Assembly (NCBI GenBank): GCA_016190055.1 | Contig: JACPRH010000037.1 | Coordinates: 62,001-126,000 of the forward strand | Reading direction: 5' to 3' | Length of the DNA stretch: 64,000 nt | Source of the DNA: Nitrososphaerota archaeon | Lineage (GTDB): Archaea > Thermoproteota > Nitrososphaeria > Nitrososphaerales > JACPRH01 | In this document: piece by piece, positions 1-64,000 of the stretch | Position numbering within the stretch: position 1 is the stretch's first letter | Layout: the number at the start of each line of letters is the position of its first letter | Program-made: the position numbers and the translations under genes | The notes under the pieces: model-generated | The model's database searches: none | The model's input: the letters and a program-made list of their open reading frames with translations, nothing else | What the model was told of the DNA's origin: nothing

Positions 1-752
1 CCCGGTGCAAGAACGCCGATCCTAAGTAGATCATCGAAGTAGTCGGCGAGGAAGACGAAGGTCGCGGCCTTAGTTTCAGTTAAGGTCAAGGTGAAAATGA
101 AGTCATTCCAAGCTACTGTAAAGGCGAAAACAGCTGCAACAACCAACCCTATCTTGATTTGCGGAAGCACAACCCTGAAAAGAATATCGAAAGTTGAGGC
201 ACCGTCAACCTTAGCAGCATCCTCTAAGCTACGCGGAAAACCGTCGAAGAAGTTCTTCAAAATCCAGACTGTGAGTGGAAGAGCGAAGGTAGCGTAGACC
301 AGTGATAGCCCGATGTGCGTATCTTGTAGGCCAATCCGCTTGAACAGTTCATAGAGAGCTGGTGTGAAAACAATCGGTGTGACAGCGTGAAGGGTAAGCA
401 TGTAGGTGAGTAAAGCTGTTCCGCCAACCACCTTGTAGCGAGAGAGAGAGTAAGCCAACAACATCCCCGCTACTATAGCGATGCCGGCGCTTGCAAGCGC
501 AATTACGATGCTGTTACCTAGAAAACGTGGGAACTGGCCTGCAATACCGGCGAAAACAGGTTCTCCAGTGTGAGGATCAATAATTGAGGAACCGAACTCA
601 TAGTTCTGCAAAGTTGGTGTAAAGATGAATATGGGGATCTTGGAGACAGCCACCTCACTCGACTTCAATGAGGTCAGGACAATCCATGAGAGCGGAAAGA
701 GAACCATGAACAGCCATAAGCCTATGAGTGCAAACCTTGGGATAGACAGCAT
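1..752 (-). CDS. Sugar ABC transporter permease, MalG-like (C-terminus beyond left edge)
   Basis: Minus-strand frame starting ATG at 752 reads MLSIPRFALIGLWLFMVLFPLSWIVLTSLKSSEVAVSKIPIFIFTPTLQNYEF..., typical of MalG-type permeases; follows a MalF-like gene; open at window edge. Confidence 0.85.
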   Translation of the reverse strand, partial: MLSIPRFALIGLWLFMVLFPLSWIVLTSLKSSEVAVSKIPIFIFTPTLQNYEFGSSIIDPHTGEPVFAGIAGQFPRFLGNSIVIALASAGIAIVAGMLLAYSLSRYKVVGGTALLTYMLTLHAVTPIVFTPALYELFKRIGLQDTHIGLSLVYATFALPLTVWILKNFFDGFPRSLEDAAKVDGASTFDILFRVVLPQIKIGLVVAAVFAFTVAWNDFIFTLTLTETKAATFVFLADYFDDLLRIGVLAP

Positions 753-780
753 CTTCTTCAACTGTCTGCGTGATGATCGT

Positions 781-1704
781 TTACTCAACCTTCTCTATCC
801 TCCACAAGTATCTAAGGTAGGTGTAGACCAGTACTAGAGACATAACTACCATGATGACTCCGACGGTTGCCATTTGACTGGTCTCGAACGCTCTGAAGCC
901 CAAGGTATACAGGTATGAGGGGAGCATGTCGATGCTTAGAGGATTCGGGCCCAACGGTGGAGGAACGTCCAGCCATTCACGGATAACTTCCCAAGTCCTC
1001 AGCGCATCTGCGAACCTGAAGATTACAGCTAGAAGGATGAAGGGCCTAGCATAAGGGAAGATGACGTATCGGAATCGAGCCCACCACCCGGCACCATCCA
1101 CATGAGATGCTTCAAGCACCGACTTCGGCACCGATGACAATCCTCCAACTATCATCAGCATAACGAAAGGTGTCCACGTCCAAGCGTCCACCGACACGAC
1201 TGCAAAGAAGGCGTCACGACCGTAACCGTCAAACTGGAGACCTACGATACTCGTTGCCCAGTTGAGGAAGCCGAATTCCGGCTGGAACATAATTACTTTG
1301 AAGACCATGGCGGTGATCTCCGGCGCAATCATCATTGGGAGAATTGAGAGCGTCAGCACCAAGCGGTGACCGCGAAAGTGCTCAGAGAGAGCGAGGGCAA
1401 GCCCCAGTCCAAGAAGAAGCTCAATACCGACCGCAGTTACTGCGAATTTAGCTGTATTCTGGTAGCGAAGCCAGATGTCAGGATGCGACGCCATTGTCGC
1501 GTAGTTCTGGAGACCTACAAAGACTGGAGCCCTCCCGAAGACCTCTATAGAGTAATCATAGAAACTGATGCCGAAGGTCCAAACGTAAGGAATGATCGCG
1601 AAGAGAAAGAGCAGAATCGAGCCGGGAATGAGTAGCAGATACTTCAGATGCTTTTCCTTTATCCTGAAGGGGCCCGCCAAGAATACCTCACCTGACATCC
1701 ACAC
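781..1704 (-). CDS. Sugar ABC transporter permease, MalF/UgpA-like
   Basis: 307 aa multi-TM protein with EAA-type loop (EASHVDGAGWWARFRYVIFPYARP). Confidence 0.9.
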   Translation of the reverse strand: MWMSGEVFLAGPFRIKEKHLKYLLLIPGSILLFLFAIIPYVWTFGISFYDYSIEVFGRAPVFVGLQNYATMASHPDIWLRYQNTAKFAVTAVGIELLLGLGLALALSEHFRGHRLVLTLSILPMMIAPEITAMVFKVIMFQPEFGFLNWATSIVGLQFDGYGRDAFFAVVSVDAWTWTPFVMLMIVGGLSSVPKSVLEASHVDGAGWWARFRYVIFPYARPFILLAVIFRFADALRTWEVIREWLDVPPPLGPNPLSIDMLPSYLYTLGFRAFETSQMATVGVIMVVMSLVLVYTYLRYLWRIEKVE

Positions 1705-1720
1705 GACTGAGTTGATATAT

Positions 1721-2107
1721 TTATCCCGAGCTCAAATTATTCTGCGCCGAATAAATATCCGACGTAGACGCCGATTCAATGTAGAAGGCATACATTCTCT
1801 TTAGCCCAATAGCTAAGAGAACAACGGCGACCGCCGCTGGAGGATCATCAAGTGCAAACGCAACATCAGCAGTAATATAAGGTATCAGAGGCTCCGCAAT
1901 CAGATTCAATACTCGTTCCACGACGATGAAAAGTATTGCTAAGGCAATATACTGCGGGCCGCTTCCACCTTTGATAGCGAGTAGATTCACGCCTCGGCCA
2001 AGCCGGGTAATTTTAGAGACATAGTAGAAGCTAATAGCCGCTGCTACCAGCGAGATAGCGGTAGAGAAAAAGTCAAGCCAGAAAGGGTAGAATCTTAAAT
2101 CCATCAA
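1721..2107 (-). CDS. Small multi-TM membrane protein, unknown function
   Basis: 128 aa ORF, hydrophobic segments. Confidence 0.6.
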   Translation of the reverse strand: MMDLRFYPFWLDFFSTAISLVAAAISFYYVSKITRLGRGVNLLAIKGGSGPQYIALAILFIVVERVLNLIAEPLIPYITADVAFALDDPPAAVAVVLLAIGLKRMYAFYIESASTSDIYSAQNNLSSG

Positions 2108-2118
2108 CGCATCACTGT

Positions 2119-3006
2119 TTATGAGACAACCTCCACAAGCTCAGGAGCACGCTCTTTTACAAGCGAGTTTAGCCGCAATCGCACCTTTATAAATGAAGAG
2201 ATGCTTTCGTGCAGATTCAACCTGTACTCCATAAGAAACTCGCGGATCACCCACTGATCATCAACGTCATCAATAATCTCATCCAGCCTCAGAAGGGTAG
2301 TGCGGAGCAGTAGAACTCCTCGGCGTAGTGCTTCATCAGCAGATCGACGCCTTTGTTCATTACCGGAACGAGATAAAGGGGCCGGCAACCTAGAGATATC
2401 GTCTTCGTCCTTGATCATCTTTGTCAGAGAGCGAATCTCCTTCAGTGTTAGATGGCTGGACGAGGCTAGTTGTCCTAGTTCCTGACACATTGCACCGTTA
2501 TCAAGCGAGAGGAGCTCCTCCGCTACGCTGGAGCCTATCTTGCCGATTACGAGATCATTCCGGATTTCCTGCGGGAGCCCGAGTAGACGCATACGTTTGC
2601 TGACGTATTCCTGACTCTTTCCTATCCGTCTCGCCAGATCCGAAACACCTCCCCAGCCGTATTCATCCACATATCTTCGGAAGGCCTCAGCCTCCTCAAT
2701 CGGGTTCAAGGTTCGGCGCTGTATATTCTCGACCAAGGAAACCTCGAACGCTTCACGATCATCTAAATCCACGATGTGACATGGAACTTTTCTCCAACCG
2801 AGGCGGCGGCAAGCTTCAAATCTTCTGCTGCCGGCGACTATCTCAAACTCACGTCCACACGGCCGAACCACAAGCGGCTGAAGCAGACCTAGGTTGTCTA
2901 TGGACTGGAGAAGCCCCTCAATTTGTCCAAGGCCTGTCCTCACGTTATATGGTGAACAACATATGCTGCTTATTCTGATCTCTTCTATAAGCCCGAGATG
3001 CGCCAA
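2119..3006 (-). CDS. ParB/Spo0J-like partition or nuclease-domain protein
   Basis: SPYNVRTGLGQIEGLLQSIDNLGLLQPLVVRP...EIVAGSRRFEACRRLGWRKVPCHIVD...VENIQRRTLNPIEEAEAFRR is a classic ParB N-domain. Confidence 0.92.
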   Translation of the reverse strand: MAHLGLIEEIRISSICCSPYNVRTGLGQIEGLLQSIDNLGLLQPLVVRPCGREFEIVAGSRRFEACRRLGWRKVPCHIVDLDDREAFEVSLVENIQRRTLNPIEEAEAFRRYVDEYGWGGVSDLARRIGKSQEYVSKRMRLLGLPQEIRNDLVIGKIGSSVAEELLSLDNGAMCQELGQLASSSHLTLKEIRSLTKMIKDEDDISRLPAPLSRSGNEQRRRSADEALRRGVLLLRTTLLRLDEIIDDVDDQWVIREFLMEYRLNLHESISSFIKVRLRLNSLVKERAPELVEVVS

Positions 3007-3102
3007 CTAGGTGTTGGTGTGAGAATAATCTTATAAACCGCGTGAGCAGTTTTGAGTGCAAATGCACTCAACTCATCATACTACGGGGTTGCGTTAAGGG
3101 CA

Positions 3103-3717
3103 ATGTCCACTCCGGAGAGTGACAAGCGGAGAACCGTCAACATAAATGAAAAGATAGCTGAGGAGTTAAACCGCATTGCCAACCAAGAAGGGAAAACTCT
3201 CTACAGCCTGATCAACGAAATCGCGGTTATCGGAATTGACGCATACCGGCGCGGTTTTCCCCTTAAGGACGCAGTCGAGACCCGTGTCTTCCTCGACAGG
3301 GTGAAGAGAAGCCGGATGATACTGGTCAACCAAGATCTTTGGTACACAGCGAGCGGAATCGCCTACAGAAAGGATCGGGATGGATGGCTGAACAAGGCTT
3401 ACGAGAAGGCCAAGTGGTACGGTCGGCTCCTCAGCGAGGAATCCTCGGATGACTCGTTCATCGAATCACTCCGGAAGATGCTGTACAACCTATTCTGGGA
3501 CTGCAATGAGGTCCAGATCCGGAAGAATAGCGAGGATACATTTGATCTACGTGTCTTCTTCATCCCCGAGATGCCGCTGCAGCACGCATCGGTCGTCCTG
3601 AGGATGGTCGAGGGATTGCTGAACTCGTCCGGCTACGCAATCCTAAGACACACAGCTGAGCAGGGATACCTAACCATACTCTTCAAACGGGTTCCACTAC
3701 CCGATATGCAGCAGTAA
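3103..3717 (+). CDS. Predicted RHH-type DNA-binding protein, unknown function
   Basis: ORF 3052-3717; ATG at 3103 likely (MSTPESDKRRTVNINEKIAEELNRIANQEGKTLYSLINEIAVIGI), RHH-like N-terminus; divergent from parB. Confidence 0.65.
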   Translation: MSTPESDKRRTVNINEKIAEELNRIANQEGKTLYSLINEIAVIGIDAYRRGFPLKDAVETRVFLDRVKRSRMILVNQDLWYTASGIAYRKDRDGWLNKAYEKAKWYGRLLSEESSDDSFIESLRKMLYNLFWDCNEVQIRKNSEDTFDLRVFFIPEMPLQHASVVLRMVEGLLNSSGYAILRHTAEQGYLTILFKRVPLPDMQQ

Positions 3718-3739
3718 TAGAGAGAAGCATGATACGGCG

Positions 3740-5557
3740 TCAACGGATTGAGAGTAGATCTTTGAGGGCGACATCTTCACTCTTAATCTTCACACCTTCC
3801 TTCTCCCGCTTTCGAATATAGGCCGCGATAATCTGCTTCAGCTTTCCTTCGTCCAGTCGGCCCCATGGGGTCTCCGGCTCGAGGAGCCGCTTCGGGATTC
3901 TGATGCTGTCCATCCGGAATCCTTCTTGGAACTTGTACTTCAGGAGATTGTGAGATATTTCTCTACCAAGCTCACCGAGGCTTTCAGGAGTATGTTCTAT
4001 GCCGATGGCTGCCAGCATCTTTGAGACCATCGTTTTGTCGTAGACTTTGCGAGCAAAGTAGCAGACTCCGAGCGAGTATATTATGTAGAGCCAGTCCTCC
4101 TGCTCGACCAGATAGGCCGCTATCTTCTCAGCATCAAACTCTTTTCCTAAATTACCTTCATCATAGGAGTAGCCGGAGTTGCTGAGATGTGAATGCCGCG
4201 CCCCTACAACTGTGCCGGCGATGGAGCCGTAGCCTGTCATGTATCCTGCTGGCCCAATGCCTCCAAGAGACACTGCGAAGTCTTTACCGCCGTATTTGTC
4301 AGCCGCCGAGTCAAGCCCACGTGCCAAAGCGGAGTAAAAGGGGCTTCTCCTCGCGCTCGATATGCGTCTAAGCATCTCCACATAGGTGGCTGAGTCTCCC
4401 CAGACCGGTTTCAACCCACCGGTCTCACCCTCGCCTATCAACCCCTTTTCGAAGGCCTCAGTGGCCCAGCCTAAGATGTTGCCCGCGGTCATCACGTCAA
4501 GACCCAGTTCTTCACAAACCGCGATGAGCCGCAGCAACCCGTCATAATCGCTCACTTTGAGGTTTGAACCGAGAGCATACATCGGCTCGTAGTTGTAAGG
4601 TACGAGGCGGCTCTCCTTGAACAGCTCGCGGCGACCTCTTTCATGCGGAGGGCTGAACTCATCCTTTACGTCAGCTAGGTGTACGCAGGCGATGGGGCAG
4701 CTGGCGCAGGAAATTTTGCGCTCCAACCGGTTCTCCGCAATAGTCTCACCGGATATTTTCTCAGCGTCTTCGAAACGGGTTTTGCGGAAGTTCTCAGTTG
4801 GTAGAGCACCCATCTCGTTGAGGCTGAGAATGTTAGCAGGAGTTCCGTAATCATGGTACTTCACCATCAGATCGGTTCCGACTATGTTCTGATACACCTT
4901 CTCGTAATAGTCCTTGATCGTTAATGGATTGGTTAACGCAACTCCTTCAGCGCCGTTAACAGATATTGCCTTCAACCGCTTGCTCCCGAAGATGGCTCCT
5001 AGACCCATTCTGCCGAAGTGGTGATACCTATCCACCACCACGTTACTGTAGTGAACAAAGTTCTCTCCAGCCGCTCCACAGCTTATGACGCTGTGAAGAC
5101 CATCATCTCCGAAGCTGCCGAGCGCCTGCTCAACCTGCAGCGGCGAAAGCCCCCAGAGCGAAGAGGCCTTCCGTATCTTCACATCGCTATCATTAATGAC
5201 TAGCGCAACCGGTTCCACAGAGGCACCTTTGATCACCAAGGCGCTGTAGCCCGCTAGGCTGAGGGCTGATGGGAAGTATCCTGCCGCATGTGTTTCACCG
5301 AGGTTCCCAGTCAGAGGTGACTTGAACATTGCAACCGCCTTCACGATGCATGGTAGCACCGTTGTAAGCGGGCTGCCGGCGATTATGATAGGTGCGTCGG
5401 GTGAGAACGGGTCGATTTTCGCAGGAGCCTCATCCAGCAGCAGTTTGGAGGCTACGCCGGCTCCGCCGATATATTTCTGGAAGAGCTCAGGCCGCTCAAC
5501 CACTTTGCTGGTGCCTTCGGTCAGATCTACGTAGAGGATGCGGTTAGACAGTGGCAA
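3740..5557 (-). CDS. Aldehyde:ferredoxin oxidoreductase (tungsten/molybdopterin AOR family)
   Basis: 605 aa; RILYVDLTEGTSKVVERPELFQKYIGGAGVASKLL N-terminus, CASCPIACVH, ...LGLDVMTAGNILGWA. Confidence 0.95.
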   Translation of the reverse strand: MPLSNRILYVDLTEGTSKVVERPELFQKYIGGAGVASKLLLDEAPAKIDPFSPDAPIIIAGSPLTTVLPCIVKAVAMFKSPLTGNLGETHAAGYFPSALSLAGYSALVIKGASVEPVALVINDSDVKIRKASSLWGLSPLQVEQALGSFGDDGLHSVISCGAAGENFVHYSNVVVDRYHHFGRMGLGAIFGSKRLKAISVNGAEGVALTNPLTIKDYYEKVYQNIVGTDLMVKYHDYGTPANILSLNEMGALPTENFRKTRFEDAEKISGETIAENRLERKISCASCPIACVHLADVKDEFSPPHERGRRELFKESRLVPYNYEPMYALGSNLKVSDYDGLLRLIAVCEELGLDVMTAGNILGWATEAFEKGLIGEGETGGLKPVWGDSATYVEMLRRISSARRSPFYSALARGLDSAADKYGGKDFAVSLGGIGPAGYMTGYGSIAGTVVGARHSHLSNSGYSYDEGNLGKEFDAEKIAAYLVEQEDWLYIIYSLGVCYFARKVYDKTMVSKMLAAIGIEHTPESLGELGREISHNLLKYKFQEGFRMDSIRIPKRLLEPETPWGRLDEGKLKQIIAAYIRKREKEGVKIKSEDVALKDLLSIR

Positions 5558-5972
5558 TCTCCTTCTCCTCCTCGTAGCTGAAGACGTTGTGGGGGCAGTA
5601 TTTGGCGCAGTCGCCGCACTTGTCGCAGATAACCGGCATTTTGGTTTTACGGTCTAGAACTAGGGCGGTCAGCGTGCAGGCTTTGACGCAGTCGAAGGTG
5701 GTGCATCCCTTGCATTTCGAAGCTATGAGGGTGATGCCGCCTTCAGGCAGAGGTTGCAGTGCACCGTGGGGACAGGCTGATGCGCACTCAGGGTTCGGGC
5801 AGTAGCGGCATGCTATAACTGTGAAGCGGTTGCTGAGGGATCTGTCAGGGCGGACGAAGACGGCTGTTCGCGTCTGATCAACCGAGTCGAAGAGGTGGCG
5901 GGAACACGCGTAGAGACAGTTGTAGCAGCCGATGCAACGGGAGCTATTCTTAACCTCAATGCGGAATCTCAT
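5544..5972 (-). CDS. 4Fe-4S ferredoxin-type electron transfer protein (AOR partner)
   Basis: 142 aa, CIGCYNCLYAC, CRYCPNPECASACP, CKGCTTFDCVKAC, CDKCGDCAKYCP clusters; overlaps AOR by 14 nt. Confidence 0.9.
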   Translation of the reverse strand: MRFRIEVKNSSRCIGCYNCLYACSRHLFDSVDQTRTAVFVRPDRSLSNRFTVIACRYCPNPECASACPHGALQPLPEGGITLIASKCKGCTTFDCVKACTLTALVLDRKTKMPVICDKCGDCAKYCPHNVFSYEEEKEIATV

Positions 5973-6000
5973 AATAGTATTCGCTTACTTGCTTACTCAC

Positions 6001-7422
6001 TTATTTCGGTGCATCCCAATGCTTTTTGATGAAGCCTCCGATCTCCGAGGAGTCCTGTGGCCCTATCATAGCTTCCCAACCGGTTGTATCCTCGATATCG
6101 CCTTTCAGTCGAGCTGCGCGTCCAGGAATCACCATTCGCTTATGGTTGAGCTTTCCAGCTATACTGGAGGCGCCTAGGACGTCATTGATTTTGGTAGCAT
6201 TGAACTGTCCACCGGCGACACCGACCTCCACTGCGAGCCCTTCCGTATCAGCTACGATGAGGTAGCAGTTGACTCCTGAGGCTTCGATGTCGTTCATAAC
6301 TGTGTAGTAAGTTAATGCGAAGTTTGTGGTAACGAGTACAGGGGAGCTTCCATTCACCGTTCCTATCTCTTTGACACCTGACTCTACTGAGACAGGCTTC
6401 CTAGGATCGGTGTAGATGGCCTGTCGCAGCGTTGCGACCGGTAGAACCGCCCAGATGTCTAGGCTGTGCATTACAATGATGTCAGCATACCTGTTAACTA
6501 GAAGTGAAGCGATATACGACTCCCGATACGCAGTGACTACAGGATCGGCCATCTCCGCTGTGGCCCACACGACGGCAGGGATGCAGAGAAGAGGATAGCC
6601 GAGCGCCTTCTCTTTCAGCAACCCGGATCTGCGGAGCATCACCAGATTGTTAACCGTTTCTTTCAACAGGCCGCCTTCGACAAGCGTACCCGGATCAAGC
6701 ACAATATCTTTCAGCCCCATAGACTCCAGAGTTGAAGCCAGTGAGACCAGTCCGTCTAGATTATTCGGCGAGGAGGCTACTACGGGGCAGACGTATCGCT
6801 GAGCAAGTTCACCTACCTCCTTCCAGTTATCCTTAGTAGCTGCGTAAAGCAGAGGACGCTTCTCACATACACCCTGAACCTCCAGCGCCGCTCTCAGAGA
6901 GACTGGATCGGTGGAGCAGAGCATCAAGGGGAGGCTGCAGCCTTCGTTTACAAGCTTCACTGTTGAGGCGAACCGCTCCGGCTCACCTGAAGCAGCTCTG
7001 ACTGCAATCATGTCGAGCCTCATCTCCTGCCCCATCTTAATCATCGAGAACTTCTCAGTCGCAACACATCTGCTACGGATCTCCTCCGCAGTCATGTTGT
7101 CGCTTACATCAATCGCTATAGCGGTCTGGTTGTGATAACTTAGCTGATGCCGGTATAGAACTTCTTCACCGCCGATCTTAACAGTCCGCTCACCGGAGCC
7201 TATCTTGACTTCACGGATCGATGGAGCAATCATTGCGACTAGCTTCTCCAAATTCTTCTTGTAGCGAGATTGCTTAACCATAGGTGGGCAGTCTTGTGGG
7301 AGCTTGCTTCGCTCAAGCATCCTTGAAGCGAAGGCCATGCAGTTAGCTTCACCGCACTCACCGCAGTTAGTCTGTGGAAGAAGCTTGTAGATTGAGAGTA
7401 GACCTAGCTTTTCACTCATCAA
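6001..7422 (-). CDS. cdhE: CODH/ACS corrinoid Fe-S protein large (gamma) subunit
   Basis: 473 aa; N-terminal LPQTNCGECGEANCMAFASRML 4Fe-4S motif; cluster context. Confidence 0.95.
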   Translation of the reverse strand: MMSEKLGLLSIYKLLPQTNCGECGEANCMAFASRMLERSKLPQDCPPMVKQSRYKKNLEKLVAMIAPSIREVKIGSGERTVKIGGEEVLYRHQLSYHNQTAIAIDVSDNMTAEEIRSRCVATEKFSMIKMGQEMRLDMIAVRAASGEPERFASTVKLVNEGCSLPLMLCSTDPVSLRAALEVQGVCEKRPLLYAATKDNWKEVGELAQRYVCPVVASSPNNLDGLVSLASTLESMGLKDIVLDPGTLVEGGLLKETVNNLVMLRRSGLLKEKALGYPLLCIPAVVWATAEMADPVVTAYRESYIASLLVNRYADIIVMHSLDIWAVLPVATLRQAIYTDPRKPVSVESGVKEIGTVNGSSPVLVTTNFALTYYTVMNDIEASGVNCYLIVADTEGLAVEVGVAGGQFNATKINDVLGASSIAGKLNHKRMVIPGRAARLKGDIEDTTGWEAMIGPQDSSEIGGFIKKHWDAPK

Positions 7423-7450
7423 GCATCACCCTCCTCATCAACGTCATCAA

Positions 7451-8662
7451 TTATCCTAGCGCAGTCACCCAATCTTCGACTACGCCTCCTTTAGCTGAAT
7501 TTCCGAGCAGATCCTGGACAAGCCCCTTGGCGACGCGGGTGGTGGCGGGGTGGCTGATCATGAAGAGGTCTCCGCCTGCCAGCATAGCGGTGAGCAGTGT
7601 AATTGTCTCCCAAAGCGGGCCTCTGAGCTCCCTTGGCCCAATGTCTTCGTTCTTCATCCATGCTTCACGGGCACCCCAAGCGTTGCTGGCCGGTGCAAGA
7701 ACTGGCATCTGCAGATCTTCGTCTCCAAGCAACCCAGCGAGCTTGATCCGCTCCATTATGCTGATGGTGTAGTCGATACCGTATCCTAAGGCTGCGGTGG
7801 TAGGGTCAATCACGATGTGATCCTTCGGAAGCCCTTCGCTAAGCAGCGTCTTGTTGAGTTTCTTCGCATTGTTAACATCCATAGGAGTGAAGGCTACTAC
7901 GGAGTGTCCGTACTTGTTAGCGGCCTCGACGATTCGTTTATGATCGTTATCGGTGTTCGCTGAGTTCAGCAGAATTCGTTCACCGGCAGCAGCTGCTGCA
8001 GCTGCTTCAAGTACGATTGGGTCTTTCTGCTTGTTACCGGAACCTCCGATAATTATCGGAACATCGACGGCTTGAAGAACCTGCTCAACTGTTTTCGCAG
8101 CGGTCTGTGGAGAAGTGTCGTTCAGCAGAGGGTCGGTGCTGATCAGGTTAAGTGAGACGATGTCGGCGCCGAACTCGACGCATCGTTTAGCCCATGCTGC
8201 AGGATCGGTCATGACGTCTTCATAATGCATCTTCACCATCTTGGCTAGGCTTAACGGCATATCGAAGATGTCCATTGCGAATGCTGGGCGGTTAGGGTTC
8301 TCAGCCTCGAAGCTGTAGAAGGGCATCGTCCGCGCTCCACCGATCTTGACGATGCTTCCTCTTGATCCGCCTTCGGATCTGGTTGCGCCTAGCTGAACCT
8401 CGACAACTCTGCCCGGGTACTGCTCCAGCGGAGTAGCGTACTTCGCCTCTAATAGCTGTTGAATCTGGGCCTGTTTTGAGGATTGGGCTTGAAGCTGTGG
8501 CAGCGGCCTTGCTCCTGACATTATTGATGAGACAATCGGCTGTATGATTAGTTCTAGCTGCTCTACGTCGAGAGTGACGTTGTCAATCTCAATCTCACCT
8601 AGTTCTTGCACTACCTTCAGCAGGTTTTTGACCAGATTAGTTGATTCAGATTCTTCACCCAT
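7451..8662 (-). CDS. cdhD: CODH/ACS corrinoid Fe-S protein small (delta) subunit
   Basis: 403 aa; EVQLGATRSEGGSRGSIVKIGGARTMPFYSFEAENPNRPAFAMDIFDMP; cluster context. Confidence 0.95.
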   Translation of the reverse strand: MGEESESTNLVKNLLKVVQELGEIEIDNVTLDVEQLELIIQPIVSSIMSGARPLPQLQAQSSKQAQIQQLLEAKYATPLEQYPGRVVEVQLGATRSEGGSRGSIVKIGGARTMPFYSFEAENPNRPAFAMDIFDMPLSLAKMVKMHYEDVMTDPAAWAKRCVEFGADIVSLNLISTDPLLNDTSPQTAAKTVEQVLQAVDVPIIIGGSGNKQKDPIVLEAAAAAAAGERILLNSANTDNDHKRIVEAANKYGHSVVAFTPMDVNNAKKLNKTLLSEGLPKDHIVIDPTTAALGYGIDYTISIMERIKLAGLLGDEDLQMPVLAPASNAWGAREAWMKNEDIGPRELRGPLWETITLLTAMLAGGDLFMISHPATTRVAKGLVQDLLGNSAKGGVVEDWVTALG

Positions 8663-8686
8663 TTTGCTTCACCTTCTCTTGAACCA

Positions 8687-10162
8687 CTACTTCTTGTCCA
8701 GCCGTTTGATGATTATCTTCTCCGCAGTTATCTTCGCGTTCTTCAAGATGATCTTGAAACCGCCTGATGCGGGTAGCTGCAGTGTAGGAGCACTGATTAC
8801 TGTTTCACCCTCGGCGGGGAGTTGAATCGCCGTCGTCGCTCCAGTTTCAGCTGTCGCCTCAGTTTCCGCAGACTCCGCTTCGGAGGCTGCTTCCTGCTCC
8901 TTCCATCGCTGCAGGATCGGATGCTGCTTCTGAGTTAGGAACTGCTTCATGTCAGCTAGGTTTTTTACGTCCTTTTCAGTCGCGATCTTATCAACAATAT
9001 CGGCAGGGATCGAGCTCTTGACCCGCTCCTTCACATCGTATGGCATCCAGACTACTCGGTTCCATCCTCCGTCCGGCTTCAGGAATCTGGGTGAACGGAG
9101 ATACTCGATGGCGATGCCGTTGAAGCCTGGGCTCTGAACTCCGCCGCTGGTGTTGGTGGCCATCGCTGAGAAGGTTAGTCCGTTTACGGCCTCTTCACGG
9201 TAGTCTCGGTTAACTACGCCTACTGCGTCGATCTCAGGGATGTAGAAGGCTATGCCTTCGAAGCATCCGCAGGAGGTGTGGGGGTTCTCGAACATGCTGT
9301 ATATTGAGACTGTCTGTACAGAGCCTAGAGACTTTTCTTGCAGCACCTTGTCTACTCCTCTGTAGATGCCTTTCTCAGTGTCAATCACCGCTCCTTTCTC
9401 GATTACGAAGTTTGGGCCGTTGGGATCGATGTTTGATGCTGCTCTAGCGTCAAACCAGCTGATTGAGCCGCAGGAGCCGGTTCGGTTAGGGGTGATGACG
9501 CACATGTGGCTGGGGGCGAATGACTGGCACATGACGCAGCCGTAGAACTGCTCCACGTCTTCATCCATCAGGCTTCGTGTCCTTTCGTCTCGCTCCGCCC
9601 AGATCGTCATCGCTGTCTTGAGTTGCTCTGAGATCTGCGCCGGCTCTGTGTAGAAGGTTACCTGAACCTTCTCTAGAATAGGGAAGCTTGTCTTGTACAG
9701 CCAGATTAGGGCTTTGCCGAACCATTCAAGCGAGTTGAACCCGTGTTTGTAAGCGTCTTTTGTGAAGCGGATCCAGATGTCGTACCTCTGGTTTACATGC
9801 ATGACTCCTTCGATGTAGTTGAGGAAGTAGTGGATTCTCCGCTCTAAGACGCCTGCGATATCGTTCTCCACCTTTGCACCCGCTACCTCGATGAGGATGC
9901 CTAGAGAGTAGCTTCCGTCTTCAGCCATCTCAGAGATATCTGGGCCTTCGATGATGATTCGGGCGTCCTCAATCTCGTTTAGTTGACGGGGTCGGACAAG
10001 CTCGAATTTCGCTTCGGCCTTTAGTCCCCCGAATTCGAGATACATCTGAGGTTTCCTGACCCGCTCGCCTTCATGCATCTCTCCGATGTCGACTGGGAAC
10101 GCTGGCTTTTGGACTCCTGACGGTAGGGTCCTCAGCTCATTTGCATCACAGATTTTACCCAT
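8687..10162 (-). CDS. cdhC: CO dehydrogenase/acetyl-CoA synthase beta subunit (acetyl-CoA synthase)
   Basis: ORF listed to 10216 but start likely ATG at 10162 (MGKICDANELRTLPSG); CVMCQSFAPSHMCVITPNRTGSCGSISWFDARAA, CGCFEGIAFYIPE. Confidence 0.95.
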   Translation of the reverse strand: MGKICDANELRTLPSGVQKPAFPVDIGEMHEGERVRKPQMYLEFGGLKAEAKFELVRPRQLNEIEDARIIIEGPDISEMAEDGSYSLGILIEVAGAKVENDIAGVLERRIHYFLNYIEGVMHVNQRYDIWIRFTKDAYKHGFNSLEWFGKALIWLYKTSFPILEKVQVTFYTEPAQISEQLKTAMTIWAERDERTRSLMDEDVEQFYGCVMCQSFAPSHMCVITPNRTGSCGSISWFDARAASNIDPNGPNFVIEKGAVIDTEKGIYRGVDKVLQEKSLGSVQTVSIYSMFENPHTSCGCFEGIAFYIPEIDAVGVVNRDYREEAVNGLTFSAMATNTSGGVQSPGFNGIAIEYLRSPRFLKPDGGWNRVVWMPYDVKERVKSSIPADIVDKIATEKDVKNLADMKQFLTQKQHPILQRWKEQEAASEAESAETEATAETGATTAIQLPAEGETVISAPTLQLPASGGFKIILKNAKITAEKIIIKRLDKK

Positions 10163-10164
10163 CT

Positions 10165-10713
10165 TTACTTCTTCGCCTCCAGTAGTTGAAGCATCGCATC
10201 TAACCCTGCCTTCCACTTATCAGGGGTGAGGTTCTCCAGCGAAAATGTCGCGTTAGGGTGGTAGAACCGGTCGAGAGAGATAGTTTTCTGGTTTGGAGCA
10301 AAGTGCTTCAGCGTTGAAAGCATCATGCTCTGGAAGTAGTACAACCCGCCTATGAATACAGCCATATCGTAAGCCCCCATTCCGTCAAAACCTTTCCAGC
10401 TTTCATCCTTAAGCCTGTTCACCGCATCTTCCAGCCCCATGTTTATCAACTTTACATCTGAAACACTTTGGAACGCCTTGAAGACACCCGGCGAGGCCAC
10501 GATTGTTCCGCCTAGGTTTCTAGCCAATCTGGCCGCCACCTCAGGGACATCGACCCCGTCGGCTACCTTCATCTTCAACGCGTCGCCGCCTACTACCACC
10601 AGTAGACGTTTAGATCGCATGAGCATTCGGCCGCAGTTCTCAGGGGTGAGGTTGAAGGCGAGCTTCGGGCCTCGGATTTCAGCAGTTTCGTACGATGTGA
10701 TCTTGGCTGACAT
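10165..10713 (-). CDS. cdhB: CODH/ACS epsilon subunit
   Basis: 182 aa, position between cdhA and cdhC; LLVVVGGDAL, MAVFIGGLYYFQSMMLSTLKHF. Confidence 0.9.
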   Translation of the reverse strand: MSAKITSYETAEIRGPKLAFNLTPENCGRMLMRSKRLLVVVGGDALKMKVADGVDVPEVAARLARNLGGTIVASPGVFKAFQSVSDVKLINMGLEDAVNRLKDESWKGFDGMGAYDMAVFIGGLYYFQSMMLSTLKHFAPNQKTISLDRFYHPNATFSLENLTPDKWKAGLDAMLQLLEAKK

Positions 10714-10721
10714 TTCTCCAC

Positions 10722-13055
10722 CTACTCCCTCCTCAACACCATCCGGTCAAGCAGCGTCGGATCCGGGATTTCAATCGGCTTCCAGCCTCTTTCCTTCAGC
10801 ACAGGTATCACATCGTCTTTCATCGTGACTGGGAGATCAGTCTCGGCCCTGACGAACCGTTGAACATCGTCAGGCATTGTACCGTAGAGCTGTTTATGCA
10901 GGTTGATGTAGTTTGAGAGCTTGATCATCCTTCCCTTTGGAGTATCGTTAGGTCTCATTACCAGCCTAGCCGCCATAACCATAGTCTCTTCGATAGTTTC
11001 AGCGACGTAGAGAAGATGCTCTGGAGCTGGGCCTCCGTAAACCTTCTTCCCATCTCTAGCGTTAAGAACCATCCACTTCTCATTATCCTCGCTGCGTCCA
11101 AGATAGGCTCTCCTATGTTTGACGCCTTGCGGCCCAAGGATAACAGGGACACCGAGCCTGTTTGCACCTGTCGCTATCGCCATAGCCTTCTGATGCTGCG
11201 AGCCCCATGCGATCGCTACAGCACCGATCCGGTTCAGAATGTAGTCTGAGATTTCCTCGAAGTTTCCGCGGAGATTCCTCTTTGCGAAGATGCTGGCTAT
11301 CTTTATCACTGCGCCTATCGGGTGTGCGTTCGAAACGCAGGAGCCGGTGTTAACTATGCAACCTGCATCAAAGTCACCCGGATACTTTTCGTAGAGAGTC
11401 TGCCCGTTCTCGTCTCGGTACCGCGCCAAGTCTGATGCAGCGCACCCTGAAGTTACGACGATGTATCGTCGCTTAGCGAACTCATCCGCCATCTTGGCTA
11501 GATCTTCGTTTCCACCGGGGTAGTTGGAGCATCCTACGAAGGCGATGACTCCCGGGATCTCGCCCATAACTATGGGTCGACCCACATTCCGTATCTCAGT
11601 GTCCCGTATCGGGCCTCTGCCGACGCGGATAGTGAACTTCTCCTCCTTGATTTTAGCGGTTGAGGCCGCGTTAATTGTTGAGAGCACCGGGATGCTCTGG
11701 GGGCAGGCTTCATCGCATCTGCCGCAGCCGATGCACTCCTGGAATATTTTCTGTAGCGGCTCTAAGTTTGATTTCTTAGCCGCGTTTACAGCGTATCCTA
11801 TATCGAGGTTGATTGGACAGTTCTCTGTGCATTCGCGGCAGAGGGTGCAGCGAGATGTGTTGGCGAGCACCTGCTCATCCTTCAATCCTTTCTCAGATTT
11901 CCGCTGAGGAGCAGCTTCTATGGCGGCGCGCGCCGCTACTTCACCTACCTTAGCTGGATTGCGAACTAAGACTGCCGGTGTATCGGTGAGAAGAGCCTTG
12001 ACTATCTCGTCAGGCGTCTTATCGGTTAAGTCGGGCAGTCCGGCGCAGATCTGATCTGAGGTTGCGATGACTCTGGTGCCTACGCTTCTAGCCTCATCCA
12101 CGACGTCGGCGCGGACGCATTCCTGATCTATTATCAGGATGTCAGCGATACCGCTTCGTACGAACATTAGCTGTCTTGAGATGGGGCCGACGATCTTGGC
12201 GTTCTTCGAGTAGCGGGTGAGATCGTGTGCGGTGCAACATATGCCGGCTACTTCAACTGAGCCGTATGTGCCTTTGTCTTCAAGATAGTTGATCACTTCG
12301 CTTCCCGGAGCAACGTTATGTCCAACGCAGAGTATGACGGGTTTGGACTTGTCGATCGCCCCCATGCCTATCTCTACTAGAGGCGTGTCGGAGTTGCCTT
12401 TCGGCAGCCCTAGTGCAGATACCTGTGCAATATCAGCTACTTCTAGAGCCAAGTTGTCCAGCATCCCGGCGTGAAGCGCTTTAGACTCGTAGTCGATTGG
12501 AGATTGCTCCTGACCGGTCGCGGTGGCGGAGGTTAGTTGCGTAACTTGGTTGTCAAGATAGGTGAGAACCTCCTTGAGATCGCCGAGCTTCTTCGGCTTT
12601 ATGCCGGCTATGAGACGTATAAGCGGCGCCTCGATATCAACCTCGCTGCCAACATCAATGGGGTGGTCTTCACCGTATTTTTTGATCAGGTACTCAACGA
12701 TGTGGTGAGCGTGGGTCGCGTGGCAAGCTGCGCCCATGACGCATGTGAGAAGCGACCATTTGCCTTGATGAGCCTCCATATCGATGCCGCATGCGCCCTG
12801 TTTGCCTGCGGTCAAATCGCACTTTCCGTAGGTGCAGAACTCGCAGAAGTCGCTGAGCGGTGAGTAGAACGGTGGATACCGTGCGAGTATACGTTGATCC
12901 CAGCCTCTTAGAGCGGTTATGTCGGGGTAGGGTGTTGGGCCAACAGGCTCACTCCACTCTTCACCTGCTTCAACAACTTTCCCGATTACGAGGTCGAGCC
13001 CCCGGATCTTAGCGAACTGGGAGTCCAGTTCTTTAATCGAGATCTTGGTGGCCAA
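10722..13055 (-). CDS. cdhA: CODH/ACS alpha subunit (CO dehydrogenase)
   Basis: 777 aa; CEFCTYGKCDL, CTLCRECTENCPINLDIG, CIGCGRCDEACPQ motifs. Confidence 0.96.
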   Translation of the reverse strand: MATKISIKELDSQFAKIRGLDLVIGKVVEAGEEWSEPVGPTPYPDITALRGWDQRILARYPPFYSPLSDFCEFCTYGKCDLTAGKQGACGIDMEAHQGKWSLLTCVMGAACHATHAHHIVEYLIKKYGEDHPIDVGSEVDIEAPLIRLIAGIKPKKLGDLKEVLTYLDNQVTQLTSATATGQEQSPIDYESKALHAGMLDNLALEVADIAQVSALGLPKGNSDTPLVEIGMGAIDKSKPVILCVGHNVAPGSEVINYLEDKGTYGSVEVAGICCTAHDLTRYSKNAKIVGPISRQLMFVRSGIADILIIDQECVRADVVDEARSVGTRVIATSDQICAGLPDLTDKTPDEIVKALLTDTPAVLVRNPAKVGEVAARAAIEAAPQRKSEKGLKDEQVLANTSRCTLCRECTENCPINLDIGYAVNAAKKSNLEPLQKIFQECIGCGRCDEACPQSIPVLSTINAASTAKIKEEKFTIRVGRGPIRDTEIRNVGRPIVMGEIPGVIAFVGCSNYPGGNEDLAKMADEFAKRRYIVVTSGCAASDLARYRDENGQTLYEKYPGDFDAGCIVNTGSCVSNAHPIGAVIKIASIFAKRNLRGNFEEISDYILNRIGAVAIAWGSQHQKAMAIATGANRLGVPVILGPQGVKHRRAYLGRSEDNEKWMVLNARDGKKVYGGPAPEHLLYVAETIEETMVMAARLVMRPNDTPKGRMIKLSNYINLHKQLYGTMPDDVQRFVRAETDLPVTMKDDVIPVLKERGWKPIEIPDPTLLDRMVLRRE

Positions 13056-13252
13056 CTAGTTTAGGGCCTCTTTACACCTGCGGTGGCCTAGCTCGATCGT
13101 AGTTTCTACACTACCTTGAATGCCAGTGCGCAAAGCCATCAAACTTAACACCGATTCAAGTTACTTAAATTCCTTCCCCAAAAACAGGGGGTTTGGAGTC
13201 AAGCTCGACGATCGTCTTAACAGGTGTCGTGTGAAAAAGTAAGATGAGTATG

Positions 13253-13708
13253 TTACACGTGGTGCGTCATTCGTCTAAGCGAGTCCATTAACGCTTCAGT
13301 CTCAGGGAATCTGCTGATCACCGGCAGCGCGTCGCTGACTGATCGCGTGGTAATCAAACCCACTATTTTGCCATCATTGCTGACCACCGGAAGTCGGCGA
13401 ATGTGGTGCTTCGACATTAGCTCAGCCGCGTCCCAGACAGTTCCGTCCTCCCGGATTGTCACTAGAGGCTTCGTCGCGATGTCTCGTGCAAGCGTTTTTC
13501 CAGGATCAAGCCCCTTAGCCACAACTTTGCTCATAATGTCACGTTCTGTCAACATAGCCGGCTCCTCACCGCTTGAAACCACGATGACCGAGCCGATTCC
13601 ACGTTTCACCATTGTTTCCGCAATCTTCCGGATCGTCAGGGAGTCGGGAACCTCGGTCTTTGCATGCATCCATTTAGTTACCTTATCCCATTCGGTCAGA
13701 GAGTTCAA
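13253..13708 (-). CDS. Tandem CBS-domain protein
   Basis: 151 aa; ...SVIVVSSGEEPAMLTERDIMSKV..., HHIRRLPVVSNDGKIVGLITTRSV. Confidence 0.9.
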   Translation of the reverse strand: MNSLTEWDKVTKWMHAKTEVPDSLTIRKIAETMVKRGIGSVIVVSSGEEPAMLTERDIMSKVVAKGLDPGKTLARDIATKPLVTIREDGTVWDAAELMSKHHIRRLPVVSNDGKIVGLITTRSVSDALPVISRFPETEALMDSLRRMTHHV

Positions 13709-13769
13709 CTCGATTAGTTTAGCTGAGATTATATGATAAGCACATCTTCAATATATGTATAGCTATCAA

Positions 13770-13838
13770 GGCTCTCCTTAGCTCTTCGTCATCTGCTGAG
13801 GAAAAGACATGCCTCAGCTGCCGAAGACCTAACAAAGC
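13770..13838. repeat. Imperfect palindromic element, copy 1 (flanks the metalloprotease gene)
   Basis: GGCTCTCCTTAGCTCTTCGTCATCTGCTGAGGAAAAGACATGCCTCAGCTGCCGAAGACCTAACAAAGC; partner at 15339-15406 with same flanks and inverted core. Confidence 0.75.
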
Positions 13839-14032
13839 GGGTCAGCAGTAGAGAAATTCATCGCCAGAATCAGAGCCTTGAGAAGAATAATCGTAAGGCG
13901 CCATGAACTCCCATCAGTCCACCTGAGGTTCGATGCATATAATCTGCATCGTCATTTGTCTAAGAATATTGCAGCGAGTTTATTTTTCACGGATCTTTTT
14001 ATTCCAGAATAGATGGGTAATTACACCATGGA

Positions 14033-15265
14033 TTGAAAAGGTTTCGCGCCGTAAGGATTGTCGCTGTTTTCCTACTCATGCCTATAATATTTGTTTTTTC
14101 GCAACGAGCCGTCCAATCATCCGTGTACGACGAAACTAGGCCAACCATTACCTTGGAGGGGCCTGTCTGGGATCATACGCCGCTTACCGTTTTCGTCAAT
14201 ACAACTAATGGAGAGCAATACCTTAACGCATCCCTAGCTGCGATACAAGCCTGGAGAATAGCCATAGGCGAGTTTGCTAAAGACAGATCCTCCCCCGAGT
14301 TCACCCTCTTAACAAAAATTGATTTCGTAATCTACATTTCGAACATTAACGCTTCGCACAACAACGGCTACGACATCACGATTAGCTTCATGAAGACGGT
14401 GCAGAACGAGACGAACTGGGCTGGCCTGACCAACTACACTTCAGACGGCGGCACGTTCAAAACTGTGAAGATATACCTGGCAAACGGAAGCTTAGCGAAT
14501 CGCCCGTTTGATTCGGGAACGATGCAGAGCATCGTTACCCATGAACTCGGCCACGCCCTCGGGCTTAACCACACAACCTCCAAGTTTTCTCCCCCTCCCC
14601 GAAATAGGGAACTCATGTACCAGAAGACGGTGGAGGGGGCGATTCCAACCTTCCCTTCAACACTTGATGTCTACGCCCTTGCAGTAAAATATGCAGGTCC
14701 GGCTGGAGGATACCTGTATGACTCCACCCCATCAAACGTAACCCTTCCCCCCACAATACCGTATAATGAGCTAGGATTGCGGAAGGTTTCCATAATATAC
14801 TTCCCATTACTCATCGACGGAAAGCGAGGAATTCAGGAAGAATGGTACCCCGAGGGCTATGAGATCACCAATTACATCTTTGAGATGCCGCGTAACAGGA
14901 CATCCGATGGAACCGTATACATGTTCGCAGGCTGGTACGGGATTGGCAGGGGTTCCTACACAGGGCCAGATCTGAAACCAACGATCAGAGTTGAAAACGA
15001 GGACATTGCCGAGATAGCCGTTTGGAATGCTGCGAACTTTCTGAACACAACTTTGAGAAGGCAAGAAATTGCAATTCAGCAGCTCAACTCCACGCTTCAA
15101 ACTCAATCCTCCGAGATACAACAATTCAAGGGCATGATCGTTGCTGTCAGCCTTCTGATCACGGTGGCGATTCTAGCCGTCTTAATCTACAAAATTAGAA
15201 CACCCAACAAATTCTCGAAGAAGGATCCCGATGCGGGCGAGATGCATGAACGCCATGTAGAGTAA
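14033..15265 (+). CDS. Secreted/membrane-anchored matrixin-like zinc metalloprotease
   Basis: TTG start, signal peptide, metzincin motif HELGHALGLNH, C-terminal coiled coil plus TM. Confidence 0.82.
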   Translation: MKRFRAVRIVAVFLLMPIIFVFSQRAVQSSVYDETRPTITLEGPVWDHTPLTVFVNTTNGEQYLNASLAAIQAWRIAIGEFAKDRSSPEFTLLTKIDFVIYISNINASHNNGYDITISFMKTVQNETNWAGLTNYTSDGGTFKTVKIYLANGSLANRPFDSGTMQSIVTHELGHALGLNHTTSKFSPPPRNRELMYQKTVEGAIPTFPSTLDVYALAVKYAGPAGGYLYDSTPSNVTLPPTIPYNELGLRKVSIIYFPLLIDGKRGIQEEWYPEGYEITNYIFEMPRNRTSDGTVYMFAGWYGIGRGSYTGPDLKPTIRVENEDIAEIAVWNAANFLNTTLRRQEIAIQQLNSTLQTQSSEIQQFKGMIVAVSLLITVAILAVLIYKIRTPNKFSKKDPDAGEMHERHVE

Positions 15266-15338
15266 CCGGCATCCACCACACCCTGCTGCACTTCCATTAA
15301 AGTCACGACGCGTCCGTTGCCCACTTCTACCTAGATTT

Positions 15339-15406
15339 GGCTCTCTTAACTCTTCGGCAGCTGATACGTGTCTTTTCCTCAGCAGATGCCTAAGACCTAA
15401 CAAAGC
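15339..15406. repeat. Imperfect palindromic element, copy 2
   Basis: GGCTCTCTTAACTCTTCGGCAGCTGATACGTGTCTTTTCCTCAGCAGATGCCTAAGACCTAACAAAGC; see copy 1. Confidence 0.75.
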
Positions 15407-15496
15407 CCTATGCAGATGGTTTCAGCTCGCCTACATGTGTGATCTTTAATTGGTGGGTCGATAGGCAGTTCAACGGTAGAGTGAGTGAGCTAGTCG

Positions 15497-15973
15497 ATGC
15501 AAGAGAGAAGAAGTAACCCGGCTTCGCAGAAAAGGGGTGTTAGGGACATGTGGATGCTTCTCCTAGGGTTCACGATTGGGCTCGCTCTTGTATACGGTAT
15601 TATCATGGGCTTCTATCAGCCGGAGATCTTTCGGCTTCAGGATGAGGTTAGGAATCAGACGCGCAGCAGCAATCTAAACCCGCTGATGTACTATTTGGCG
15701 GATTCATCGTTAAGCTACATTGGGCAGAAGCATCCTGAGGCCGTGGCTGAGATACCTAAGGCTGTTGCTTGGCAGGGTGGTCGCGCGACTCCTAGTGGAA
15801 TAGTGGGTCATGAGACCTACAAGTATCAGGGTGGAGGATGGACGGTTACGATAGAGTGGAGCGTTGTCTCACCTGAAAACCTAGTTTACACAGTAACAGC
15901 TACTCATGATAGTCTTGTCTGGAAGGGAGAAATCCAGCGGGGCAGCGTAACTGAGGTTAGCTTCAAGCAGTAG
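15497..15973 (+). CDS. Hypothetical membrane-anchored protein
   Basis: 158 aa, one N-terminal TM, extracytoplasmic domain. Confidence 0.6.
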   Translation: MQERRSNPASQKRGVRDMWMLLLGFTIGLALVYGIIMGFYQPEIFRLQDEVRNQTRSSNLNPLMYYLADSSLSYIGQKHPEAVAEIPKAVAWQGGRATPSGIVGHETYKYQGGGWTVTIEWSVVSPENLVYTVTATHDSLVWKGEIQRGSVTEVSFKQ

Positions 15974-15974
15974 G

Positions 15975-16961
15975 TTACTGAGAGGTCGGGTTAGCGGAGG
16001 TTTGCTGCTGTTGCTTTTGCTGAGACCTCTGCTGCGACACTTCGGCCTTCCACTGTAAGGTCTCCCACCGCTCATCGACTCTTCGCTGCAGATCCTCGAC
16101 GATGTGCTTGTTCTGAGGCTTGAGCAGGTGAGCGAACCGTTTCTGAGGCGCCAGGTACTCTTCAATCGGCTTCTTCTTGGGCTTCAGGTTAATCTTCCAG
16201 ACGCCGTTCTCAACCTCGTAGAGTGGCCAATAGCAGGTCTCTACGGCTAGACGGGATAGCCGCATGCTCTCCTCCGGTTCGCTTCTCCAGCCTCTTGGGC
16301 ATGGGGATGATACGTTGATGAATGTTGGTCCCTCGACCTTTAAGGCCTTTTTGACCTTGGTCATCAGGTCCATCCAGTGGCTCGGAGCCGTCTGCGCTAC
16401 ATACGGGATTCCGTGGGCGGCGATAATTTCGGTGATATCCTTCTTGTACTCAGGTTTTCCAACAATCTTTTCGCCTACGGGGGTGGTTGTGGTCCAAGAG
16501 CCTCTTGGAGTAGAGCTTGAACGCTGGATACCAGTGTTCATGTAAGCTTCATTGTCAAGGCAGACGTATAGGAAGGCGTGACCTCGCTCCAACGCTCCAG
16601 AGAGTGACTGCAGCCCGATGTCGTAGGTGCCGCCGTCGCCTGCGAAGGCGATGAAGTTGATTTTCTTATCGATCTTTCCTTTCCGCTTTAAGGCGCGGTA
16701 CGCTGACTCGACTCCGCTGATGGTTGCCGCAGTGTTTTCGAAGGCGCTGTGGATCCACGGAACCTTCCAAGCTGTGTATGGGTAGATGGTTGTAGCTACT
16801 TCAAGGCAGCCTGTTGCATTCGCGACTACGACCGGGTTCTCAGCGGCGTGCAGAACCTGTCTGACTATTACGGGCTCGGCGCAGCCGGTGCATAACCGGT
16901 GTCCGCATGTCAGGTGTTCTGTTGATCCGGCGATATCTCTTAGCTTCATCTTCTTAATCAT
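15975..16961 (-). CDS. porB: Pyruvate:ferredoxin oxidoreductase beta subunit
   Basis: TPP-binding GDGGTYDIGLQSLSGALERGH; HLTCGHRLCTGCAEP. Confidence 0.93.
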   Translation of the reverse strand: MIKKMKLRDIAGSTEHLTCGHRLCTGCAEPVIVRQVLHAAENPVVVANATGCLEVATTIYPYTAWKVPWIHSAFENTAATISGVESAYRALKRKGKIDKKINFIAFAGDGGTYDIGLQSLSGALERGHAFLYVCLDNEAYMNTGIQRSSSTPRGSWTTTTPVGEKIVGKPEYKKDITEIIAAHGIPYVAQTAPSHWMDLMTKVKKALKVEGPTFINVSSPCPRGWRSEPEESMRLSRLAVETCYWPLYEVENGVWKINLKPKKKPIEEYLAPQKRFAHLLKPQNKHIVEDLQRRVDERWETLQWKAEVSQQRSQQKQQQQTSANPTSQ

Positions 16962-18147
16962 CTCTTAGCCCGAGGAACCTTTGCACAGGGTCGGGTTTGC
17001 CTGTTTTAGCGACCGTGTCCAAGTCATCGTAGACGGTCTTCAACATGTCTGTTGTTGTATCGCGTCCACCGAGACCGTAGATGTAGTTGACGATTTGAGG
17101 CCTCTTAGGCTCATCATAGAGGGCGGCTCTGACTTCTGAGAAGACAGGGCCTCCGATGCTTCCGAATGAGGCGGCACGGTCTAGCACCGCAACAGCTTTG
17201 CATTTCCTCAGGTTAGCGGCTATCTCTTCAGTTGGGAAGGGTCTGAATGTCCTGATTTTGAGAAGCCCTAACCGGGGGTCGTTAAGATCGTCGAGGAGGC
17301 TCTTCGCGGTGCCTGCTGTTGAGCCGAGTATCACAATAGCTAGCTCAGCCTTCTCCATGTTGTAAGGCTCAACGAGACCGTAGCTGCGGCCGCTGATCGA
17401 GCCGTATGCTTTGCTTACCTGCTCAATGACTGGTTTAGCGTTTGTCATCGCTTCGATCTGCTGCATCTTAATTTCGAAGTAGTATTCAGGGAGAGCAAGT
17501 GGGCCGTATGTGACCGCTTGATCAACATCAAGAAGCGGATGATCTATATGGTACTCGCCTACAAATTTCTTCACTGCATTGTCGTCCAGCACATCGATCC
17601 GTTCAACAGCGTGGCTGGTAGTGAAGCCATCCATGCAGACCATCACCGGCAGCCTGACGTTTTGATGTTCTCCTATCTTTATGGCTTGTATTGTGTTGTC
17701 ATAGGCTTCCTGCACGTTTTCAGAGTAGAGCTGAATCCAACCGGAGTCCCGTCCACCCATAGAGTCACTGTGATCGCAGTGAATGTTAATGGGTCCGCTT
17801 AAGGCGCGGTTCGCCACGGCCATTACAATAGGTAGCCGCATACCGGCCGCGATGTAAAGCATCTCCCACATCAACGCGAAGCCCTGTGATGAGGTGGCTG
17901 TCATCGATCTGCCTCCTGCTGCAGCTGCGCCGATTGAGGCACTTAGCGCGGAGTGCTCGCTTTCAGCAGCGACGAACTCGGTGTCTACGAGGCCGTCGGC
18001 GACGAACTCTGAGAATCGTTCAACTATTATGGTTTGAGGGGTGATTGGGTATGATGCGACCACGTCTGGGTTGATCTGTCGCATTGCTTCGGCGATAGCT
18101 TCGGCTCCGTTTAGAGCCATAATTTTCTGCGTAACAGTTTGGGTCAT
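16954..18147 (-). CDS. porA: Pyruvate:ferredoxin oxidoreductase alpha subunit
   Basis: NGAEAIAEAMRQINPDVVASYPITPQTIIVERFSEFV. Confidence 0.94.
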   Translation of the reverse strand: MTQTVTQKIMALNGAEAIAEAMRQINPDVVASYPITPQTIIVERFSEFVADGLVDTEFVAAESEHSALSASIGAAAAGGRSMTATSSQGFALMWEMLYIAAGMRLPIVMAVANRALSGPINIHCDHSDSMGGRDSGWIQLYSENVQEAYDNTIQAIKIGEHQNVRLPVMVCMDGFTTSHAVERIDVLDDNAVKKFVGEYHIDHPLLDVDQAVTYGPLALPEYYFEIKMQQIEAMTNAKPVIEQVSKAYGSISGRSYGLVEPYNMEKAELAIVILGSTAGTAKSLLDDLNDPRLGLLKIRTFRPFPTEEIAANLRKCKAVAVLDRAASFGSIGGPVFSEVRAALYDEPKRPQIVNYIYGLGGRDTTTDMLKTVYDDLDTVAKTGKPDPVQRFLGLRDD

Positions 18148-18161
18148 CTTCTTTTTCTCAT

Positions 18162-18455
18162 CTACTCATCCTTTGATTCCTTAACCATCTCAATGACTTT
18201 GGTGGGGCACTCGACGGCGCATATGCCGCATCCCTTGCAGTGCTCCAGATCGATGCCAGTGATCTTTCCGTCCTTAACAAGTATTACTCCTTCAGGGCAG
18301 TACACCCAGCAGATCATGCAGTTTGTGCACCGCTTCATATCGATGACTGGTTTCTTGGTTCTCCAGTTCCCGGTCAGATATACTTGGGCGTTGCCGCCGG
18401 TTATGATTACTCCGCCGATAGGGAGGTCTCGCCACTTCTTTCTTTCTACTGTCAT
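18162..18455 (-). CDS. porD: Pyruvate:ferredoxin oxidoreductase delta (2x[4Fe-4S]) subunit
   Basis: CTNCMICWVYCPEG, CKGCGICAVECP. Confidence 0.93.
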   Translation of the reverse strand: MTVERKKWRDLPIGGVIITGGNAQVYLTGNWRTKKPVIDMKRCTNCMICWVYCPEGVILVKDGKITGIDLEHCKGCGICAVECPTKVIEMVKESKDE

Positions 18456-18456
18456 C

Positions 18457-19026
18457 TTAATTCAACACCTCGTAAGCGCGCTTTGCTGCCGCAAGGTTAC
18501 CGTCAATCACTTTCCTATTGAGCTTTGCACCGAACGACGCCTCTATCTCTTTTAGAAGCGCGTCGAGGCTGACTACTCCAGTGACCTTGACTAGTGCACC
18601 CATTATGCTGGTGTTCACGATGTTGCGGCCGATGGTTTCAAGCGCGATCTTAGAAGCATCAATCGCCAAAACCTTCTTGCCTGTTAGACCCGCGATTCTT
18701 GAGACGGTGCCGGCGTCCTTTTCGCTGTTAACCAAGATTAAACCGTCCTCCGCCAAGCCTTCTCCGATGTCTACTTGACCGATGAGGCTCGGATCTAGAA
18801 CGATGACGATGTTGGGTGTCTTGACACCGCTGTGAATCTTGATTTGATTATCGCTGATCCGAGTATAGGCCTTGATTGGTGCGCCCATCCGTTCAGGTCC
18901 GAACTCAGGGAAAGCCTGAACGTACTTGCCTTCTCTCATAGCTGAGCGGGCAAGGAGTTGACTAGCGGTAACGACCCCTTGACCTCCACGGCCATGCCAA
19001 CGGATCTCCAAGATCTTAGCAGACAA
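18457..19026 (-). CDS. porC: Pyruvate:ferredoxin oxidoreductase gamma subunit
   Basis: EIRWHGRGGQGVVTASQLLA; AFPEFGPERMGAPIKAYTRI. Confidence 0.94.
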   Translation of the reverse strand: MSAKILEIRWHGRGGQGVVTASQLLARSAMREGKYVQAFPEFGPERMGAPIKAYTRISDNQIKIHSGVKTPNIVIVLDPSLIGQVDIGEGLAEDGLILVNSEKDAGTVSRIAGLTGKKVLAIDASKIALETIGRNIVNTSIMGALVKVTGVVSLDALLKEIEASFGAKLNRKVIDGNLAAAKRAYEVLN

Positions 19027-19117
19027 TGTTTCTCCAACCGATCAAGAAAAACTAGGTGCTTTTATATTGTTCTTCGTTGTGGTAAAGGTTTCGATAGTCA
19101 GCTTATTTGTTTACCCC

Positions 19118-19867
19118 TTACTTTTTCGGGGGAAGGTGAAGATACTCATGCTCCAAGATGTTCTGGAGCGGGAATCGTTTTCCGCCAACCACCTTCAGAT
19201 CCGCTTTAACCTCATCATCTAGTATCTCGATTATGTTGTAGCTGTTCACGAAGAAGCCGCGGGTCCGCTCTGATGACAGTGTGCCGGCGGTGATTACGCT
19301 AAAGTCTTCGAGCCGCCAGATCCAAGGTCGATGCCGGTGGCCGCAGAAGACCACGTCCACCTTTGAGCGGTTGAGGACTCTGAGCAGGTCGCCTGCGTCA
19401 ACCAACACTATGCGGTCTGTGCCTGTATCTGGAACAGGGAGAGCGTGGTGATGCATGGCAACTATTTTCCGTTTATTCTCGTATTTGTCGAGGGTCTCCT
19501 TAAGCCACACTATCTGTCGGTAGCCTACCTCGCCATCGTTCCGTTCAGGCCTAGCTGTGCCGATAGTGACGAAAACGGTGTCACCTAGCTCGACAACTGG
19601 CTCAGGTTGGAAGTAGTAGTGGTAGAGGTAGTAGCCGGTTGAACGGTAATCGTGGTTTCCGCTGCAGAGAACTAGTTTCTTAGCGTCTATCTGCTCAAGA
19701 ACCTGATAGGCTTGCTGATACTCCTTGATCAGCCCATCCTCAGTCAGGTCGCCGGTGACGAGGATGCCGTCGGGTTTTAGCGCGTTAATCTCTTTAACTG
19801 CTTCTTCAAAGACAGCTTTCCGGAACTGAGGACCGCAGTGGATATCCGATATCTGAACCAGAAGCAT
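19118..19867 (-). CDS. Calcineurin-like metallophosphoesterase
   Basis: QISDIHCG, TGDLTEDG, CSGNHDY, MHHH, CGHRH motifs. Confidence 0.92.
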   Translation of the reverse strand: MLLVQISDIHCGPQFRKAVFEEAVKEINALKPDGILVTGDLTEDGLIKEYQQAYQVLEQIDAKKLVLCSGNHDYRSTGYYLYHYYFQPEPVVELGDTVFVTIGTARPERNDGEVGYRQIVWLKETLDKYENKRKIVAMHHHALPVPDTGTDRIVLVDAGDLLRVLNRSKVDVVFCGHRHRPWIWRLEDFSVITAGTLSSERTRGFFVNSYNIIEILDDEVKADLKVVGGKRFPLQNILEHEYLHLPPKK

Positions 19868-19955
19868 TTAGATCGCAGGATAGAGGGAGCAGGCTGGATA
19901 AATTAGCTCCCTCTCTAACCCTTCTTTTTGGTATTGCTTAGTGGTCTGTGCTAAT

Positions 19956-21551
19956 CTACGGGTAGACGGTCTGGCTTTGCTCTCGCAGGAATTGCTGCAG
20001 GTAATATGGGCCCCCTGCGCCTTTTCCGCTGGTGCCGCTCATCTTCCAGCCTACGAATGGTTGTGCGCCGGCCATTGCGCCGGTTGTGGCTCCGACCTTC
20101 CGGTTGACGTATATTACTCCGGCTTCGATTTCGTCTAGGAACTTCTTTGCTTCAGCTTGGTCTTGGGTGAAGATGCCGGCGGTGAGACCGTATTCAACGT
20201 CGTTGGCTAGCTGTAGGCCTTCGTCTAGGTTTTCGATCTCTGCGACGCATACGATTGGGACGAAGAGCTCCTCTTTGAAGAGCCTGTGATTCTTGGCTAG
20301 TCCATCGATGACGGTGGGCTCGGCGTAGTAGCCGTACTTTTTGTCGCCTTCGGTTGTGACGTGGCCTCCTGCTAGGACTTTGCCGTCTTTGAAGGCTGTT
20401 TCGCAGTAGCTCTGGAAGTGCTTGTACGCCTTCTCGTTAATCACGGGGCCTACGAAGGTGTCCTTTTCTACTGAGTTTCCTACCTTCAGCTCCTTCGTTT
20501 TAGCGACCAGTTTCTCGATGAACTGTTTCTTGACGCTTTTGTCCACGTAGACTCTTGAGGCGGCGCTGCATTTCTGTCCGCTATATCCGAAGGATGCTTT
20601 GAAGACGCCTTCAACAGCCTTATCGACATCAGCCTTCGCGGTGACTATGACAGGGTTCTTGCCGCCTAGCTCCGCGATGAAGGTTCGAGGTACTTTTTCG
20701 CTGAACTTCTTGTAGGCTGTGAAGCCGACGTCCTTGGAGCCGGTGAAAACTATTCCTTTGACTGTCTGGTTCTCGACGAGCTCTTCTCCTACTGTGCTTC
20801 CCGGCCCTGTTACGTAGTTGAATACTCCTTTAGGTAGACCAGCATCCTTCAACGCTTCGTAGAGTTTGAAGCCCATCAGCGGAGTGTCGCTTGCAGGCTT
20901 GAAGACCGCGGTGTTACCAGTGACGATGACGCCCATAGTCATGCCTGTTGCAATTGCTAATGGGAAGTTGAAGGGTGATACTACTCCCCAGACGCCGTAG
21001 GGCTTTAGGATGCTGCGGGTGGTTTCGCCGGGGAACACGCGTCCCATCGGTCGGTCGAAACCCTTCTCCGCATTCAATGTATGGCAGTAGTACCTCGTCA
21101 AATCAATAGCCTCATCCACGTCGCCGATAGCTTCGAACCGGTTCTTCCCGTTCTCGAAGCTCATCCAAGCGGCTAGCTCGAACTTCCGCTCCGAGAAGAG
21201 ATCAGCAGCCCGCTGCAGCGTTGAGGTTCGTTTCTGGTAATCGGTTTGACTCCACTTTCGGAAGGCTTTTGCAGCAGCTTCCACCGCTTTAGCCGCATCT
21301 TCGCGGGTACTCTTCTGGAATCGGCCGAGTACAATTCTGGTATCGTTGGGAGAACGGTCTTCAAACTCACCGCCACTAGAGTATACTTCTTTGCCGTCGA
21401 TGATATTCTGGTATCTTCGTCCGAACTGCTTCCTAATCGCGGTGACAGCCGTCTCGTATTTTTGGTGGAACTCCTCAGCCTCTCCGGCGTTCAAGGCTTT
21501 GGGCCACGTGTTCTCGTTCTCAAACTCTAGTTGTTCCATACTTTCAGCCAA
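19956..21551 (-). CDS. pruA: L-glutamate gamma-semialdehyde (P5C) dehydrogenase
   Basis: ALDH family, 531 aa; FIAELGGKNPVIV, SFGYSGQKCSAASRVYV; next to proC. Confidence 0.88.
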   Translation of the reverse strand: MAESMEQLEFENENTWPKALNAGEAEEFHQKYETAVTAIRKQFGRRYQNIIDGKEVYSSGGEFEDRSPNDTRIVLGRFQKSTREDAAKAVEAAAKAFRKWSQTDYQKRTSTLQRAADLFSERKFELAAWMSFENGKNRFEAIGDVDEAIDLTRYYCHTLNAEKGFDRPMGRVFPGETTRSILKPYGVWGVVSPFNFPLAIATGMTMGVIVTGNTAVFKPASDTPLMGFKLYEALKDAGLPKGVFNYVTGPGSTVGEELVENQTVKGIVFTGSKDVGFTAYKKFSEKVPRTFIAELGGKNPVIVTAKADVDKAVEGVFKASFGYSGQKCSAASRVYVDKSVKKQFIEKLVAKTKELKVGNSVEKDTFVGPVINEKAYKHFQSYCETAFKDGKVLAGGHVTTEGDKKYGYYAEPTVIDGLAKNHRLFKEELFVPIVCVAEIENLDEGLQLANDVEYGLTAGIFTQDQAEAKKFLDEIEAGVIYVNRKVGATTGAMAGAQPFVGWKMSGTSGKGAGGPYYLQQFLREQSQTVYP

Positions 21552-21613
21552 CTTTGCTAATATTCAGCACTTGGTTTCTTTTAAATTCGTCTCTTACCAT
21601 TTTCTTTCTTTCC

Positions 21614-22447
21614 TTAACTGGTTTTCTCGCTGGCTGCAGCTTGGAGTTGACGTGATCTTTCAGCCGCCTTCGAGACAGCTTCGATGACTGTTGCGCGTAA
21701 CCCGCCTTTTTCAAGCTCAACCAAGCCTTCGATTGTGGTTCCGCCTGGTGTTACCACCATGTCCTTGAGCTTGGCAGGGTGTTCTCCGGTCTCGACGACC
21801 AGTTTTCCTGCTCCGAGGGTAGTTTGAGCCGCCAGCGTGAACGCTAGATCTCTCTTCAAGCCGAGACGAACTCCTGCATCCGCTAAGGCTTCGATGAAGG
21901 TGTAGACGTAGGCTGGGCCGCTTCCTGATAGTCCAGTGGCTGCGTCAAGATATTTTTCGTCAAGCTGCACAGCGTGGCCGGTTAGGCTTAGGATCTTGGT
22001 GACCCGGTCGAGGCTCTCTTGGGAGGTGTTCTGAGCGCGTGTGACGCAGATCATGCCTTCTCCGACTGAGCAGGCGAGGTTAGGCATACATCTAACGATC
22101 TCAGTGTATTTCTGAAGATTCTTAGAGAGGTAGGCAGTATTGATCCCGGCTGCGAGTGAAAGAATAATCTTACTTTTCAGATAGGTCTTGTTCAACTCCT
22201 GTATGACGCTCAGGAGATCCTGCGGCTTAACCACTAACGTGATTACATCGGCAGTCGAGACGACATCTGCAACGCTGTCAAGAATCTGAACACCATACTT
22301 AGACTGCATGTAGCTGAGTCTATCGGGGATAACATCGTAGACGCAGATATCGCTGGAAGAGTACTTGGACGATCGGAGCAGCCCAGAGACCAAGGCCTCA
22401 CCCATCTTACCAACCCCGATAACACCGACCTTTTCTAAGCTAGGCAT
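21614..22447 (-). CDS. proC: Pyrroline-5-carboxylate reductase
   Basis: GVIGVGKMGEALVSGLL; LSGSGPAYVYTFIEALADAGVRLGL; VVTPGGTTIEGL. Confidence 0.95.
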   Translation of the reverse strand: MPSLEKVGVIGVGKMGEALVSGLLRSSKYSSSDICVYDVIPDRLSYMQSKYGVQILDSVADVVSTADVITLVVKPQDLLSVIQELNKTYLKSKIILSLAAGINTAYLSKNLQKYTEIVRCMPNLACSVGEGMICVTRAQNTSQESLDRVTKILSLTGHAVQLDEKYLDAATGLSGSGPAYVYTFIEALADAGVRLGLKRDLAFTLAAQTTLGAGKLVVETGEHPAKLKDMVVTPGGTTIEGLVELEKGGLRATVIEAVSKAAERSRQLQAAASEKTS

Positions 22448-22859
22448 AGAACTCTGTATGCGTCAGAACCGTTTAAACCTTTCAAGAAAGACCCAACAAC
22501 CACCCATATTCATGGTTCGTTAACCTCGCTACAATTGAGCATTATATTGCCCTGCGGTTAGATAGATGTCCGATTAGGCTTGCTTTGCTCCCCTTCACGG
22601 TGTAGACTGTTACGCGTTCGTGCGCCGGCACCACTGCTGCCATAGGCCGAGGGGGGAGTCTAAATACTATTGAAAAGAGCATAAAGATCCAATTAGTGTT
22701 CTAATGGATCTGCTTGGATGGAAGCTTGGAACATGCAATGCTTGTTGAAAGCATTGATCCTGATTGCAAGATTATCCCTGAAGTTTTTGGACTGTTATTT
22801 TGTTAGAATTAGTAGAAGGATTGTTTGGATGTGCAGAAGATGAGTTGTTGATTGGTCTT

Positions 22860-23300
22860 TTAAGCGCTTACTGGTTTCTTCATTAAGTTAAAGATGGATG
22901 GCGTGTAGCCTCTTCGTCGATACCAATCTTTTAGGGCTTCTAGGTTTACATTGTCGATTGGTGACGGTTTTAGGTAGATTTGACGTAGGTTGTGTTCTGC
23001 AGCGATCTCTTCAGCCATTTTGAGGAGGCGTGTACCGAAGCCTCTTTCTCGATAGGAAGGTTTTACGAATATCTCTTCAATCAGCATCTTATCGTTAGAG
23101 CTTGTAAACGTGAGTTCTCCGATTGTTGTTTGTCCGTTGGTGAGCCGGAGGTTTCCGACTGTTGGCGATGTCTCTTCTTTACGTTCATACATAATTATCT
23201 GTGTGGTTTGTTCTTCTGAATAGTCTTTCAGCGCTAGCATCGATGTTTGTCCACCCATGTCACACCGGGATTGGGGTAGACGTATATAAACTATATACAT
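22860..23300 (-). CDS. GNAT-family N-acetyltransferase
   Basis: EIFVKPSYRERGFGTRLLKMAEEIAAEHNLRQIYLKPS. Confidence 0.85.
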   Translation of the reverse strand: MYIVYIRLPQSRCDMGGQTSMLALKDYSEEQTTQIIMYERKEETSPTVGNLRLTNGQTTIGELTFTSSNDKMLIEEIFVKPSYRERGFGTRLLKMAEEIAAEHNLRQIYLKPSPIDNVNLEALKDWYRRRGYTPSIFNLMKKPVSA

Positions 23301-23395
23301 TAATTTGTGGACAAACGTTCATCAAATTAAAGGCGTGAATAGCAGGTAACTCGGTCTGAATAGAAGATTGGAGAGCTACCTGTTACTTTCGACCT

Positions 23396-24613
23396 TTAGG
23401 TTGGAACTCTTTCTCCGTGCTGCGCTATGTCCAGCCCGATCTCTTCTTCGTCGTCAGTAACTCTGAGACCCATAACTCGGTCGAGAACCTTCAGAAGTAC
23501 GAAGGTAACCGCAAATGAATAGACCCAAGTAACGGCCACCGCGACCGCTTGAACGCCGAACTGCGCTGCGTTTCCGTAGAGTAGACCGTTTGCACCCGCC
23601 GAGTTGATAGCTAGCTGAGCGAAGAGACCTGTCGCCAGAACTCCCCAAGTGCCACCTATACCGTGGCAGGCCCAAACATCAAGCGCATCATCAAAGCCTA
23701 ACCGTGTCTTCAACCCCATTGCAAGGAATGAAATGATACCCACACCAACCCCTATCGCTATAGCGCCCATAGGATCTATGAAGCCGGATGCTGGAGTAAC
23801 AGCAGCTAGTCCAGCAATACCACCTGTTGCCGCGCCTACAACACTTGGTTTACCTGTCCGCAGCCAGCTCGTTATCGTCCAAGTGAGAGATGCGGAGGCA
23901 CCCGCCATATGAGTGACAACGAAGGCGTTTGTGGCAAGCGATCCGGAGGCTAAAGCGCTTCCCGCGTTAAAACCGAACCAGCCGAACCATAGAAGGGCGG
24001 CGCCGAGCACCATCACCCTGATATCATGCGGCTCCATCGGGTCGCTGCCTAAACCCTTCCGTTTACCGATAACTATAGCAGCTGCGAGAGCCGAGACTCC
24101 GGAGCTGATGTGGACAACAATTCCTCCAGCAAAGTCCAAGGCCCCTAGACCTCTAAGCCAGCCACCATCAGCCCACACCCAGTGAGCAATAGGATCATAC
24201 ACGATAGTAGTCCAGGCAAGAGTGAAGACCAAGAAGGTTGAGAACTTCATTCTATCGACAAAGGCTCCGATTATGAGGGCCGGAGTTATGATGGCGAACA
24301 TCATCTGGAATATCATGAATGCTTCATGCGGGATTGTTGGTGCGTAAGGGCCTGGGTTGAACCCGACGCCTTTGAGACCAAGCCAGTCTAACCCGCCTAT
24401 GAAGCCGCTGTTAGGGTCGAAGGCCAATGTGTATCCAATGAAGACCCATTGTATACTGATTAGACCGATTGTGATGAAGGTGTACATCAATGTGCTGAGG
24501 ACATTCTTTCGCCTGACGAGTCCTCCGTAGAAGAAGGCTAAGGCAGGAGTCATCAGAAGCACAAGCGCTGCTGAAATTAGTACGAAGGTGGTGTCTGCTC
24601 CGTCTATCGCCAT
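23396..24613 (-). CDS. amt: Ammonium transporter (paralogue 1)
   Basis: 405 aa; FFYGGLVRRKNVLST, DFAGGIVVHISSG, DDALDVWACHGIGGTWGVLATG. Confidence 0.96.
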   Translation of the reverse strand: MAIDGADTTFVLISAALVLLMTPALAFFYGGLVRRKNVLSTLMYTFITIGLISIQWVFIGYTLAFDPNSGFIGGLDWLGLKGVGFNPGPYAPTIPHEAFMIFQMMFAIITPALIIGAFVDRMKFSTFLVFTLAWTTIVYDPIAHWVWADGGWLRGLGALDFAGGIVVHISSGVSALAAAIVIGKRKGLGSDPMEPHDIRVMVLGAALLWFGWFGFNAGSALASGSLATNAFVVTHMAGASASLTWTITSWLRTGKPSVVGAATGGIAGLAAVTPASGFIDPMGAIAIGVGVGIISFLAMGLKTRLGFDDALDVWACHGIGGTWGVLATGLFAQLAINSAGANGLLYGNAAQFGVQAVAVAVTWVYSFAVTFVLLKVLDRVMGLRVTDDEEEIGLDIAQHGERVPT

Positions 24614-24673
24614 GGCTACCGCGACTGAACTGAAATATATTAATTTTAATTTTGTTCACTATTAACATGATTT

Positions 24674-24693
24674 AGTGAATATTTGTATTCACT
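24674..24693. promoter_or_regulatory. 20-bp perfect palindrome upstream of amt1, candidate nitrogen operator
   Basis: AGTGAATA-TTTG-TATTCACT; a related TGAATATTCA palindrome lies upstream of amt2 at 26531-26540. Confidence 0.5.
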
Positions 24694-24784
24694 CTATTTG
24701 CTCTGACAAACGTTTATTCAAGATAACTTTGCATATAGGCGTCTGAACAAATAGATATAGAAAAGGGAAGTAAAGTGAATAAAT

Positions 24785-24825
24785 GAAAAGGCGAATGTGT
24801 ACTAGAAGTACAGTCACGCCTTTTC
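24785..24825. terminator. Strong hairpin downstream of glnK (3' end of amt2-glnK unit)
   Basis: GAAAAGGCG aat g TGTACT aga AGTACA gtca CGCCTTTTC; outer 9-bp and inner 6-bp perfect stems. Confidence 0.55.
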
Positions 24826-24855
24826 AAGTCAACTACGGTCTGGTGGAGCGGTTGT

Positions 24856-25194
24856 CTAGACAGCTTCTTCGCCGCGTTCACCGGTTCTGATCCGGATGAG
24901 GTCGTCTACGGGGAGTATTGCGATTTTGCCGTCGCCTATTCTGCCCGTTGCTGCAGTCTTAATTATGATATCCACGGCCTTCTCTACATCTTTGTCTCCT
25001 AATAGTAGCTCCAGCTTTGTCTTTGGCAGCAAGTCCACTTGGTACTCTCGACCGCGGAACTGAAGATCCAGACCCTTCTGACGTCCTCGACCATATACAT
25101 CGTAGACGGTGATTCCGAGGAATCCGGCTGCAACCAGGGCCTTCCTGACATCCTTTAGCTTCTCTCGCCTAACTATTGCTTCAATCTTCTTCAT
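24856..25194 (-). CDS. glnK: Nitrogen regulatory protein P-II
   Basis: 112 aa; MKKIEAIVRREKLKDVRKALVAAGFLGITVYDVYGRGRQKG, T-loop tyrosine FRGREYQVDLLPKTK. Confidence 0.96.
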   Translation of the reverse strand: MKKIEAIVRREKLKDVRKALVAAGFLGITVYDVYGRGRQKGLDLQFRGREYQVDLLPKTKLELLLGDKDVEKAVDIIIKTAATGRIGDGKIAILPVDDLIRIRTGERGEEAV

Positions 25195-25211
25195 CTTAAG
25201 CTAAGCACCTC

Positions 25212-26432
25212 TTAGACTGGAACCCGCTCCCCGTGTTGAGTTAGATCCAATCCAATCTCCTCCTCATCACCTGTGACTCTGAGACCCATCACCCGATCGA
25301 GAACCTTCAGAAGTATAAACGTAACTGTGAAGGCGTAAACCCAAGTTACTCCCACCGCAATTGCCTGTGAGCCAAGCAGAGATGGGTTCCCGTAGAGCAG
25401 ACCGTTAGCGCCTGCGGGGTTAACAGCGAGCTGGGCGAAGAGACCGGTTGCCAATGCACCCCATGTTCCACCTATACCGTGGCAGGCCCAAACATCAAGC
25501 GCATCATCGAAACCTAACCGTGACTTGAACTCGATGGCTAAGAACGAGATAACACCTACACCAAGTCCTATCGCTATAGCGCCCATAGGATCCACGAAAC
25601 CGGATGCAGGAGTAATAGCCACTAGACCGGCAACGCCACCTGTCGCTGCACCGGTAACGCTGGGTTTACCCACCCTAAGCCAGCTCATCACCATCCAAGA
25701 GAGAGCGGCAGCCGCAGCCGCAACATGAGTAACGACGAAGGCGCTCGTAGCCAAAGTTCCAGATGCTAAGGCGCTCCCTGAGTTAAAACCGAACCAGCCG
25801 AACCAGAGTAGCCCAACACCTAACACCATCAGCCGAATGTCATGCGGCTCCATCGGCTCATTGCCTAGGCCTTTTCGCTTACCGATAACTAGTGCCGCAG
25901 CTAGAGCTGATATGCCTGAGCTGATGTGAACAACAGTTCCTCCGGCAAAATCTAGAGCGCCTAAGCTCCTAAGCCAGCCACCATCAGCCCACACCCAGTG
26001 AGCAATAGGATCATACACGATAGTAGTCCAGGCAAGAGTGAAGACCAAGAAGGTTGAGAACTTCATCCGGTCTATGAAGGCGCCGGTAATTAGTGCGGGA
26101 GTTATGATGGCGAACATCATTTGGAAAACCATGAATGCTTGGGCTGGGACAGTGGGGGCATAGGTAGATGGTGCTGCTCCGACGCCTTTGAGACCAAGCC
26201 AGTCTAAGTTACCTATGAAGCCTCCAACGCTGGGGCCGAAAGAGAGTGAGTATCCGATTATGACCCATTGTAGGGTTATTACTGCGATTGTGATGAAGCT
26301 GTACATTATTGTGCTGAGGACGTTTTTTCGCCTGACTAGTCCTCCGTAGAAGAAGGCGAGAGCAGGGGTCATCAGCAGTACGAGTGCTGCTGAAAATAAT
26401 ACGAATACGGTGTCGGCGCTATCAACGGCCAT
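25212..26432 (-). CDS. amt: Ammonium transporter (paralogue 2)
   Basis: 406 aa, highly similar to 23396-24613, adjacent to glnK. Confidence 0.96.
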   Translation of the reverse strand: MAVDSADTVFVLFSAALVLLMTPALAFFYGGLVRRKNVLSTIMYSFITIAVITLQWVIIGYSLSFGPSVGGFIGNLDWLGLKGVGAAPSTYAPTVPAQAFMVFQMMFAIITPALITGAFIDRMKFSTFLVFTLAWTTIVYDPIAHWVWADGGWLRSLGALDFAGGTVVHISSGISALAAALVIGKRKGLGNEPMEPHDIRLMVLGVGLLWFGWFGFNSGSALASGTLATSAFVVTHVAAAAAALSWMVMSWLRVGKPSVTGAATGGVAGLVAITPASGFVDPMGAIAIGLGVGVISFLAIEFKSRLGFDDALDVWACHGIGGTWGALATGLFAQLAVNPAGANGLLYGNPSLLGSQAIAVGVTWVYAFTVTFILLKVLDRVMGLRVTGDEEEIGLDLTQHGERVPV

Positions 26433-26571
26433 GGCTACGCGATCAGCTCTTCAGTATATTAGTCTTACGTTTGTTCATTATACTTGGCTTACATTGGATA
26501 ACTGTATTTATCGTTCCTTCAGCTATCGAATGAATATTCAAGACAAACACTATTAGCATGAAACCCGCTAT

Positions 26572-28137
26572 TTGGTCAGATATAGAATGGAAACAGGAGT
26601 TAAGGTAAAAGGCAAACTCGAGATACAGTTGAACATCTTCTTTGAATCACTCTACGACAATGTTAACGGTATTCCCGTCTTCAAGCTCTTAATCGACGGG
26701 AAGTGGAGGCCGGCTGAAAACCATGAAACGTTCGAGGTCAAAAGCCCGATAGACCTCAGCATAGTTGCCCGAGCTCAGATGGCTTCTCCTGAGGATGTCA
26801 AGTCAGCTATTGATGCGGCTGATAAGAATCAGAACAAGATTCGAGATATTCCAGGCATCGGAAGAGTTGAGATGTTTAGGAAAGCAGCTGATATTTTGAG
26901 TCAACATATGGAGGAGTTCGTCAACACGTTGATGCTTGAATCCGGCAAGATAAGAGAGGACGCTGAAGGCGAAGTTCAAGCTACAATCGACCGGATGAAG
27001 CTGACTATGGAGGAGGCTAGGAGCATCTTCGGTGAATACATTCCCGGAGACTGGTCTGAAGATACCACCCAGAAGATGGCGTTGGTTATACGGCAACCGG
27101 TGGGCATCGTGGCCGCCATATCACCATTCAACTATCCGCTCTTCATCGGATCAGCCAAGATTATTCCGTCGCTCCTAGCTGGGAACGCGGTTGTTGCTAA
27201 ATGCGCCAGCGCCGACCCGCTTGTTATGTTGATGTACGGCAGGGTTCTGGAGGAGGCTGGACTACCTAAAGGTGTGTTGAACATCATAACCGGCACAGGC
27301 GATGAAATCGGCAGCGCGCTGGTCTCGGATGAACGTATAGGTGCAATAAACTTCACCGGAAGCACCGGTGTTGGAAAATTCATTGCACAGCACGCGGGCA
27401 TCAAGAAGCTCCACTTAGAGCTCGGTGGAAAAGGAATGGCCATCGTCTTAGACGATGCGAACCTTGATCTTGCAGCCAACAAATGCGTCGCCGGCTCTTT
27501 GAAGAACGCCGGTCAAAGATGCGATGCAATCAGCGCAGTACTTGTCCAAGAAAGCGTTGCGGATGAGTTTGTGGATAAGGTGGACAAGGAGATGGACAAA
27601 TGGGTAGGTGGGGACCCGCGTAACAAGGACACTAGGGTTGGGCCGCTTATCTCGCAGAGAGCAGCAGAGTGGGTGCATGGCCTAGTTCAAGACGCGATCG
27701 ATAAAGGTGCATATCTCCGCAAAGGAGGAAACTTCAAGGACTGCTACCATGAACCTACACTTCTAGACAAGGTGCCTCAGACAGCGCGGATCGCGTGGGA
27801 GGAGACCTTCGGCCCTGTCGTCACAGTAATGCGGATAAAAGATGAGAACGAAGCTATCGAGATAGGTGGCAAATCAAGGTACGGACTGGACTCCTGCATC
27901 TTCACCGAAAACTTCTATCGAATGTGGAAGATATCTAAGCAGCTAAAAGTAGGCGGAATCACCATCAACGATTTGCCGAAGCATGGAGTAGGTTTCTTCC
28001 CCTTCGGCGGCTCGAAAGAGTCCGGAATTGGTCGAGAAGGCATCGGCTTCTCGGTTGATGAGATGACCTATCTGAAGACCATCGTCTTCAACCTTGAACC
28101 AGCTGGCCTCGGAAAGGCGAGGAGACGATACATCTAA
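26572..28137 (+). CDS. Aldehyde dehydrogenase, GAPN-like NAD(P)-dependent
   Basis: 521 aa; LELGGKGMAIVLDDANLDLAANKCVAGSLKNAGQRCDAISAVLV. Confidence 0.88.
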   Translation: MVRYRMETGVKVKGKLEIQLNIFFESLYDNVNGIPVFKLLIDGKWRPAENHETFEVKSPIDLSIVARAQMASPEDVKSAIDAADKNQNKIRDIPGIGRVEMFRKAADILSQHMEEFVNTLMLESGKIREDAEGEVQATIDRMKLTMEEARSIFGEYIPGDWSEDTTQKMALVIRQPVGIVAAISPFNYPLFIGSAKIIPSLLAGNAVVAKCASADPLVMLMYGRVLEEAGLPKGVLNIITGTGDEIGSALVSDERIGAINFTGSTGVGKFIAQHAGIKKLHLELGGKGMAIVLDDANLDLAANKCVAGSLKNAGQRCDAISAVLVQESVADEFVDKVDKEMDKWVGGDPRNKDTRVGPLISQRAAEWVHGLVQDAIDKGAYLRKGGNFKDCYHEPTLLDKVPQTARIAWEETFGPVVTVMRIKDENEAIEIGGKSRYGLDSCIFTENFYRMWKISKQLKVGGITINDLPKHGVGFFPFGGSKESGIGREGIGFSVDEMTYLKTIVFNLEPAGLGKARRRYI

Positions 28138-28193
28138 CAGACAGGCAGAGAGGCTAACTAAAACCGGTTGTACACGAGAGTGGGGAGCGGCAG

Positions 28194-28952
28194 CTATCTC
28201 AGTTGTTTCCTGACAGCCTCATTGATCCGCAGCTGGAGAGCTTCGTCGTCCACCTGAATACTCTTCAGGATCGAAAGTGCTCTCACCTTAGCCTCCTCAA
28301 TGTGTGACCAGCTCTTAGTTTCCTCCAAGAAGTGAACGAGTCTAACCGCTGACTCTCTTAAGCCGCGCAGCCGATACAGTTCATCTAGAGCTTTTTCACC
28401 TTGAAGAGCAGCTGGTCCTTCTCGTCCACCTTCACGGGTCAACCAGGTTTTGAAGAAGGCTCCGCAGCCGCAGCGGAACAGAAGATCGCCCAGGTAAGTA
28501 ACTTCACACGGGAGACCGGCGTCTAAATACCGAAAAGTTTCGTTAACGAGATCGAGATCTTCAGGGGCCATTATCGAGACGATTATTTTGCCGCCCGGCT
28601 CCACCATCCCTGAGAGCGCTTCGAATATCTGAATGTCAAGGCCGCTCTTCGACAGGTCAAGCGTCTCTCCGATGTGGCCTTCGAATCTAGGCTTGTAGTT
28701 GAACGATATATCGAGGTATGGTTTCACAGAGAGTGATAATCGGCCTGAGCTGAAGAGCCCGTTGATCACGGTGTTTTCAGATATTTCTCCCTCCATGTTC
28801 TTGACTGCGAGTTCAAAGTAGCGGAGCTCAACTTCACGTGTCTTTGGCCGATAGACCTTTCTAAGAAGCGGAGTTAAGCCGTCAAAGTTAGTTTCGTTAA
28901 GGCGCTGTAGAAGTTCTTCGGGATCTCGTTGAGACGTGGGCTTGCGGCTCAC
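28194..28952 (-). CDS. Hypothetical protein, overlapping M50 protease gene
   Basis: 252 aa ORF, 4-nt overlap with next gene. Confidence 0.55.
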   Translation of the reverse strand: MSRKPTSQRDPEELLQRLNETNFDGLTPLLRKVYRPKTREVELRYFELAVKNMEGEISENTVINGLFSSGRLSLSVKPYLDISFNYKPRFEGHIGETLDLSKSGLDIQIFEALSGMVEPGGKIIVSIMAPEDLDLVNETFRYLDAGLPCEVTYLGDLLFRCGCGAFFKTWLTREGGREGPAALQGEKALDELYRLRGLRESAVRLVHFLEETKSWSHIEEAKVRALSILKSIQVDDEALQLRINEAVRKQLR

Positions 28953-30076
28953 ACCTGCTCGACCTTGAGATCAACCCGTCTCCGGATTGCTCTCATAACG
29001 TCGCTTCTAGTGACTATGCCTATCAGCTTACCGTTTTCGATAACTAGGATTCGTCCTAGGTCATGCTTCGACATTTTGGAGAGTGCCTCAGTAGCGGGGT
29101 CATCGGGTGAGATAGTGATTAATCGTTCAGCAGGGGTCATGACATCCCAGACGTAGGTTGAGCCCCACCGTTCCTTAGGTAGGTTCTGGATGTCGTGTGA
29201 AGTGATGATGCCTTTGAGTTGTCCGTCGCCGACAACAGGGTATCCGCCGTGTTTGTAGCGGTAGAAATAGTCTCGAACCGCGTCTATCACCGTAATATTC
29301 GGATCTATGGTTATCACTTCAGGCGTCATGATGTCCTTGACGTTTAGGCCGGTTAGTGTTTGGTTAATGGTTGTCTGTTGAAGTGTAGCCTCAGCCCCGT
29401 TTCTAAGAAACCATCCGACAAAGAGAAGCCAGAGACCGTTAAAGAGTGAGCCTGTGACTATGGAGATGAAGCCTAGTAGCATCAGCCCATAGGCGAAGAA
29501 GGAGCTAACCTTCGTTGCTAACTGAGTAGCCGCTATGACGTCTTTCTTTCGTGACCAGAGTCGGGCGCGCAGGATACGGCCGCCGTCAAGTGGGAACGCA
29601 GGGAGGAGGTTGAAGAGTCCGAGAAGGAAGTTGATTATGAAGCCATAGTAGATCGGAGCGATTATTACTACTGGAAAATTAAGTGCATTGAATATGAACC
29701 ATAAGAGACCGAAGATTCCGCCGAGAGCGAAGCTTGAAAGCGGTCCGACGACTGAGATCCTGAACTCAGCGGTGGGATCTCTAGGCTCCTCCTCAATTTG
29801 GGAGACGCCTCCGAAGAGGAAGAGAGTAATTCTGGGAACAGGAATGCCGCGCTTAATCGCCACATAAGAGTGGAAGAGCTCATGGATTAGGACGGAGGCG
29901 AAGAGCAAAATTGCCGCAGTGATGCCTGTGACCCAGTAGACTAAGGTTGAGTGATTAGGATACTCAGCCGGCATAAAGCCTTCAGCAAGGCTGAAGCTAA
30001 CCAGCATGAAGATGAGGAGCCAAGTATAATGGATACGTATCTCCACGCCTATTACTCGGCCGATCTTCAAAGACAT
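28949..30076 (-). CDS. M50 (site-2 protease-like) metalloprotease with two CBS domains
   Basis: HELFHSYVAIKRG (HExxH), NLLPAFPLDGGRILRA, C-terminal CBS pair. Confidence 0.93.
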   Translation of the reverse strand: MSLKIGRVIGVEIRIHYTWLLIFMLVSFSLAEGFMPAEYPNHSTLVYWVTGITAAILLFASVLIHELFHSYVAIKRGIPVPRITLFLFGGVSQIEEEPRDPTAEFRISVVGPLSSFALGGIFGLLWFIFNALNFPVVIIAPIYYGFIINFLLGLFNLLPAFPLDGGRILRARLWSRKKDVIAATQLATKVSSFFAYGLMLLGFISIVTGSLFNGLWLLFVGWFLRNGAEATLQQTTINQTLTGLNVKDIMTPEVITIDPNITVIDAVRDYFYRYKHGGYPVVGDGQLKGIITSHDIQNLPKERWGSTYVWDVMTPAERLITISPDDPATEALSKMSKHDLGRILVIENGKLIGIVTRSDVMRAIRRRVDLKVEQV

Positions 30077-30192
30077 ACAGTCATGGTAAGCGAGCAGCGA
30101 TTAGATAACGATTTCCAACATTTCGGAACCTGAATCTGTTGAGAGTAAGTATCCGAGCAACAGATAATACGCTAGAGCTCATTCATGATATC

Positions 30193-30648
30193 ATGGTTCA
30201 GATTAGCAGGATTCTAGCGCCTACAGACGGCTCATCCACGTCGCTGAAGGCTGAAGAGATGGCGATTACTCTAGCAAAGCAGTTCAACGGTGAGATTAGG
30301 TTCATCCATGTAGTCTGGACGCCTGCTTCACAGATGCCTCGAAAAGAGGCTAACGTCGCGTTCGAAGTGAAGGATTGGGAGAAATCGAAAGAGGAGGACG
30401 TTGCTTCAGCGAAAAACTATCTGCACAACGCGCTTAAATCCGCCGAGAAAGATAAGGTCACCGCCTCAGCGCAACTCTACAGGACAACCTACTCGGTCAG
30501 AGAATCGATCTGCCAAATCGCACACGATCTAGATGTTGATATCATCGTTATGGGCACAAAAGGCAGAAGCCTAACACGAGTTATCCTTGGAAGCGTAGCA
30601 GTCGGTGTAGTCACCTACGCTAACCGACCAGTGCTGGTCGTAAGGTAG
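30193..30648 (+). CDS. Universal stress protein (UspA family)
   Basis: ORF listed 30139-30648; ATG 30193 likely (MVQISRILAPTDGSSTSLKAEEMAI); VDIIVMGTKGRSLTRVILGSVAVGVVTYANRPVLVVR. Confidence 0.92.
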   Translation: MVQISRILAPTDGSSTSLKAEEMAITLAKQFNGEIRFIHVVWTPASQMPRKEANVAFEVKDWEKSKEEDVASAKNYLHNALKSAEKDKVTASAQLYRTTYSVRESICQIAHDLDVDIIVMGTKGRSLTRVILGSVAVGVVTYANRPVLVVR

Positions 30649-30726
30649 CGTTGCTTGCTTGCCTGCAACTCAAGTAAATACCCCATTCGTAGGAGTATCT
30701 TCTAGCCGGATCGAGATGCGGTACAG

Positions 30727-31572
30727 ATGGATCCTTTACTTTTCCTCCTTATTGTTCTCCTGATCTCGGTTGCAGCTGGGCTGCTGGGTGCAATACTCGG
30801 GTTAGGCGGCGGAGTAATTGTGGTACCTGCGTTGACGCTTCTCCTACATGTTGATATTCACTTCGCGATCGGAGCTAGCATAGTTTCAGTCATAGCTACT
30901 TCGAGCGGAGCCGCCTCCGCGTATGTTAGAGAGAAGATTACGAACATCAGGATAGGAATGTTCCTTGAAATCGCCACCACTATTGGCGCAGTGACTGGAG
31001 CAATGTTGGCAGTGCTGGTTCAAGTATCACTGCTCTTCCTCATTTTCGGTACCGTCCTAATCCTCATTGTAATACCTATGGTGAAGAGAATCGGTGAAGA
31101 GGTTCCAGCCAAGTCAGAGGGAGACAGGTTGTCTCGAAGTCTGAAGCTGGAGGGCCATTACTACGATACAGTGTTAAAGAGAGATGTTGAGTATAGAGCT
31201 GATCGAACTCCGTTAGGCTTCGGGATGATGTATTTTGCCGGCTTAATCTCCGCTCTGCTAGGAGTCGGTAGCGGCCCCTTCAAGGTTCTCGCCATGGATC
31301 TGGCTATGCGGCTTCCGATGAAGGTTTCCAGTACCACGAGCAACTTCATGATTGGGGTTACAGCGGCGGCTAGTGCCGGCATCTATTTTCTCAGGGGAGA
31401 TGTTAACCCGTTTGTCGCCGCGCCTGTTGCACTGGGCGCTCTGTTGGGTGCATTAGTTGGTGCACGGTGGCTCCCGAAGGTTAAGAGCAGCATGGTCAGA
31501 AAGATATTCGCATTGGTTCTGGTTGGAGTTGCTATTCAAATGATCGTTCGAGGCTTAACGGTGGGTATCTAG
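30727..31572 (+). CDS. Sulfite exporter TauE/SafE family permease
   Basis: 281 aa; LLGAILGLGGGVIVVPALTLLL, GLISALLGVGSGPFKV. Confidence 0.92.
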   Translation: MDPLLFLLIVLLISVAAGLLGAILGLGGGVIVVPALTLLLHVDIHFAIGASIVSVIATSSGAASAYVREKITNIRIGMFLEIATTIGAVTGAMLAVLVQVSLLFLIFGTVLILIVIPMVKRIGEEVPAKSEGDRLSRSLKLEGHYYDTVLKRDVEYRADRTPLGFGMMYFAGLISALLGVGSGPFKVLAMDLAMRLPMKVSSTTSNFMIGVTAAASAGIYFLRGDVNPFVAAPVALGALLGALVGARWLPKVKSSMVRKIFALVLVGVAIQMIVRGLTVGI

Positions 31573-32013
31573 ATGGGGGAAAAGATAGGAGAACTTAGCA
31601 ACAGTAAGAAAGGTAGTGATGACAGTGGTCACGGAATAGAGGTGGTGTTAAGCCTAGTTCTAAGATGGGGGGTGATTGCAAGTGCAATAGTTATTCTTCT
31701 AGGTGTAGTCCTGATGATAACCAGTGGGGAAAGCGGGTACGGTGCAGGGTTCGATATTGTTAAGCTGCTTCAATATAACAGTGAGGTTGCTGAAATGCTC
31801 TACCCGACAAACCTACATACAATTTTGTCAGGCCTGCTTTCACTGAAGCCTTTCGCAGTCATTGATCTTGGTCTAGTGATGTTGATAGCTACGCCGATAA
31901 TGCGGGTCGCAATGGCCGCTGTAATTTTCGGGATCGAGCGAGACAAAAAGTATGTAGGTATCGCCTCGCTTGTCTTAGCGATCCTGCTCCTAGGGATCTT
32001 GACGTCTGCTTAG
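31573..32013 (+). CDS. DUF1634 family membrane protein
   Basis: 146 aa, 3 TM; immediately follows TauE gene, usual partner. Confidence 0.78.
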   Translation: MGEKIGELSNSKKGSDDSGHGIEVVLSLVLRWGVIASAIVILLGVVLMITSGESGYGAGFDIVKLLQYNSEVAEMLYPTNLHTILSGLLSLKPFAVIDLGLVMLIATPIMRVAMAAVIFGIERDKKYVGIASLVLAILLLGILTSA

Positions 32014-32049
32014 CCTGCCACCTAGATAGTCAGTTGGGTAGTTAGCTGA

Positions 32050-33282
32050 TTATTCGTGGAAGAGTGTCCAGCCTTTTGCGACTACATATCTTAGCCAGTA
32101 TCCTGCGAAGAGGGAGGTGATTATTGCGGTCATGACTAGCGTGGTGAATAATGTTTCGTTAATTATGCCTAGGTTGAACGCGACGGTGGCTAAGACGATT
32201 CCGGGTCCTCCTCGGGTGTTCAATGCTACTGTGAGGTTGATGGTTGATAACCAGTCTTTTCGCAGTATCTTTCCAGCTATTAGGGTTGCGACGCTTTTGA
32301 TTGCTGTTGAGAATAACAGGAAACCCAGAAAGAAGAGTGGGTTGAATTGATGGATTAGGTCTAGCTGCAGCCCCACTACAGCGAAGTAGACTGGGGTGAA
32401 GAAGGCTAGGGATACTGTCTTTATTTGCTTAGCCGCTTTTCCGAACACGTCGCTGGACATAGATGCAATTGCGATGCCGGGTAGGAATGCTCCGAACACT
32501 ATGTTGACGTTAAGCAGGCTTGCTACGGCAACGGAGGAGAAGCATAGGAAGAGCGCATACCTTGCTGGAGATGATTTGATGATGACGTTAGCCTTAGAGT
32601 TATAGACTGTTTTAGTCAGCCTTGGCAGAGTAAAGATAGCCGCAGCTAAGAAGCCAACAGTGATTGCGACAGTGGAAAGAATGCCGAGAAAAGATGGTGC
32701 CAACTCATTTGCTAGACCCGTGGCTATCGCTAAGGCCGCCCAGAGTATGATGTCTTCGACGGTCGCTACAGCTAACACAATTCTCGCGAAGTGAGTATCG
32801 ATGATTCGGAGGTCGATGAAGATCTTCGAAATTACTGGGATAGAGGTGACTGCGACAGCTATCCCGATGATGATAGCTAAGGACAGCGGGTTGCCTTTCG
32901 GGCCTAGGAACGGCGAGAAGTCGTAGAGAGATGAGGCGGCGACCCCGGCTACAAACGGTAGAGCAGTTGCTGATAACAGGATTAATGTGGCGAATCTCCG
33001 ATCCGCTTTTGAGAAGCCGCCCTGTATCTCAAGACCGGAAACAAACATCAGCAGGATGAGGCCGAACCACGAAACCATTGAGATGAGTTTTCCTTCAACT
33101 GCGAACGCATTGAATATCCAAGTGTAGAGGTTAGGGGCGAAGAAGCCGAGGAGAGTTGGACCTAACAGGAGTCCACCGAAGATTTCGCCGATGACCTTAG
33201 GCATCCCGAACCTGTCAAAGAGATAGCCTAAGCTTTGCCCTGAAAAGATAAGCAGAACCACTGCGATAAAGAGTCGCATCAA
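32050..33282 (-). CDS. Cation/proton antiporter (CPA2, Kef/NapA type)
   Basis: 410 aa, 12 TM; GQSLGYLFDRFGMPKVIGEIFGGLLLGPTLLG. Confidence 0.9.
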   Translation of the reverse strand: MMRLFIAVVLLIFSGQSLGYLFDRFGMPKVIGEIFGGLLLGPTLLGFFAPNLYTWIFNAFAVEGKLISMVSWFGLILLMFVSGLEIQGGFSKADRRFATLILLSATALPFVAGVAASSLYDFSPFLGPKGNPLSLAIIIGIAVAVTSIPVISKIFIDLRIIDTHFARIVLAVATVEDIILWAALAIATGLANELAPSFLGILSTVAITVGFLAAAIFTLPRLTKTVYNSKANVIIKSSPARYALFLCFSSVAVASLLNVNIVFGAFLPGIAIASMSSDVFGKAAKQIKTVSLAFFTPVYFAVVGLQLDLIHQFNPLFFLGFLLFSTAIKSVATLIAGKILRKDWLSTINLTVALNTRGGPGIVLATVAFNLGIINETLFTTLVMTAIITSLFAGYWLRYVVAKGWTLFHE

Positions 33283-33478
33283 CTCTTCATTGCTTAATGC
33301 GATAGATGCTGTATCCGTAGAGACTCACCTGAAAAAGATTAGATAACTATCGACAATCTTTGAAATAACCTTTTCCTGAAAGTGAACCGTTAAAAGAGCA
33401 GTTTAAGCTGTTTGCTAAGTGTATTTGTATAGGAGCAGCTGCTATTCCGCGTGTTAACGGGCTAGAAGGCGGTTCTTC

Positions 33479-35524
33479 TTACCGCTGGGTGATTTGTTTG
33501 GGGTTTCTGTAGCGTACGCCGTTTAGGAAGATGGATATACCGTCTATGTGTGCTTCCCAGTTTGTGCGTTCGCGTTCAGGTACTATGCCGAGGAGCATTT
33601 CGAGCATGTAGATTATTGCTCCAGTGGCCCAAGCTTGGGGAGAGTTGGCGGCGGGGTAGGGTGCTGGGAAGGCGTATTCACGTCTAGGGTAGCCTGCGAA
33701 CAGTTCCGGCAGGCGGTAGCGTGGGAATGCTGAGGCGGCCTCGAAGAGTGATAGCGCAATTGTCTTCGCCTCGTTGTAGAAGCCGTATTGAGCCATGCCG
33801 GCTGCGATTAGTGAGTTGTCGTGTGGCCAAACGCTTCCGTTGTGGTAGGAGAGTGGGTTGTACCGAATCATTTCTGTTGAGAGGGTTCTTATGCCCCAGC
33901 CTCCGAACATGTCTGGCTCCATCAGTCGCTTCACTACTTGAGGAGCTTTTACTTCATCGATGATGCCGCTCCAGAGGCAGTGGCCGGGGTTGGAGGTGAT
34001 GCTGTCCACCCTGTGTTTATGTTGATCCAGCGCCACGGCGAAGAACTGTTTCTCAGGCATCCAGAAGACTTCGTTGAATCTCCTCTTCAGATGCTCAGCT
34101 TGAAGCCTCAGATCGTCCGCTCGGCTGGTGTTTCCCAGAACCTTGTATAGATCAGCCATCTTTCGTTTAGCATCGTATACGTAGCCTTGAACCTCGCATA
34201 GAGCAATAGGCGGTGGCGCGAGCTTTCCGTTAGCGAAGGAGATTGAGTCTCTTGAGTCCTTCCATCCTTGGTTTCTCAACCCGTTCTTTGTTCTGAGCTG
34301 ATACTCTACGAAGCCATCGCCATCCATGTCTCCGTACTGATCTATCCAGTTGAGAGCTTTCTCTGCATGCGGCATGAGTTGTTGAAGCATCTTCACGCTG
34401 CCTGTCCATCGATATGCCTCCCAGAGGAGTACTAGGAAGAGAGGTGTCGCATCTACGCTGCCGTAGTAGCTGGAGTGCGGAACAACTTCGAGGAGAGATA
34501 GCTCGCCTTTGCGTACTTCGTGAGGAATCTTGCCGGGTTCAGCTTCACGAAAAGCATCGTACTTCGCTGCTTGAAGGCTTGCAAGCGTGTATAGCGTACC
34601 TATCATAAACTCGGGTCCGAGTATCTTTGTCTGTATCGCGGCGATAGTGGAGTCTCGGCCGAAGAGAGTCATGAACCACGGGACACCGGCGGCCAAAATG
34701 TAGTAGCCCGGTAGGTATTCGAGTCTGAGGGCTCTGAGATCCGCTAAAGCCTGCTGGTATGTTTGGCGGAGATCAATGTAGTCTGTCTCCAGTCTGGGTA
34801 AACTGTATTCGAACGGTGCTTCACGCACAATCCGTCTAAGCGATTCTATTCGGTTTTCTTCGCTTGGCCTGTAGGGGCTGAATGGGGAGCCTAAGATGTC
34901 TTGTACGCAGCTCGTCGGTTTAGGTGGAGCTCCTACGACGGGGAGGATGGTTACACAGGTTTTCCATACTCCTTTTGGGGGAAGGTTCACGTCGAAGATT
35001 GAGGTTCTGCCGCGTACCTGTGGCTCTGCTGAGAACTTTACCCAAGTTTCCCTAGTGAACTCTCCTCTTTGGTAGTGTAGACAGAGATCTTGACCGTCTC
35101 TTTCCTCAACGGTTACCTTTCCTTCTTTGCTGAGCGCGGGGCCTAAACGTACTTCGAACACGTCTGCGAAGTCAGCGTCACATGTTATCGAAACCTGCAG
35201 TGAACTGGTTTTAGTGGTGTGGTTCATTATGTAGATGTCTTCGTATAACCCGTTGCTTACGTATCGGTCCCGTATGACGCTGAAGGCTGAGGAGGGGAGT
35301 TTTCGTGTTCTTCTTGAGCTTGCGTAGAAGGTGGCCATTGAATGGTCAAGCTGATTCGCTCCTACGGGCTCCAGACTGAGCCCTTCCAAGGCTAGTCCGA
35401 AGTTTGAAAGGAAGCGAGTATCGTGGGCGTAGAGTCCTTCAACGGTCCTTGACCTGATATTCCCAGCGCGGCTAGATACCGCGAAGACAGACTCTTCTAT
35501 TATCGTTATATGGTCTGAATCCAA
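33479..35524 (-). CDS. Glycogen debranching enzyme / amylo-alpha-1,6-glucosidase (GH63/GH133-like)
   Basis: 681 aa; GLYAHDTRFLSNF N-domain; GVPWFMTLFGRDSTIAA; NGSVWPHDNSLIAAGM. Confidence 0.9.
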   Translation of the reverse strand: MDSDHITIIEESVFAVSSRAGNIRSRTVEGLYAHDTRFLSNFGLALEGLSLEPVGANQLDHSMATFYASSRRTRKLPSSAFSVIRDRYVSNGLYEDIYIMNHTTKTSSLQVSITCDADFADVFEVRLGPALSKEGKVTVEERDGQDLCLHYQRGEFTRETWVKFSAEPQVRGRTSIFDVNLPPKGVWKTCVTILPVVGAPPKPTSCVQDILGSPFSPYRPSEENRIESLRRIVREAPFEYSLPRLETDYIDLRQTYQQALADLRALRLEYLPGYYILAAGVPWFMTLFGRDSTIAAIQTKILGPEFMIGTLYTLASLQAAKYDAFREAEPGKIPHEVRKGELSLLEVVPHSSYYGSVDATPLFLVLLWEAYRWTGSVKMLQQLMPHAEKALNWIDQYGDMDGDGFVEYQLRTKNGLRNQGWKDSRDSISFANGKLAPPPIALCEVQGYVYDAKRKMADLYKVLGNTSRADDLRLQAEHLKRRFNEVFWMPEKQFFAVALDQHKHRVDSITSNPGHCLWSGIIDEVKAPQVVKRLMEPDMFGGWGIRTLSTEMIRYNPLSYHNGSVWPHDNSLIAAGMAQYGFYNEAKTIALSLFEAASAFPRYRLPELFAGYPRREYAFPAPYPAANSPQAWATGAIIYMLEMLLGIVPERERTNWEAHIDGISIFLNGVRYRNPKQITQR

Positions 35525-35716
35525 CTATTGTCACTCTCTATGTATGTGGTGATGATGGTTGTAATTGCGTGGACTGAGGACAGTCATTGCGGTTAGTTCA
35601 CGTCAATTTTTCTGGACTGGGGTTGGATTTCGGCCATTAAAGTTTTAGGGTTGTCGGGCGCTATCGTGATATTCATCTGCAGCGGCTCACTCACTTACTT
35701 ACCTGCTTGCTCCTAG

Positions 35717-36931
35717 TTAGATGCAGCGGCTGTATAGGTCGAGTAGCCGTGGGAGAACTGCGTCTACATCGAAGTTTTGTTTCACCCATTTCCTTCCTGC
35801 CTGCCCCATCTGTCGAGCCTTTTTCTTATCTGAGAGGAGCTTTATGATGTTTTTTGCGGTGCTCCAAGGATCGTTCGCAGGCACTAAGACGCCGGTTTTG
35901 CCGTCAAGAACAACCTCCGGCACACCATTGTCGATTGAGTTAGCTCCGATGACAGGTTTCCCAGCTGCCATTCCTTCTAGGAAGACCATGCCGAAGCATT
36001 CGGTTGGGCCGAGGCTGACAACCATGTCGGAGGCTGCGAATACTGACGGTATCTGTTCTTGAGGTAAGTCGCGGTCTAAGAATAGAACGCTGTCTTTAGC
36101 GCCAAGTGTGGAGGTTGTTTGCACGATGGCCTCCCTTATTTGGCGCACGACGTCTGGGTAAACGGGATCATTTCCGATTAGGAGAAGCTTAACGTTACGT
36201 ATCTCCCGCTTCACTAAGGGCAAAGCTCTTAGCAGTATCTGCAGGCCTTTCCCATCCTCGTATTTGAACGAGTTTTTCTCTCTACCTACGAGTCTAGACG
36301 GGAATAGGATAATGGGTTCGTCATCGTCCACTCCGAGCATCTTTCGTATATTGCTGCCGTCTGCGTTAGCGAACTTGTCTGTGTCAAGAGTGTTCGGGAT
36401 GACCTCGATTTTGCTGGTTGGGACGCCGCCTTTTATGAGGTCGAATGCTGATTTAGAGGTTAAGGCAACTACCTTCGAGAAGGGAAGATACGATAGCAGG
36501 TAGTGGGCGAAGGGGTCTTCGGTGGTGTTATGTATTGTGTCGATCATCGGAGGCTGTCTTGTATTAGCTCCTTGTAGGAAGCTAATGAGGAACATTGCGT
36601 ACTGCTTCATCTGATAGTTGTGCAGATGGATGACATCCACATCTAACTCGCTGATAATTTGTTCAAAGAATTTTGAGACGTTCTTAGGTTTGAATAGGTT
36701 AGCGTCGATGGCTCCTGTTTCAGGGACATCAAGCAGATTTGTTCTAATCACTTCTACACCTTGAAGATGCTCTCGCTCAGGGCGGTTTGCGACGCTGCTG
36801 GTGAGAACGGTGGGGTTATGGCCGTTCTTCACAAGTCCGATTGATGTTTCGTATACTACGGATTCGACTCCGCCTATTACAGGCACGAAGAAAGGTGTGA
36901 TGTAAAGCACATTGAGATTTTCACAGGGCAT
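35717..36931 (-). CDS. Glycosyltransferase family 4
   Basis: 404 aa; FVPVIGGVESVVYETSIGLVKNGH, GLQILLRALPLV, ECFGMVFLEGMAAGKPVIGA. Confidence 0.93.
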   Translation of the reverse strand: MPCENLNVLYITPFFVPVIGGVESVVYETSIGLVKNGHNPTVLTSSVANRPEREHLQGVEVIRTNLLDVPETGAIDANLFKPKNVSKFFEQIISELDVDVIHLHNYQMKQYAMFLISFLQGANTRQPPMIDTIHNTTEDPFAHYLLSYLPFSKVVALTSKSAFDLIKGGVPTSKIEVIPNTLDTDKFANADGSNIRKMLGVDDDEPIILFPSRLVGREKNSFKYEDGKGLQILLRALPLVKREIRNVKLLLIGNDPVYPDVVRQIREAIVQTTSTLGAKDSVLFLDRDLPQEQIPSVFAASDMVVSLGPTECFGMVFLEGMAAGKPVIGANSIDNGVPEVVLDGKTGVLVPANDPWSTAKNIIKLLSDKKKARQMGQAGRKWVKQNFDVDAVLPRLLDLYSRCI

Positions 36932-37475
36932 CTCTCAACAGCCCCTAATCCAAAGCATGTTGATGAACCTCGCATCTGCACTACAGCACCAACTACCGCC
37001 CTCAACTGAGATTGCTTCCTTTCCCATTGGTGATCTGATTTCGCTCAACAAACTTGTTTTAGATAGGCTGCCTCCTTTATTACAAATCATATAGTGATTA
37101 TATGGCCAGCCAGTTACATGTGTTTTGCGTTAAGTTCTCACTCAGGAAGAAGCTAAGACGAAGCTGCCTAGGAAAGGGCGCATCTTGCGACCAACTTATA
37201 CATTTGTAGTCTGGTTAGATGCGGGATCTGTCCAGTTGTCTGAATAGCGCGTTGTCTACGCGAGTATGTTCCTAGGCTTGACAAAGTTTCGGTAAACTTC
37301 TAGTTTCTTGAGGACTTGGGCAAGAATAACGCTTTGTTTCTTTTTTTGTGAATGTTTACCGTTCTGAAGTGAACTAGCCCCTAGACATAGTTTTACGCAC
37401 GGCGAGTAATTTTTCTCGCCCAAAAGTATGAATGATCAGGCACGAACTTCAAAACGCTAAACGTGTACCTTTTTT

Positions 37476-38324
37476 TTAGCTAATTTCGCCGGAGATATAA
37501 GCACAAGTTTTTGCTTCGCAGGGAGCGCAGAGGACTTTGCTGGCGGGGCCTTGCTCTATCATTTCACCTAAGTAGAGGAAGATGGCATGGTCGGCTATTC
37601 TTCGAGCTTGGCGGAGAGTGTGGGTCACCAGTACGATTGTGTAGTTTTGCTTCAGCATCTGGAACTGCTCCTCAATGAGGCGTGCTGATACAGGATCTAG
37701 GGATGAGGTAGGTTCATCGGCGAGGATAACTTCAGGTTTGACTGATAATGTTCTGGCGAGTGCTAGCCTCTGTTGTTGTCCTACTGATAGCTTTGAAGCT
37801 GGCATACGCAGTCTATCTTTAACTTCGTCCCATAAGCCTGCTAAGCGCAGGTAGCATTCTACAAGCAGATCCATCTCGCCGTTCTTGTGTGTTCGAGCCG
37901 TGTTACGCGTGTTCGCAGGGCATACTTCATTGTTAGGGCAGTGCTTCTCAAGCTCCTCTATCTGTTCAAGAATTTGCTTACCTTTGACTCCGTGAATTCT
38001 TGGGCCGAATGCAATATTATCATAGATTGACATCGGTAGTGGGCACGGTTTCTGCGAGAGGAAGCCGACTTTCTTCCTGAGAGAAAGAATATCGGCCTGG
38101 GGGTCGTAGACGTTGTCACCATCTATCAGAACCTTTCCATTTACTTTAACCTCCTCCTGTAGCTCAATGAGGCGGTTCAGGCTCTTGAGAAGAGTAGTCT
38201 TACCGCATCCCGAGGGGCCGATTATTGCGGTGATTTGACCATCTGGAATATCGACTGTTATGTCCTTAAGCACGTTATGGGCTCCGTAGCTCACCTTTAG
38301 ATTACGTATACTGATATGTGGCAT
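37476..38324 (-). CDS. pstB: Phosphate-type ABC transporter ATP-binding protein with Cys-containing insertion
   Basis: GPSGCGKTTLLKSLNRL, LSVGQQQRLALARTL, DEPTSSLDP; next to pstA/pstC. Confidence 0.9.
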   Translation of the reverse strand: MPHISIRNLKVSYGAHNVLKDITVDIPDGQITAIIGPSGCGKTTLLKSLNRLIELQEEVKVNGKVLIDGDNVYDPQADILSLRKKVGFLSQKPCPLPMSIYDNIAFGPRIHGVKGKQILEQIEELEKHCPNNEVCPANTRNTARTHKNGEMDLLVECYLRLAGLWDEVKDRLRMPASKLSVGQQQRLALARTLSVKPEVILADEPTSSLDPVSARLIEEQFQMLKQNYTIVLVTHTLRQARRIADHAIFLYLGEMIEQGPASKVLCAPCEAKTCAYISGEIS

Positions 38325-38353
38325 AACTTACACAAACACCTACCATACTCTAC

Positions 38354-39220
38354 CTATCTTAAGATATGTTTAGAGAACCTCTGTCCCAGTGCTCTCGAAG
38401 CAACGCTTACTACAAGAACGATTACCAGCAATACAAGCGCCGAGGCATAGGCGCGTTGTTGTACTTCAGGGAAGGGTGTGCCTAGCTGGAAGAAGATGGC
38501 TAGTGGCAGGGATGCAGCTGGATCTAGAAGTGATCCCGGTATATTATCAGTGTAGCCTGCGGTGAAGAGTATTGACGCAGCGTCTCCGATGCTTCTGCCG
38601 AAGGCTAAGAGTACCGCTGTTGCTATGCCCGGTAGCACCTGTATTATCACGATCTTGAAGGTTGTTTCGAATCTTGTTGTGCCCAACGCGTAAGATGTTT
38701 CCTTCAGCTCCGCAGGAACCAGTTTTACTGTCTCATCTATTGCGCGAATCATTATAGGGATCTGTAGGAGCGTCAAAACGATTATTCCTCCGAGCAGCGA
38801 TGCCCTCATACCTAGGTAGAGCATCACGGTGAAGCCGAATGCGCCGTATACTATTGATGGTGTGCCCCATAAAACATCAAGGGAGAGACGGATAGAGTAT
38901 GCGACCTTTGTCTTCTTGATGTAATCTCTCTGTAAAGAAAGAGCGGCTGGTATGCTGATCAGTAAGGCTAGAAGGACGCTTCCGAAGGCTAGGTAGATTG
39001 AGCCTATGATTGCGTTGAGGATTCCACCTTCTTTTCCTAGATAGTATCCGCCTTTAGGTGTCTGAGTTAACATGGATGGTGTTAGGGCTGGAGCTCCGTT
39101 CAAAACTACTACAGCTACAACTGCAAAGAGGCTTCCTACGACCATAGTTAATGAAGAGAGCATCAGAACCTTGAAGAGTCGCTCTTCAAGTAGCCTATCC
39201 AACCGTAACCCTCCGCTCAA
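38354..39220 (-). CDS. pstA: Phosphate ABC transporter permease
   Basis: 288 aa; LDVLWGTPSIVYGAFGF, GRSIGDAASILFTAG. Confidence 0.92.
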   Translation of the reverse strand: MSGGLRLDRLLEERLFKVLMLSSLTMVVGSLFAVVAVVVLNGAPALTPSMLTQTPKGGYYLGKEGGILNAIIGSIYLAFGSVLLALLISIPAALSLQRDYIKKTKVAYSIRLSLDVLWGTPSIVYGAFGFTVMLYLGMRASLLGGIIVLTLLQIPIMIRAIDETVKLVPAELKETSYALGTTRFETTFKIVIIQVLPGIATAVLLAFGRSIGDAASILFTAGYTDNIPGSLLDPAASLPLAIFFQLGTPFPEVQQRAYASALVLLVIVLVVSVASRALGQRFSKHILR

Positions 39221-40118
39221 TTCTTATCAGTATCAGTCGAGCCGCAAGCGTGAACATTAGGATGATAAGCAGCAGAATAAGAGCGGCTAGAAGAAGTGCA
39301 GAGTCGTACAATGGGATGGACATCATCTCACCATAATTATTGGCGATAAGCGCAGGCAACGGGTACGCGGGGTCAAACACCGATGATGGTACAATGAACA
39401 CGTTGCCCACGACCATAAGGACAGCCATAGTTTCCCCTAGTGCACGTGAAAATCCTAAGATTACTGCAGCAGCTATCCCGGGCAAAGCGACTCGCATCAA
39501 AGCGTGCTTCACAGTCTGCCACTGAGTAGCCCCCATGGAAAGAGAGGCCTCTCTGACCTCAAAAGGCACGGACCTAAACACCTGCACAGTAATCGAAATA
39601 ATAACGGGGAAAACCATTATTGCAAGCACAATACCACCAGCCAGAAGGCTGAAACCTGTGGAATATCTTCCTGCGCCTGCAGCTGGTATCCCGAGACTTC
39701 CGACAACCGGTGCGATATATGCGACGAATGGAACAATAGTAAGTACACCCCATACGCCGTAAACCACAGGCGGTATTCCTGCGAGCAGATCTACCAGTGG
39801 TAGAACTCTTCGTCTAAGACTCTCCTTAGCGTACTCTGCAAGGTAAATTGCGCTTAGAATGCTAAGCGGGACAGCTATCATCATCGCTATAGCGGTTACG
39901 TAAAGCGTACTTAGAATCGCCGGGTAGAGCCCGAAGCTACCTTGAGAGGGCAACCAACTGCTGTTAAGAAGTAATTCCGAAAGAGGCTTGGTGTCAAGAA
40001 TAGGTTTTGATCGCAGGTAAAGCGCGAGTATAACTATGAATGCAAGACTACCCGCGAAGGCTGCGGCGACCAGCATCACACTGCTTGAAAGGGTATCCTT
40101 AAGTCGTCTAATCCGCAC
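39195..40118 (-). CDS. pstC: Phosphate ABC transporter permease
   Basis: 307 aa; LLAGIPPVVYGVWG, FSRALGETMAVLMVVGN. Confidence 0.92.
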   Translation of the reverse strand: MRIRRLKDTLSSSVMLVAAAFAGSLAFIVILALYLRSKPILDTKPLSELLLNSSWLPSQGSFGLYPAILSTLYVTAIAMMIAVPLSILSAIYLAEYAKESLRRRVLPLVDLLAGIPPVVYGVWGVLTIVPFVAYIAPVVGSLGIPAAGAGRYSTGFSLLAGGIVLAIMVFPVIISITVQVFRSVPFEVREASLSMGATQWQTVKHALMRVALPGIAAAVILGFSRALGETMAVLMVVGNVFIVPSSVFDPAYPLPALIANNYGEMMSIPLYDSALLLAALILLLIILMFTLAARLILIRIERRVTVG

Positions 40119-40120
40119 TG

Positions 40121-40375
40121 TTATTCACTCCGCTGGTTAATTGAGCATTCCTCGTTGCAGTAGAGACATACATAGTACTTTTGCCTCATATCATTGAAAT
40201 TGTGCTTTACCTTTAGTAGGTTGCAGCTCTTCAGTTTTCTAACTGCGTGGTTAACCGTCCTTTTAGGTAGCGATGTTTCTTTTATGAGATCCTTTTGGGT
40301 GATTTGCCCCTTTTCTGTGAGAACCTTGAGAACTAGTTTTGTTGAGGGTGAGAGTTGGTCAACAAAGTAAATCAC
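40121..40375 (-). CDS. Small winged-helix (MarR-like) regulator
   Basis: 84 aa; LSPSTKLVLKVLTEKGQITQKDLIKETSLPKRTVNHAVRKLKSCNLL. Confidence 0.85.
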   Translation of the reverse strand: MIYFVDQLSPSTKLVLKVLTEKGQITQKDLIKETSLPKRTVNHAVRKLKSCNLLKVKHNFNDMRQKYYVCLYCNEECSINQRSE

Positions 40376-40455
40376 TATTCACTCTTATCGTCACTGCTCG
40401 CTCTTCCCGCCCTCTTGAAATATAACGGAGTTATAAATATTTATTAGTTCCTGAG

Positions 40456-40525
40456 GATTCTGTCCCATTATCGGGTGATCACGCAAAGTCAGCAAGCATA
40501 CATCACCCGAAGATGGGACAGAAGT
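40456..40525 (-). mobile_element. 70-bp MITE-like hairpin element, copy 1 (inverted relative to copies 2 and 3)
   Basis: Exact reverse complement of 43596-43665 and 59856-59925; TIR TTCTGTCCCAT/ATGGGACAGAA. Confidence 0.9.
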
Positions 40526-40590
40526 GACGAGACAGCTCGAACGCTAATTAATAATTACTCTCTGCCTAACTAACCGACTCGAACAACCAA

Positions 40591-41298
40591 TTACTTCTTG
40601 TGTAGGCCGCACTCGCTGGCTTCTCGTGGCTCCCACCACCATCGGCCCGCACGAGGATCTTCTCCGGGTTTAACTGCGCGTGTACAGGGTTCACAGCCTA
40701 TACTCGGATAGCCGTTGTCGTGAAGCGCATTGTAGAGAACATTGTTGTTTCGAATGTATTTCCAGATGTCTTCTGATGTTTGATCGGCTAATGGGTTAAT
40801 CTTGATTATACCGTTGTGAAGCGCGTCAACCTCTACCTTCTGCACTGCTACTCTTGTTGATGCCTGATCTCTTCTCAAACCTGTTATCCAAGCGTCGAGA
40901 TCTGAGAGCGCTCGCTTTAACGGCTCAACCTTCCTTACTTCGCAGCATAGTTTACGCAGCGCCATACTCTTGTAGAAGAGGTTTAGGCCGTGGCTTCTAG
41001 TCATCTCCTCCAGACGAACGGTATCCGGATAGAATATCTCAAAGTCGCCGTACTTTTCCTGTGCCTTATCCATTAGATCGTATGTTTCTTGGTGAAGCCT
41101 CCCTGTTTCAAGAGCGAAAATTCTTGCGTCAGGATTTATTTTCCTAAGCATGTCGGTCAATACCATGTCCTCGGCTCCGAAGCTAGAGGCAAGCGAGATC
41201 TTCGGATGGAACTCACTTAGTGCCCATTCAAGAACCTGTTGAGGAGATTTTTCTTCAAGCCGTCGATTCAAACCTTCTACATCTAATGTTCTAGACAT
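40591..41298 (-). CDS. cysH: Assimilatory APS reductase-type CysH (4Fe-4S)
   Basis: 235 aa; KLCCEVRKVEPL and CEPCTRAVKPGEDPRAGRWWWE...ECGLH (CC...CxxC of Fe-S APS reductases). Confidence 0.9.
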   Translation of the reverse strand: MSRTLDVEGLNRRLEEKSPQQVLEWALSEFHPKISLASSFGAEDMVLTDMLRKINPDARIFALETGRLHQETYDLMDKAQEKYGDFEIFYPDTVRLEEMTRSHGLNLFYKSMALRKLCCEVRKVEPLKRALSDLDAWITGLRRDQASTRVAVQKVEVDALHNGIIKINPLADQTSEDIWKYIRNNNVLYNALHDNGYPSIGCEPCTRAVKPGEDPRAGRWWWEPREASECGLHKK

Positions 41299-41394
41299 GT
41301 AGTCACTTCCTGCAGGGATGCAACGTCATTATAAGCGGTAAATAACCATTACACAGACCAGTCACGTCATTGTTGAACGTCGAGTATCTCATTT

Positions 41395-42450
41395 TTACCC
41401 AACCCTTCTCAGTGAGTCATCAACGGTTTCCTTGGGCAGTTCGATGTAACCCGCCTCGTCAACAAACCTCTGACCCTCAATAAGCACCCATTTAATGAAC
41501 TCCTTTTCAAGCCCCGAAGGTCGGTCTTTCGTCACGAAATATTCCACTCTGGCAGGTGGGTGTGGAAATACGCCGCTCTTTATCGCCTGAACAGTTTTTG
41601 CCTTTGTGCTGATATCCTCGTTCGAATCAACCTTACCGTTCTTATCTACGTCGAACGGAGCGATCTTTACGCCAGCGATGGGCAGCCCACTCTTCATATC
41701 AAACACATAATTGTAGTTGTTGTAACCAATACCAAGAGGATCCTTCTGCACGGCCGCTAGAACTCCCGGATCGCCGTATACGCCTATGCCCTTCAGATTC
41801 TCCTGTTTCTTTCCAAGATATTTCGCCCAGATTTCAGGTGCGCCGGCCGCGTCACTCCTAGTGTACACGTGTATCTCGTCTTTTATCTCCGGCCTCCCAA
41901 CCACTTCACCCCAAGTTTTGATGGTTCCGTCGATGAAGATGCCGATGAAAACCTCTCTGGTAACTCCTCTGGTTTCGATGTCATTCAATACTGGGTTTTT
42001 AGAGTTAATTGTAGCAACTACTGCGTCCTTTGTCACAACAATCGGATAAGCGCCTTTAGCTACCTCAGCTGGATCAATATCTCTTGAGACCATACCGATA
42101 TCAACTAGGCCGCCTAATGCATCAGCCATACCTTTTCCTGCGCCTCCGGCTGAAACCTCCACCTTAACATTTGGATGCAGCTTCTGGAACTCCTCGCCCC
42201 AAACAACGGTCATCGGATATAACGCCCAAGCACCTGACAATGTAACTTGCCCCTGAAGCTCTTCGAGAGGTTGTGCGCTAGTGGTGTTACTAGAGATGCT
42301 AGTGGTGCCTTTGGATTTATCTTGGGACGGTTGAGGAGGGGATGCAAGGTATAGTGATACCAGCCCTATTGCGAGAATTAGAATCGTTGCTAAGATGAAT
42401 TTGCTTCGACTTCTCGCAAACGTAGTTTTGGATGACATCTTGTTCGTCAT
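41395..42450 (-). CDS. pstS: Phosphate-binding PstS-like ABC substrate-binding protein
   Basis: 351 aa; LSGAWALYPMTVVWGEEFQKLHPNVKVEVSAGGAGKGMADALGGLVDIGMVSRDI; TATATAA box about 20 nt upstream of ATG. Confidence 0.88.
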   Translation of the reverse strand: MTNKMSSKTTFARSRSKFILATILILAIGLVSLYLASPPQPSQDKSKGTTSISSNTTSAQPLEELQGQVTLSGAWALYPMTVVWGEEFQKLHPNVKVEVSAGGAGKGMADALGGLVDIGMVSRDIDPAEVAKGAYPIVVTKDAVVATINSKNPVLNDIETRGVTREVFIGIFIDGTIKTWGEVVGRPEIKDEIHVYTRSDAAGAPEIWAKYLGKKQENLKGIGVYGDPGVLAAVQKDPLGIGYNNYNYVFDMKSGLPIAGVKIAPFDVDKNGKVDSNEDISTKAKTVQAIKSGVFPHPPARVEYFVTKDRPSGLEKEFIKWVLIEGQRFVDEAGYIELPKETVDDSLRRVG

Positions 42451-42502
42451 CCGAGAGCATAACGCCGTTATATATCACTTTGGAAAGGTGCCAATGACTC
42501 TA

Positions 42503-42660
42503 TTACCTTAAGTGGAACGCATACTTACAGATTATACCACTCTATCCCATAGTCGCTTCCAGCTGGCTAATGGGATATCGGTCGAACTATTGGCCGAAAG
42601 ACCATTACATATCAGCGTTGAGGTGGTATAGACAGCTAATCTGTGACCCACTTAAGGTTA
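42503..42660. repeat. Approx. 158-bp nested inverted-repeat element upstream of pstS
   Basis: Outer arms ACCTTAAGTGG (42505-42515)/CCACTTAAGGT (42648-42658); inner ACAGATTATACCACTC vs GAGGTGGTATA...ATCTGT; hairpin TATCCCAT (42543-42550)/ATGGGATA (42570-42577). Confidence 0.75.
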
Positions 42661-42759
42661 TGCGTTAAGCACATATCTCGCTGCTGCCTTGCATATTGCT
42701 TGAGTAGGCTGTTCGCTTGCACACCGTCTCGTGAAGTAGTATTACGACGCTCTTCTGCT

Positions 42760-43362
42760 CTATTTTGATTTTTGTCTTGTCGCCAATATTGCTGCTACTA
42801 TGATGGCAATCGTTGCGACCGCTGCGGCTGCGTATGTGATTGGAGCTATTGTTTCCGCTGTCTGTGTAATAATTGTTGATAGTGTTGTTGTGGCCGGGGT
42901 CAGTGTAGATGTTATTGTTGTTGTGGTTGTTGGAGCAGTTTCAGTTTTTGTGCTCACACTTGTGGCTGTTGTTGTGGTTGTGATGGTTGTTGGGCGGATA
43001 GTTGTGATCGTTTTTGTCTCCGTTGTAGTGACTGTGTTTATGCTCTGTGCCAGAGGGCTTAGGGTTACATCCACGGGGACTGTAGCATCAAACGGAACAT
43101 TAACAGTTTGACTCCACTTTTCGTACCCCTCCCGAATGACTGTTACATTAATGAGCGCTGGATGCCCGATTACGTAGGTTATTGGGGCGCTTCCCACGAG
43201 GGCGCCATCTAAGTATACATTAGCTCCCGGAGGAGTGCTGCTCACAATGATAGTGCAGTGGCTGGCGTAAACCGGCTGGCTCAACAAACTACCCATAAGA
43301 ATCACTGATATCGAGATTACTGCAATAACTTCAAATATTTGTGAATTCTTCAATTTCATCAA
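42760..43362 (-). CDS. Exported PEGA-domain protein with Thr-rich stalk and C-terminal TM
   Basis: 200 aa; CTIIVSSTPPGANVYLDGALVGSAPITYVIGHP...GYEKWSQTVNV; Thr-rich stalk; C-terminal TM. Confidence 0.85.
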   Translation of the reverse strand: MMKLKNSQIFEVIAVISISVILMGSLLSQPVYASHCTIIVSSTPPGANVYLDGALVGSAPITYVIGHPALINVTVIREGYEKWSQTVNVPFDATVPVDVTLSPLAQSINTVTTTETKTITTIRPTTITTTTTATSVSTKTETAPTTTTTITSTLTPATTTLSTIITQTAETIAPITYAAAAVATIAIIVAAILATRQKSK

Positions 43363-43415
43363 TATTAATTACGATGGATTAATAGAAAAAGATTCCGCCG
43401 CATACCTATGGGCTC

Positions 43416-43579
43416 TTACCTTAAGGGGCGTTCTCTCCCAAGCAATATGTGGTTTTGATGATTATCCGAGAGAGGAGCTTCTGTATTATGTATACCATCA
43501 TTTGGTTTTTGTGGGTTTGAGTCGGGCCTAATACCTTCAGCTAATCGACACCGTCAAAGAGGTGCTGACCTTAAGGTAA
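43416..43579. repeat. Approx. 164-bp segment bounded by inverted TTACCTTAAGG arms
   Basis: TTACCTTAAGG (43416-43426) and CCTTAAGGTAA (43569-43579); same terminal core as 42503-42660. Confidence 0.5.
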
Positions 43580-43595
43580 CGCCACCGCTCAGGAA

Positions 43596-43665
43596 ACTTC
43601 TGTCCCATCTTCGGGTGATGTATGCTTGCTGACTTTGCGTGATCACCCGATAATGGGACAGAATC
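43596..43665 (+). mobile_element. 70-bp MITE-like hairpin element, copy 2
   Basis: ACTTCTGTCCCATCTTCGGGTGATGTATGCTTGCTGACTTTGCGTGATCACCCGATAATGGGACAGAATC. Confidence 0.9.
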
Positions 43666-43701
43666 GTCTCGTCCTATGTCAGCTCTGTTGCTTAGCCTAG
43701 A

Positions 43702-44862
43702 CTATTCGACGAAGGGATTCTTGAATTTTAGTATCGCATCAGCTACTTCTGGCCGCATTATTTCTGACGGCGGTCTGAGACCTTGTACTATCATGTCTCG
43801 CATTTTTGTGCCGCTGAATCCTACTCGGTCTTGTCCGGTGTGAGGGCAGATTCTCTCGTTAACTATGGTGACGCATCTTTTGCAGTAGAAGAACTCGCGG
43901 AAGAACACGGGAGTTACTCCGAGGTCCGGGAACTCCTTGAAGATTTCTTGAGCGTCGTATGGACCGTAATAATTACCTACGCCTGCATGATCCCTGCCCA
44001 CTGCGAAGTGTGTGCATCCGAAGTTCTTTCGAATTATCGCGTGTAAGATAGCTTCTCTCGGGCCGGCGTATTTCATTTCGTAGCGCAGTATGCTCATGAC
44101 TGCTGTGTCTTTCTGGTAGTAGTTGTCGATTAGACTCTTGTAGGCCTCCACTATCACTTCATCCTTGAAGTCGCCCTGCTTCTTTCTGCCTATGACCGGA
44201 TTTACGAACACGCCGTCTATGAAGGCTAGAGCTGACTTTTGAATATACTCATGCCCTATGTGAGGAGCATTTCTAGTCTGGAATCCCACTATCGTCCGCC
44301 AACCCTTCTCTTTGAAGAGAACACGGGTTTCTGCCGGGCTGAGTGTATAGTGTTCGAAGGGATTCTCCACATCTTTGAACATTTCAATCTGCCCCCCTAT
44401 CAGCAGATCTTTTAGTTGGTGAACTCTAGCTACACCTGGATGCTTTGGATCAGTGGTTCTGAAGACCTTCTCAGAGTACTCTTGCTTATCAAACCCGTAA
44501 ATATCTTCGACATGCATCACTGCCAGCGGCACGTTTCCCGGAGCGCTCAAAGCTATAGTGTCACCCGCTTTTACGTCCTTAACAGCCTCTCTTGACACAT
44601 CTAGGACGATTGGGATAGTCCAAGGTAGGTCGTTTGGTAGCCTCATTTCATCTAGAACAGATCTGTATGCTTCATTATTCATGAAGCCTTCCAAAGGGCT
44701 GTATACGCCGTGAGCGATGCTCTCGACGTCAACCGCTGACTCGTAACTCAGCTCTACCATAGGTAGTTCGTTAACTTCCCCAAGTAGAACGTTCAGCCTA
44801 TTACTTGTAGCAACCTGGTTTACTAGCTTTCCACCATGTACTCTTGAAACCATTAAACTCAA
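43702..44862 (-). CDS. sat: Sulfate adenylyltransferase (ATP sulfurylase)
   Basis: 386 aa; GFQTRNAPHIGHEYIQK, GRDHAGVGNYYGPYDAQ. Confidence 0.95.
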   Translation of the reverse strand: MSLMVSRVHGGKLVNQVATSNRLNVLLGEVNELPMVELSYESAVDVESIAHGVYSPLEGFMNNEAYRSVLDEMRLPNDLPWTIPIVLDVSREAVKDVKAGDTIALSAPGNVPLAVMHVEDIYGFDKQEYSEKVFRTTDPKHPGVARVHQLKDLLIGGQIEMFKDVENPFEHYTLSPAETRVLFKEKGWRTIVGFQTRNAPHIGHEYIQKSALAFIDGVFVNPVIGRKKQGDFKDEVIVEAYKSLIDNYYQKDTAVMSILRYEMKYAGPREAILHAIIRKNFGCTHFAVGRDHAGVGNYYGPYDAQEIFKEFPDLGVTPVFFREFFYCKRCVTIVNERICPHTGQDRVGFSGTKMRDMIVQGLRPPSEIMRPEVADAILKFKNPFVE

Positions 44863-44868
44863 CCTCTA

Positions 44869-45111
44869 TTAGAGATAACCTAAACTCTTGAGTCTCTGTT
44901 TAATATACTCCAGCTCAACCGGTGTAATATACTCGGTTAGCTGATCTGCTTCATATCTGGAGATATCTTCGCGTAGGCGAGAGAGCACATATTCAGAAAT
45001 GGAATCGAAGCCTTTCTCCTTCATTAGATGCTCTGCTCCCCCAAGAAGGGTTTTTGGAATAGATACCGCCGAGGCTTTAGATTCTTTATCGCTCTTCCCA
45101 GATAGGCTCAT
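44869..45111 (-). CDS. Small RHH/CopG-like protein upstream of sat
   Basis: 80 aa; VSIPKTLLGGAEHLMKEKGFDSISEYVLSRLREDI; same strand, 6 nt from sat. Confidence 0.7.
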   Translation of the reverse strand: MSLSGKSDKESKASAVSIPKTLLGGAEHLMKEKGFDSISEYVLSRLREDISRYEADQLTEYITPVELEYIKQRLKSLGYL

Positions 45112-45262
45112 GGTCTCTTTCGCCTGATCGCATAATATAATTAACCTTTGGCAAAGGAGCCAAAATAAAGTATGTCTGCAATCACCTGCATCTAGGCTAG
45201 TAATTTGTCTAGGCGTTGCTTACGCTGATGCAAACTCGGTATTTTAGAATGATGTTTTTTTT

Positions 45263-45311
45263 GGAGTTCGGGAAAACCGAAAGACAAAACTCAAAAATCG
45301 CCTTTTCCTCG
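45263..45311 (+). promoter_or_regulatory. htrA promoter/leader block homologous to PepSY-operon promoter; contains TTCGG-GAAAA-CCGAA (45267-45281)
   Basis: 45/49 identity by eye to reverse complement of 55407-55455. Confidence 0.85.
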
Positions 45312-45332
45312 TTAATGACAGTGGAGAAGAGA

Positions 45333-46562
45333 ATGATTCGACGAAATATGGCTGTAAGCAAGGTAATTATCGTTGTCGCATTAGCTGTAATATTCTCAGT
45401 AGGGCTTCTCGCCGGACAGGTGTTGAACCTCGGGTTGAAACCTGCAGTAGAATCGCCAACTGCGACTAGCATAACATCCTCGTCAACAATAGCTACAGGT
45501 ATTGCTAGTACTAGCAGCACCACAACAACATCATCTTCGTCCTCGGTTTCTTCAACGACGCTTTCAACCACAACTACTACACAGGCCATCTTAGGGGATC
45601 TTACACCGCCTCAAATCTTCAAGAACGTCGAAGGCTCGGTTGTATCGATAGGCGTAACGTTACCGGGCGGAGAGGCACAGGGATCGGGCTTCGTGTTCGA
45701 CAATAAAGGTGACATTGTAACCAACAACCATGTGGTTGAAGGAGCTACAACAATTGATGTAACCTTCTTGAACGGAGACACCGTTACGGCGAAGCTTGTT
45801 GGCAGAGACGCATATGCGGACTTGGCGGTGATACAGGTTGACACAAGCTCTAGACAGTTGAAACCTGTGCCTTTAGGTGACAGCGATAAGCTGCAGGTGG
45901 GTGACCAGATCTTGGCGATAGGTAACCCATTTGGCCTCAGCGGTAGCATGTCAGCGGGAATAGTAAGTCAGCTTGGCAGAGAAACTCAGGGCACAGGCGG
46001 TTACATGATTATAGATCTGATCCAGATAGATGCAGTAGTTAACCCCGGTAACTCAGGTGGACCTCTCCTAAACATGAGGGGCGAAGTCGTCGGAGTTAAC
46101 ACACTCATCTTCTCTCAGTCAGGCGGCTTCGAAGGAGTCGGCCTATCCATTCCATCCAACACCGTGAAACGCGTAGCCACCTCACTGATATCTACCGGCC
46201 AATACAAGCACGCCTACTTAGGAGTACAAGGTACCGATGTGACACCTCAGATAGCTGACGCAATGAATCTAAGTCAAGCCAAAGGCTTTCTCTTAATGCA
46301 GGTCACACAGGGAGGACCAGCTGACAAAGCCGGTCTAAAAGGTGGAACAACTCAGACAACCATAGCTGGACAGACCGCCGTGCTGGGAGGAGACGTAATC
46401 ATAGACATAGACAATACAAACGTCAGAAAACTCTCCGACCTCTCGCTCTACACTGAGCGCAACAAGAGTCCCGGTGACACAGTGACTCTGAAGATTATTC
46501 GCGACGGCAAAGAAATGTCGGTTAACCTAGTGCTAGGCGAAAGACCTCAACCCGCAGGATAA
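45333..46562 (+). CDS. htrA: HtrA/DegP-like membrane-anchored serine protease with PDZ domain
   Basis: Listed from 45216; ATG at 45333 after GGAG likely. TNNHVVEGA (His), YADLAVIQVD (Asp), NPGNSGGPLLN (Ser), C-terminal PDZ, Ser/Thr-rich linker after TM. Confidence 0.93.
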   Translation: MIRRNMAVSKVIIVVALAVIFSVGLLAGQVLNLGLKPAVESPTATSITSSSTIATGIASTSSTTTTSSSSSVSSTTLSTTTTTQAILGDLTPPQIFKNVEGSVVSIGVTLPGGEAQGSGFVFDNKGDIVTNNHVVEGATTIDVTFLNGDTVTAKLVGRDAYADLAVIQVDTSSRQLKPVPLGDSDKLQVGDQILAIGNPFGLSGSMSAGIVSQLGRETQGTGGYMIIDLIQIDAVVNPGNSGGPLLNMRGEVVGVNTLIFSQSGGFEGVGLSIPSNTVKRVATSLISTGQYKHAYLGVQGTDVTPQIADAMNLSQAKGFLLMQVTQGGPADKAGLKGGTTQTTIAGQTAVLGGDVIIDIDNTNVRKLSDLSLYTERNKSPGDTVTLKIIRDGKEMSVNLVLGERPQPAG

Positions 46563-46569
46563 CCGGCCG

Positions 46570-46599
46570 CTTTCTTTTTTTAAACTTCTTTTCTTTTTA
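46570..46599 (+). terminator. T-rich archaeal-type terminator after htrA
   Basis: CTTTCTTTTTTTAAACTTCTTTTCTTTTTA in the + strand between convergent genes. Confidence 0.5.
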
Positions 46600-46683
46600 C
46601 TGTCTACTCTGTTCGCTAATTGGTTGGCTAGATAGTAGCTGACTTGACCGTTCCAGCTTACTTCTTTTTGCTCGCTTACTCAT

Positions 46684-47988
46684 TCACTCGTGTCTTAGTG
46701 CTTCTACTGGGGTTAGTCGTGAGGCTCTCCACGCTGGGATGATTCCGGCTAGGGCCCCGATTGCGGTAGCCAAGAGGATAGCACCTATGAGAAGTTCGGG
46801 TGTTAAGGCGGGTGTTATAGTTATGGCTGAGGCTTGAGGCGTTTGAGCTACTCTGGTTGCTGCTCCTCCGCCTCCGAAACCAGCTCCGCCAAACCCTCCA
46901 CCGCCCATTCCACCTCCCATTCCTCCGAATCTTATTCCGCCTCCGAAGAAGCCTACTATGAAGTTGGAGAGTACGGCTCCTGATAGGCTTCCAACTACTC
47001 CTCCTATTAGGCCTGTGAGAACTGCCTCGGTTAAGAAGAAGAGCATTACGGTTCTGCCGCTGTATCCTAACGCTTTTGTAATCCCGATTTCTCTGACTCT
47101 TTCGTTGACTGAGGTGAACATGGTTGTGGTTATTCCCATGAATGCTACGGCCAGTGAGATGGATGCTATTGATGTCAGCATTGTGGTTATGGTGCCTGTG
47201 ATGCTCTGTATTGATGAGAGTAGTGAGGAGATTGTGATAACCCGTACGTTGTTTCCGTAGATGTCTGTGATTGCTTGCGAGACTTGATTTACAGTGTCTC
47301 GGCTTGTTGCTGCAATATAGAGACCTGAGTATGATGTTGAACCGGTTATGAATCTGCCCGCTTCGATTGGGATGAAGATGGTGTCATCGGGATTTATGAA
47401 GAGTCCTTGACCATACGTGGCCAGTGTTCCTGTAACTAAGAAGGATCTTGAAGTTGTCTTTGCCTGACCTCTCTGGATGGACTGTGTGGATGCGGTGATT
47501 ACTTGACTGATGTGGATTGGAGTCACAGTAGGATCTGATGGTGCGGCAAGCTGCGAGCCTATTATCGCTGAGGTGGTTTCTGAAGCCTGTGGGATTCTTC
47601 CATCAGAAACTTCTATGTCTGGGAAGAGTGTCCCTAGTTTGCTGGTGTCTAAAGCTATTACCGTGGCGGGGGTAGTTGTTCCTCCGTTCTTCAAGCTGAC
47701 TGTTAACCTGTAAAAGGGTATCACGTATTGAACCCCTGATATTTTTTGAATCGTCTCTACGTCGTTAGATGTGATGGTCACGCCTCTGCCTATAGGCATA
47801 ACTTGCATTGTGGTCACGCCTAATCTATCGAACTGAGCGGATACGCCTGTGCTGAATCCCTGTGTGGCAGCAACTAAAGCTACAATAGCTGCTGGTCCGA
47901 TTGCTATCCCTAGAATTGTTAAGGTTGCCCGGAGCTTCCTGGATCGAAGAGCACTGAAGGCGAAGGCAAGTATGTCCCGTATTAGCGT
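46684..47988 (-). CDS. MacB/FtsX-like ABC transporter permease with Gly-rich insertion; non-canonical start
   Basis: ORF track starts at GTG 47817, but frame is open to the TAG at 48001-48003 and reads ...LIRDILAFAFSALRSRKLRATLTILGIAIGPAAIVALVAATQGFSTGVSAQFDRLGVTTMQVMP; SD GGAGGT at 47996-48001, 7 nt before ACG at 47986-47988. Confidence 0.88.
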   Translation of the reverse strand, partial: TLIRDILAFAFSALRSRKLRATLTILGIAIGPAAIVALVAATQGFSTGVSAQFDRLGVTTMQVMPIGRGVTITSNDVETIQKISGVQYVIPFYRLTVSLKNGGTTTPATVIALDTSKLGTLFPDIEVSDGRIPQASETTSAIIGSQLAAPSDPTVTPIHISQVITASTQSIQRGQAKTTSRSFLVTGTLATYGQGLFINPDDTIFIPIEAGRFITGSTSYSGLYIAATSRDTVNQVSQAITDIYGNNVRVITISSLLSSIQSITGTITTMLTSIASISLAVAFMGITTTMFTSVNERVREIGITKALGYSGRTVMLFFLTEAVLTGLIGGVVGSLSGAVLSNFIVGFFGGGIRFGGMGGGMGGGGFGGAGFGGGGAATRVAQTPQASAITITPALTPELLIGAILLATAIGALAGIIPAWRASRLTPVEALRHE

Positions 47989-48000
47989 CGCCTTTACCTC

Positions 48001-51000
48001 CTACATTCGTTTCCTTCTTCGATACGCCCTTAGCCCCAGAAAGACACCAGCTACAGTGATTGAAGCTAGGCCTACGAGGAATATGATTCGGAAGGTTTCG
48101 AAACCAGCCGGGGTTTCACTGGTTATCTGCAGAGCAGCCTGCTGAATAGCGTTTTGGGATATGGATACTTGAACACTGGTTTCCTTGACATACTTCTGAC
48201 CGTAGCTGTCCTGGTAAGTTAGTACTACAGTGACGGGGTAAGAGCCGTTCCTCAGGTTCCTATTAGCGGTGGCTGCTAGGCTGAACGGGATCGGTGTGTT
48301 AGACGCGATATCTCCAATGTATTGGCTGCCCTCGCCGTTAGATCGGAATCTTGAGTCCGTCTTTAGAGTTACATTTGCGAAAAGGGCATCGGTGTTGCCT
48401 ATGTTGAGGATGTTTCCGGTTACTGTGAAGTTGCCGCCTATTGGAATTTGTGATGGGCTAGCTTGTACTCTTTGGTAGAGCGGGCTGATTGTTCCTTTCA
48501 CCGTGTACGCTATGCTTCTAGCCTCTTTGTGCCAGTTACCCGAACTGTCTAGGTAGGTTAAAGTCAATGTTAATCCCTGCAATGTGTCAGCTGAGCTAAG
48601 TGATGTTGAGACTGTGGGTACAACCGTTATTCCTGCGTGAGGTTTTATTGAGTCGAAGACCCAGTTATCTGTGCCAGATGCGATTGAGAGCGCACTAGAA
48701 GAGCTGGTGCTAGGCGCGATCGTCACCTCAACAGTTGAAAGTGGGTTGTCACCAGTGTTTCTAATCGTTATGGCGGGCTTATTCGTGTAACCTGCTGCTA
48801 AGCTGCTAGAGTTGGTGATTATGGATAATGGAGAGACGTAGTCTTTCACTCCTAGGCTTATTGTTTGGCTTTGTGTTTGAGCTACCTGCTGCCCATCTAC
48901 GTATGCGAGAGACAGTTGGAGTTGAACAGTTGAGCCTGAAAGAGATTGTGGAACCCGAATGCGAATGTAAAAGAGAACGCTGGCGTTACTTTGAAGAGCA
49001 CCTTGCTGCATCTGGCTTCCTCCTGAGAGGAGTGCTACTGGTGATTGCGCTGATGCGGTTATAGTGAGGTTGTAAATCGGTTGGCTGCGACCGTTGGTTA
49101 CCGAGACACCTAGGTCACTCGGCATATCTGCAACTATCCAATCTTTGTTTTGAGAGATGCTCAGTATTCCTTGCGAGCCGACGACAGTATTGAATCCAAT
49201 TACGATGTTGGAAGACTGTGCTGAGCCATGAGTATCGCGATATGAGACGGATGCGGGAATCTGGATGACCTTGGGTTGAGTTGAGGGTTCAACATAGAGG
49301 CGCAGTGAGCTTTTGACTACGCTGCCTCCGTCTAGGCTTTTGATTTGAATAAAGTTGCTGCCGCCAACCAACGTTGTACCGGTAGGTGGCGCTAGCTGGA
49401 TATTCAGGTTGCTTACTGTGGAGGTGCCGAGGTTCTTCACTGATAGTGTGACGCTGTTGATGGCGCCTGGTGTAAGTTGTGAAGAATCGGCTGTAATATC
49501 TATCATCGGGCTCTCGTAAGGTAGGACGTTAAAGCCTACTGTCCTGCTTGAGGACCAAGCGGAGCCTTGAATATCATTATACGACATTGAGGTGGCAATC
49601 TGTATTACTTTTGATCCAAGTGATGGGTCTACATAGAGAGTTATTGAGGTTGCTGCAGCATCTCCTCCACTCAGCCTCTTGAGGTAGAGAAGATTGCTGC
49701 CGCCAACCAATGTTGTACCGGTAGGCGGCGTTAGCTCAATGTTCAGATCACTTATTGGAGAGCCGCCTAGGTTTCGTATTGTAAAGGTAACGTTGTTAGC
49801 TACTCCGGGAGTTAGGGTTGAAGGAGTTGTGGTCACGTCGATTACTTGCCCTTTATGGGGGAGAACTTGGAACCCTATTGCGCCACTGTAAGACTGTGCT
49901 GAGCCGCGAGAGTTGTAGTATGAAATGGAGGTTTGAAGCTGCATTACGCCCGCGGCTTGTGCTGGTGGAACGTAGATGGAGATGGAGATGTTTACGCTGC
50001 TGCCTCCGGCGATAGTTGGGATGTTGATTTGGCTGCTGCCTCCGGCTAACGCTGAACCTGTAGGGAGGGTGAAGCTGATCTGTAAGTTGCTTACCGCGTT
50101 GCTTCCCTGGTTCTTTAGCGATAGGGCGATGTTGTTTGTTGATCCTGAGGTGAGGACAGTATTACTGGCTGTCAGCTCAAGGGTTTCTTTGTCTGGTGGA
50201 AGAACCCTGAGTCCAACGATTCTGTTGATGGTCTGGGTAAGGCCATAGGCGTCTCTGTATGACGCTGCGATGGTTATCTGAGTGTTTGACGCAGCGTTAT
50301 CGGATACATCTAAGGTGAGAGGTGTAGATAGGTTTGCACCAGCAGCTATCGAGGCGGCGGTTATCTGGTTATTGCCTGTCAGTGACACTACGCCTGTTGG
50401 GAGAGTTAGTGTTGCAGCGAAGTTTGAAGCCGCACTGCTCCCAAGATTATTGAATGTTAAGATAAAATTGTTGGTGGTACCTGCAACAAGCTGATCCTGA
50501 CTGAGTTGAATATATATGTTCGGCTTACCTAAGAGCGGAATTTGGAAGGGTAACTTAACAGGAACTGCGTGGATGAGCCCTGCGCCTGTGTTTAGATAGT
50601 AATCAACTATCATGTTCATGCTGTAGGTTCCGACTTGGGCGGTAGGATCTACGTCAAGGTTGAAGGTGAAGGTGGCGGTCTTGCCGGTGGCTACGTCCGA
50701 GCCATATGTTGATGTGATTTCATTGGTGTTTAGTCTAGAGGAGAACGGAGGAGCCAGTACAAGTGATGCGGTTAGACCAGTGATGGTATAGTTCGCGTTG
50801 TGGCTCATTGTTACTGTTAGCGGCACAGACAGGTCTCCAGGCGCTACTGACAGCTTTGAAGCAGTGTCACCCCAGTATGATGACGAAATAGCGAAATCGG
50901 TGACGAACACCTTCAATTCATATGTGGATGGCGTAGGGGTGAACTTTATGCCTGTGACTTCAATATAGTAGAAGCCTGGATTACTGACTACATAAGATAT

Positions 51001-51333
51001 GCTTCTGTTTCCTCCACTACTCAGGCTCTCTGATGATGCTACCTTTCCTACGTTACCTCCTGAGTCGACATTTGGAGAGAAGAGGTAGAGGTTCAGGATC
51101 GATGTATCAGGGACGTTGAGTTGGACACTGATGGTCTGCCCAGTCTGCGCATCCATTTTGAACCAGTGCGGTGGAGTTGTAAAGTCAACAGAATATCTTC
51201 CAGATGTTAACTGTAAGGCGGTGGTAGGTGAGGATCCGGCTTTCTGCACACCGGAGGCTAGCGCTGGACTATAAGCGGCGAGCGGCAAGTAGGCTAGAAG
51301 TAACACGAGAAGGATTACGGCATATTTGCTCAT
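48001..51333 (-). CDS. Large exported protein with repeated CARDB/NEW3-like domains, C-terminal TM anchor (COG1361-like)
   Basis: 1110 aa; signal peptide, repeats of [20 protein letters not shown]-terminal TM plus RRRKRM. Confidence 0.85.
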
Positions 51334-52514
51334 TATGCTACACCTCCGACGGAAGTGTATTCGTCACGTGCGATTTGCCCGTCTCTAATTTGGATGATTC
51401 TATCCGCTTCATTTGCAATCTCCATGTTATGCGTAATTATCACCACAGTTTTACCTATTGTCCTGTTCAAATGGTGCAAAAGATCGGTTATCGACTTGGT
51501 GTTCTTCGTGTCCAAGTTCCCTGTAGGCTCATCACCCAGGAGTATCGGGGGCTCGGTTACTAGGGCTCTGGCTACAGCTACGCGCTGCTGTTCTCCGCCA
51601 CTAAGCTTTGATGGAACCCGGTTAGCTTTGTCGCCGAGGCCCACTATTTGGAGCGCCTTTAGGGCTTTGTAACTCCGGTATTTTGGGGGCACATTCCTAG
51701 CCTCTAAAGGGAATTCTACGTTCTGAAGAGCGTTCATTCGATGAATCAAGTTGAAGGATTGAAAAATTAGCCCGATCTTCTTGTTCCTTAGCTCGGCGAG
51801 CTCTCTATCATTCAGCTTCGATATGTCTACACCGTCGATCAAGACTTTGCCTGAAGTCGGCTTATCCAAGGCGCCCACCATATTCATCAAAGTAGATTTT
51901 CCGCTTCCAGAGGGGCCAACTATAGCTACAAATTCGCCTTCAGCAATGTCAAGGGAGACTCCTCTAAGCGCCGGGGTCGCGACACCGTTTCCTGAATAGG
52001 TCTTAACCACCGAGTCAAGACGTATCACCACAGTCCTATCCGACCTTTCACCATGGGTTTGAGAAGAAGGTTGAGAGGCGGACTTAGTTCCTGTGAAGGG
52101 AGCTACAGTTTCTGTACTATGTGCTACATCAGCTTCTCCGTTATCTGGAGTATCAGCGCTACTGCTCTTCCCATAATCGTCTCCGTCTCCTGCGGACGGC
52201 GTTCTGAGAAGGATGCCGAGTGAGGTTATGACTACCCCGACTACGCCTACAAGATAGGCGGAGAACCGGTAATAGACTGTAGCAAACATAGATTGGGACC
52301 CTGACATGCCGGACATGAAACCTCCACCGTTGCCTCTCGGGAAGCTGAAATTTCCTGCCGCGAATTGACCGCCTTGGAATTGTCCACCTCGGAGCTGCCG
52401 GGCAGCCGGTGTGGAACCTGAGATCACCATGTTGAAACTTGGGTCAAAAACCATCAGAGTCGTGAAGGCTACTGCAACTAGTATTAGCCCTGTAATTACT
52501 ATTCTTTTACGCAT
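51333..52514 (-). CDS. MacB/LolD-type ABC ATPase fused to an N-terminal two-TM Gly/Met-rich domain
   Basis: 393 aa; C-terminal [43 protein letters not shown]-terminal about 120 aa homologous to 52536-52919. Confidence 0.9.
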
Positions 52515-52535
52515 TGTTCTTTCCCGCCTTACCTA

Positions 52536-52919
52536 TTATCCTTCTTCGTCTTTCGCATGCGTCTCTTTTGACTTTGGATTCAAGAGAGTGCCTAAAGCGG
52601 TAACCACTATGCCCACTACGCCTACAAGATAGGCGGAGAACCGGTAGTAGACTGTAGCAAACATAGATTGGGACTCTGACATGCCGGACATGAAATTTCT
52701 GTCGCCCATGCCGGCCATAAAGCCTCCATCGCCTCTTGTGAAGTTGAAGTTTCCGGCGCCGGGGGTAAAGTTGCCCCTTGGGAACTGTCCGTTCTGGAAC
52801 TGTCTTGCAGCTTGTGCTGAGCCGAAGAGGATTGCTTCTATTGAGGTGTCCAGAGCCATTAAAACAGCTAGGGACGCTATGATTAATACTAGTCCAGTTA
52901 CTACTATTATTTTACGCAT
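52536..52919 (-). CDS. Two-TM Gly/Met-rich protein, stand-alone paralogue of the ABC ATPase N-terminal domain
   Basis: 127 aa; shares [38 protein letters not shown] with 52514 protein. Confidence 0.8.
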   Translation of the reverse strand: MRKIIVVTGLVLIIASLAVLMALDTSIEAILFGSAQAARQFQNGQFPRGNFTPGAGNFNFTRGDGGFMAGMGDRNFMSGMSESQSMFATVYYRFSAYLVGVVGIVVTALGTLLNPKSKETHAKDEEG

Positions 52920-54373
52920 TGTTTTTCACTTTTATTCTTGGTTTGAGAGATAGGCATCATCAATTCGCTTAATCCGATTCTTCCTTTCCCTGAAGCCAGT
53001 TTGTAGATAGCAGTAAGCGTGTTGTGCTTCATCTTCGCTACCTCAGTCTTAATCAGCTCGTATTTACTGGCTGTATTCGCATTGTTGCCAAATGCGAAGG
53101 GCTCACGTATCCATCTGCGAAGCGCTACTCTGACTACGGCGTATGCGATGAAGATTGTTACGGCGATTACGATGAACCATTGTGGGTTGACGAGAGTCAC
53201 TGGTAGGGTTAGGAGAAGCGGCGCTGCTAGGGAGATCTCTGGGTCTTGGTAGACGCTGTTGTTGAAGCGGGAGAAGGAGAGTTGATTAGCGAATGCTACA
53301 GAGTACCGCCAAGACACTTGGTCACCGAAGCCTGGGTTCAGGCCTTGGACATTAACGCCCTGAGGCACCGCAGTGGGTGTTGATACCACGAAAACTGGTT
53401 GCAGCGCAGATTTCACGGCGTCAGTTCGGCTGACTCCGTCTACTACTGCGACTGGGCTGTAGGTTATCATAGATCTCGTAGATTTAGTCGCATTCTCCAC
53501 CAAAGCTACTCTCTGGTCTCTGACGGTTACTCCGGATAGGCCTTCGTATTGACCCTCCGTCTTGACTACAACTTCATCTTTACCTTGGTATATCACAGCT
53601 GAGATTACTGCGAGCTTTACGTTTTGACCTTGAGCCCAAGTTAAACCGTCGATACCGTATCCAAGCTTAATCGTAGGCCCCTCATGTTTGATGGTCAGCC
53701 TGTAGCCGAAGTGTACGCTAACGTTGTCCTGTTCGAGTCTAAATCGTTCATCTATGAGGCGCCAGTTGAAGCTCTTCACCGACGCTGACAGGTTCCAATC
53801 GTACTCAGGAGCACCTTCGCTGTTAACTTTGGTGAGGTTACCGATGTTCCAAGACCAGGTTCCGGACTGCCCGTTTTGCTCGAAGTGATTATACATAGGT
53901 GCTAAGGAGTATATTCTTAGGATTCTGTCACTCAAGTTCCAGTTCACGTTTTGATCGGAGAATTCATTCACCGAGTTTCTCCTTGTCTGTACATCAAAGA
54001 TGCCGTTCCCGTTTGCATCCTCGTACTGTATGAGGTAGAGCGGGATGTATGTTACCGAGTAGTTTAGCGTACCATCTTTTGAGTTTTTCAACATTTGAAG
54101 AATAGGGTAAGTATCGTAAACTCCTTGGAAATCTCGGTCTCTCCACCCCCTCTGCGGGGCTGGGGCTGCTATCTGCCACGCGAAGAGGATTTGGACGTTG
54201 CCGCCGTCTTCAGTAGGGGTAGTGACGTTGAAGCCGGTGTGTAGAGAGTTGTTGTAGCCTGCTTGAGCGTAAGTTACTGAAGGACCCTCTTCAGCGTAAA
54301 CCTGAGTCAAAAAAAGAGGATCGGAGAGTACTACCGTAAGCATCAGGGTCAGTAGCGCTCTCCTCAACGACAC
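52907..54373 (-). CDS. Exported/membrane protein, large extracytoplasmic domain, unknown family
   Basis: 488 aa; signal peptide, TM near residue 400, cytosolic tail. Confidence 0.7.
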   Translation of the reverse strand: MSLRRALLTLMLTVVLSDPLFLTQVYAEEGPSVTYAQAGYNNSLHTGFNVTTPTEDGGNVQILFAWQIAAPAPQRGWRDRDFQGVYDTYPILQMLKNSKDGTLNYSVTYIPLYLIQYEDANGNGIFDVQTRRNSVNEFSDQNVNWNLSDRILRIYSLAPMYNHFEQNGQSGTWSWNIGNLTKVNSEGAPEYDWNLSASVKSFNWRLIDERFRLEQDNVSVHFGYRLTIKHEGPTIKLGYGIDGLTWAQGQNVKLAVISAVIYQGKDEVVVKTEGQYEGLSGVTVRDQRVALVENATKSTRSMITYSPVAVVDGVSRTDAVKSALQPVFVVSTPTAVPQGVNVQGLNPGFGDQVSWRYSVAFANQLSFSRFNNSVYQDPEISLAAPLLLTLPVTLVNPQWFIVIAVTIFIAYAVVRVALRRWIREPFAFGNNANTASKYELIKTEVAKMKHNTLTAIYKLASGKGRIGLSELMMPISQTKNKSEKQCVK

Positions 54374-54385
54374 TTCTCGTTACAC

Positions 54386-55390
54386 CTACCTATGCATCGA
54401 TGAAAATCCGAGTATGTCGCCGGTTCTGCCGTTTACTCTGATGTTGCCGATGGTGTCGCCGTTTGAGTCAATGATTGGCACGTTATAGACTGACCTCTGC
54501 TGCTTCGGCTCTCCTGCTGTCCAACCTTTCTCTAGAGAGCTTTTCACAGCGTTAACAGCGTCTTCAGACTTGGGGGTGTTGATCTTTCCTAGAATCACTG
54601 TCATGACTGTCTTGTTACCGTCTTTAATGCTCACGATCCAGGTGCCGACTCTTTCCTTAACTGCGCCCACCGTGAAGTTCTTGATAGCGTTGCTTACCGT
54701 TGTCTTGACCTGTGCGCTGGTTACGGCGAGAGTGGGTGAGGATGATGTCAGCATAATATTTCCACTCCTACTGTCTACACGCACGTAGCTTATTGTTTTA
54801 TTGCTAGAGTCAAGCAGTGGAACGTAGTACACTGTTCTTACCAGCTTAGGCGTTCCGGCTGTCCAGCCTTTAGCCAATGAATCGGTTACGACGGTTTTGG
54901 CTTGATCTGTTGTGTTGGCGGTTACGTGGCTTACACGTATCATTGTCACTATGCCTTCTCCATCCTCGATTGGGACTATCCAGCTTAGCCGGAAGGAGCT
55001 TGGTGTGCCTACCTTCAGGTTAGGGATATCCGCTTCAACCGCTGACTTTGCTTGTGCTGAGGTGATGGTTACGTTTTCAGACATTCCCGGTCCCCAATGC
55101 GAAAACCTGTAGTTTCCATGTGTGAAGAGGTTCTTGCCGAATGTTAACATTTGGTTCCAACCATTCATCAGAGGCATTATAGCTTGCCCGGATGGGTTGG
55201 CGTATCTCTCCCTTGATTGACTATACATGTGTGGTGAACCTGCGCTTCTACCTGTAGACGCGGCTATTGTTGTTGATCCTGTGGTTGCAGCCGCTGCGGC
55301 GGCTGTGAATGTGATATTCGCGGCTAGGATTGAACCTGCTATTACTGCGATGACCACCGAAAGAAGTAGGATTTTGCGGTGCATGCCCAT
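54386..55390 (-). CDS. Exported PepSY-like repeat protein
   Basis: 334 aa; signal peptide; three similar units such as SAQAKSAVEADIPNLKVG...IVPIEDGEG and YVPLLDSSNKTISYVRVDSRSGNIM / YNVPIIDSNGDTIGNIRVNGRTGDIL. Confidence 0.75.
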   Translation of the reverse strand: MGMHRKILLLSVVIAVIAGSILAANITFTAAAAAATTGSTTIAASTGRSAGSPHMYSQSRERYANPSGQAIMPLMNGWNQMLTFGKNLFTHGNYRFSHWGPGMSENVTITSAQAKSAVEADIPNLKVGTPSSFRLSWIVPIEDGEGIVTMIRVSHVTANTTDQAKTVVTDSLAKGWTAGTPKLVRTVYYVPLLDSSNKTISYVRVDSRSGNIMLTSSSPTLAVTSAQVKTTVSNAIKNFTVGAVKERVGTWIVSIKDGNKTVMTVILGKINTPKSEDAVNAVKSSLEKGWTAGEPKQQRSVYNVPIIDSNGDTIGNIRVNGRTGDILGFSSMHR

Positions 55391-55406
55391 CTTTCCCAGA
55401 GTTTAG

Positions 55407-55455
55407 CAAGGAAAAAGCGATTTTTGAGGTTTGTCTTTCGGTTTTTCCGAACTCC
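55407..55455 (-). promoter_or_regulatory. PepSY-operon promoter/leader block; contains palindrome TTCGG-TTTTT-CCGAA (55437-55451)
   Basis: 45/49 identity to htrA leader 45263-45311. Confidence 0.85.
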
Positions 55456-55470
55456 TAGAAGTACGGTATA

Positions 55471-55485
55471 TTCGGAATTTCCGAA
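55471..55485. promoter_or_regulatory. Second operator palindrome in PepSY promoter
   Basis: TTCGG-AATTT-CCGAA, 34 bp from the first; overlaps minus-strand TATA-like AATATAC. Confidence 0.8.
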
Positions 55486-55536
55486 TCGAAAAACATGGTT
55501 TGTACATCTGGATAGCGATGATGATGGTTAAGGCCG

Positions 55537-56364
55537 TCAAAGTGTTGTGAAGAAGTAGGCTAGTCCTAAGGATACGTAGAGGGTGATCGAGGCGAGTAGA
55601 GCAGCCTTCTCGGTAGCTAGTCCCTTGGAGAGAGATATTGCGGAGGTGAGGAAGCCTAGGGAGTAGCCTACTCCGATGAGCATGAGTATCTGTATCTGAA
55701 GGCTTGTCAGGTGAGTCTGGAAACCTTCAGCGATAACGTACACAGTTGGTGCAATAAGGCTGGGTGCAAGCGCGAAGGCGGATCCTAGCAGTAGAGGTTT
55801 TGCGCCGCCCTGTGTTCTATAAGCGACGAAGGACAGGAGGTTTGCAAGAGCATTAATCAGCAGATAACCCAGTATGAAGAGTAAAGGTATGTAGAGCGGC
55901 GAGATAGGCAGGCGGTTCACGTAGATGAAGATTAACGGGTATAACCCCGACAGGTACGCTATTAGTGTGCCGTAGAGGAGCACCATTGCAGCGAAGAGGG
56001 AGGCGAGTCTTGGTCTCGCATACAGGTTGGAGATGAACCGCCAACCGATCAACCAGAGAGTGATGTAGCCTGCAACAGTCTGGTCTCGTTTGACGAAGCG
56101 GCTTGACGTTAGCTTCTCGTAGCTTTCAGATAGAAGCTGGTATGCGAACTTGCCTTTCTCGTTCAACCGGTACTTCTTAGCGTCATCTTGCTCAATCAGC
56201 TCGGTCAAAAAATCGATCTGGTAATACAGCGTGCCGGTGCTTACATTCAGGTATGCTTTTAGATCTGTAAAGCCACCCTGCCCATTCTCTCCAAGATACT
56301 TTATGATTTTTCGTCTCAAAGGATGACCTATCATGGTAAAGAAGTGCGAGACCTCATCCTCCAA
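55537..56364 (-). CDS. Membrane-bound one-component regulator: N-terminal ArsR-like winged helix plus C-terminal multi-TM domain
   Basis: ORF to 56412 (GTG); TTG at 56364 after AGGTGG is a plausible start. HPLRRKIIKYLGENGQGGFTDLKAYLNVSTGTLYYQIDFL; then several TM helices. Confidence 0.82.
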   Translation of the reverse strand: MEDEVSHFFTMIGHPLRRKIIKYLGENGQGGFTDLKAYLNVSTGTLYYQIDFLTELIEQDDAKKYRLNEKGKFAYQLLSESYEKLTSSRFVKRDQTVAGYITLWLIGWRFISNLYARPRLASLFAAMVLLYGTLIAYLSGLYPLIFIYVNRLPISPLYIPLLFILGYLLINALANLLSFVAYRTQGGAKPLLLGSAFALAPSLIAPTVYVIAEGFQTHLTSLQIQILMLIGVGYSLGFLTSAISLSKGLATEKAALLASITLYVSLGLAYFFTTL

Positions 56365-56418
56365 GCTAGGCCACCTCGAATCATCCGGTATGTTTGAAAC
56401 AGTATTAAACACATTTTG

Positions 56419-56433
56419 TTCGAAATATCCGAA
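56419..56433. promoter_or_regulatory. Operator palindrome upstream of the regulator (autoregulation candidate)
   Basis: TTCGA-AATAT-CCGAA, next to TTTAATAC TATA-like sequence. Confidence 0.75.
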
Positions 56434-56743
56434 ACTGTGTCAAAAAAACGGCTGTAGATAATGCATCGCTTACCTACCTTTCCTCCTCGCGGACATAGGC
56501 GGAACGCCTGCAACCACGTCCCATGGAGAGGGACAAACAGCTAATGTGTGTTAGGGGTTGTTGTTTTGAGCGGTTTGGTTGAGAATTACTTCTTAATCGC
56601 AAGGCTTGTTAGTTGGATACGTTAAGTGGTTCTGCAAGACTATAGACCGGTGTCTTTCTTTGAGGTGATGAGGATTTTTCACAGGCAAGTAAATCTATTT
56701 TCAGGGATGACTATTTAGACTGGGACAACGTACTTCTATTTGT

Positions 56744-57037
56744 ATGGTTATCCCTGCTGAAGTAGCTTGGCTGATTCCAACCGTTCTACCTTTAGTGATT
56801 GGGCTACTTGTAGGGTTGATAGTTAAGAAGACGTTCAAGCTGCTTATTGTAATCGCAGTCTTGTTAGCGGTGTTGGTGACTATTGGAGCGATTAGTCTAA
56901 CGTTTCAGGATGTTTACAGCAGAGCCTTAGAGATACTGCCAAAGTTAATACAGACCGGTAGAAGCGAGCTAGATGTTCTACCGTACTCATCTCTAGGATT
57001 TCTAATAGGTTTAGGACTCGGTTTATGGAAAGGCTAG
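56744..57037 (+). CDS. Small membrane protein (3 TM), unknown
   Basis: 97 aa hydrophobic ORF. Confidence 0.6.
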   Translation: MVIPAEVAWLIPTVLPLVIGLLVGLIVKKTFKLLIVIAVLLAVLVTIGAISLTFQDVYSRALEILPKLIQTGRSELDVLPYSSLGFLIGLGLGLWKG

Positions 57038-57124
57038 CTAGAGGCCAGTCCACCCCTTTGTTAATTCATTAACCTGAAGGATTTGAATCTGCTACTCTTA
57101 AATCACTAGATAGCGGAATATTAA

Positions 57125-58168
57125 TTGGAAGTAGATTTGGCTAGCGGCAGTTTTGCAGTCAATGTTAAGGATCTGTCTAAGCGTTTCGGGGACAAGGTTG
57201 CTGTTGACAGCGTGAGCTTTGAGGTTAAGCGCTCCGAGGTCTTCGGGTTTCTGGGCCCGAACGGTGCAGGCAAGACTACTACAATAAAGATGCTTACCAC
57301 ATTGCTGCCTCCAACGTCTGGGCAAGCCAAGATTCTAGGGTTAGATCTGAGGAGCGAAGGAAAGAAGATCCGGCAGCGCATTGGAGTTGTGCAGCAGCAG
57401 GATAGTTTTGATCAGGGGTTGAATGTTGAGACAAGCATGAACCTCTACGGTTTGATCTGGGATGTGCCGAAGCAGGAGCGGAGAAGACGCATTGACGAGC
57501 TTATTGAGAGGTTTGAAATGCAGGAGTTCAGGAAGAAACAAGTTGTTGACTTATCAGGTGGGCAGCGGAGGAGGCTCCAAGTTGCCCGAGAATTTATTCA
57601 TGATATGGATCTGCTCTTCCTTGATGAGCCGACTGTCGGCTTGGATCCTCTTGCCAGAAGGGCCTTCCTAGACTTCTTCAAGGAAAAGGTGAAGGATGGA
57701 CTAACCATCTTCTTCACCACCCACATAATAGAGGAGGCTGAGTATCTCTGCGACAGGATCGCAGTGATGAATGAGGGAAGAATAGTTGAGATTGATACCC
57801 CGGGGAATTTGAAGCGCAGGTTTGGAAGCGCGAAGGCCGTTGAGTTTAGGCTGCTTGAAGGCGCCTCGAAGAATCTCGTCAAAGCATTGTCTTCATCCGA
57901 AGTGGTGAATAAGCTGGTTTTGGATGAGTTGAGCGGTACCTACAGAGCAACCACCTCAAAGCCGGAGCTGGTGATACCTGAGCTCTACAGGCTTGCTGAC
58001 AAGCTTAGCCTGCACATCTCCTCCATCTACATAGCTGAAACCACGCTTGAAGACGCCTTCATCAGCCTAGTTAAGAACGGATCAGGAAACGATTCAAGCC
58101 ATGTGCATAGCGGTGAAAGTTATGCCGCCGCCTCTCCTCCCAGAGGCAGCTTTAAGGAGGCTGAGTAG
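57125..58168 (+). CDS. ABC-2 type transporter ATP-binding protein, DrrA-like
   Basis: TTG start; GPNGAGKTTTIKMLTTLL, LSGGQRRRLQVAREF, DEPTVGLDP. Confidence 0.94.
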   Translation: MEVDLASGSFAVNVKDLSKRFGDKVAVDSVSFEVKRSEVFGFLGPNGAGKTTTIKMLTTLLPPTSGQAKILGLDLRSEGKKIRQRIGVVQQQDSFDQGLNVETSMNLYGLIWDVPKQERRRRIDELIERFEMQEFRKKQVVDLSGGQRRRLQVAREFIHDMDLLFLDEPTVGLDPLARRAFLDFFKEKVKDGLTIFFTTHIIEEAEYLCDRIAVMNEGRIVEIDTPGNLKRRFGSAKAVEFRLLEGASKNLVKALSSSEVVNKLVLDELSGTYRATTSKPELVIPELYRLADKLSLHISSIYIAETTLEDAFISLVKNGSGNDSSHVHSGESYAAASPPRGSFKEAE

Positions 58169-58173
58169 GCGTA

Positions 58174-58938
58174 GTGAATATCTATGTGAGGCTGGTTTAC
58201 CGGAATCTACGAGCTAACCTCGACCGGATCTCGCTGTTCTTTGAACTAGTTTTCCCACTGTTCTTCATCTTTGTACAGGGCTTTGCACTTAGTGAATTGG
58301 TTACTCCCTTCGATATTGGTAATGGTCGTGTAATTAGCTACCAGCTGTTCCTCGCAGCAGGAGCCATCACGTTAACTGTCATCAACTCAGGTACTAACGC
58401 CGGGACTCAGCTCTGGTATGATAGGAAGAACGGGATGTTCGAGCAGCTTCTCATGGGGCCCTTCACAAGACTTCAGTATATTCTGAGCATCATCTTAGCG
58501 ACCCTAATAATCGGGATCGCCAGTTCGCTACTAGTCTTCCTCATAGCTCTGCCGGTTCTAGGCGGCGCACTCTACCTTTCACTTCAAAGTGTGTTTCTCA
58601 CAGGGTTGGCGCTGTTTCTAGGAACAATGTTCTTTGGAAGCTTCGCGCTCGCCCTCTCTGTCGCATTGAAATCGTCAGAGAGCTTCAACATTGTTTCAAC
58701 ATTCACCTTCTTCATCTTCCTCTTCACCTCCTCAGTCTTCTACCCCGCCAACAAAGCTCCTCCAGTGATTCAGTCAGTCAGCCTCCTTAACCCTCTGACC
58801 TACGCGACAGACCTGTTGAGAGCCGGTCTCTTCGACTCAATGACACCCTTTATCTCAACCGAACTCACTTTGCTCACCGTCGAAACAATTGTGATATTCA
58901 CCATAGCCGTATTGGCCTTCAGAAGAATTCGTGTCTAA
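58174..58938 (+). CDS. ABC-2 type transporter permease, DrrB-like
   Basis: 254 aa, 6 TM; FEQLLMGPFTRLQYILSIILATLIIGIASS; FYPANKAPPVIQSVSLLNPLTYATDLLR. Confidence 0.92.
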   Translation: MNIYVRLVYRNLRANLDRISLFFELVFPLFFIFVQGFALSELVTPFDIGNGRVISYQLFLAAGAITLTVINSGTNAGTQLWYDRKNGMFEQLLMGPFTRLQYILSIILATLIIGIASSLLVFLIALPVLGGALYLSLQSVFLTGLALFLGTMFFGSFALALSVALKSSESFNIVSTFTFFIFLFTSSVFYPANKAPPVIQSVSLLNPLTYATDLLRAGLFDSMTPFISTELTLLTVETIVIFTIAVLAFRRIRV

Positions 58939-58977
58939 CGAGAACAGTAACAAGCAGCAGTCGAATACGCCTTGTTC

Positions 58978-59367
58978 TTACCATGGTATGTTGTAGGTGT
59001 ATCTGCTGGTGTCTGTGTTTAGGTTTAATGTTCCCGAGTCGCTTGTTCCTGTGCGGGATCCGGGAACCAAGGTCCATGTGACTTGGATTCTGTAGAAGGC
59101 GTGGTTCGGTAGATCTATTGAGTAGTGCCCGTTTTCAACGGGTGCAGAGAATTTTTCTTCAGTCGAGGTGTTTATGAATTCAACGTGGGTCGGGGCTATA
59201 TCCACCTTATTCGGCGGCTGCAGTGAGCCGGAGACTGTGACTCGCGAGTTTACAAAACCGGGTATTGATATTGAATGGAACGCACCTAGCCCAGCTGCAG
59301 CAACAACTGCAGCGATAACCGCGACGACGGCCAAGATTCTTATTGTTTTGGATCCTGTGAACCGCAT
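58978..59367 (-). CDS. Small exported protein, unknown
   Basis: 129 aa, signal anchor, beta-rich domain. Confidence 0.6.
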   Translation of the reverse strand: MRFTGSKTIRILAVVAVIAAVVAAAGLGAFHSISIPGFVNSRVTVSGSLQPPNKVDIAPTHVEFINTSTEEKFSAPVENGHYSIDLPNHAFYRIQVTWTLVPGSRTGTSDSGTLNLNTDTSRYTYNIPW

Positions 59368-59508
59368 TGATGACGCTCAACATCTCCTACAATGTTCGAC
59401 CTAAAAGAGTTTCAACCAGCAGTTGCTCTCAGGCAACGTAGTTGGGATAACTTAGTTGGCAGTATCTTTAAGTTATGTTAGGTTGTTGTGGAGGGAAGAT
59501 GATTAGGG

Positions 59509-59829
59509 ATGGGTCTTGATCCGCGGAAGGCATCTAGACTGGTAGAGTTGATTGATTACCAAGAAGGATCTGTTGTGAGCAGAACCGTCGTTGAGAAGAA
59601 GACTGGAACTGTGACGCTGTTCGCTTTTGACGAACATCAAGGGTTAAGCGAACATACCGCGCCGTTTGATGCGCTAGTCTACATTCTTGACGGGGAGGCG
59701 GTGGTAATCATTTCGGGTGAAGCCGTCAAGCTGAAGGAGGGTGAAGCGGTCATTATGCCAGCTAATGAACCGCATGCGTTGAAAGCAGTACATAGGTTCA
59801 AGATGATGCTGACTATGATTAGATCCTAG
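59509..59829 (+). CDS. Cupin-domain protein
   Basis: 106 aa; SEHTAPFDALVYILDGEAVVIISGEAVKLKEGEAVIMPANEPHALKA. Confidence 0.92.
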   Translation: MGLDPRKASRLVELIDYQEGSVVSRTVVEKKTGTVTLFAFDEHQGLSEHTAPFDALVYILDGEAVVIISGEAVKLKEGEAVIMPANEPHALKAVHRFKMMLTMIRS

Positions 59830-59855
59830 TAGGTAGGCAGAGAAGCGGAACTGGT

Positions 59856-59925
59856 ACTTCTGTCCCATCTTCGGGTGATGTATGCTTGCTGACTTTGCGT
59901 GATCACCCGATAATGGGACAGAATC
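59856..59925 (+). mobile_element. 70-bp MITE-like hairpin element, copy 3
   Basis: Identical to 43596-43665. Confidence 0.9.
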
Positions 59926-59991
59926 GCGCGTCGAAGTAGTTAACTTATATAGCCCTCACGCAGGGGTGTTGTTAAGGCTCGGTGTACAAAC

Positions 59992-60219
59992 GTGTCTGTA
60001 GATATGGCGATTCGTGTACTTGACGAAAGTGTAGGAAAGATAGTTCTGATTAAGCTGAAGGGAGGCAAGATTATTCGCGGTGTTCTCCAAGGGTTCGATC
60101 AGCACATGAATCTCGTGCTGAGAGAGTCAGAGGAAATCGTCGAAGAGGGGCCTAAGAGGTTAGGAACGATTGTGGTGAGAGGAGATAATGTTGTGATTAT
60201 CTCACCTCCACCGAGCTAA
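59992..60219 (+). CDS. Sm-like (LSm) archaeal protein
   Basis: 75 aa; [36 protein letters not shown]...[16 protein letters not shown]. Confidence 0.95.
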
Positions 60220-60251
60220 GCAGTTACATCAATGAGAGGGTTTGAACAGGA

Positions 60252-60419
60252 TTGACAAAAGGAACATCATCATTCGGTAAGAGAAGTAAAGGACATACCC
60301 ACATCAGATGTCGGAGATGCGGCAGACACTCCTTCCACGTTAACAAGAAAAAATGCTCTTACTGCGGCTTCGGTGCTTCACCGAAGATTCGGCAGTACAC
60401 CTGGGCTAAGAGAAGGTAG
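60252..60419 (+). CDS. rpl37e: Ribosomal protein L37e (not in the supplied ORF track)
   Basis: TTG start; MTKGTSSFGKRSKGHTHIRCRRCGRHSFHVNKKKCSYCGFGASPKIRQYTWAKRR, 55 aa. Confidence 0.95.
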   Translation: MTKGTSSFGKRSKGHTHIRCRRCGRHSFHVNKKKCSYCGFGASPKIRQYTWAKRR

Positions 60420-60525
60420 TAGTATCTGCATCGGTCTATCTAATTCAGGTAGCGGAGCGTAGGGGCTCGTAAAGGTTTAACTACACGTTTCTTAGAAACG
60501 GTTCCACAGTAAGGCAGGTTGTTGA

Positions 60526-61257
60526 ATGGATCCGCTGACCATCGCCATCGGTGGAGTGATCGGCGCTGGTGCTGGAGCTGTAGTTGTCTACTTCAGAATG
60601 CGTTCCAGCGCGCCGGTTGTAGAGCATAAGGGTGCGTCTGTTAGCTCATCTATCGGTAGAACTACGCCTATCAGGCCGGTTGCTGCTAGACGGGTTGATC
60701 GGGTTGAGATTGAGAAGGCGAGGAGGGAGTTGAACGCTATTCTTCTTGAGAAGGATCTCATCAGCAGCGCTCTTACGCGGGTCTATGAGGCGGAGGTTGA
60801 GAAGAGGATTACCAAGTCTGAGCGTGAGGAGCTCGCAGCCCGTTATAAGAAGCGTTTGAAGGAAGTTGACGATAAGTTTGGTAGCGCAGAGGTTACGATT
60901 GAGGTTGGGGAGCTGGAGCGGCTTCGAGAGGAGCTTATGGGGCTCTTCGAGGGAAAGATGCGGCAGATAGAGGATCGGCTTCGTGAAGCGCATACAAAGC
61001 TTGATCACATCAAGGGGCCTGTTCATCAGCTACAGCTTCGACCAGCAGTTGAGGAGCTTGAAGAGGTTGAGGAGGAGGTTGAGAAAGGGGAGAGGAAGGA
61101 GAAGGATGAGCAGAGGGAGCAGCAGAAGCCTCTGCCGAAACGCAGCCGAGCCGTCAGCAGAAGTGAGGGAGCTGAGGTGGATGATAAGGTGAAGGAGCTC
61201 CGTGAAGAAGTGTTAGAGGCCTTGGCGCGGCTGGAGCAGATGGATATTGAAGGCTGA
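60526..61257 (+). CDS. Membrane-anchored coiled-coil protein
   Basis: 243 aa; N-terminal TM, long charged helices. Confidence 0.7.
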   Translation: MDPLTIAIGGVIGAGAGAVVVYFRMRSSAPVVEHKGASVSSSIGRTTPIRPVAARRVDRVEIEKARRELNAILLEKDLISSALTRVYEAEVEKRITKSEREELAARYKKRLKEVDDKFGSAEVTIEVGELERLREELMGLFEGKMRQIEDRLREAHTKLDHIKGPVHQLQLRPAVEELEEVEEEVEKGERKEKDEQREQQKPLPKRSRAVSRSEGAEVDDKVKELREEVLEALARLEQMDIEG

Positions 61258-61948
61258 GAACGCCAATTCAGGGAAAGCTCTTGAAGCGATGGTGGAGAAA
61301 CTCGCTTTAGAGATTCAGGACGGCTCGCTCATTGGTTTAGGCAGCGGTGCAACCGTTGCGGCGTTTGCTAGAAGGCTGGGTCGACGGGCTGAGGAGGAGG
61401 AACTTCTCGTCTCAGTGATTCCGTCTTCTCTTCAAATTCAGCTTGTCGCTGAGGAGTGGCCCGGCTTTATGGTCGTTCCCAGCACGATGATTCCCGATAT
61501 CGATATTACTGTTGACGGTGTTGATCAGATCGATGAGAAGTTTCGTATGATTAAGGGTGGTGGAGGAGCGCTTTACCGTGAAAGAGTGCTGCTCCAGGCT
61601 GCGAGTAAACGGGTGATTATGGGTGATGAAACGAAGCATGTTAGGCAGCTCTACAGGTCTGTTCCAGTTGAAACCTCGTTCTTTGCTCGTGACTTTGTTG
61701 AGTCCGCGCTGCTGAAGATAGGCGGTAAACCTAAGCTTAGACTCCTAGAGAAGGGGTATCCGTTCATCACCGAGAACGGTAACGTCATCTTCGACACCGA
61801 CTTCGGGATCATCGAGAAGCCTGAAACACTACTATCCGAGATTATAAGCATCGCAGGAGTCATCGAAGCAGGCATCTTCCTGAACGAGTGCGACGTCCTT
61901 TACCAAGCTAATCAAGACGGCTCGGTGCAGGTCTTTGAAGTGCGATAA
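61247..61948 (+). CDS. rpiA: Ribose-5-phosphate isomerase A
   Basis: LIGLGSGATVAAFARRLG; DITVDGVDQIDEKFRMIKGGGGALYRERVL. Confidence 0.95.
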   Translation: MKAENANSGKALEAMVEKLALEIQDGSLIGLGSGATVAAFARRLGRRAEEEELLVSVIPSSLQIQLVAEEWPGFMVVPSTMIPDIDITVDGVDQIDEKFRMIKGGGGALYRERVLLQAASKRVIMGDETKHVRQLYRSVPVETSFFARDFVESALLKIGGKPKLRLLEKGYPFITENGNVIFDTDFGIIEKPETLLSEIISIAGVIEAGIFLNECDVLYQANQDGSVQVFEVR

Positions 61949-62045
61949 CTGTGGGCATGAATGGACATACATGGGTAAACAGAAAAATTACGCCCGCTGC
62001 CCCGAATGCGGCCACTTCGTCAAAATCCAGAACCCAACCAGATAG
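61935..62045 (+). CDS. 36-aa zinc-ribbon microprotein overlapping rpiA 3' end
   Basis: TTG start; MKCDNCGHEWTYMGKQKNYARCPECGHFVKIQNPTR; CxxC...CxxC. Confidence 0.75.
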   Translation: MKCDNCGHEWTYMGKQKNYARCPECGHFVKIQNPTR

Positions 62046-62091
62046 ATAGACAGACAGGTAGGTGCGCGCATAAACGGTGTTGTTTGCTTCG

Positions 62092-62775
62092 CTAGAGGGT
62101 CTTGACTTGGTATGTGTGTGTGATTCGCCGGTTTAGAACGGGGTCTATCAGCTCAATTTTGTAGAGATCCGCGTAAATGAGTTGCCCGGTTTTTGTTGGG
62201 ATTGTGCCTGAGAAGAGTGCTGTTCCTTCGTCGCCGACGCTGTACATACTGAGTAGGTCGAAGGGCTTCGTTAAGAGACCAGCTGGCCCTTCCTGGTACA
62301 GGTAAGTCTTTCCGTCCTTCTCCACTTCGGAGCGAAGTATCAGATTGTCGAAGTGGTTCTTGACTTCGCTGAAACGCCAGACATCTTTAGCCACAGCTTT
62401 GCCGCATATCTGCTTTGACTTCGGGTAGCTAAGCCGCTCAACTTCTCTATCGGTCTGGTCGCTTCCAACAGTTAGATAGGTCTCCTCAGCACCGATGAGC
62501 AGGACAGGCTCAACTTCTCCAGAGGTTTTGTCACCCACCACCTCAATTTCGCTGTCAGTCGTGATTAGTGAGGGAGATATGTGGTAGAGCGCTGGTGTCC
62601 GTTCAGGCGCAGGGATGCCCACGCTCGCCATCTCTTCGATGTGTTTTTTCACAGCCTCCTGGTTTCTCCCAGTGAAGCCGCCGCAGAACAACTGTCTAAC
62701 TGTGAAATCGAACTCTCTTGGACTGTTCTTTTCAGTTGTTACTGTAAGCCGGATCATTTTGCTCAAGGGCGCCAT
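62092..62775 (-). CDS. DUF2848-like protein
   Basis: 227 aa; RQLFCGGFTGRNQEAVKKHIEEMASVGIPAPERTPALY. Confidence 0.75.
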   Translation of the reverse strand: MAPLSKMIRLTVTTEKNSPREFDFTVRQLFCGGFTGRNQEAVKKHIEEMASVGIPAPERTPALYHISPSLITTDSEIEVVGDKTSGEVEPVLLIGAEETYLTVGSDQTDREVERLSYPKSKQICGKAVAKDVWRFSEVKNHFDNLILRSEVEKDGKTYLYQEGPAGLLTKPFDLLSMYSVGDEGTALFSGTIPTKTGQLIYADLYKIELIDPVLNRRITHTYQVKTL

Positions 62776-62802
62776 AATCGAGAGAGGGGTGTGTTGAATA
62801 CT

Positions 62803-64000
62803 TTATCGGTCATCAGGTCGTCTGACGGGGTTGAGTGCTTCCTCGGCCTGTTGATACTTTACTAGATCGTTTAGTCCGTTGATTTTGAAGGCTTTGCGTC
62901 TCATGTAGCAGGGTCCGCAGGTTCCGCAGTGTGTTTTTTCGCCTTCGTAGCAGCTCCAGGTTTCTTTGAGAGGAGCACCTATTTCGACGCCGAGCTTCAC
63001 TATTTCATGCTTCATGAGGTTACCTACAGGCATCGCGAGCTTGACTCGCTTCTGATAGTTGGTTGCGTACGGGAGCACGTCGTTGAGTTTCTCGATAAAT
63101 ATCATCTCGTTATCAGGATAGGCGCCAGCCTCCTCAAGGTTATTTCCCAAAGCGACTGTGCCGAAGCCTTGGGCCTCGGCGATGCCTACTGCGATTGAGA
63201 GGAAGATGAGGTTTCTCGCGGGAACCCATTCGTAGGCGAATTCAGCCCCAGCTTCGCCGTCACCGTCCCGAATGATTTCATCGTCGCTGGACTCTATTAA
63301 TCGTGAGTGGCCGATTACATCTCTGAAAATATCGGTGTCCACGATTTTCAGGTTGCAGCCGAGGTGGTTCGCGATCCGTTTCACGCACTCAGCTTCTCTT
63401 CTTTCTGCTCGGTGTCGGTATCTGAAGTGGAGCAGAGTCACCTCGAATCCTTGATCTATCATTACTTTTGCAGCGACTGTGCTGTCGAGTCCGCCGCTGC
63501 AGACAACTAGTGCTCTGCGTCTCGCCGGGATGTTTGTGTCGCTTTTCCAGAGGGTGAGCTCTCCTGATGTTCTGTCAGTGGATATTGTCATCAGTGAGTA
63601 CGGCTTCATCTGTCTAACGGGGTTGGAGTGCCAGATTGGTTTGTGCTCCTGTTGGAGATAGTTTTCTAGAGAGGTGAAGAAGAGCACGTCGTGTGTGTGA
63701 TCGTACTCTAGGTATAGAGGTTTGTAGTTGCATGCTAGGTAGAGTGTTTCTGGGCTGCGGCGATCAACGATGGCTAGCGCGTAGCTTCCGATGAGTAGGT
63801 CGCGAAGGATTTTCTGCAGGTTTTCAAGGGAGCCGTTCCAGAATGTTTCCAGTAGAGGAGGAATTACTGCGGTGTCGACTCTGCTGTGTCTCTTTAAACG
63901 GTATGTTTCTTCAAGTTCCTTGTCGTTAGCTATTGTGCCGTTGTGAGCCACATAGATCATTGTGCCTGTCGGCTGAATATCTTCAGGATGCTTCTCAGAT
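62803..64000 (-). CDS. GAT-QueC: class-II glutamine amidotransferase fused to QueC-like (archaeosine pathway), N-terminus beyond right edge
   Basis: C-terminal VVCSGGLDSTVAAKVM PP-loop, CGTCGPCYMRRKAF; upstream frame open through 64000 reading SEKHPEDIQPTGTMIYVAHNGTIAND. Confidence 0.85.
   Translation of the reverse strand, partial: SEKHPEDIQPTGTMIYVAHNGTIANDKELEETYRLKRHSRVDTAVIPPLLETFWNGSLENLQKILRDLLIGSYALAIVDRRSPETLYLACNYKPLYLEYDHTHDVLFFTSLENYLQQEHKPIWHSNPVRQMKPYSLMTISTDRTSGELTLWKSDTNIPARRRALVVCSGGLDSTVAAKVMIDQGFEVTLLHFRYRHRAERREAECVKRIANHLGCNLKIVDTDIFRDVIGHSRLIESSDDEIIRDGDGEAGAEFAYEWVPARNLIFLSIAVGIAEAQGFGTVALGNNLEEAGAYPDNEMIFIEKLNDVLPYATNYQKRVKLAMPVGNLMKHEIVKLGVEIGAPLKETWSCYEGEKTHCGTCGPCYMRRKAFKINGLNDLVKYQQAEEALNPVRRPDDR

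Follow-up and report, generated by a model that had tools for sequence, protein, structure and literature searches.

A 70-bp mini-transposon caused a 3.1-kb flip in the genome of a Nitrososphaerota archaeon, probably, and most simply, through one-step intramolecular replicative transposition. We analysed a stretch of 64,000 nucleotides (hereafter the window; contig JACPRH010000037.1, positions 62,001 to 126,000) from a 2.21-Mb draft genome of 63 contigs whose assembly is 87.5% complete (G000), alongside G001, its sole same-genus relative among the genomes searched. On the assembly the inversion is real and, as the alignments indicate, derived in the window's lineage.

Table 1. Features of the inversion and of the third identical element in the window
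Feature	Position	Strand	Basis or remark
Target duplication A, TTCCTGAG, outer flank of copy 1	40448..40455	+	G001 homology ends inside
MITE copy 1 (E), 70 bp	40456..40525	+	sequence and hairpin fold
Target duplication B, inverted form GACGAGAC, inner flank of copy 1	40526..40533	+	
Inverted block, 3,070 bp, with cysH, pstS and PEGA-domain gene	40526..43595	.	alignment to G001
cysH-type (phospho)adenylyl-sulfate reductase	40591..41298	-	
pstS-type phosphate-binding protein	41395..42450	-	PF12849; NCBIfam best family, score under cut-off
PEGA-domain protein	42760..43362	-	PF08308; absent at corresponding place in G001
Target duplication A, inverted form CTCAGGAA, inner flank of copy 2	43588..43595	+	
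MITE copy 2, 70 bp, identical to copy 1	43596..43665	-	
Target duplication B, GTCTCGTC, outer flank of copy 2	43666..43673	+	
Third identical copy (59856-59925), GAACTGGT-E'-GCGCGTCG	59848..59933	-	breakpoint vs G001 C2/C10

The block is bounded by two copies of the element, with 70/70 identity between 40456-40525 and the reverse complement of 43596-43665. Copy 1 lies in the context TTCCTGAG-E-GACGAGAC (40448-40533) and copy 2 in the context CTCAGGAA-E'-GTCTCGTC (43588-43673), and the four 8-mers form two pairs of exact reverse complements. The original prediction had placed two 70-bp elements with swapped 8-mers here, and its coordinates and letters were exact on recheck. Its reading of the 8-mers as exchanged target duplications is likewise upheld; the chance that an 8-mer at a random position in the window finds such a reverse-complement match is 1.6e-5, and the chance for both is therefore ~3e-10. 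When the flanks of 24 related elements from G000 and G001 were compared with one another, exact cross-matches between different copies occurred in two exchanged pairs only.

The element has imperfect terminal inverted repeats (GATTCTGTCCCATTATCGGGTGAT / ACTTCTGTCCCATCTTCGGGTGAT; 22 bp, 91% complementary), contains no ORF and folds into a single hairpin (z = -7.7). An Rfam search gave no match, and identity with a known RNA is therefore unsupported. Searches with E returned nine matches in G000 (four of them identical, five diverged) and eight in G001. An alignment of 14 copies drawn from both species shows a length of 70 bp in nearly every case and gives the consensus GGTTCTGTTCCATTATCGGGTGAT...ATCACCCGAAGATGAAACAGAAGT. 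Two clean related copies and both exchanged pairs give a target duplication of 8 bp. Being short, ORF-less and multicopy, with 8-bp duplications and ends in common with an autonomous element described below, it is classed as a miniature inverted-repeat element (MITE); a REPIN/IS200-type hairpin was ruled out by the target duplications. A TIR-pattern scan of GTDB genome contigs yielded a single, chance-like match in a bacterium. A different 70-bp MITE with IS6-like ends forms an inverted pair ~1.06 kb apart on G001 C3 (stretch L120, 8338-8407 and 9465-9534), flanking a cation-efflux-type gene and adjoining a possible tRNA; its 8-mers are neither clean nor exchanged.

Alignment to G001 gave the polarity of the flip. 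Window segments 33000-37126, 37474-40450 and 43666-46617 align to the minus strand of G001 contig C2, whereas 40527-42495 aligns to its plus strand between these flank matches, at 89% identity, and the aligned breakpoint sites of G001 carry no element at either end of the cysH-pstS block. At site B, G001 reads CAAGCT-GTCTCGTT-CTGTG, a lone 8-mer identical at 7/8 positions (one substitution). At site A, its homology continues through TTTATTAGTTC and ends within the duplication, because the adjoining segments differ: the window continues into the PEGA-domain gene and repeat remnants, and G001 into a thioredoxin-like ORF. The inversion that had been read from the swapped flanks is thus independently confirmed by an opposite block orientation in the relative, and the flipped-back order, as had been proposed, is taken as ancestral because G001 shows that order without the elements. 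A synteny check for an element-free relative with the present gene order found the reverse order instead, in G001. A further genome, G004, was set aside for polarising the order, as it has cysH and lacks sat in the stretch examined.

In the ancestral order, as reconstructed from this alignment, wHTH-pstCAB and pstS-cysH point away from each other, while cysH and sat converge; in G001 pstS is divergent from wHTH-pstCAB, with the thioredoxin-like ORF between them. In the present window order, sat, PEGA, pstS, cysH, wHTH and pstCAB share one reading direction. The original prediction that the inversion explains why cysH splits pstS from pstCAB holds in that the inversion placed cysH there, but pstS and pstCAB were already apart in the ancestor; the net change is that pstS is now co-directional with pstCAB, with cysH between.

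Several further observations concern this block and its surroundings. The palindrome ATAACGNNGTTAT occurs at 40422-40434 and 42459-42471, just 5′ of wHTH-pstCAB and of pstS, and its longer form has 4 strand matches in the window against 0.03 expected; it recurs 5′ of the pst and wHTH genes in G001 and of cysH in G004, and it is probably a phosphate-type operator. The inversion breakpoint lies ~14 bp past the palindrome, and each gene has retained its own palindrome copy. G001 C14 carries a second pstS (77% identical) and a second wHTH gene (stretch L028, 6450-8339) with several palindrome copies and an IS6-like transposase nearby. Regulators of archaeal type in the window match MsvR, Sta1 and Lrs14 models. 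Between pstS and the PEGA gene, 152 bp (42507-42658) with inverted CTTAAGTGG ends is 99.3% identical to G000:C8:82839-82990 and is another young short inverted-repeat element. A remnant at 43413-43580, ~10 bp from site A, resembles the ends of a ~690-bp insertion at G001 C10:111977-112668.

The third copy in the window belongs to a second exchanged pair. Its partner (G000:C40:15654-15723) has the context GCGCGTCG-E'-GAACTGGT, with the 8-mers exchanged relative to window 59848-59933. In G001 the left flank of the C40 copy (to C10:111432) and the right flank of the window copy (from C10:111439) are neighbours, and these two flanks, joined over one 8-mer, align to G001 without a gap; G001 therefore has an element-free, contiguous site X. 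The left flank of the window copy at 59856 aligns instead to another G001 contig, C2, ending at position 91502, and DNA beyond the other site of this pair, Y, gave no real match in G001. Given that the flanks are split over C10 and C2, the second pair also marks a rearrangement breakpoint, and this rearrangement may, depending on the orientation of C40, have been an inversion too.

A pattern search of G001 found a 2,490-bp element (C12:438457-440946) that agrees with the MITE consensus in 19/24 positions at one end and 21/24 at the other, including the asymmetric CATCTTC / CATAATC cores, and has a clean 8-bp duplication, CTTCCTTG, on either side. Its tips are GG; the cTGTt motif is found in the MITE consensus GGTTCTGTTCCA, whereas the 2,490-bp element itself has ATTGCTT / CTGCTT. 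Besides passenger ORFs, this likely parent encodes a 387-aa transposase with an N-terminal zinc-ribbon match, whose best Pfam match is PF13610, the IS240/IS6 DDE domain (57.9 against a cut-off of 27), and whose best NCBIfam match, the IS6 model, scores 107.5, below the cut-off of 125. Its length is outside the 213-254 aa range of IS6-family transposases and is comparable only to the long bacterial IS6 clades (PMC7986276). An intact matching transposase was not found in the 87.5% complete G000 assembly, whose three PF13610 matches are all short or broken. A second G001 element (C16:76018-80504; stretch L110, 4018-8504), 4.5 kb long with GGTTCTGGTGCG ends and the clean duplication CTTCACCA, encodes a 394-aa IS6-like transposase and ORFs resembling a DNA methyltransferase, and is, by these features, a predicted IS6-like element with cargo.

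An IS6 element that transposes replicatively in trans to a target within its own molecule inverts the stretch separating the two, which ends up bounded by two inverted element copies (PMC7986276, Fig. 6 legend); the target is duplicated in inverted orientation, and each copy has one original and one target flank (PMC7986276). The window has this structure, its inverted copies each combining an old 8-mer with a new one, and the segment is inverted relative to the element-free state of G001, as replicative inversion predicts. We propose that E is a non-autonomous element mobilised by an IS6-like DDE transposase that acts in trans and makes 8-bp target duplications. A lone copy would first have resided at site A or site B, and its ends would then have attacked the other site, at a distance of ~3 kb within one chromosome, in a copy-in reaction of "trans" geometry. 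This single step would have doubled the element, inverted the intervening DNA and left either copy with an old 8-mer on one side and a new one on the other. The pair at window 59856 and C40 would stem from a second such event or from a larger rearrangement.

The main alternative, to which we give a real but clearly smaller probability, is that two separate E insertions of opposite orientation at A and B, each with its own 8-bp duplication, were followed by homologous recombination that inverted the block. This was the history originally predicted; it is possible and reproduces the observed flanks exactly, but it is not required, as one copy-in step gives the same result. Clean insertions of related MITEs are found in G000, so precursors for recombination do arise, which counts against the one-step route, and 40-50 bp of homology is enough to target recombination in Sulfolobus acidocaldarius (PMC3139894); this route is thus open, and 70 bp could suffice. 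However, it needs three events rather than two at pair 1 and likewise at pair 2 (over both pairs, four insertions and two recombinations against two insertions and two inverting jumps), and none of the four identical copies (0/4) is a clean A-E-A or B-E-B survivor, although neither point is decisive. Further points against the one-step route are that G000 yielded no intact matching transposase, that the G001 transposase falls below the NCBIfam IS6 cut-off, and that replicative movement has not been demonstrated for archaeal IS6-like members (PMC6807381). As both routes yield an identical final sequence, the choice between them is one of inference; the one-step route is favoured because it is economical, is expected of the IS6 family and fits with neither pair having left a clean copy, and we consider a replicative event a better explanation than two prior insertions that later recombined, with reasonable though not strong confidence.

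An assembly error behind the inversion is unlikely. Two clean insertions in the ancestral order could have been crossed over by the assembler at identical 70-bp copies, four of which might confuse a short-k assembly in a 63-contig draft, and the uninverted order would agree with G001; but none of the four identical copies lies at a contig end, the assembly bridged a repeat with an exact stretch of 82 bp (window 42577-42658 against C8), longer than E, and two closed swaps arise in 3/24 random mispairings of four copies, leaving the artefact only a slim chance. A programmed or ongoing switch, in which the elements serve as recombination sites flipping the block for regulation, is scarcely credible: identical inverted sites do bound a block of probably regulated genes, but these sites have target duplications and are members of a dispersed MITE family, none of the genes recognised in the block is of recombinase type, and G001 lacks the sites. 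A flip by a tyrosine recombinase of the Thermococcales type was ruled out, there being duplications and no evidence for a site-specific recombinase.

We compared the flanks of 24 related elements of G000 and G001 with mismatched controls. Perfect 8/8 duplications flank 4/24 elements (C23:1333, C7:24588 and two full-length G001 elements), 4/24 form the two exchanged pairs, and the flanks of the other 16/24 match at chance level, with no clear intermediates between perfect and chance-level flanks. The four identical G000 copies all lie in exchanged pairs, with a clean duplication of their own at 0/4. Mutational decay alone predicts intermediates, given that the element bodies are still ~80% alike, and a better fit is that one side was rearranged or lost; wrongly placed ends in degenerate copies may contribute to the unmatched flanks. 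Such a class of 16 elements would follow from jumps that frequently delete or invert adjoining DNA. When exchanged partners were sought for these 16 older copies, no exact match emerged. The one case with a single mismatch (G001 C12:244573 left, C17:155274 right) was discarded, as the other sides disagree. The G000 C12 copy was considered as a deletion mark: it has the same-strand order as G001, which holds ~2.5 kb extra there, but 100-140 bp is unaligned on each side and the case is suggestive only. The G000 C53 copy sits in a scrambled region. We hold only tentatively, at somewhat less than even confidence, the broader proposal that this 70-bp element of an archaeal IS6-like family is a copy-in mover and a recurrent cause of chromosome rearrangement in the lineage, most of whose copies in both species mark old inversions or deletions.

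A single genome thus holds two pairs with exchanged duplications, and for each of them a relative has an ancestral site free of the element; this is naturally occurring evidence that archaeal IS6-like elements rearrange host DNA, and A/B and X/Y are concrete sites for telling one-step copying from two-step recombination. A 70-bp element can thereby reorder sulfate-reduction and phosphate-uptake genes, here all onto one strand.

The inversion resembles IS6/IS26 intramolecular replicative transposition, which in cis gives deletion and in trans inversion (PMC7986276), in its 8-bp duplication, its inverted copies bounding the inversion and the old and new flank of each copy, and the element shares ends with GG...CTG (PMC7986276). 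Unlike in IS6/IS26, the presumed mobile unit is an archaeal 70-bp MITE, and its transposase, of which no intact copy was found in G000, would act in trans. With archaeal IS6-like elements of clades a-d (PMC6807381) the family shares an IS6-like DDE domain, going by the PF13610 match, as well as 8-bp duplications, relatively long TIRs of at least 18 bp and GG or GA tips; by contrast, the listed Pyrococcus and Sulfolobus transposases have 215-237 aa (PMC6807381) against 387 aa in the likely parent, which also has an added N-terminal part (the zinc-ribbon match), a length of 2.5 kb and passenger ORFs. A 2019 survey found no experimental data on the movement of archaeal IS6-like elements (PMC6807381). 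The parent transposase is also reminiscent of the IS1 family in its N-terminal zinc-ribbon match and a partial NCBIfam IS1 match (69 bits). IS1 target duplications are mostly 9 bp. Every clean copy here has an 8-bp duplication instead, and the best Pfam match is the IS240 DDE domain; a GGnnnTG tip is common to both families (PMC6807381). The two IS6-family MITEs in ISfinder, of 227 and 336 bp (PMC7986276), likewise consist of two IS ends with no ORF between, whereas the present element is only 70 bp long, has ~20 recognisable copies across two species of the genus and is tied to rearrangement breakpoints. Events of this kind have precedents in bacteria; what appears to be new is the element, its host and the connection with an archaeal IS6-like transposase.

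Follow-up and report, generated by a model that had tools for sequence, protein, structure and literature searches.

Bacterial extracytoplasmic stress regulons (Cpx, sigma-E) control an HtrA/DegP-type protease together with other envelope genes and small RNAs, while the sensing and repair of damage outside the membrane is poorly known in archaea. Our literature search for archaea combined with HtrA and envelope stress, or with PepSY, returned nothing. Here we analyse a 64,000-nucleotide stretch (the window) of a Nitrososphaerota genome (G000) in which an htrA gene and a PepSY operon share a promoter block; no two-component or sigma/anti-sigma proteins are involved, and its likeness to the bacterial regulons is one of analogy only.

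The closest parallel in mechanism is offered by ArnR and ArnR1, membrane-bound activators of the flaB promoter of Sulfolobus acidocaldarius that carry an N-terminal helix-turn-helix (HTH) and a C-terminal membrane anchor (PMC6396743). Their sites are two 15-bp inverted repeats (TCGAC-N5-GTCGA, between -84 and -43) just upstream of the BRE/TATA, both boxes are needed for binding, and activation was shown by deletion (PMC6396743). At the fla promoter of Methanococcus maripaludis, the dependence on the activator EarA stems from a weak BRE, and EarA is thought to recruit TFB (PMC5512572).

The locus analysed here would resemble the ArnR system in pairing a putative HTH with a membrane anchor and, if TCAAAAA is the TATA box, in placing two 15-bp inverted repeats upstream of the BRE/TATA. 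It differs in the half-site (TTCGG), in the larger spacing of the boxes, in its targets (htrA, a PepSY/ABC operon and an RNA, rather than archaellum genes) and in its protein, which has about five transmembrane (TM) segments and in which a HAMP/sensor region was not found, whereas ArnR has two C-terminal TM segments and a HAMP/sensor region. The likeness thus appears to be one of working and not of family membership. With EarA it would share the combination of an activator and a weak BRE, although EarA is a different protein that uses TACATA repeats (PMC5512572). The candidate regulator joins a putative DNA-binding domain (the HTH match is weak) and TM segments (clear in the hydropathy profile, at least one) in one protein, as transmembrane transcription regulators do; it is multi-spanning, whereas the common type of that group is single-pass and the group's target promoters are not known (PMC10269533).

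Shared sequence at two convergent genes

Positions 45263-45311 (plus strand) and 55455-55407 (minus strand) were identical at 45 of 49 positions in a pairwise alignment, so the shared block described in the first-pass annotation is confirmed. By comparison, when the two 520-bp regions were dinucleotide-shuffled 300 times, the best ungapped 49-mer match reached 29/49. The 27-nt core of the block has an expectation of 0 matches in the window and was observed twice; in the 2.2-Mb assembly, allowing up to 3 mismatches, it was recovered at the htrA and PepSY copies only. Outside the block, ungapped identity was 15/49 just upstream (the background level) and 18/49 downstream. Farther upstream both promoters carry a further repeat, degenerate at htrA (32 bp) and perfect at PepSY (34 bp), and the match is therefore broader than the 49 bp originally noted. 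The genes concerned are:

45333..46562, plus strand: htrA/DegP-type membrane-anchored serine protease with PDZ; corrected start ATG 45333, Shine-Dalgarno sequence (SD) GGAG at 45323-45326
46684..54373, minus strand: remainder of the PepSY operon, namely hyp488, hyp127, a LolD/MacB-like ABC ATPase, an Ig-like secreted protein of 1110 aa and an FtsX-like permease
54386..55384, minus strand: secreted PepSY-like protein, opening gene of the operon, with ATG 55384 as the preferred start
55537..56364, minus strand: putative regulator with an N-terminal winged helix and about five TM segments; start TTG 56364 after SD GAGGTGG

The HtrA protein combines trypsin-like and PDZ domains with a membrane anchor, as expected of the HtrA/DegP type (Trypsin_2, 4e-34; PDZ_2, 9e-14; Do family, 2e-91 though below the curated cut-off; GNSGGP present; TM at 8-26). 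Its listed start, TTG 45216, had already been called into question and is very probably wrong, because the coding region would then run through the operator and core promoter, and because ATG 45333 is preceded, 6 nt upstream, by the GGAG SD. The intergenic region of the htrA promoter also holds a palindrome (TTTGGC-AAAGGA-GCCAAA, 45147-45164) that is kept in the sister species; lying toward the divergently oriented ATP sulfurylase genes, it is possibly an operator of a sulfur-assimilation operon.

The PepSY operon converges on htrA. Its first gene probably begins at the second ATG (55384, not 55390), since this codon corresponds to the start of the orthologue in G009 (MNRKI/MHRKI). The order regulator, PepSY, hyp488, followed by ABC ATPase, Ig-like protein and FtsX permease (with varying internal order), is kept in family f6, and G015 has the same order minus PepSY. 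The last three genes (window 46684-52919) were not found in the matching region of the sister species (L015); being operon members in two other families, they were probably deleted there. Elsewhere in the window, at 59992-60419, inspection revealed genes for two proteins, one Sm-like and the other a zinc protein resembling ribosomal protein L37e, a gene content that marks the genome as archaeal.

Operator geometry

Eleven promoters from five genomes and three families were aligned on the inverted repeat: those of htrA, PepSY, the regulator gene and an RNA locus (each in two species), PepSY of G009 and G023, and hyp488 of G015. The resulting layout comprises a distal 15-bp repeat, 19 bp, a proximal 15-bp repeat (TTCGG-N5-CCGAA and variants), 9 nt and an element at the TATA position. 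The last spacer is exactly 9 nt in 11/11 promoters, and the element that follows is TCAAAAA(T/C) for htrA, PepSY and the RNA locus; the regulator gene has TTTAATAC and hyp488 of G015 has TTAAAGTC. The upstream repeat is present in nine of the promoters, at 34 bp (32-33 bp at htrA), and is missing at the regulator gene, where a single operator is conserved in both members of the genus. These promoters are not independent observations, given that 8/11 belong to one genus and that the htrA copy is limited to two species. The elements in the window are:

45235..45249, plus strand: distal operator of htrA, degenerate (CTCGGTATTTTAGAA), its start 32 bp from that of the proximal site
45267..45281, plus strand: proximal operator of htrA (TTCGGGAAAACCGAA)
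45282..45290, plus strand: 9-nt spacer of htrA with the presumed BRE (AGACAAAAC); length constant in 11 promoters
45291..45298, plus strand: TATA-position element of htrA (TCAAAAAT), 42 nt before the ATG
45318..45324, plus strand: predicted transcription start region of htrA, about 27 nt past the TATA centre
55471..55485, minus strand: distal operator of the PepSY operon (TTCGGAAATTCCGAA)
55437..55451, minus strand: proximal operator of the PepSY operon (TTCGGAAAAACCGAA); spacing to the distal site 34 bp
55420..55427, minus strand: TATA-position element of the PepSY operon (TCAAAAAT), following the operator by 9 nt and lying 43 nt before ATG 55384
56419..56433, minus strand: operator of the regulator gene (TTCGGATATTTCGAA; TTCGGATATTCCGAA in the sister species)
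56402..56409, minus strand: predicted TATA element of the regulator gene (TTTAATAC), 9 nt after the operator

In the sister species the distal htrA operator reads CTCGGTATTTTCGAA and lies at 33 bp. In each of the two species of the genus, a search with the composite pattern (1 mismatch) recovered the promoters of htrA, PepSY, the regulator gene and the RNA locus, the remaining matches being unshared and at about the control frequency. Exact operator matches on contigs C35 and C43 were rejected as regulon members, as they lack the downstream element and the one on C43 looks coding. A relative of PepSY also occurs in an unrelated, uncultured archaeon (L003), but the block was not found there.

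An RNA locus with the same promoter

A relaxed search with the operator and the sequence after it disclosed a third target:

G000:C11:33316-33456 (L133): RNA locus

Its promoter has the same operator pair and TATA-position layout in both species of the genus. The locus spans approximately 115-140 nt that are 92% conserved between the two species, the flanks are not conserved, and the product is apparently noncoding. A 75-nt core (GGTGGGGTTGTGGCGGC...CCCCAC.GGTGCAGGAGCCACATGCCTGCACC) is present at least 11 times across four genomes of a single family (L133; L134-L143) and supports nested hairpins and a loop pseudoknot, the helix of which is 100% paired in all copies; as this helix is nearly invariant, covariation lends modest support. 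Two copies scanned against Rfam matched no RNA family, and within the upstream sequence read the promoter was not found at the other copies. Several copies lie just after genes for secreted proteins that end in a TM segment and RKK.

Age and constraint of the block

When sought in relatives, the block proved to be conserved in the sister species (G001, the sole other species compared in the genus), where the htrA and PepSY blocks are likewise convergent, 3.9 kb apart and followed by the same genes. Orthologous blocks are identical at 46/49 (htrA) and 48/49 (PepSY) positions between the two species, and the htrA copy matches the PepSY copy at 43-45/49. Both copies therefore predate the species split, and the suggestion of a recent promoter duplication does not hold. 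Since only 68% of fourfold degenerate sites are identical between the species (as against 94-98% of the block), the blocks have been held by selection. The block was absent at htrA of G009, G023 and G015, as well as at the genus's second htrA paralogue (64% identity; G001:C2:27988 and G000:C14:46558), and because htrA of other families is without it, htrA would have entered the promoter set in the genus or shortly before.

That the block is a passive copy, a duplicated promoter segment still undiverged, would suit the resemblance of the htrA and PepSY blocks (43-45/49) and the confinement of the htrA block to this genus. We give this explanation hardly any credence, considering that the copies are older than a split across which fourfold sites have diverged so far, and that a third, less similar copy has retained the operator, the spacing and TCAAAAA. 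Duplication may be how the copies arose, but constraint maintains the block.

The stretch downstream of the operator

The first-pass annotation saw in the block a shared promoter whose conservation runs about 30 nt past the operator into a probable 5' leader, possibly with a function of its own (RNA element, ribosome-binding-site control or a second factor). The promoter is indeed conserved in the sister species, and partly so in two further families, and the extended conservation stands; the leader reading is for the most part unsupported. Most likely the ~30 nt are a core promoter (BRE and weak TATA) from which transcription would begin immediately beyond the block, because the element lies where two of the promoters have better TATA boxes and always follows the operator by 9 nt. 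A second factor may be at work after all, in the sense of TBP/TFB.

Spacing points in the same direction. TATA-like words in 68 upstream regions of this genus peak between -50 and -26 from the start codon, a range that includes TCAAAAAT at -42 (htrA) and -43 (PepSY), and the strongly conserved part of the RNA locus, which looks transcribed, begins about 27 nt after the centre of TCAAAAAC. On these grounds we read the stretch as BRE, weak TATA and a pyrimidine-rich segment ahead of the start. The BRE would fall within AGACAAAnC and, judging from spacing, htrA transcription would begin at ~45318-45324 and yield a short leader with an SD. De novo motif search in the 68 regions gave no clean BRE/TATA matrix, the word-position histogram alone being informative, and TCAAAAA is a poor TATA box, which counts against the core-promoter reading.

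TATA-like words also occur between the two operators at several promoters (CTTTTATA, AATATAC, CTTTAAGG), and the TATA box could lie there (e.g., CTTTTATA in sister htrA), with the proximal operator as a repressor site and the conserved stretch as a 45-nt transcribed leader that would include the SD. While CTTTTATAG in htrA of G001 and CTTGTAAA in G009 would fit, such a word is missing at the RNA promoters (CATCTAGTTCTGCGTGAGT) and at htrA of G000 (a T-run only), and the TATA would sit at about -72 from the ATG, outside the peak. The inter-operator spacer is moreover less conserved than the post-operator stretch, and the operator-N9-TATA geometry is common to the regulator gene (TTTAATAC) and G015 (TTAAAGTC), so that we regard this arrangement as unlikely.

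As a switch or thermometer, the RNA would pair CUUUUCC with the SD of htrA and PepSY (GGAGAAG / GGGAAAG) and hide it until warmed. Helices of 7-9 bp can be drawn in 4/4 genus sequences (a perfect 9 bp in sister htrA), and substitutions between species keep or improve the pairing; a pyrimidine tract, however, pairs easily with a purine-rich SD by chance, the fold z-scores (-0.29, -1.70 for sister htrA, +0.95 and +1.25) are not significant in 3/4 cases, and the helix is lost in G009 and G023 (family f6). The stable, conserved U-run/SD helix of FourU-type thermometers is accordingly not seen here. Furthermore, the invariant TCAAAAA stays unpaired, the same element is also found ahead of an RNA gene that has no SD, and the preferred model puts CUUUUCC upstream of the transcription start. 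Rfam scans of the block and the RNA locus returned no family at the gathering threshold, and RNA-level control of this kind seems to us very improbable.

A candidate membrane-bound regulator

The gene directly upstream of PepSY encodes the putative regulator (275 aa), which probably starts at TTG 56364 rather than GTG 56412 and has about five hydrophobic segments by hydropathy. HTH_34, HTH_5 and DUF7347 match all five orthologues below threshold (the window protein falls under the curated Pfam cut-offs), and a Pfam search yielded no domain beyond the HTH. The N-terminal domain had no sequence match in the PDB, and the AlphaFold model, of low confidence (mean pLDDT 46.8), was set aside.

Among the genomes searched in the order and class, orthologues (59-93% identity) were present in only five, the window's own included, and in 5/5 of them the next downstream promoter bears the operator pair. 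The exact operator site was not found in same-family genomes that lack a close orthologue, though these genomes are small. This linkage makes the membrane winged-helix protein (55537-56364) the likely regulator of these promoters.

Proposed regulation

Putting these observations together, we consider it fairly probable that the block is part of a regulated archaeal core promoter with a second operator, driven by the membrane winged-helix protein as an activator. The 49 bp would comprise the 15-bp operator, 9 nt with the BRE, the weak TATA-like box TCAAAAA and a pyrimidine-rich stretch before the start, with the second operator about three helical turns upstream of the first. Two operators so spaced, ending just before the BRE and a poor TATA, have the layout expected of an activator that recruits TFB/TBP. 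From the membrane, the protein would bind the operator pair as dimers and, upon a cell-surface signal, help TFB/TBP to occupy the weak BRE/TATA. Expression of htrA, of the PepSY-ABC-transporter operon and of the small RNA would rise together, and the regulator would act on its own gene through the single operator. Repression instead of activation is possible.

The targets (HtrA, a secreted PepSY protein and a LolD/MacB-like transporter) suggest a response to cell-surface damage, the signal itself being a guess. It is thus a tentative proposal, in our estimate somewhat less probable than its negation, that this is an archaeal counterpart of the bacterial envelope-stress regulons, in which a membrane winged-helix protein senses surface trouble and directly activates HtrA, the PepSY/ABC operon, itself and a small pseudoknotted RNA through a fixed-geometry operator and weak-TATA promoter.

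Judged from sequence comparison, the block appears to be a genuine regulatory element, and for its regulator, whose action we infer, there is a good candidate. A conserved block that looked like a leader became recognisable as a probable weak core promoter by comparing spacing over unrelated target genes. The locus offers a compact, testable circuit: its operator is defined, each genome has four target promoters, there is a membrane-bound candidate for the regulator, and a class of signal can be predicted. If the proposal is true, an HtrA protease, a secreted-protein operon and a small RNA-like gene would stand under one promoter design in this uncultured archaeon, much like the circuits with which bacteria respond to stress at the cell surface.
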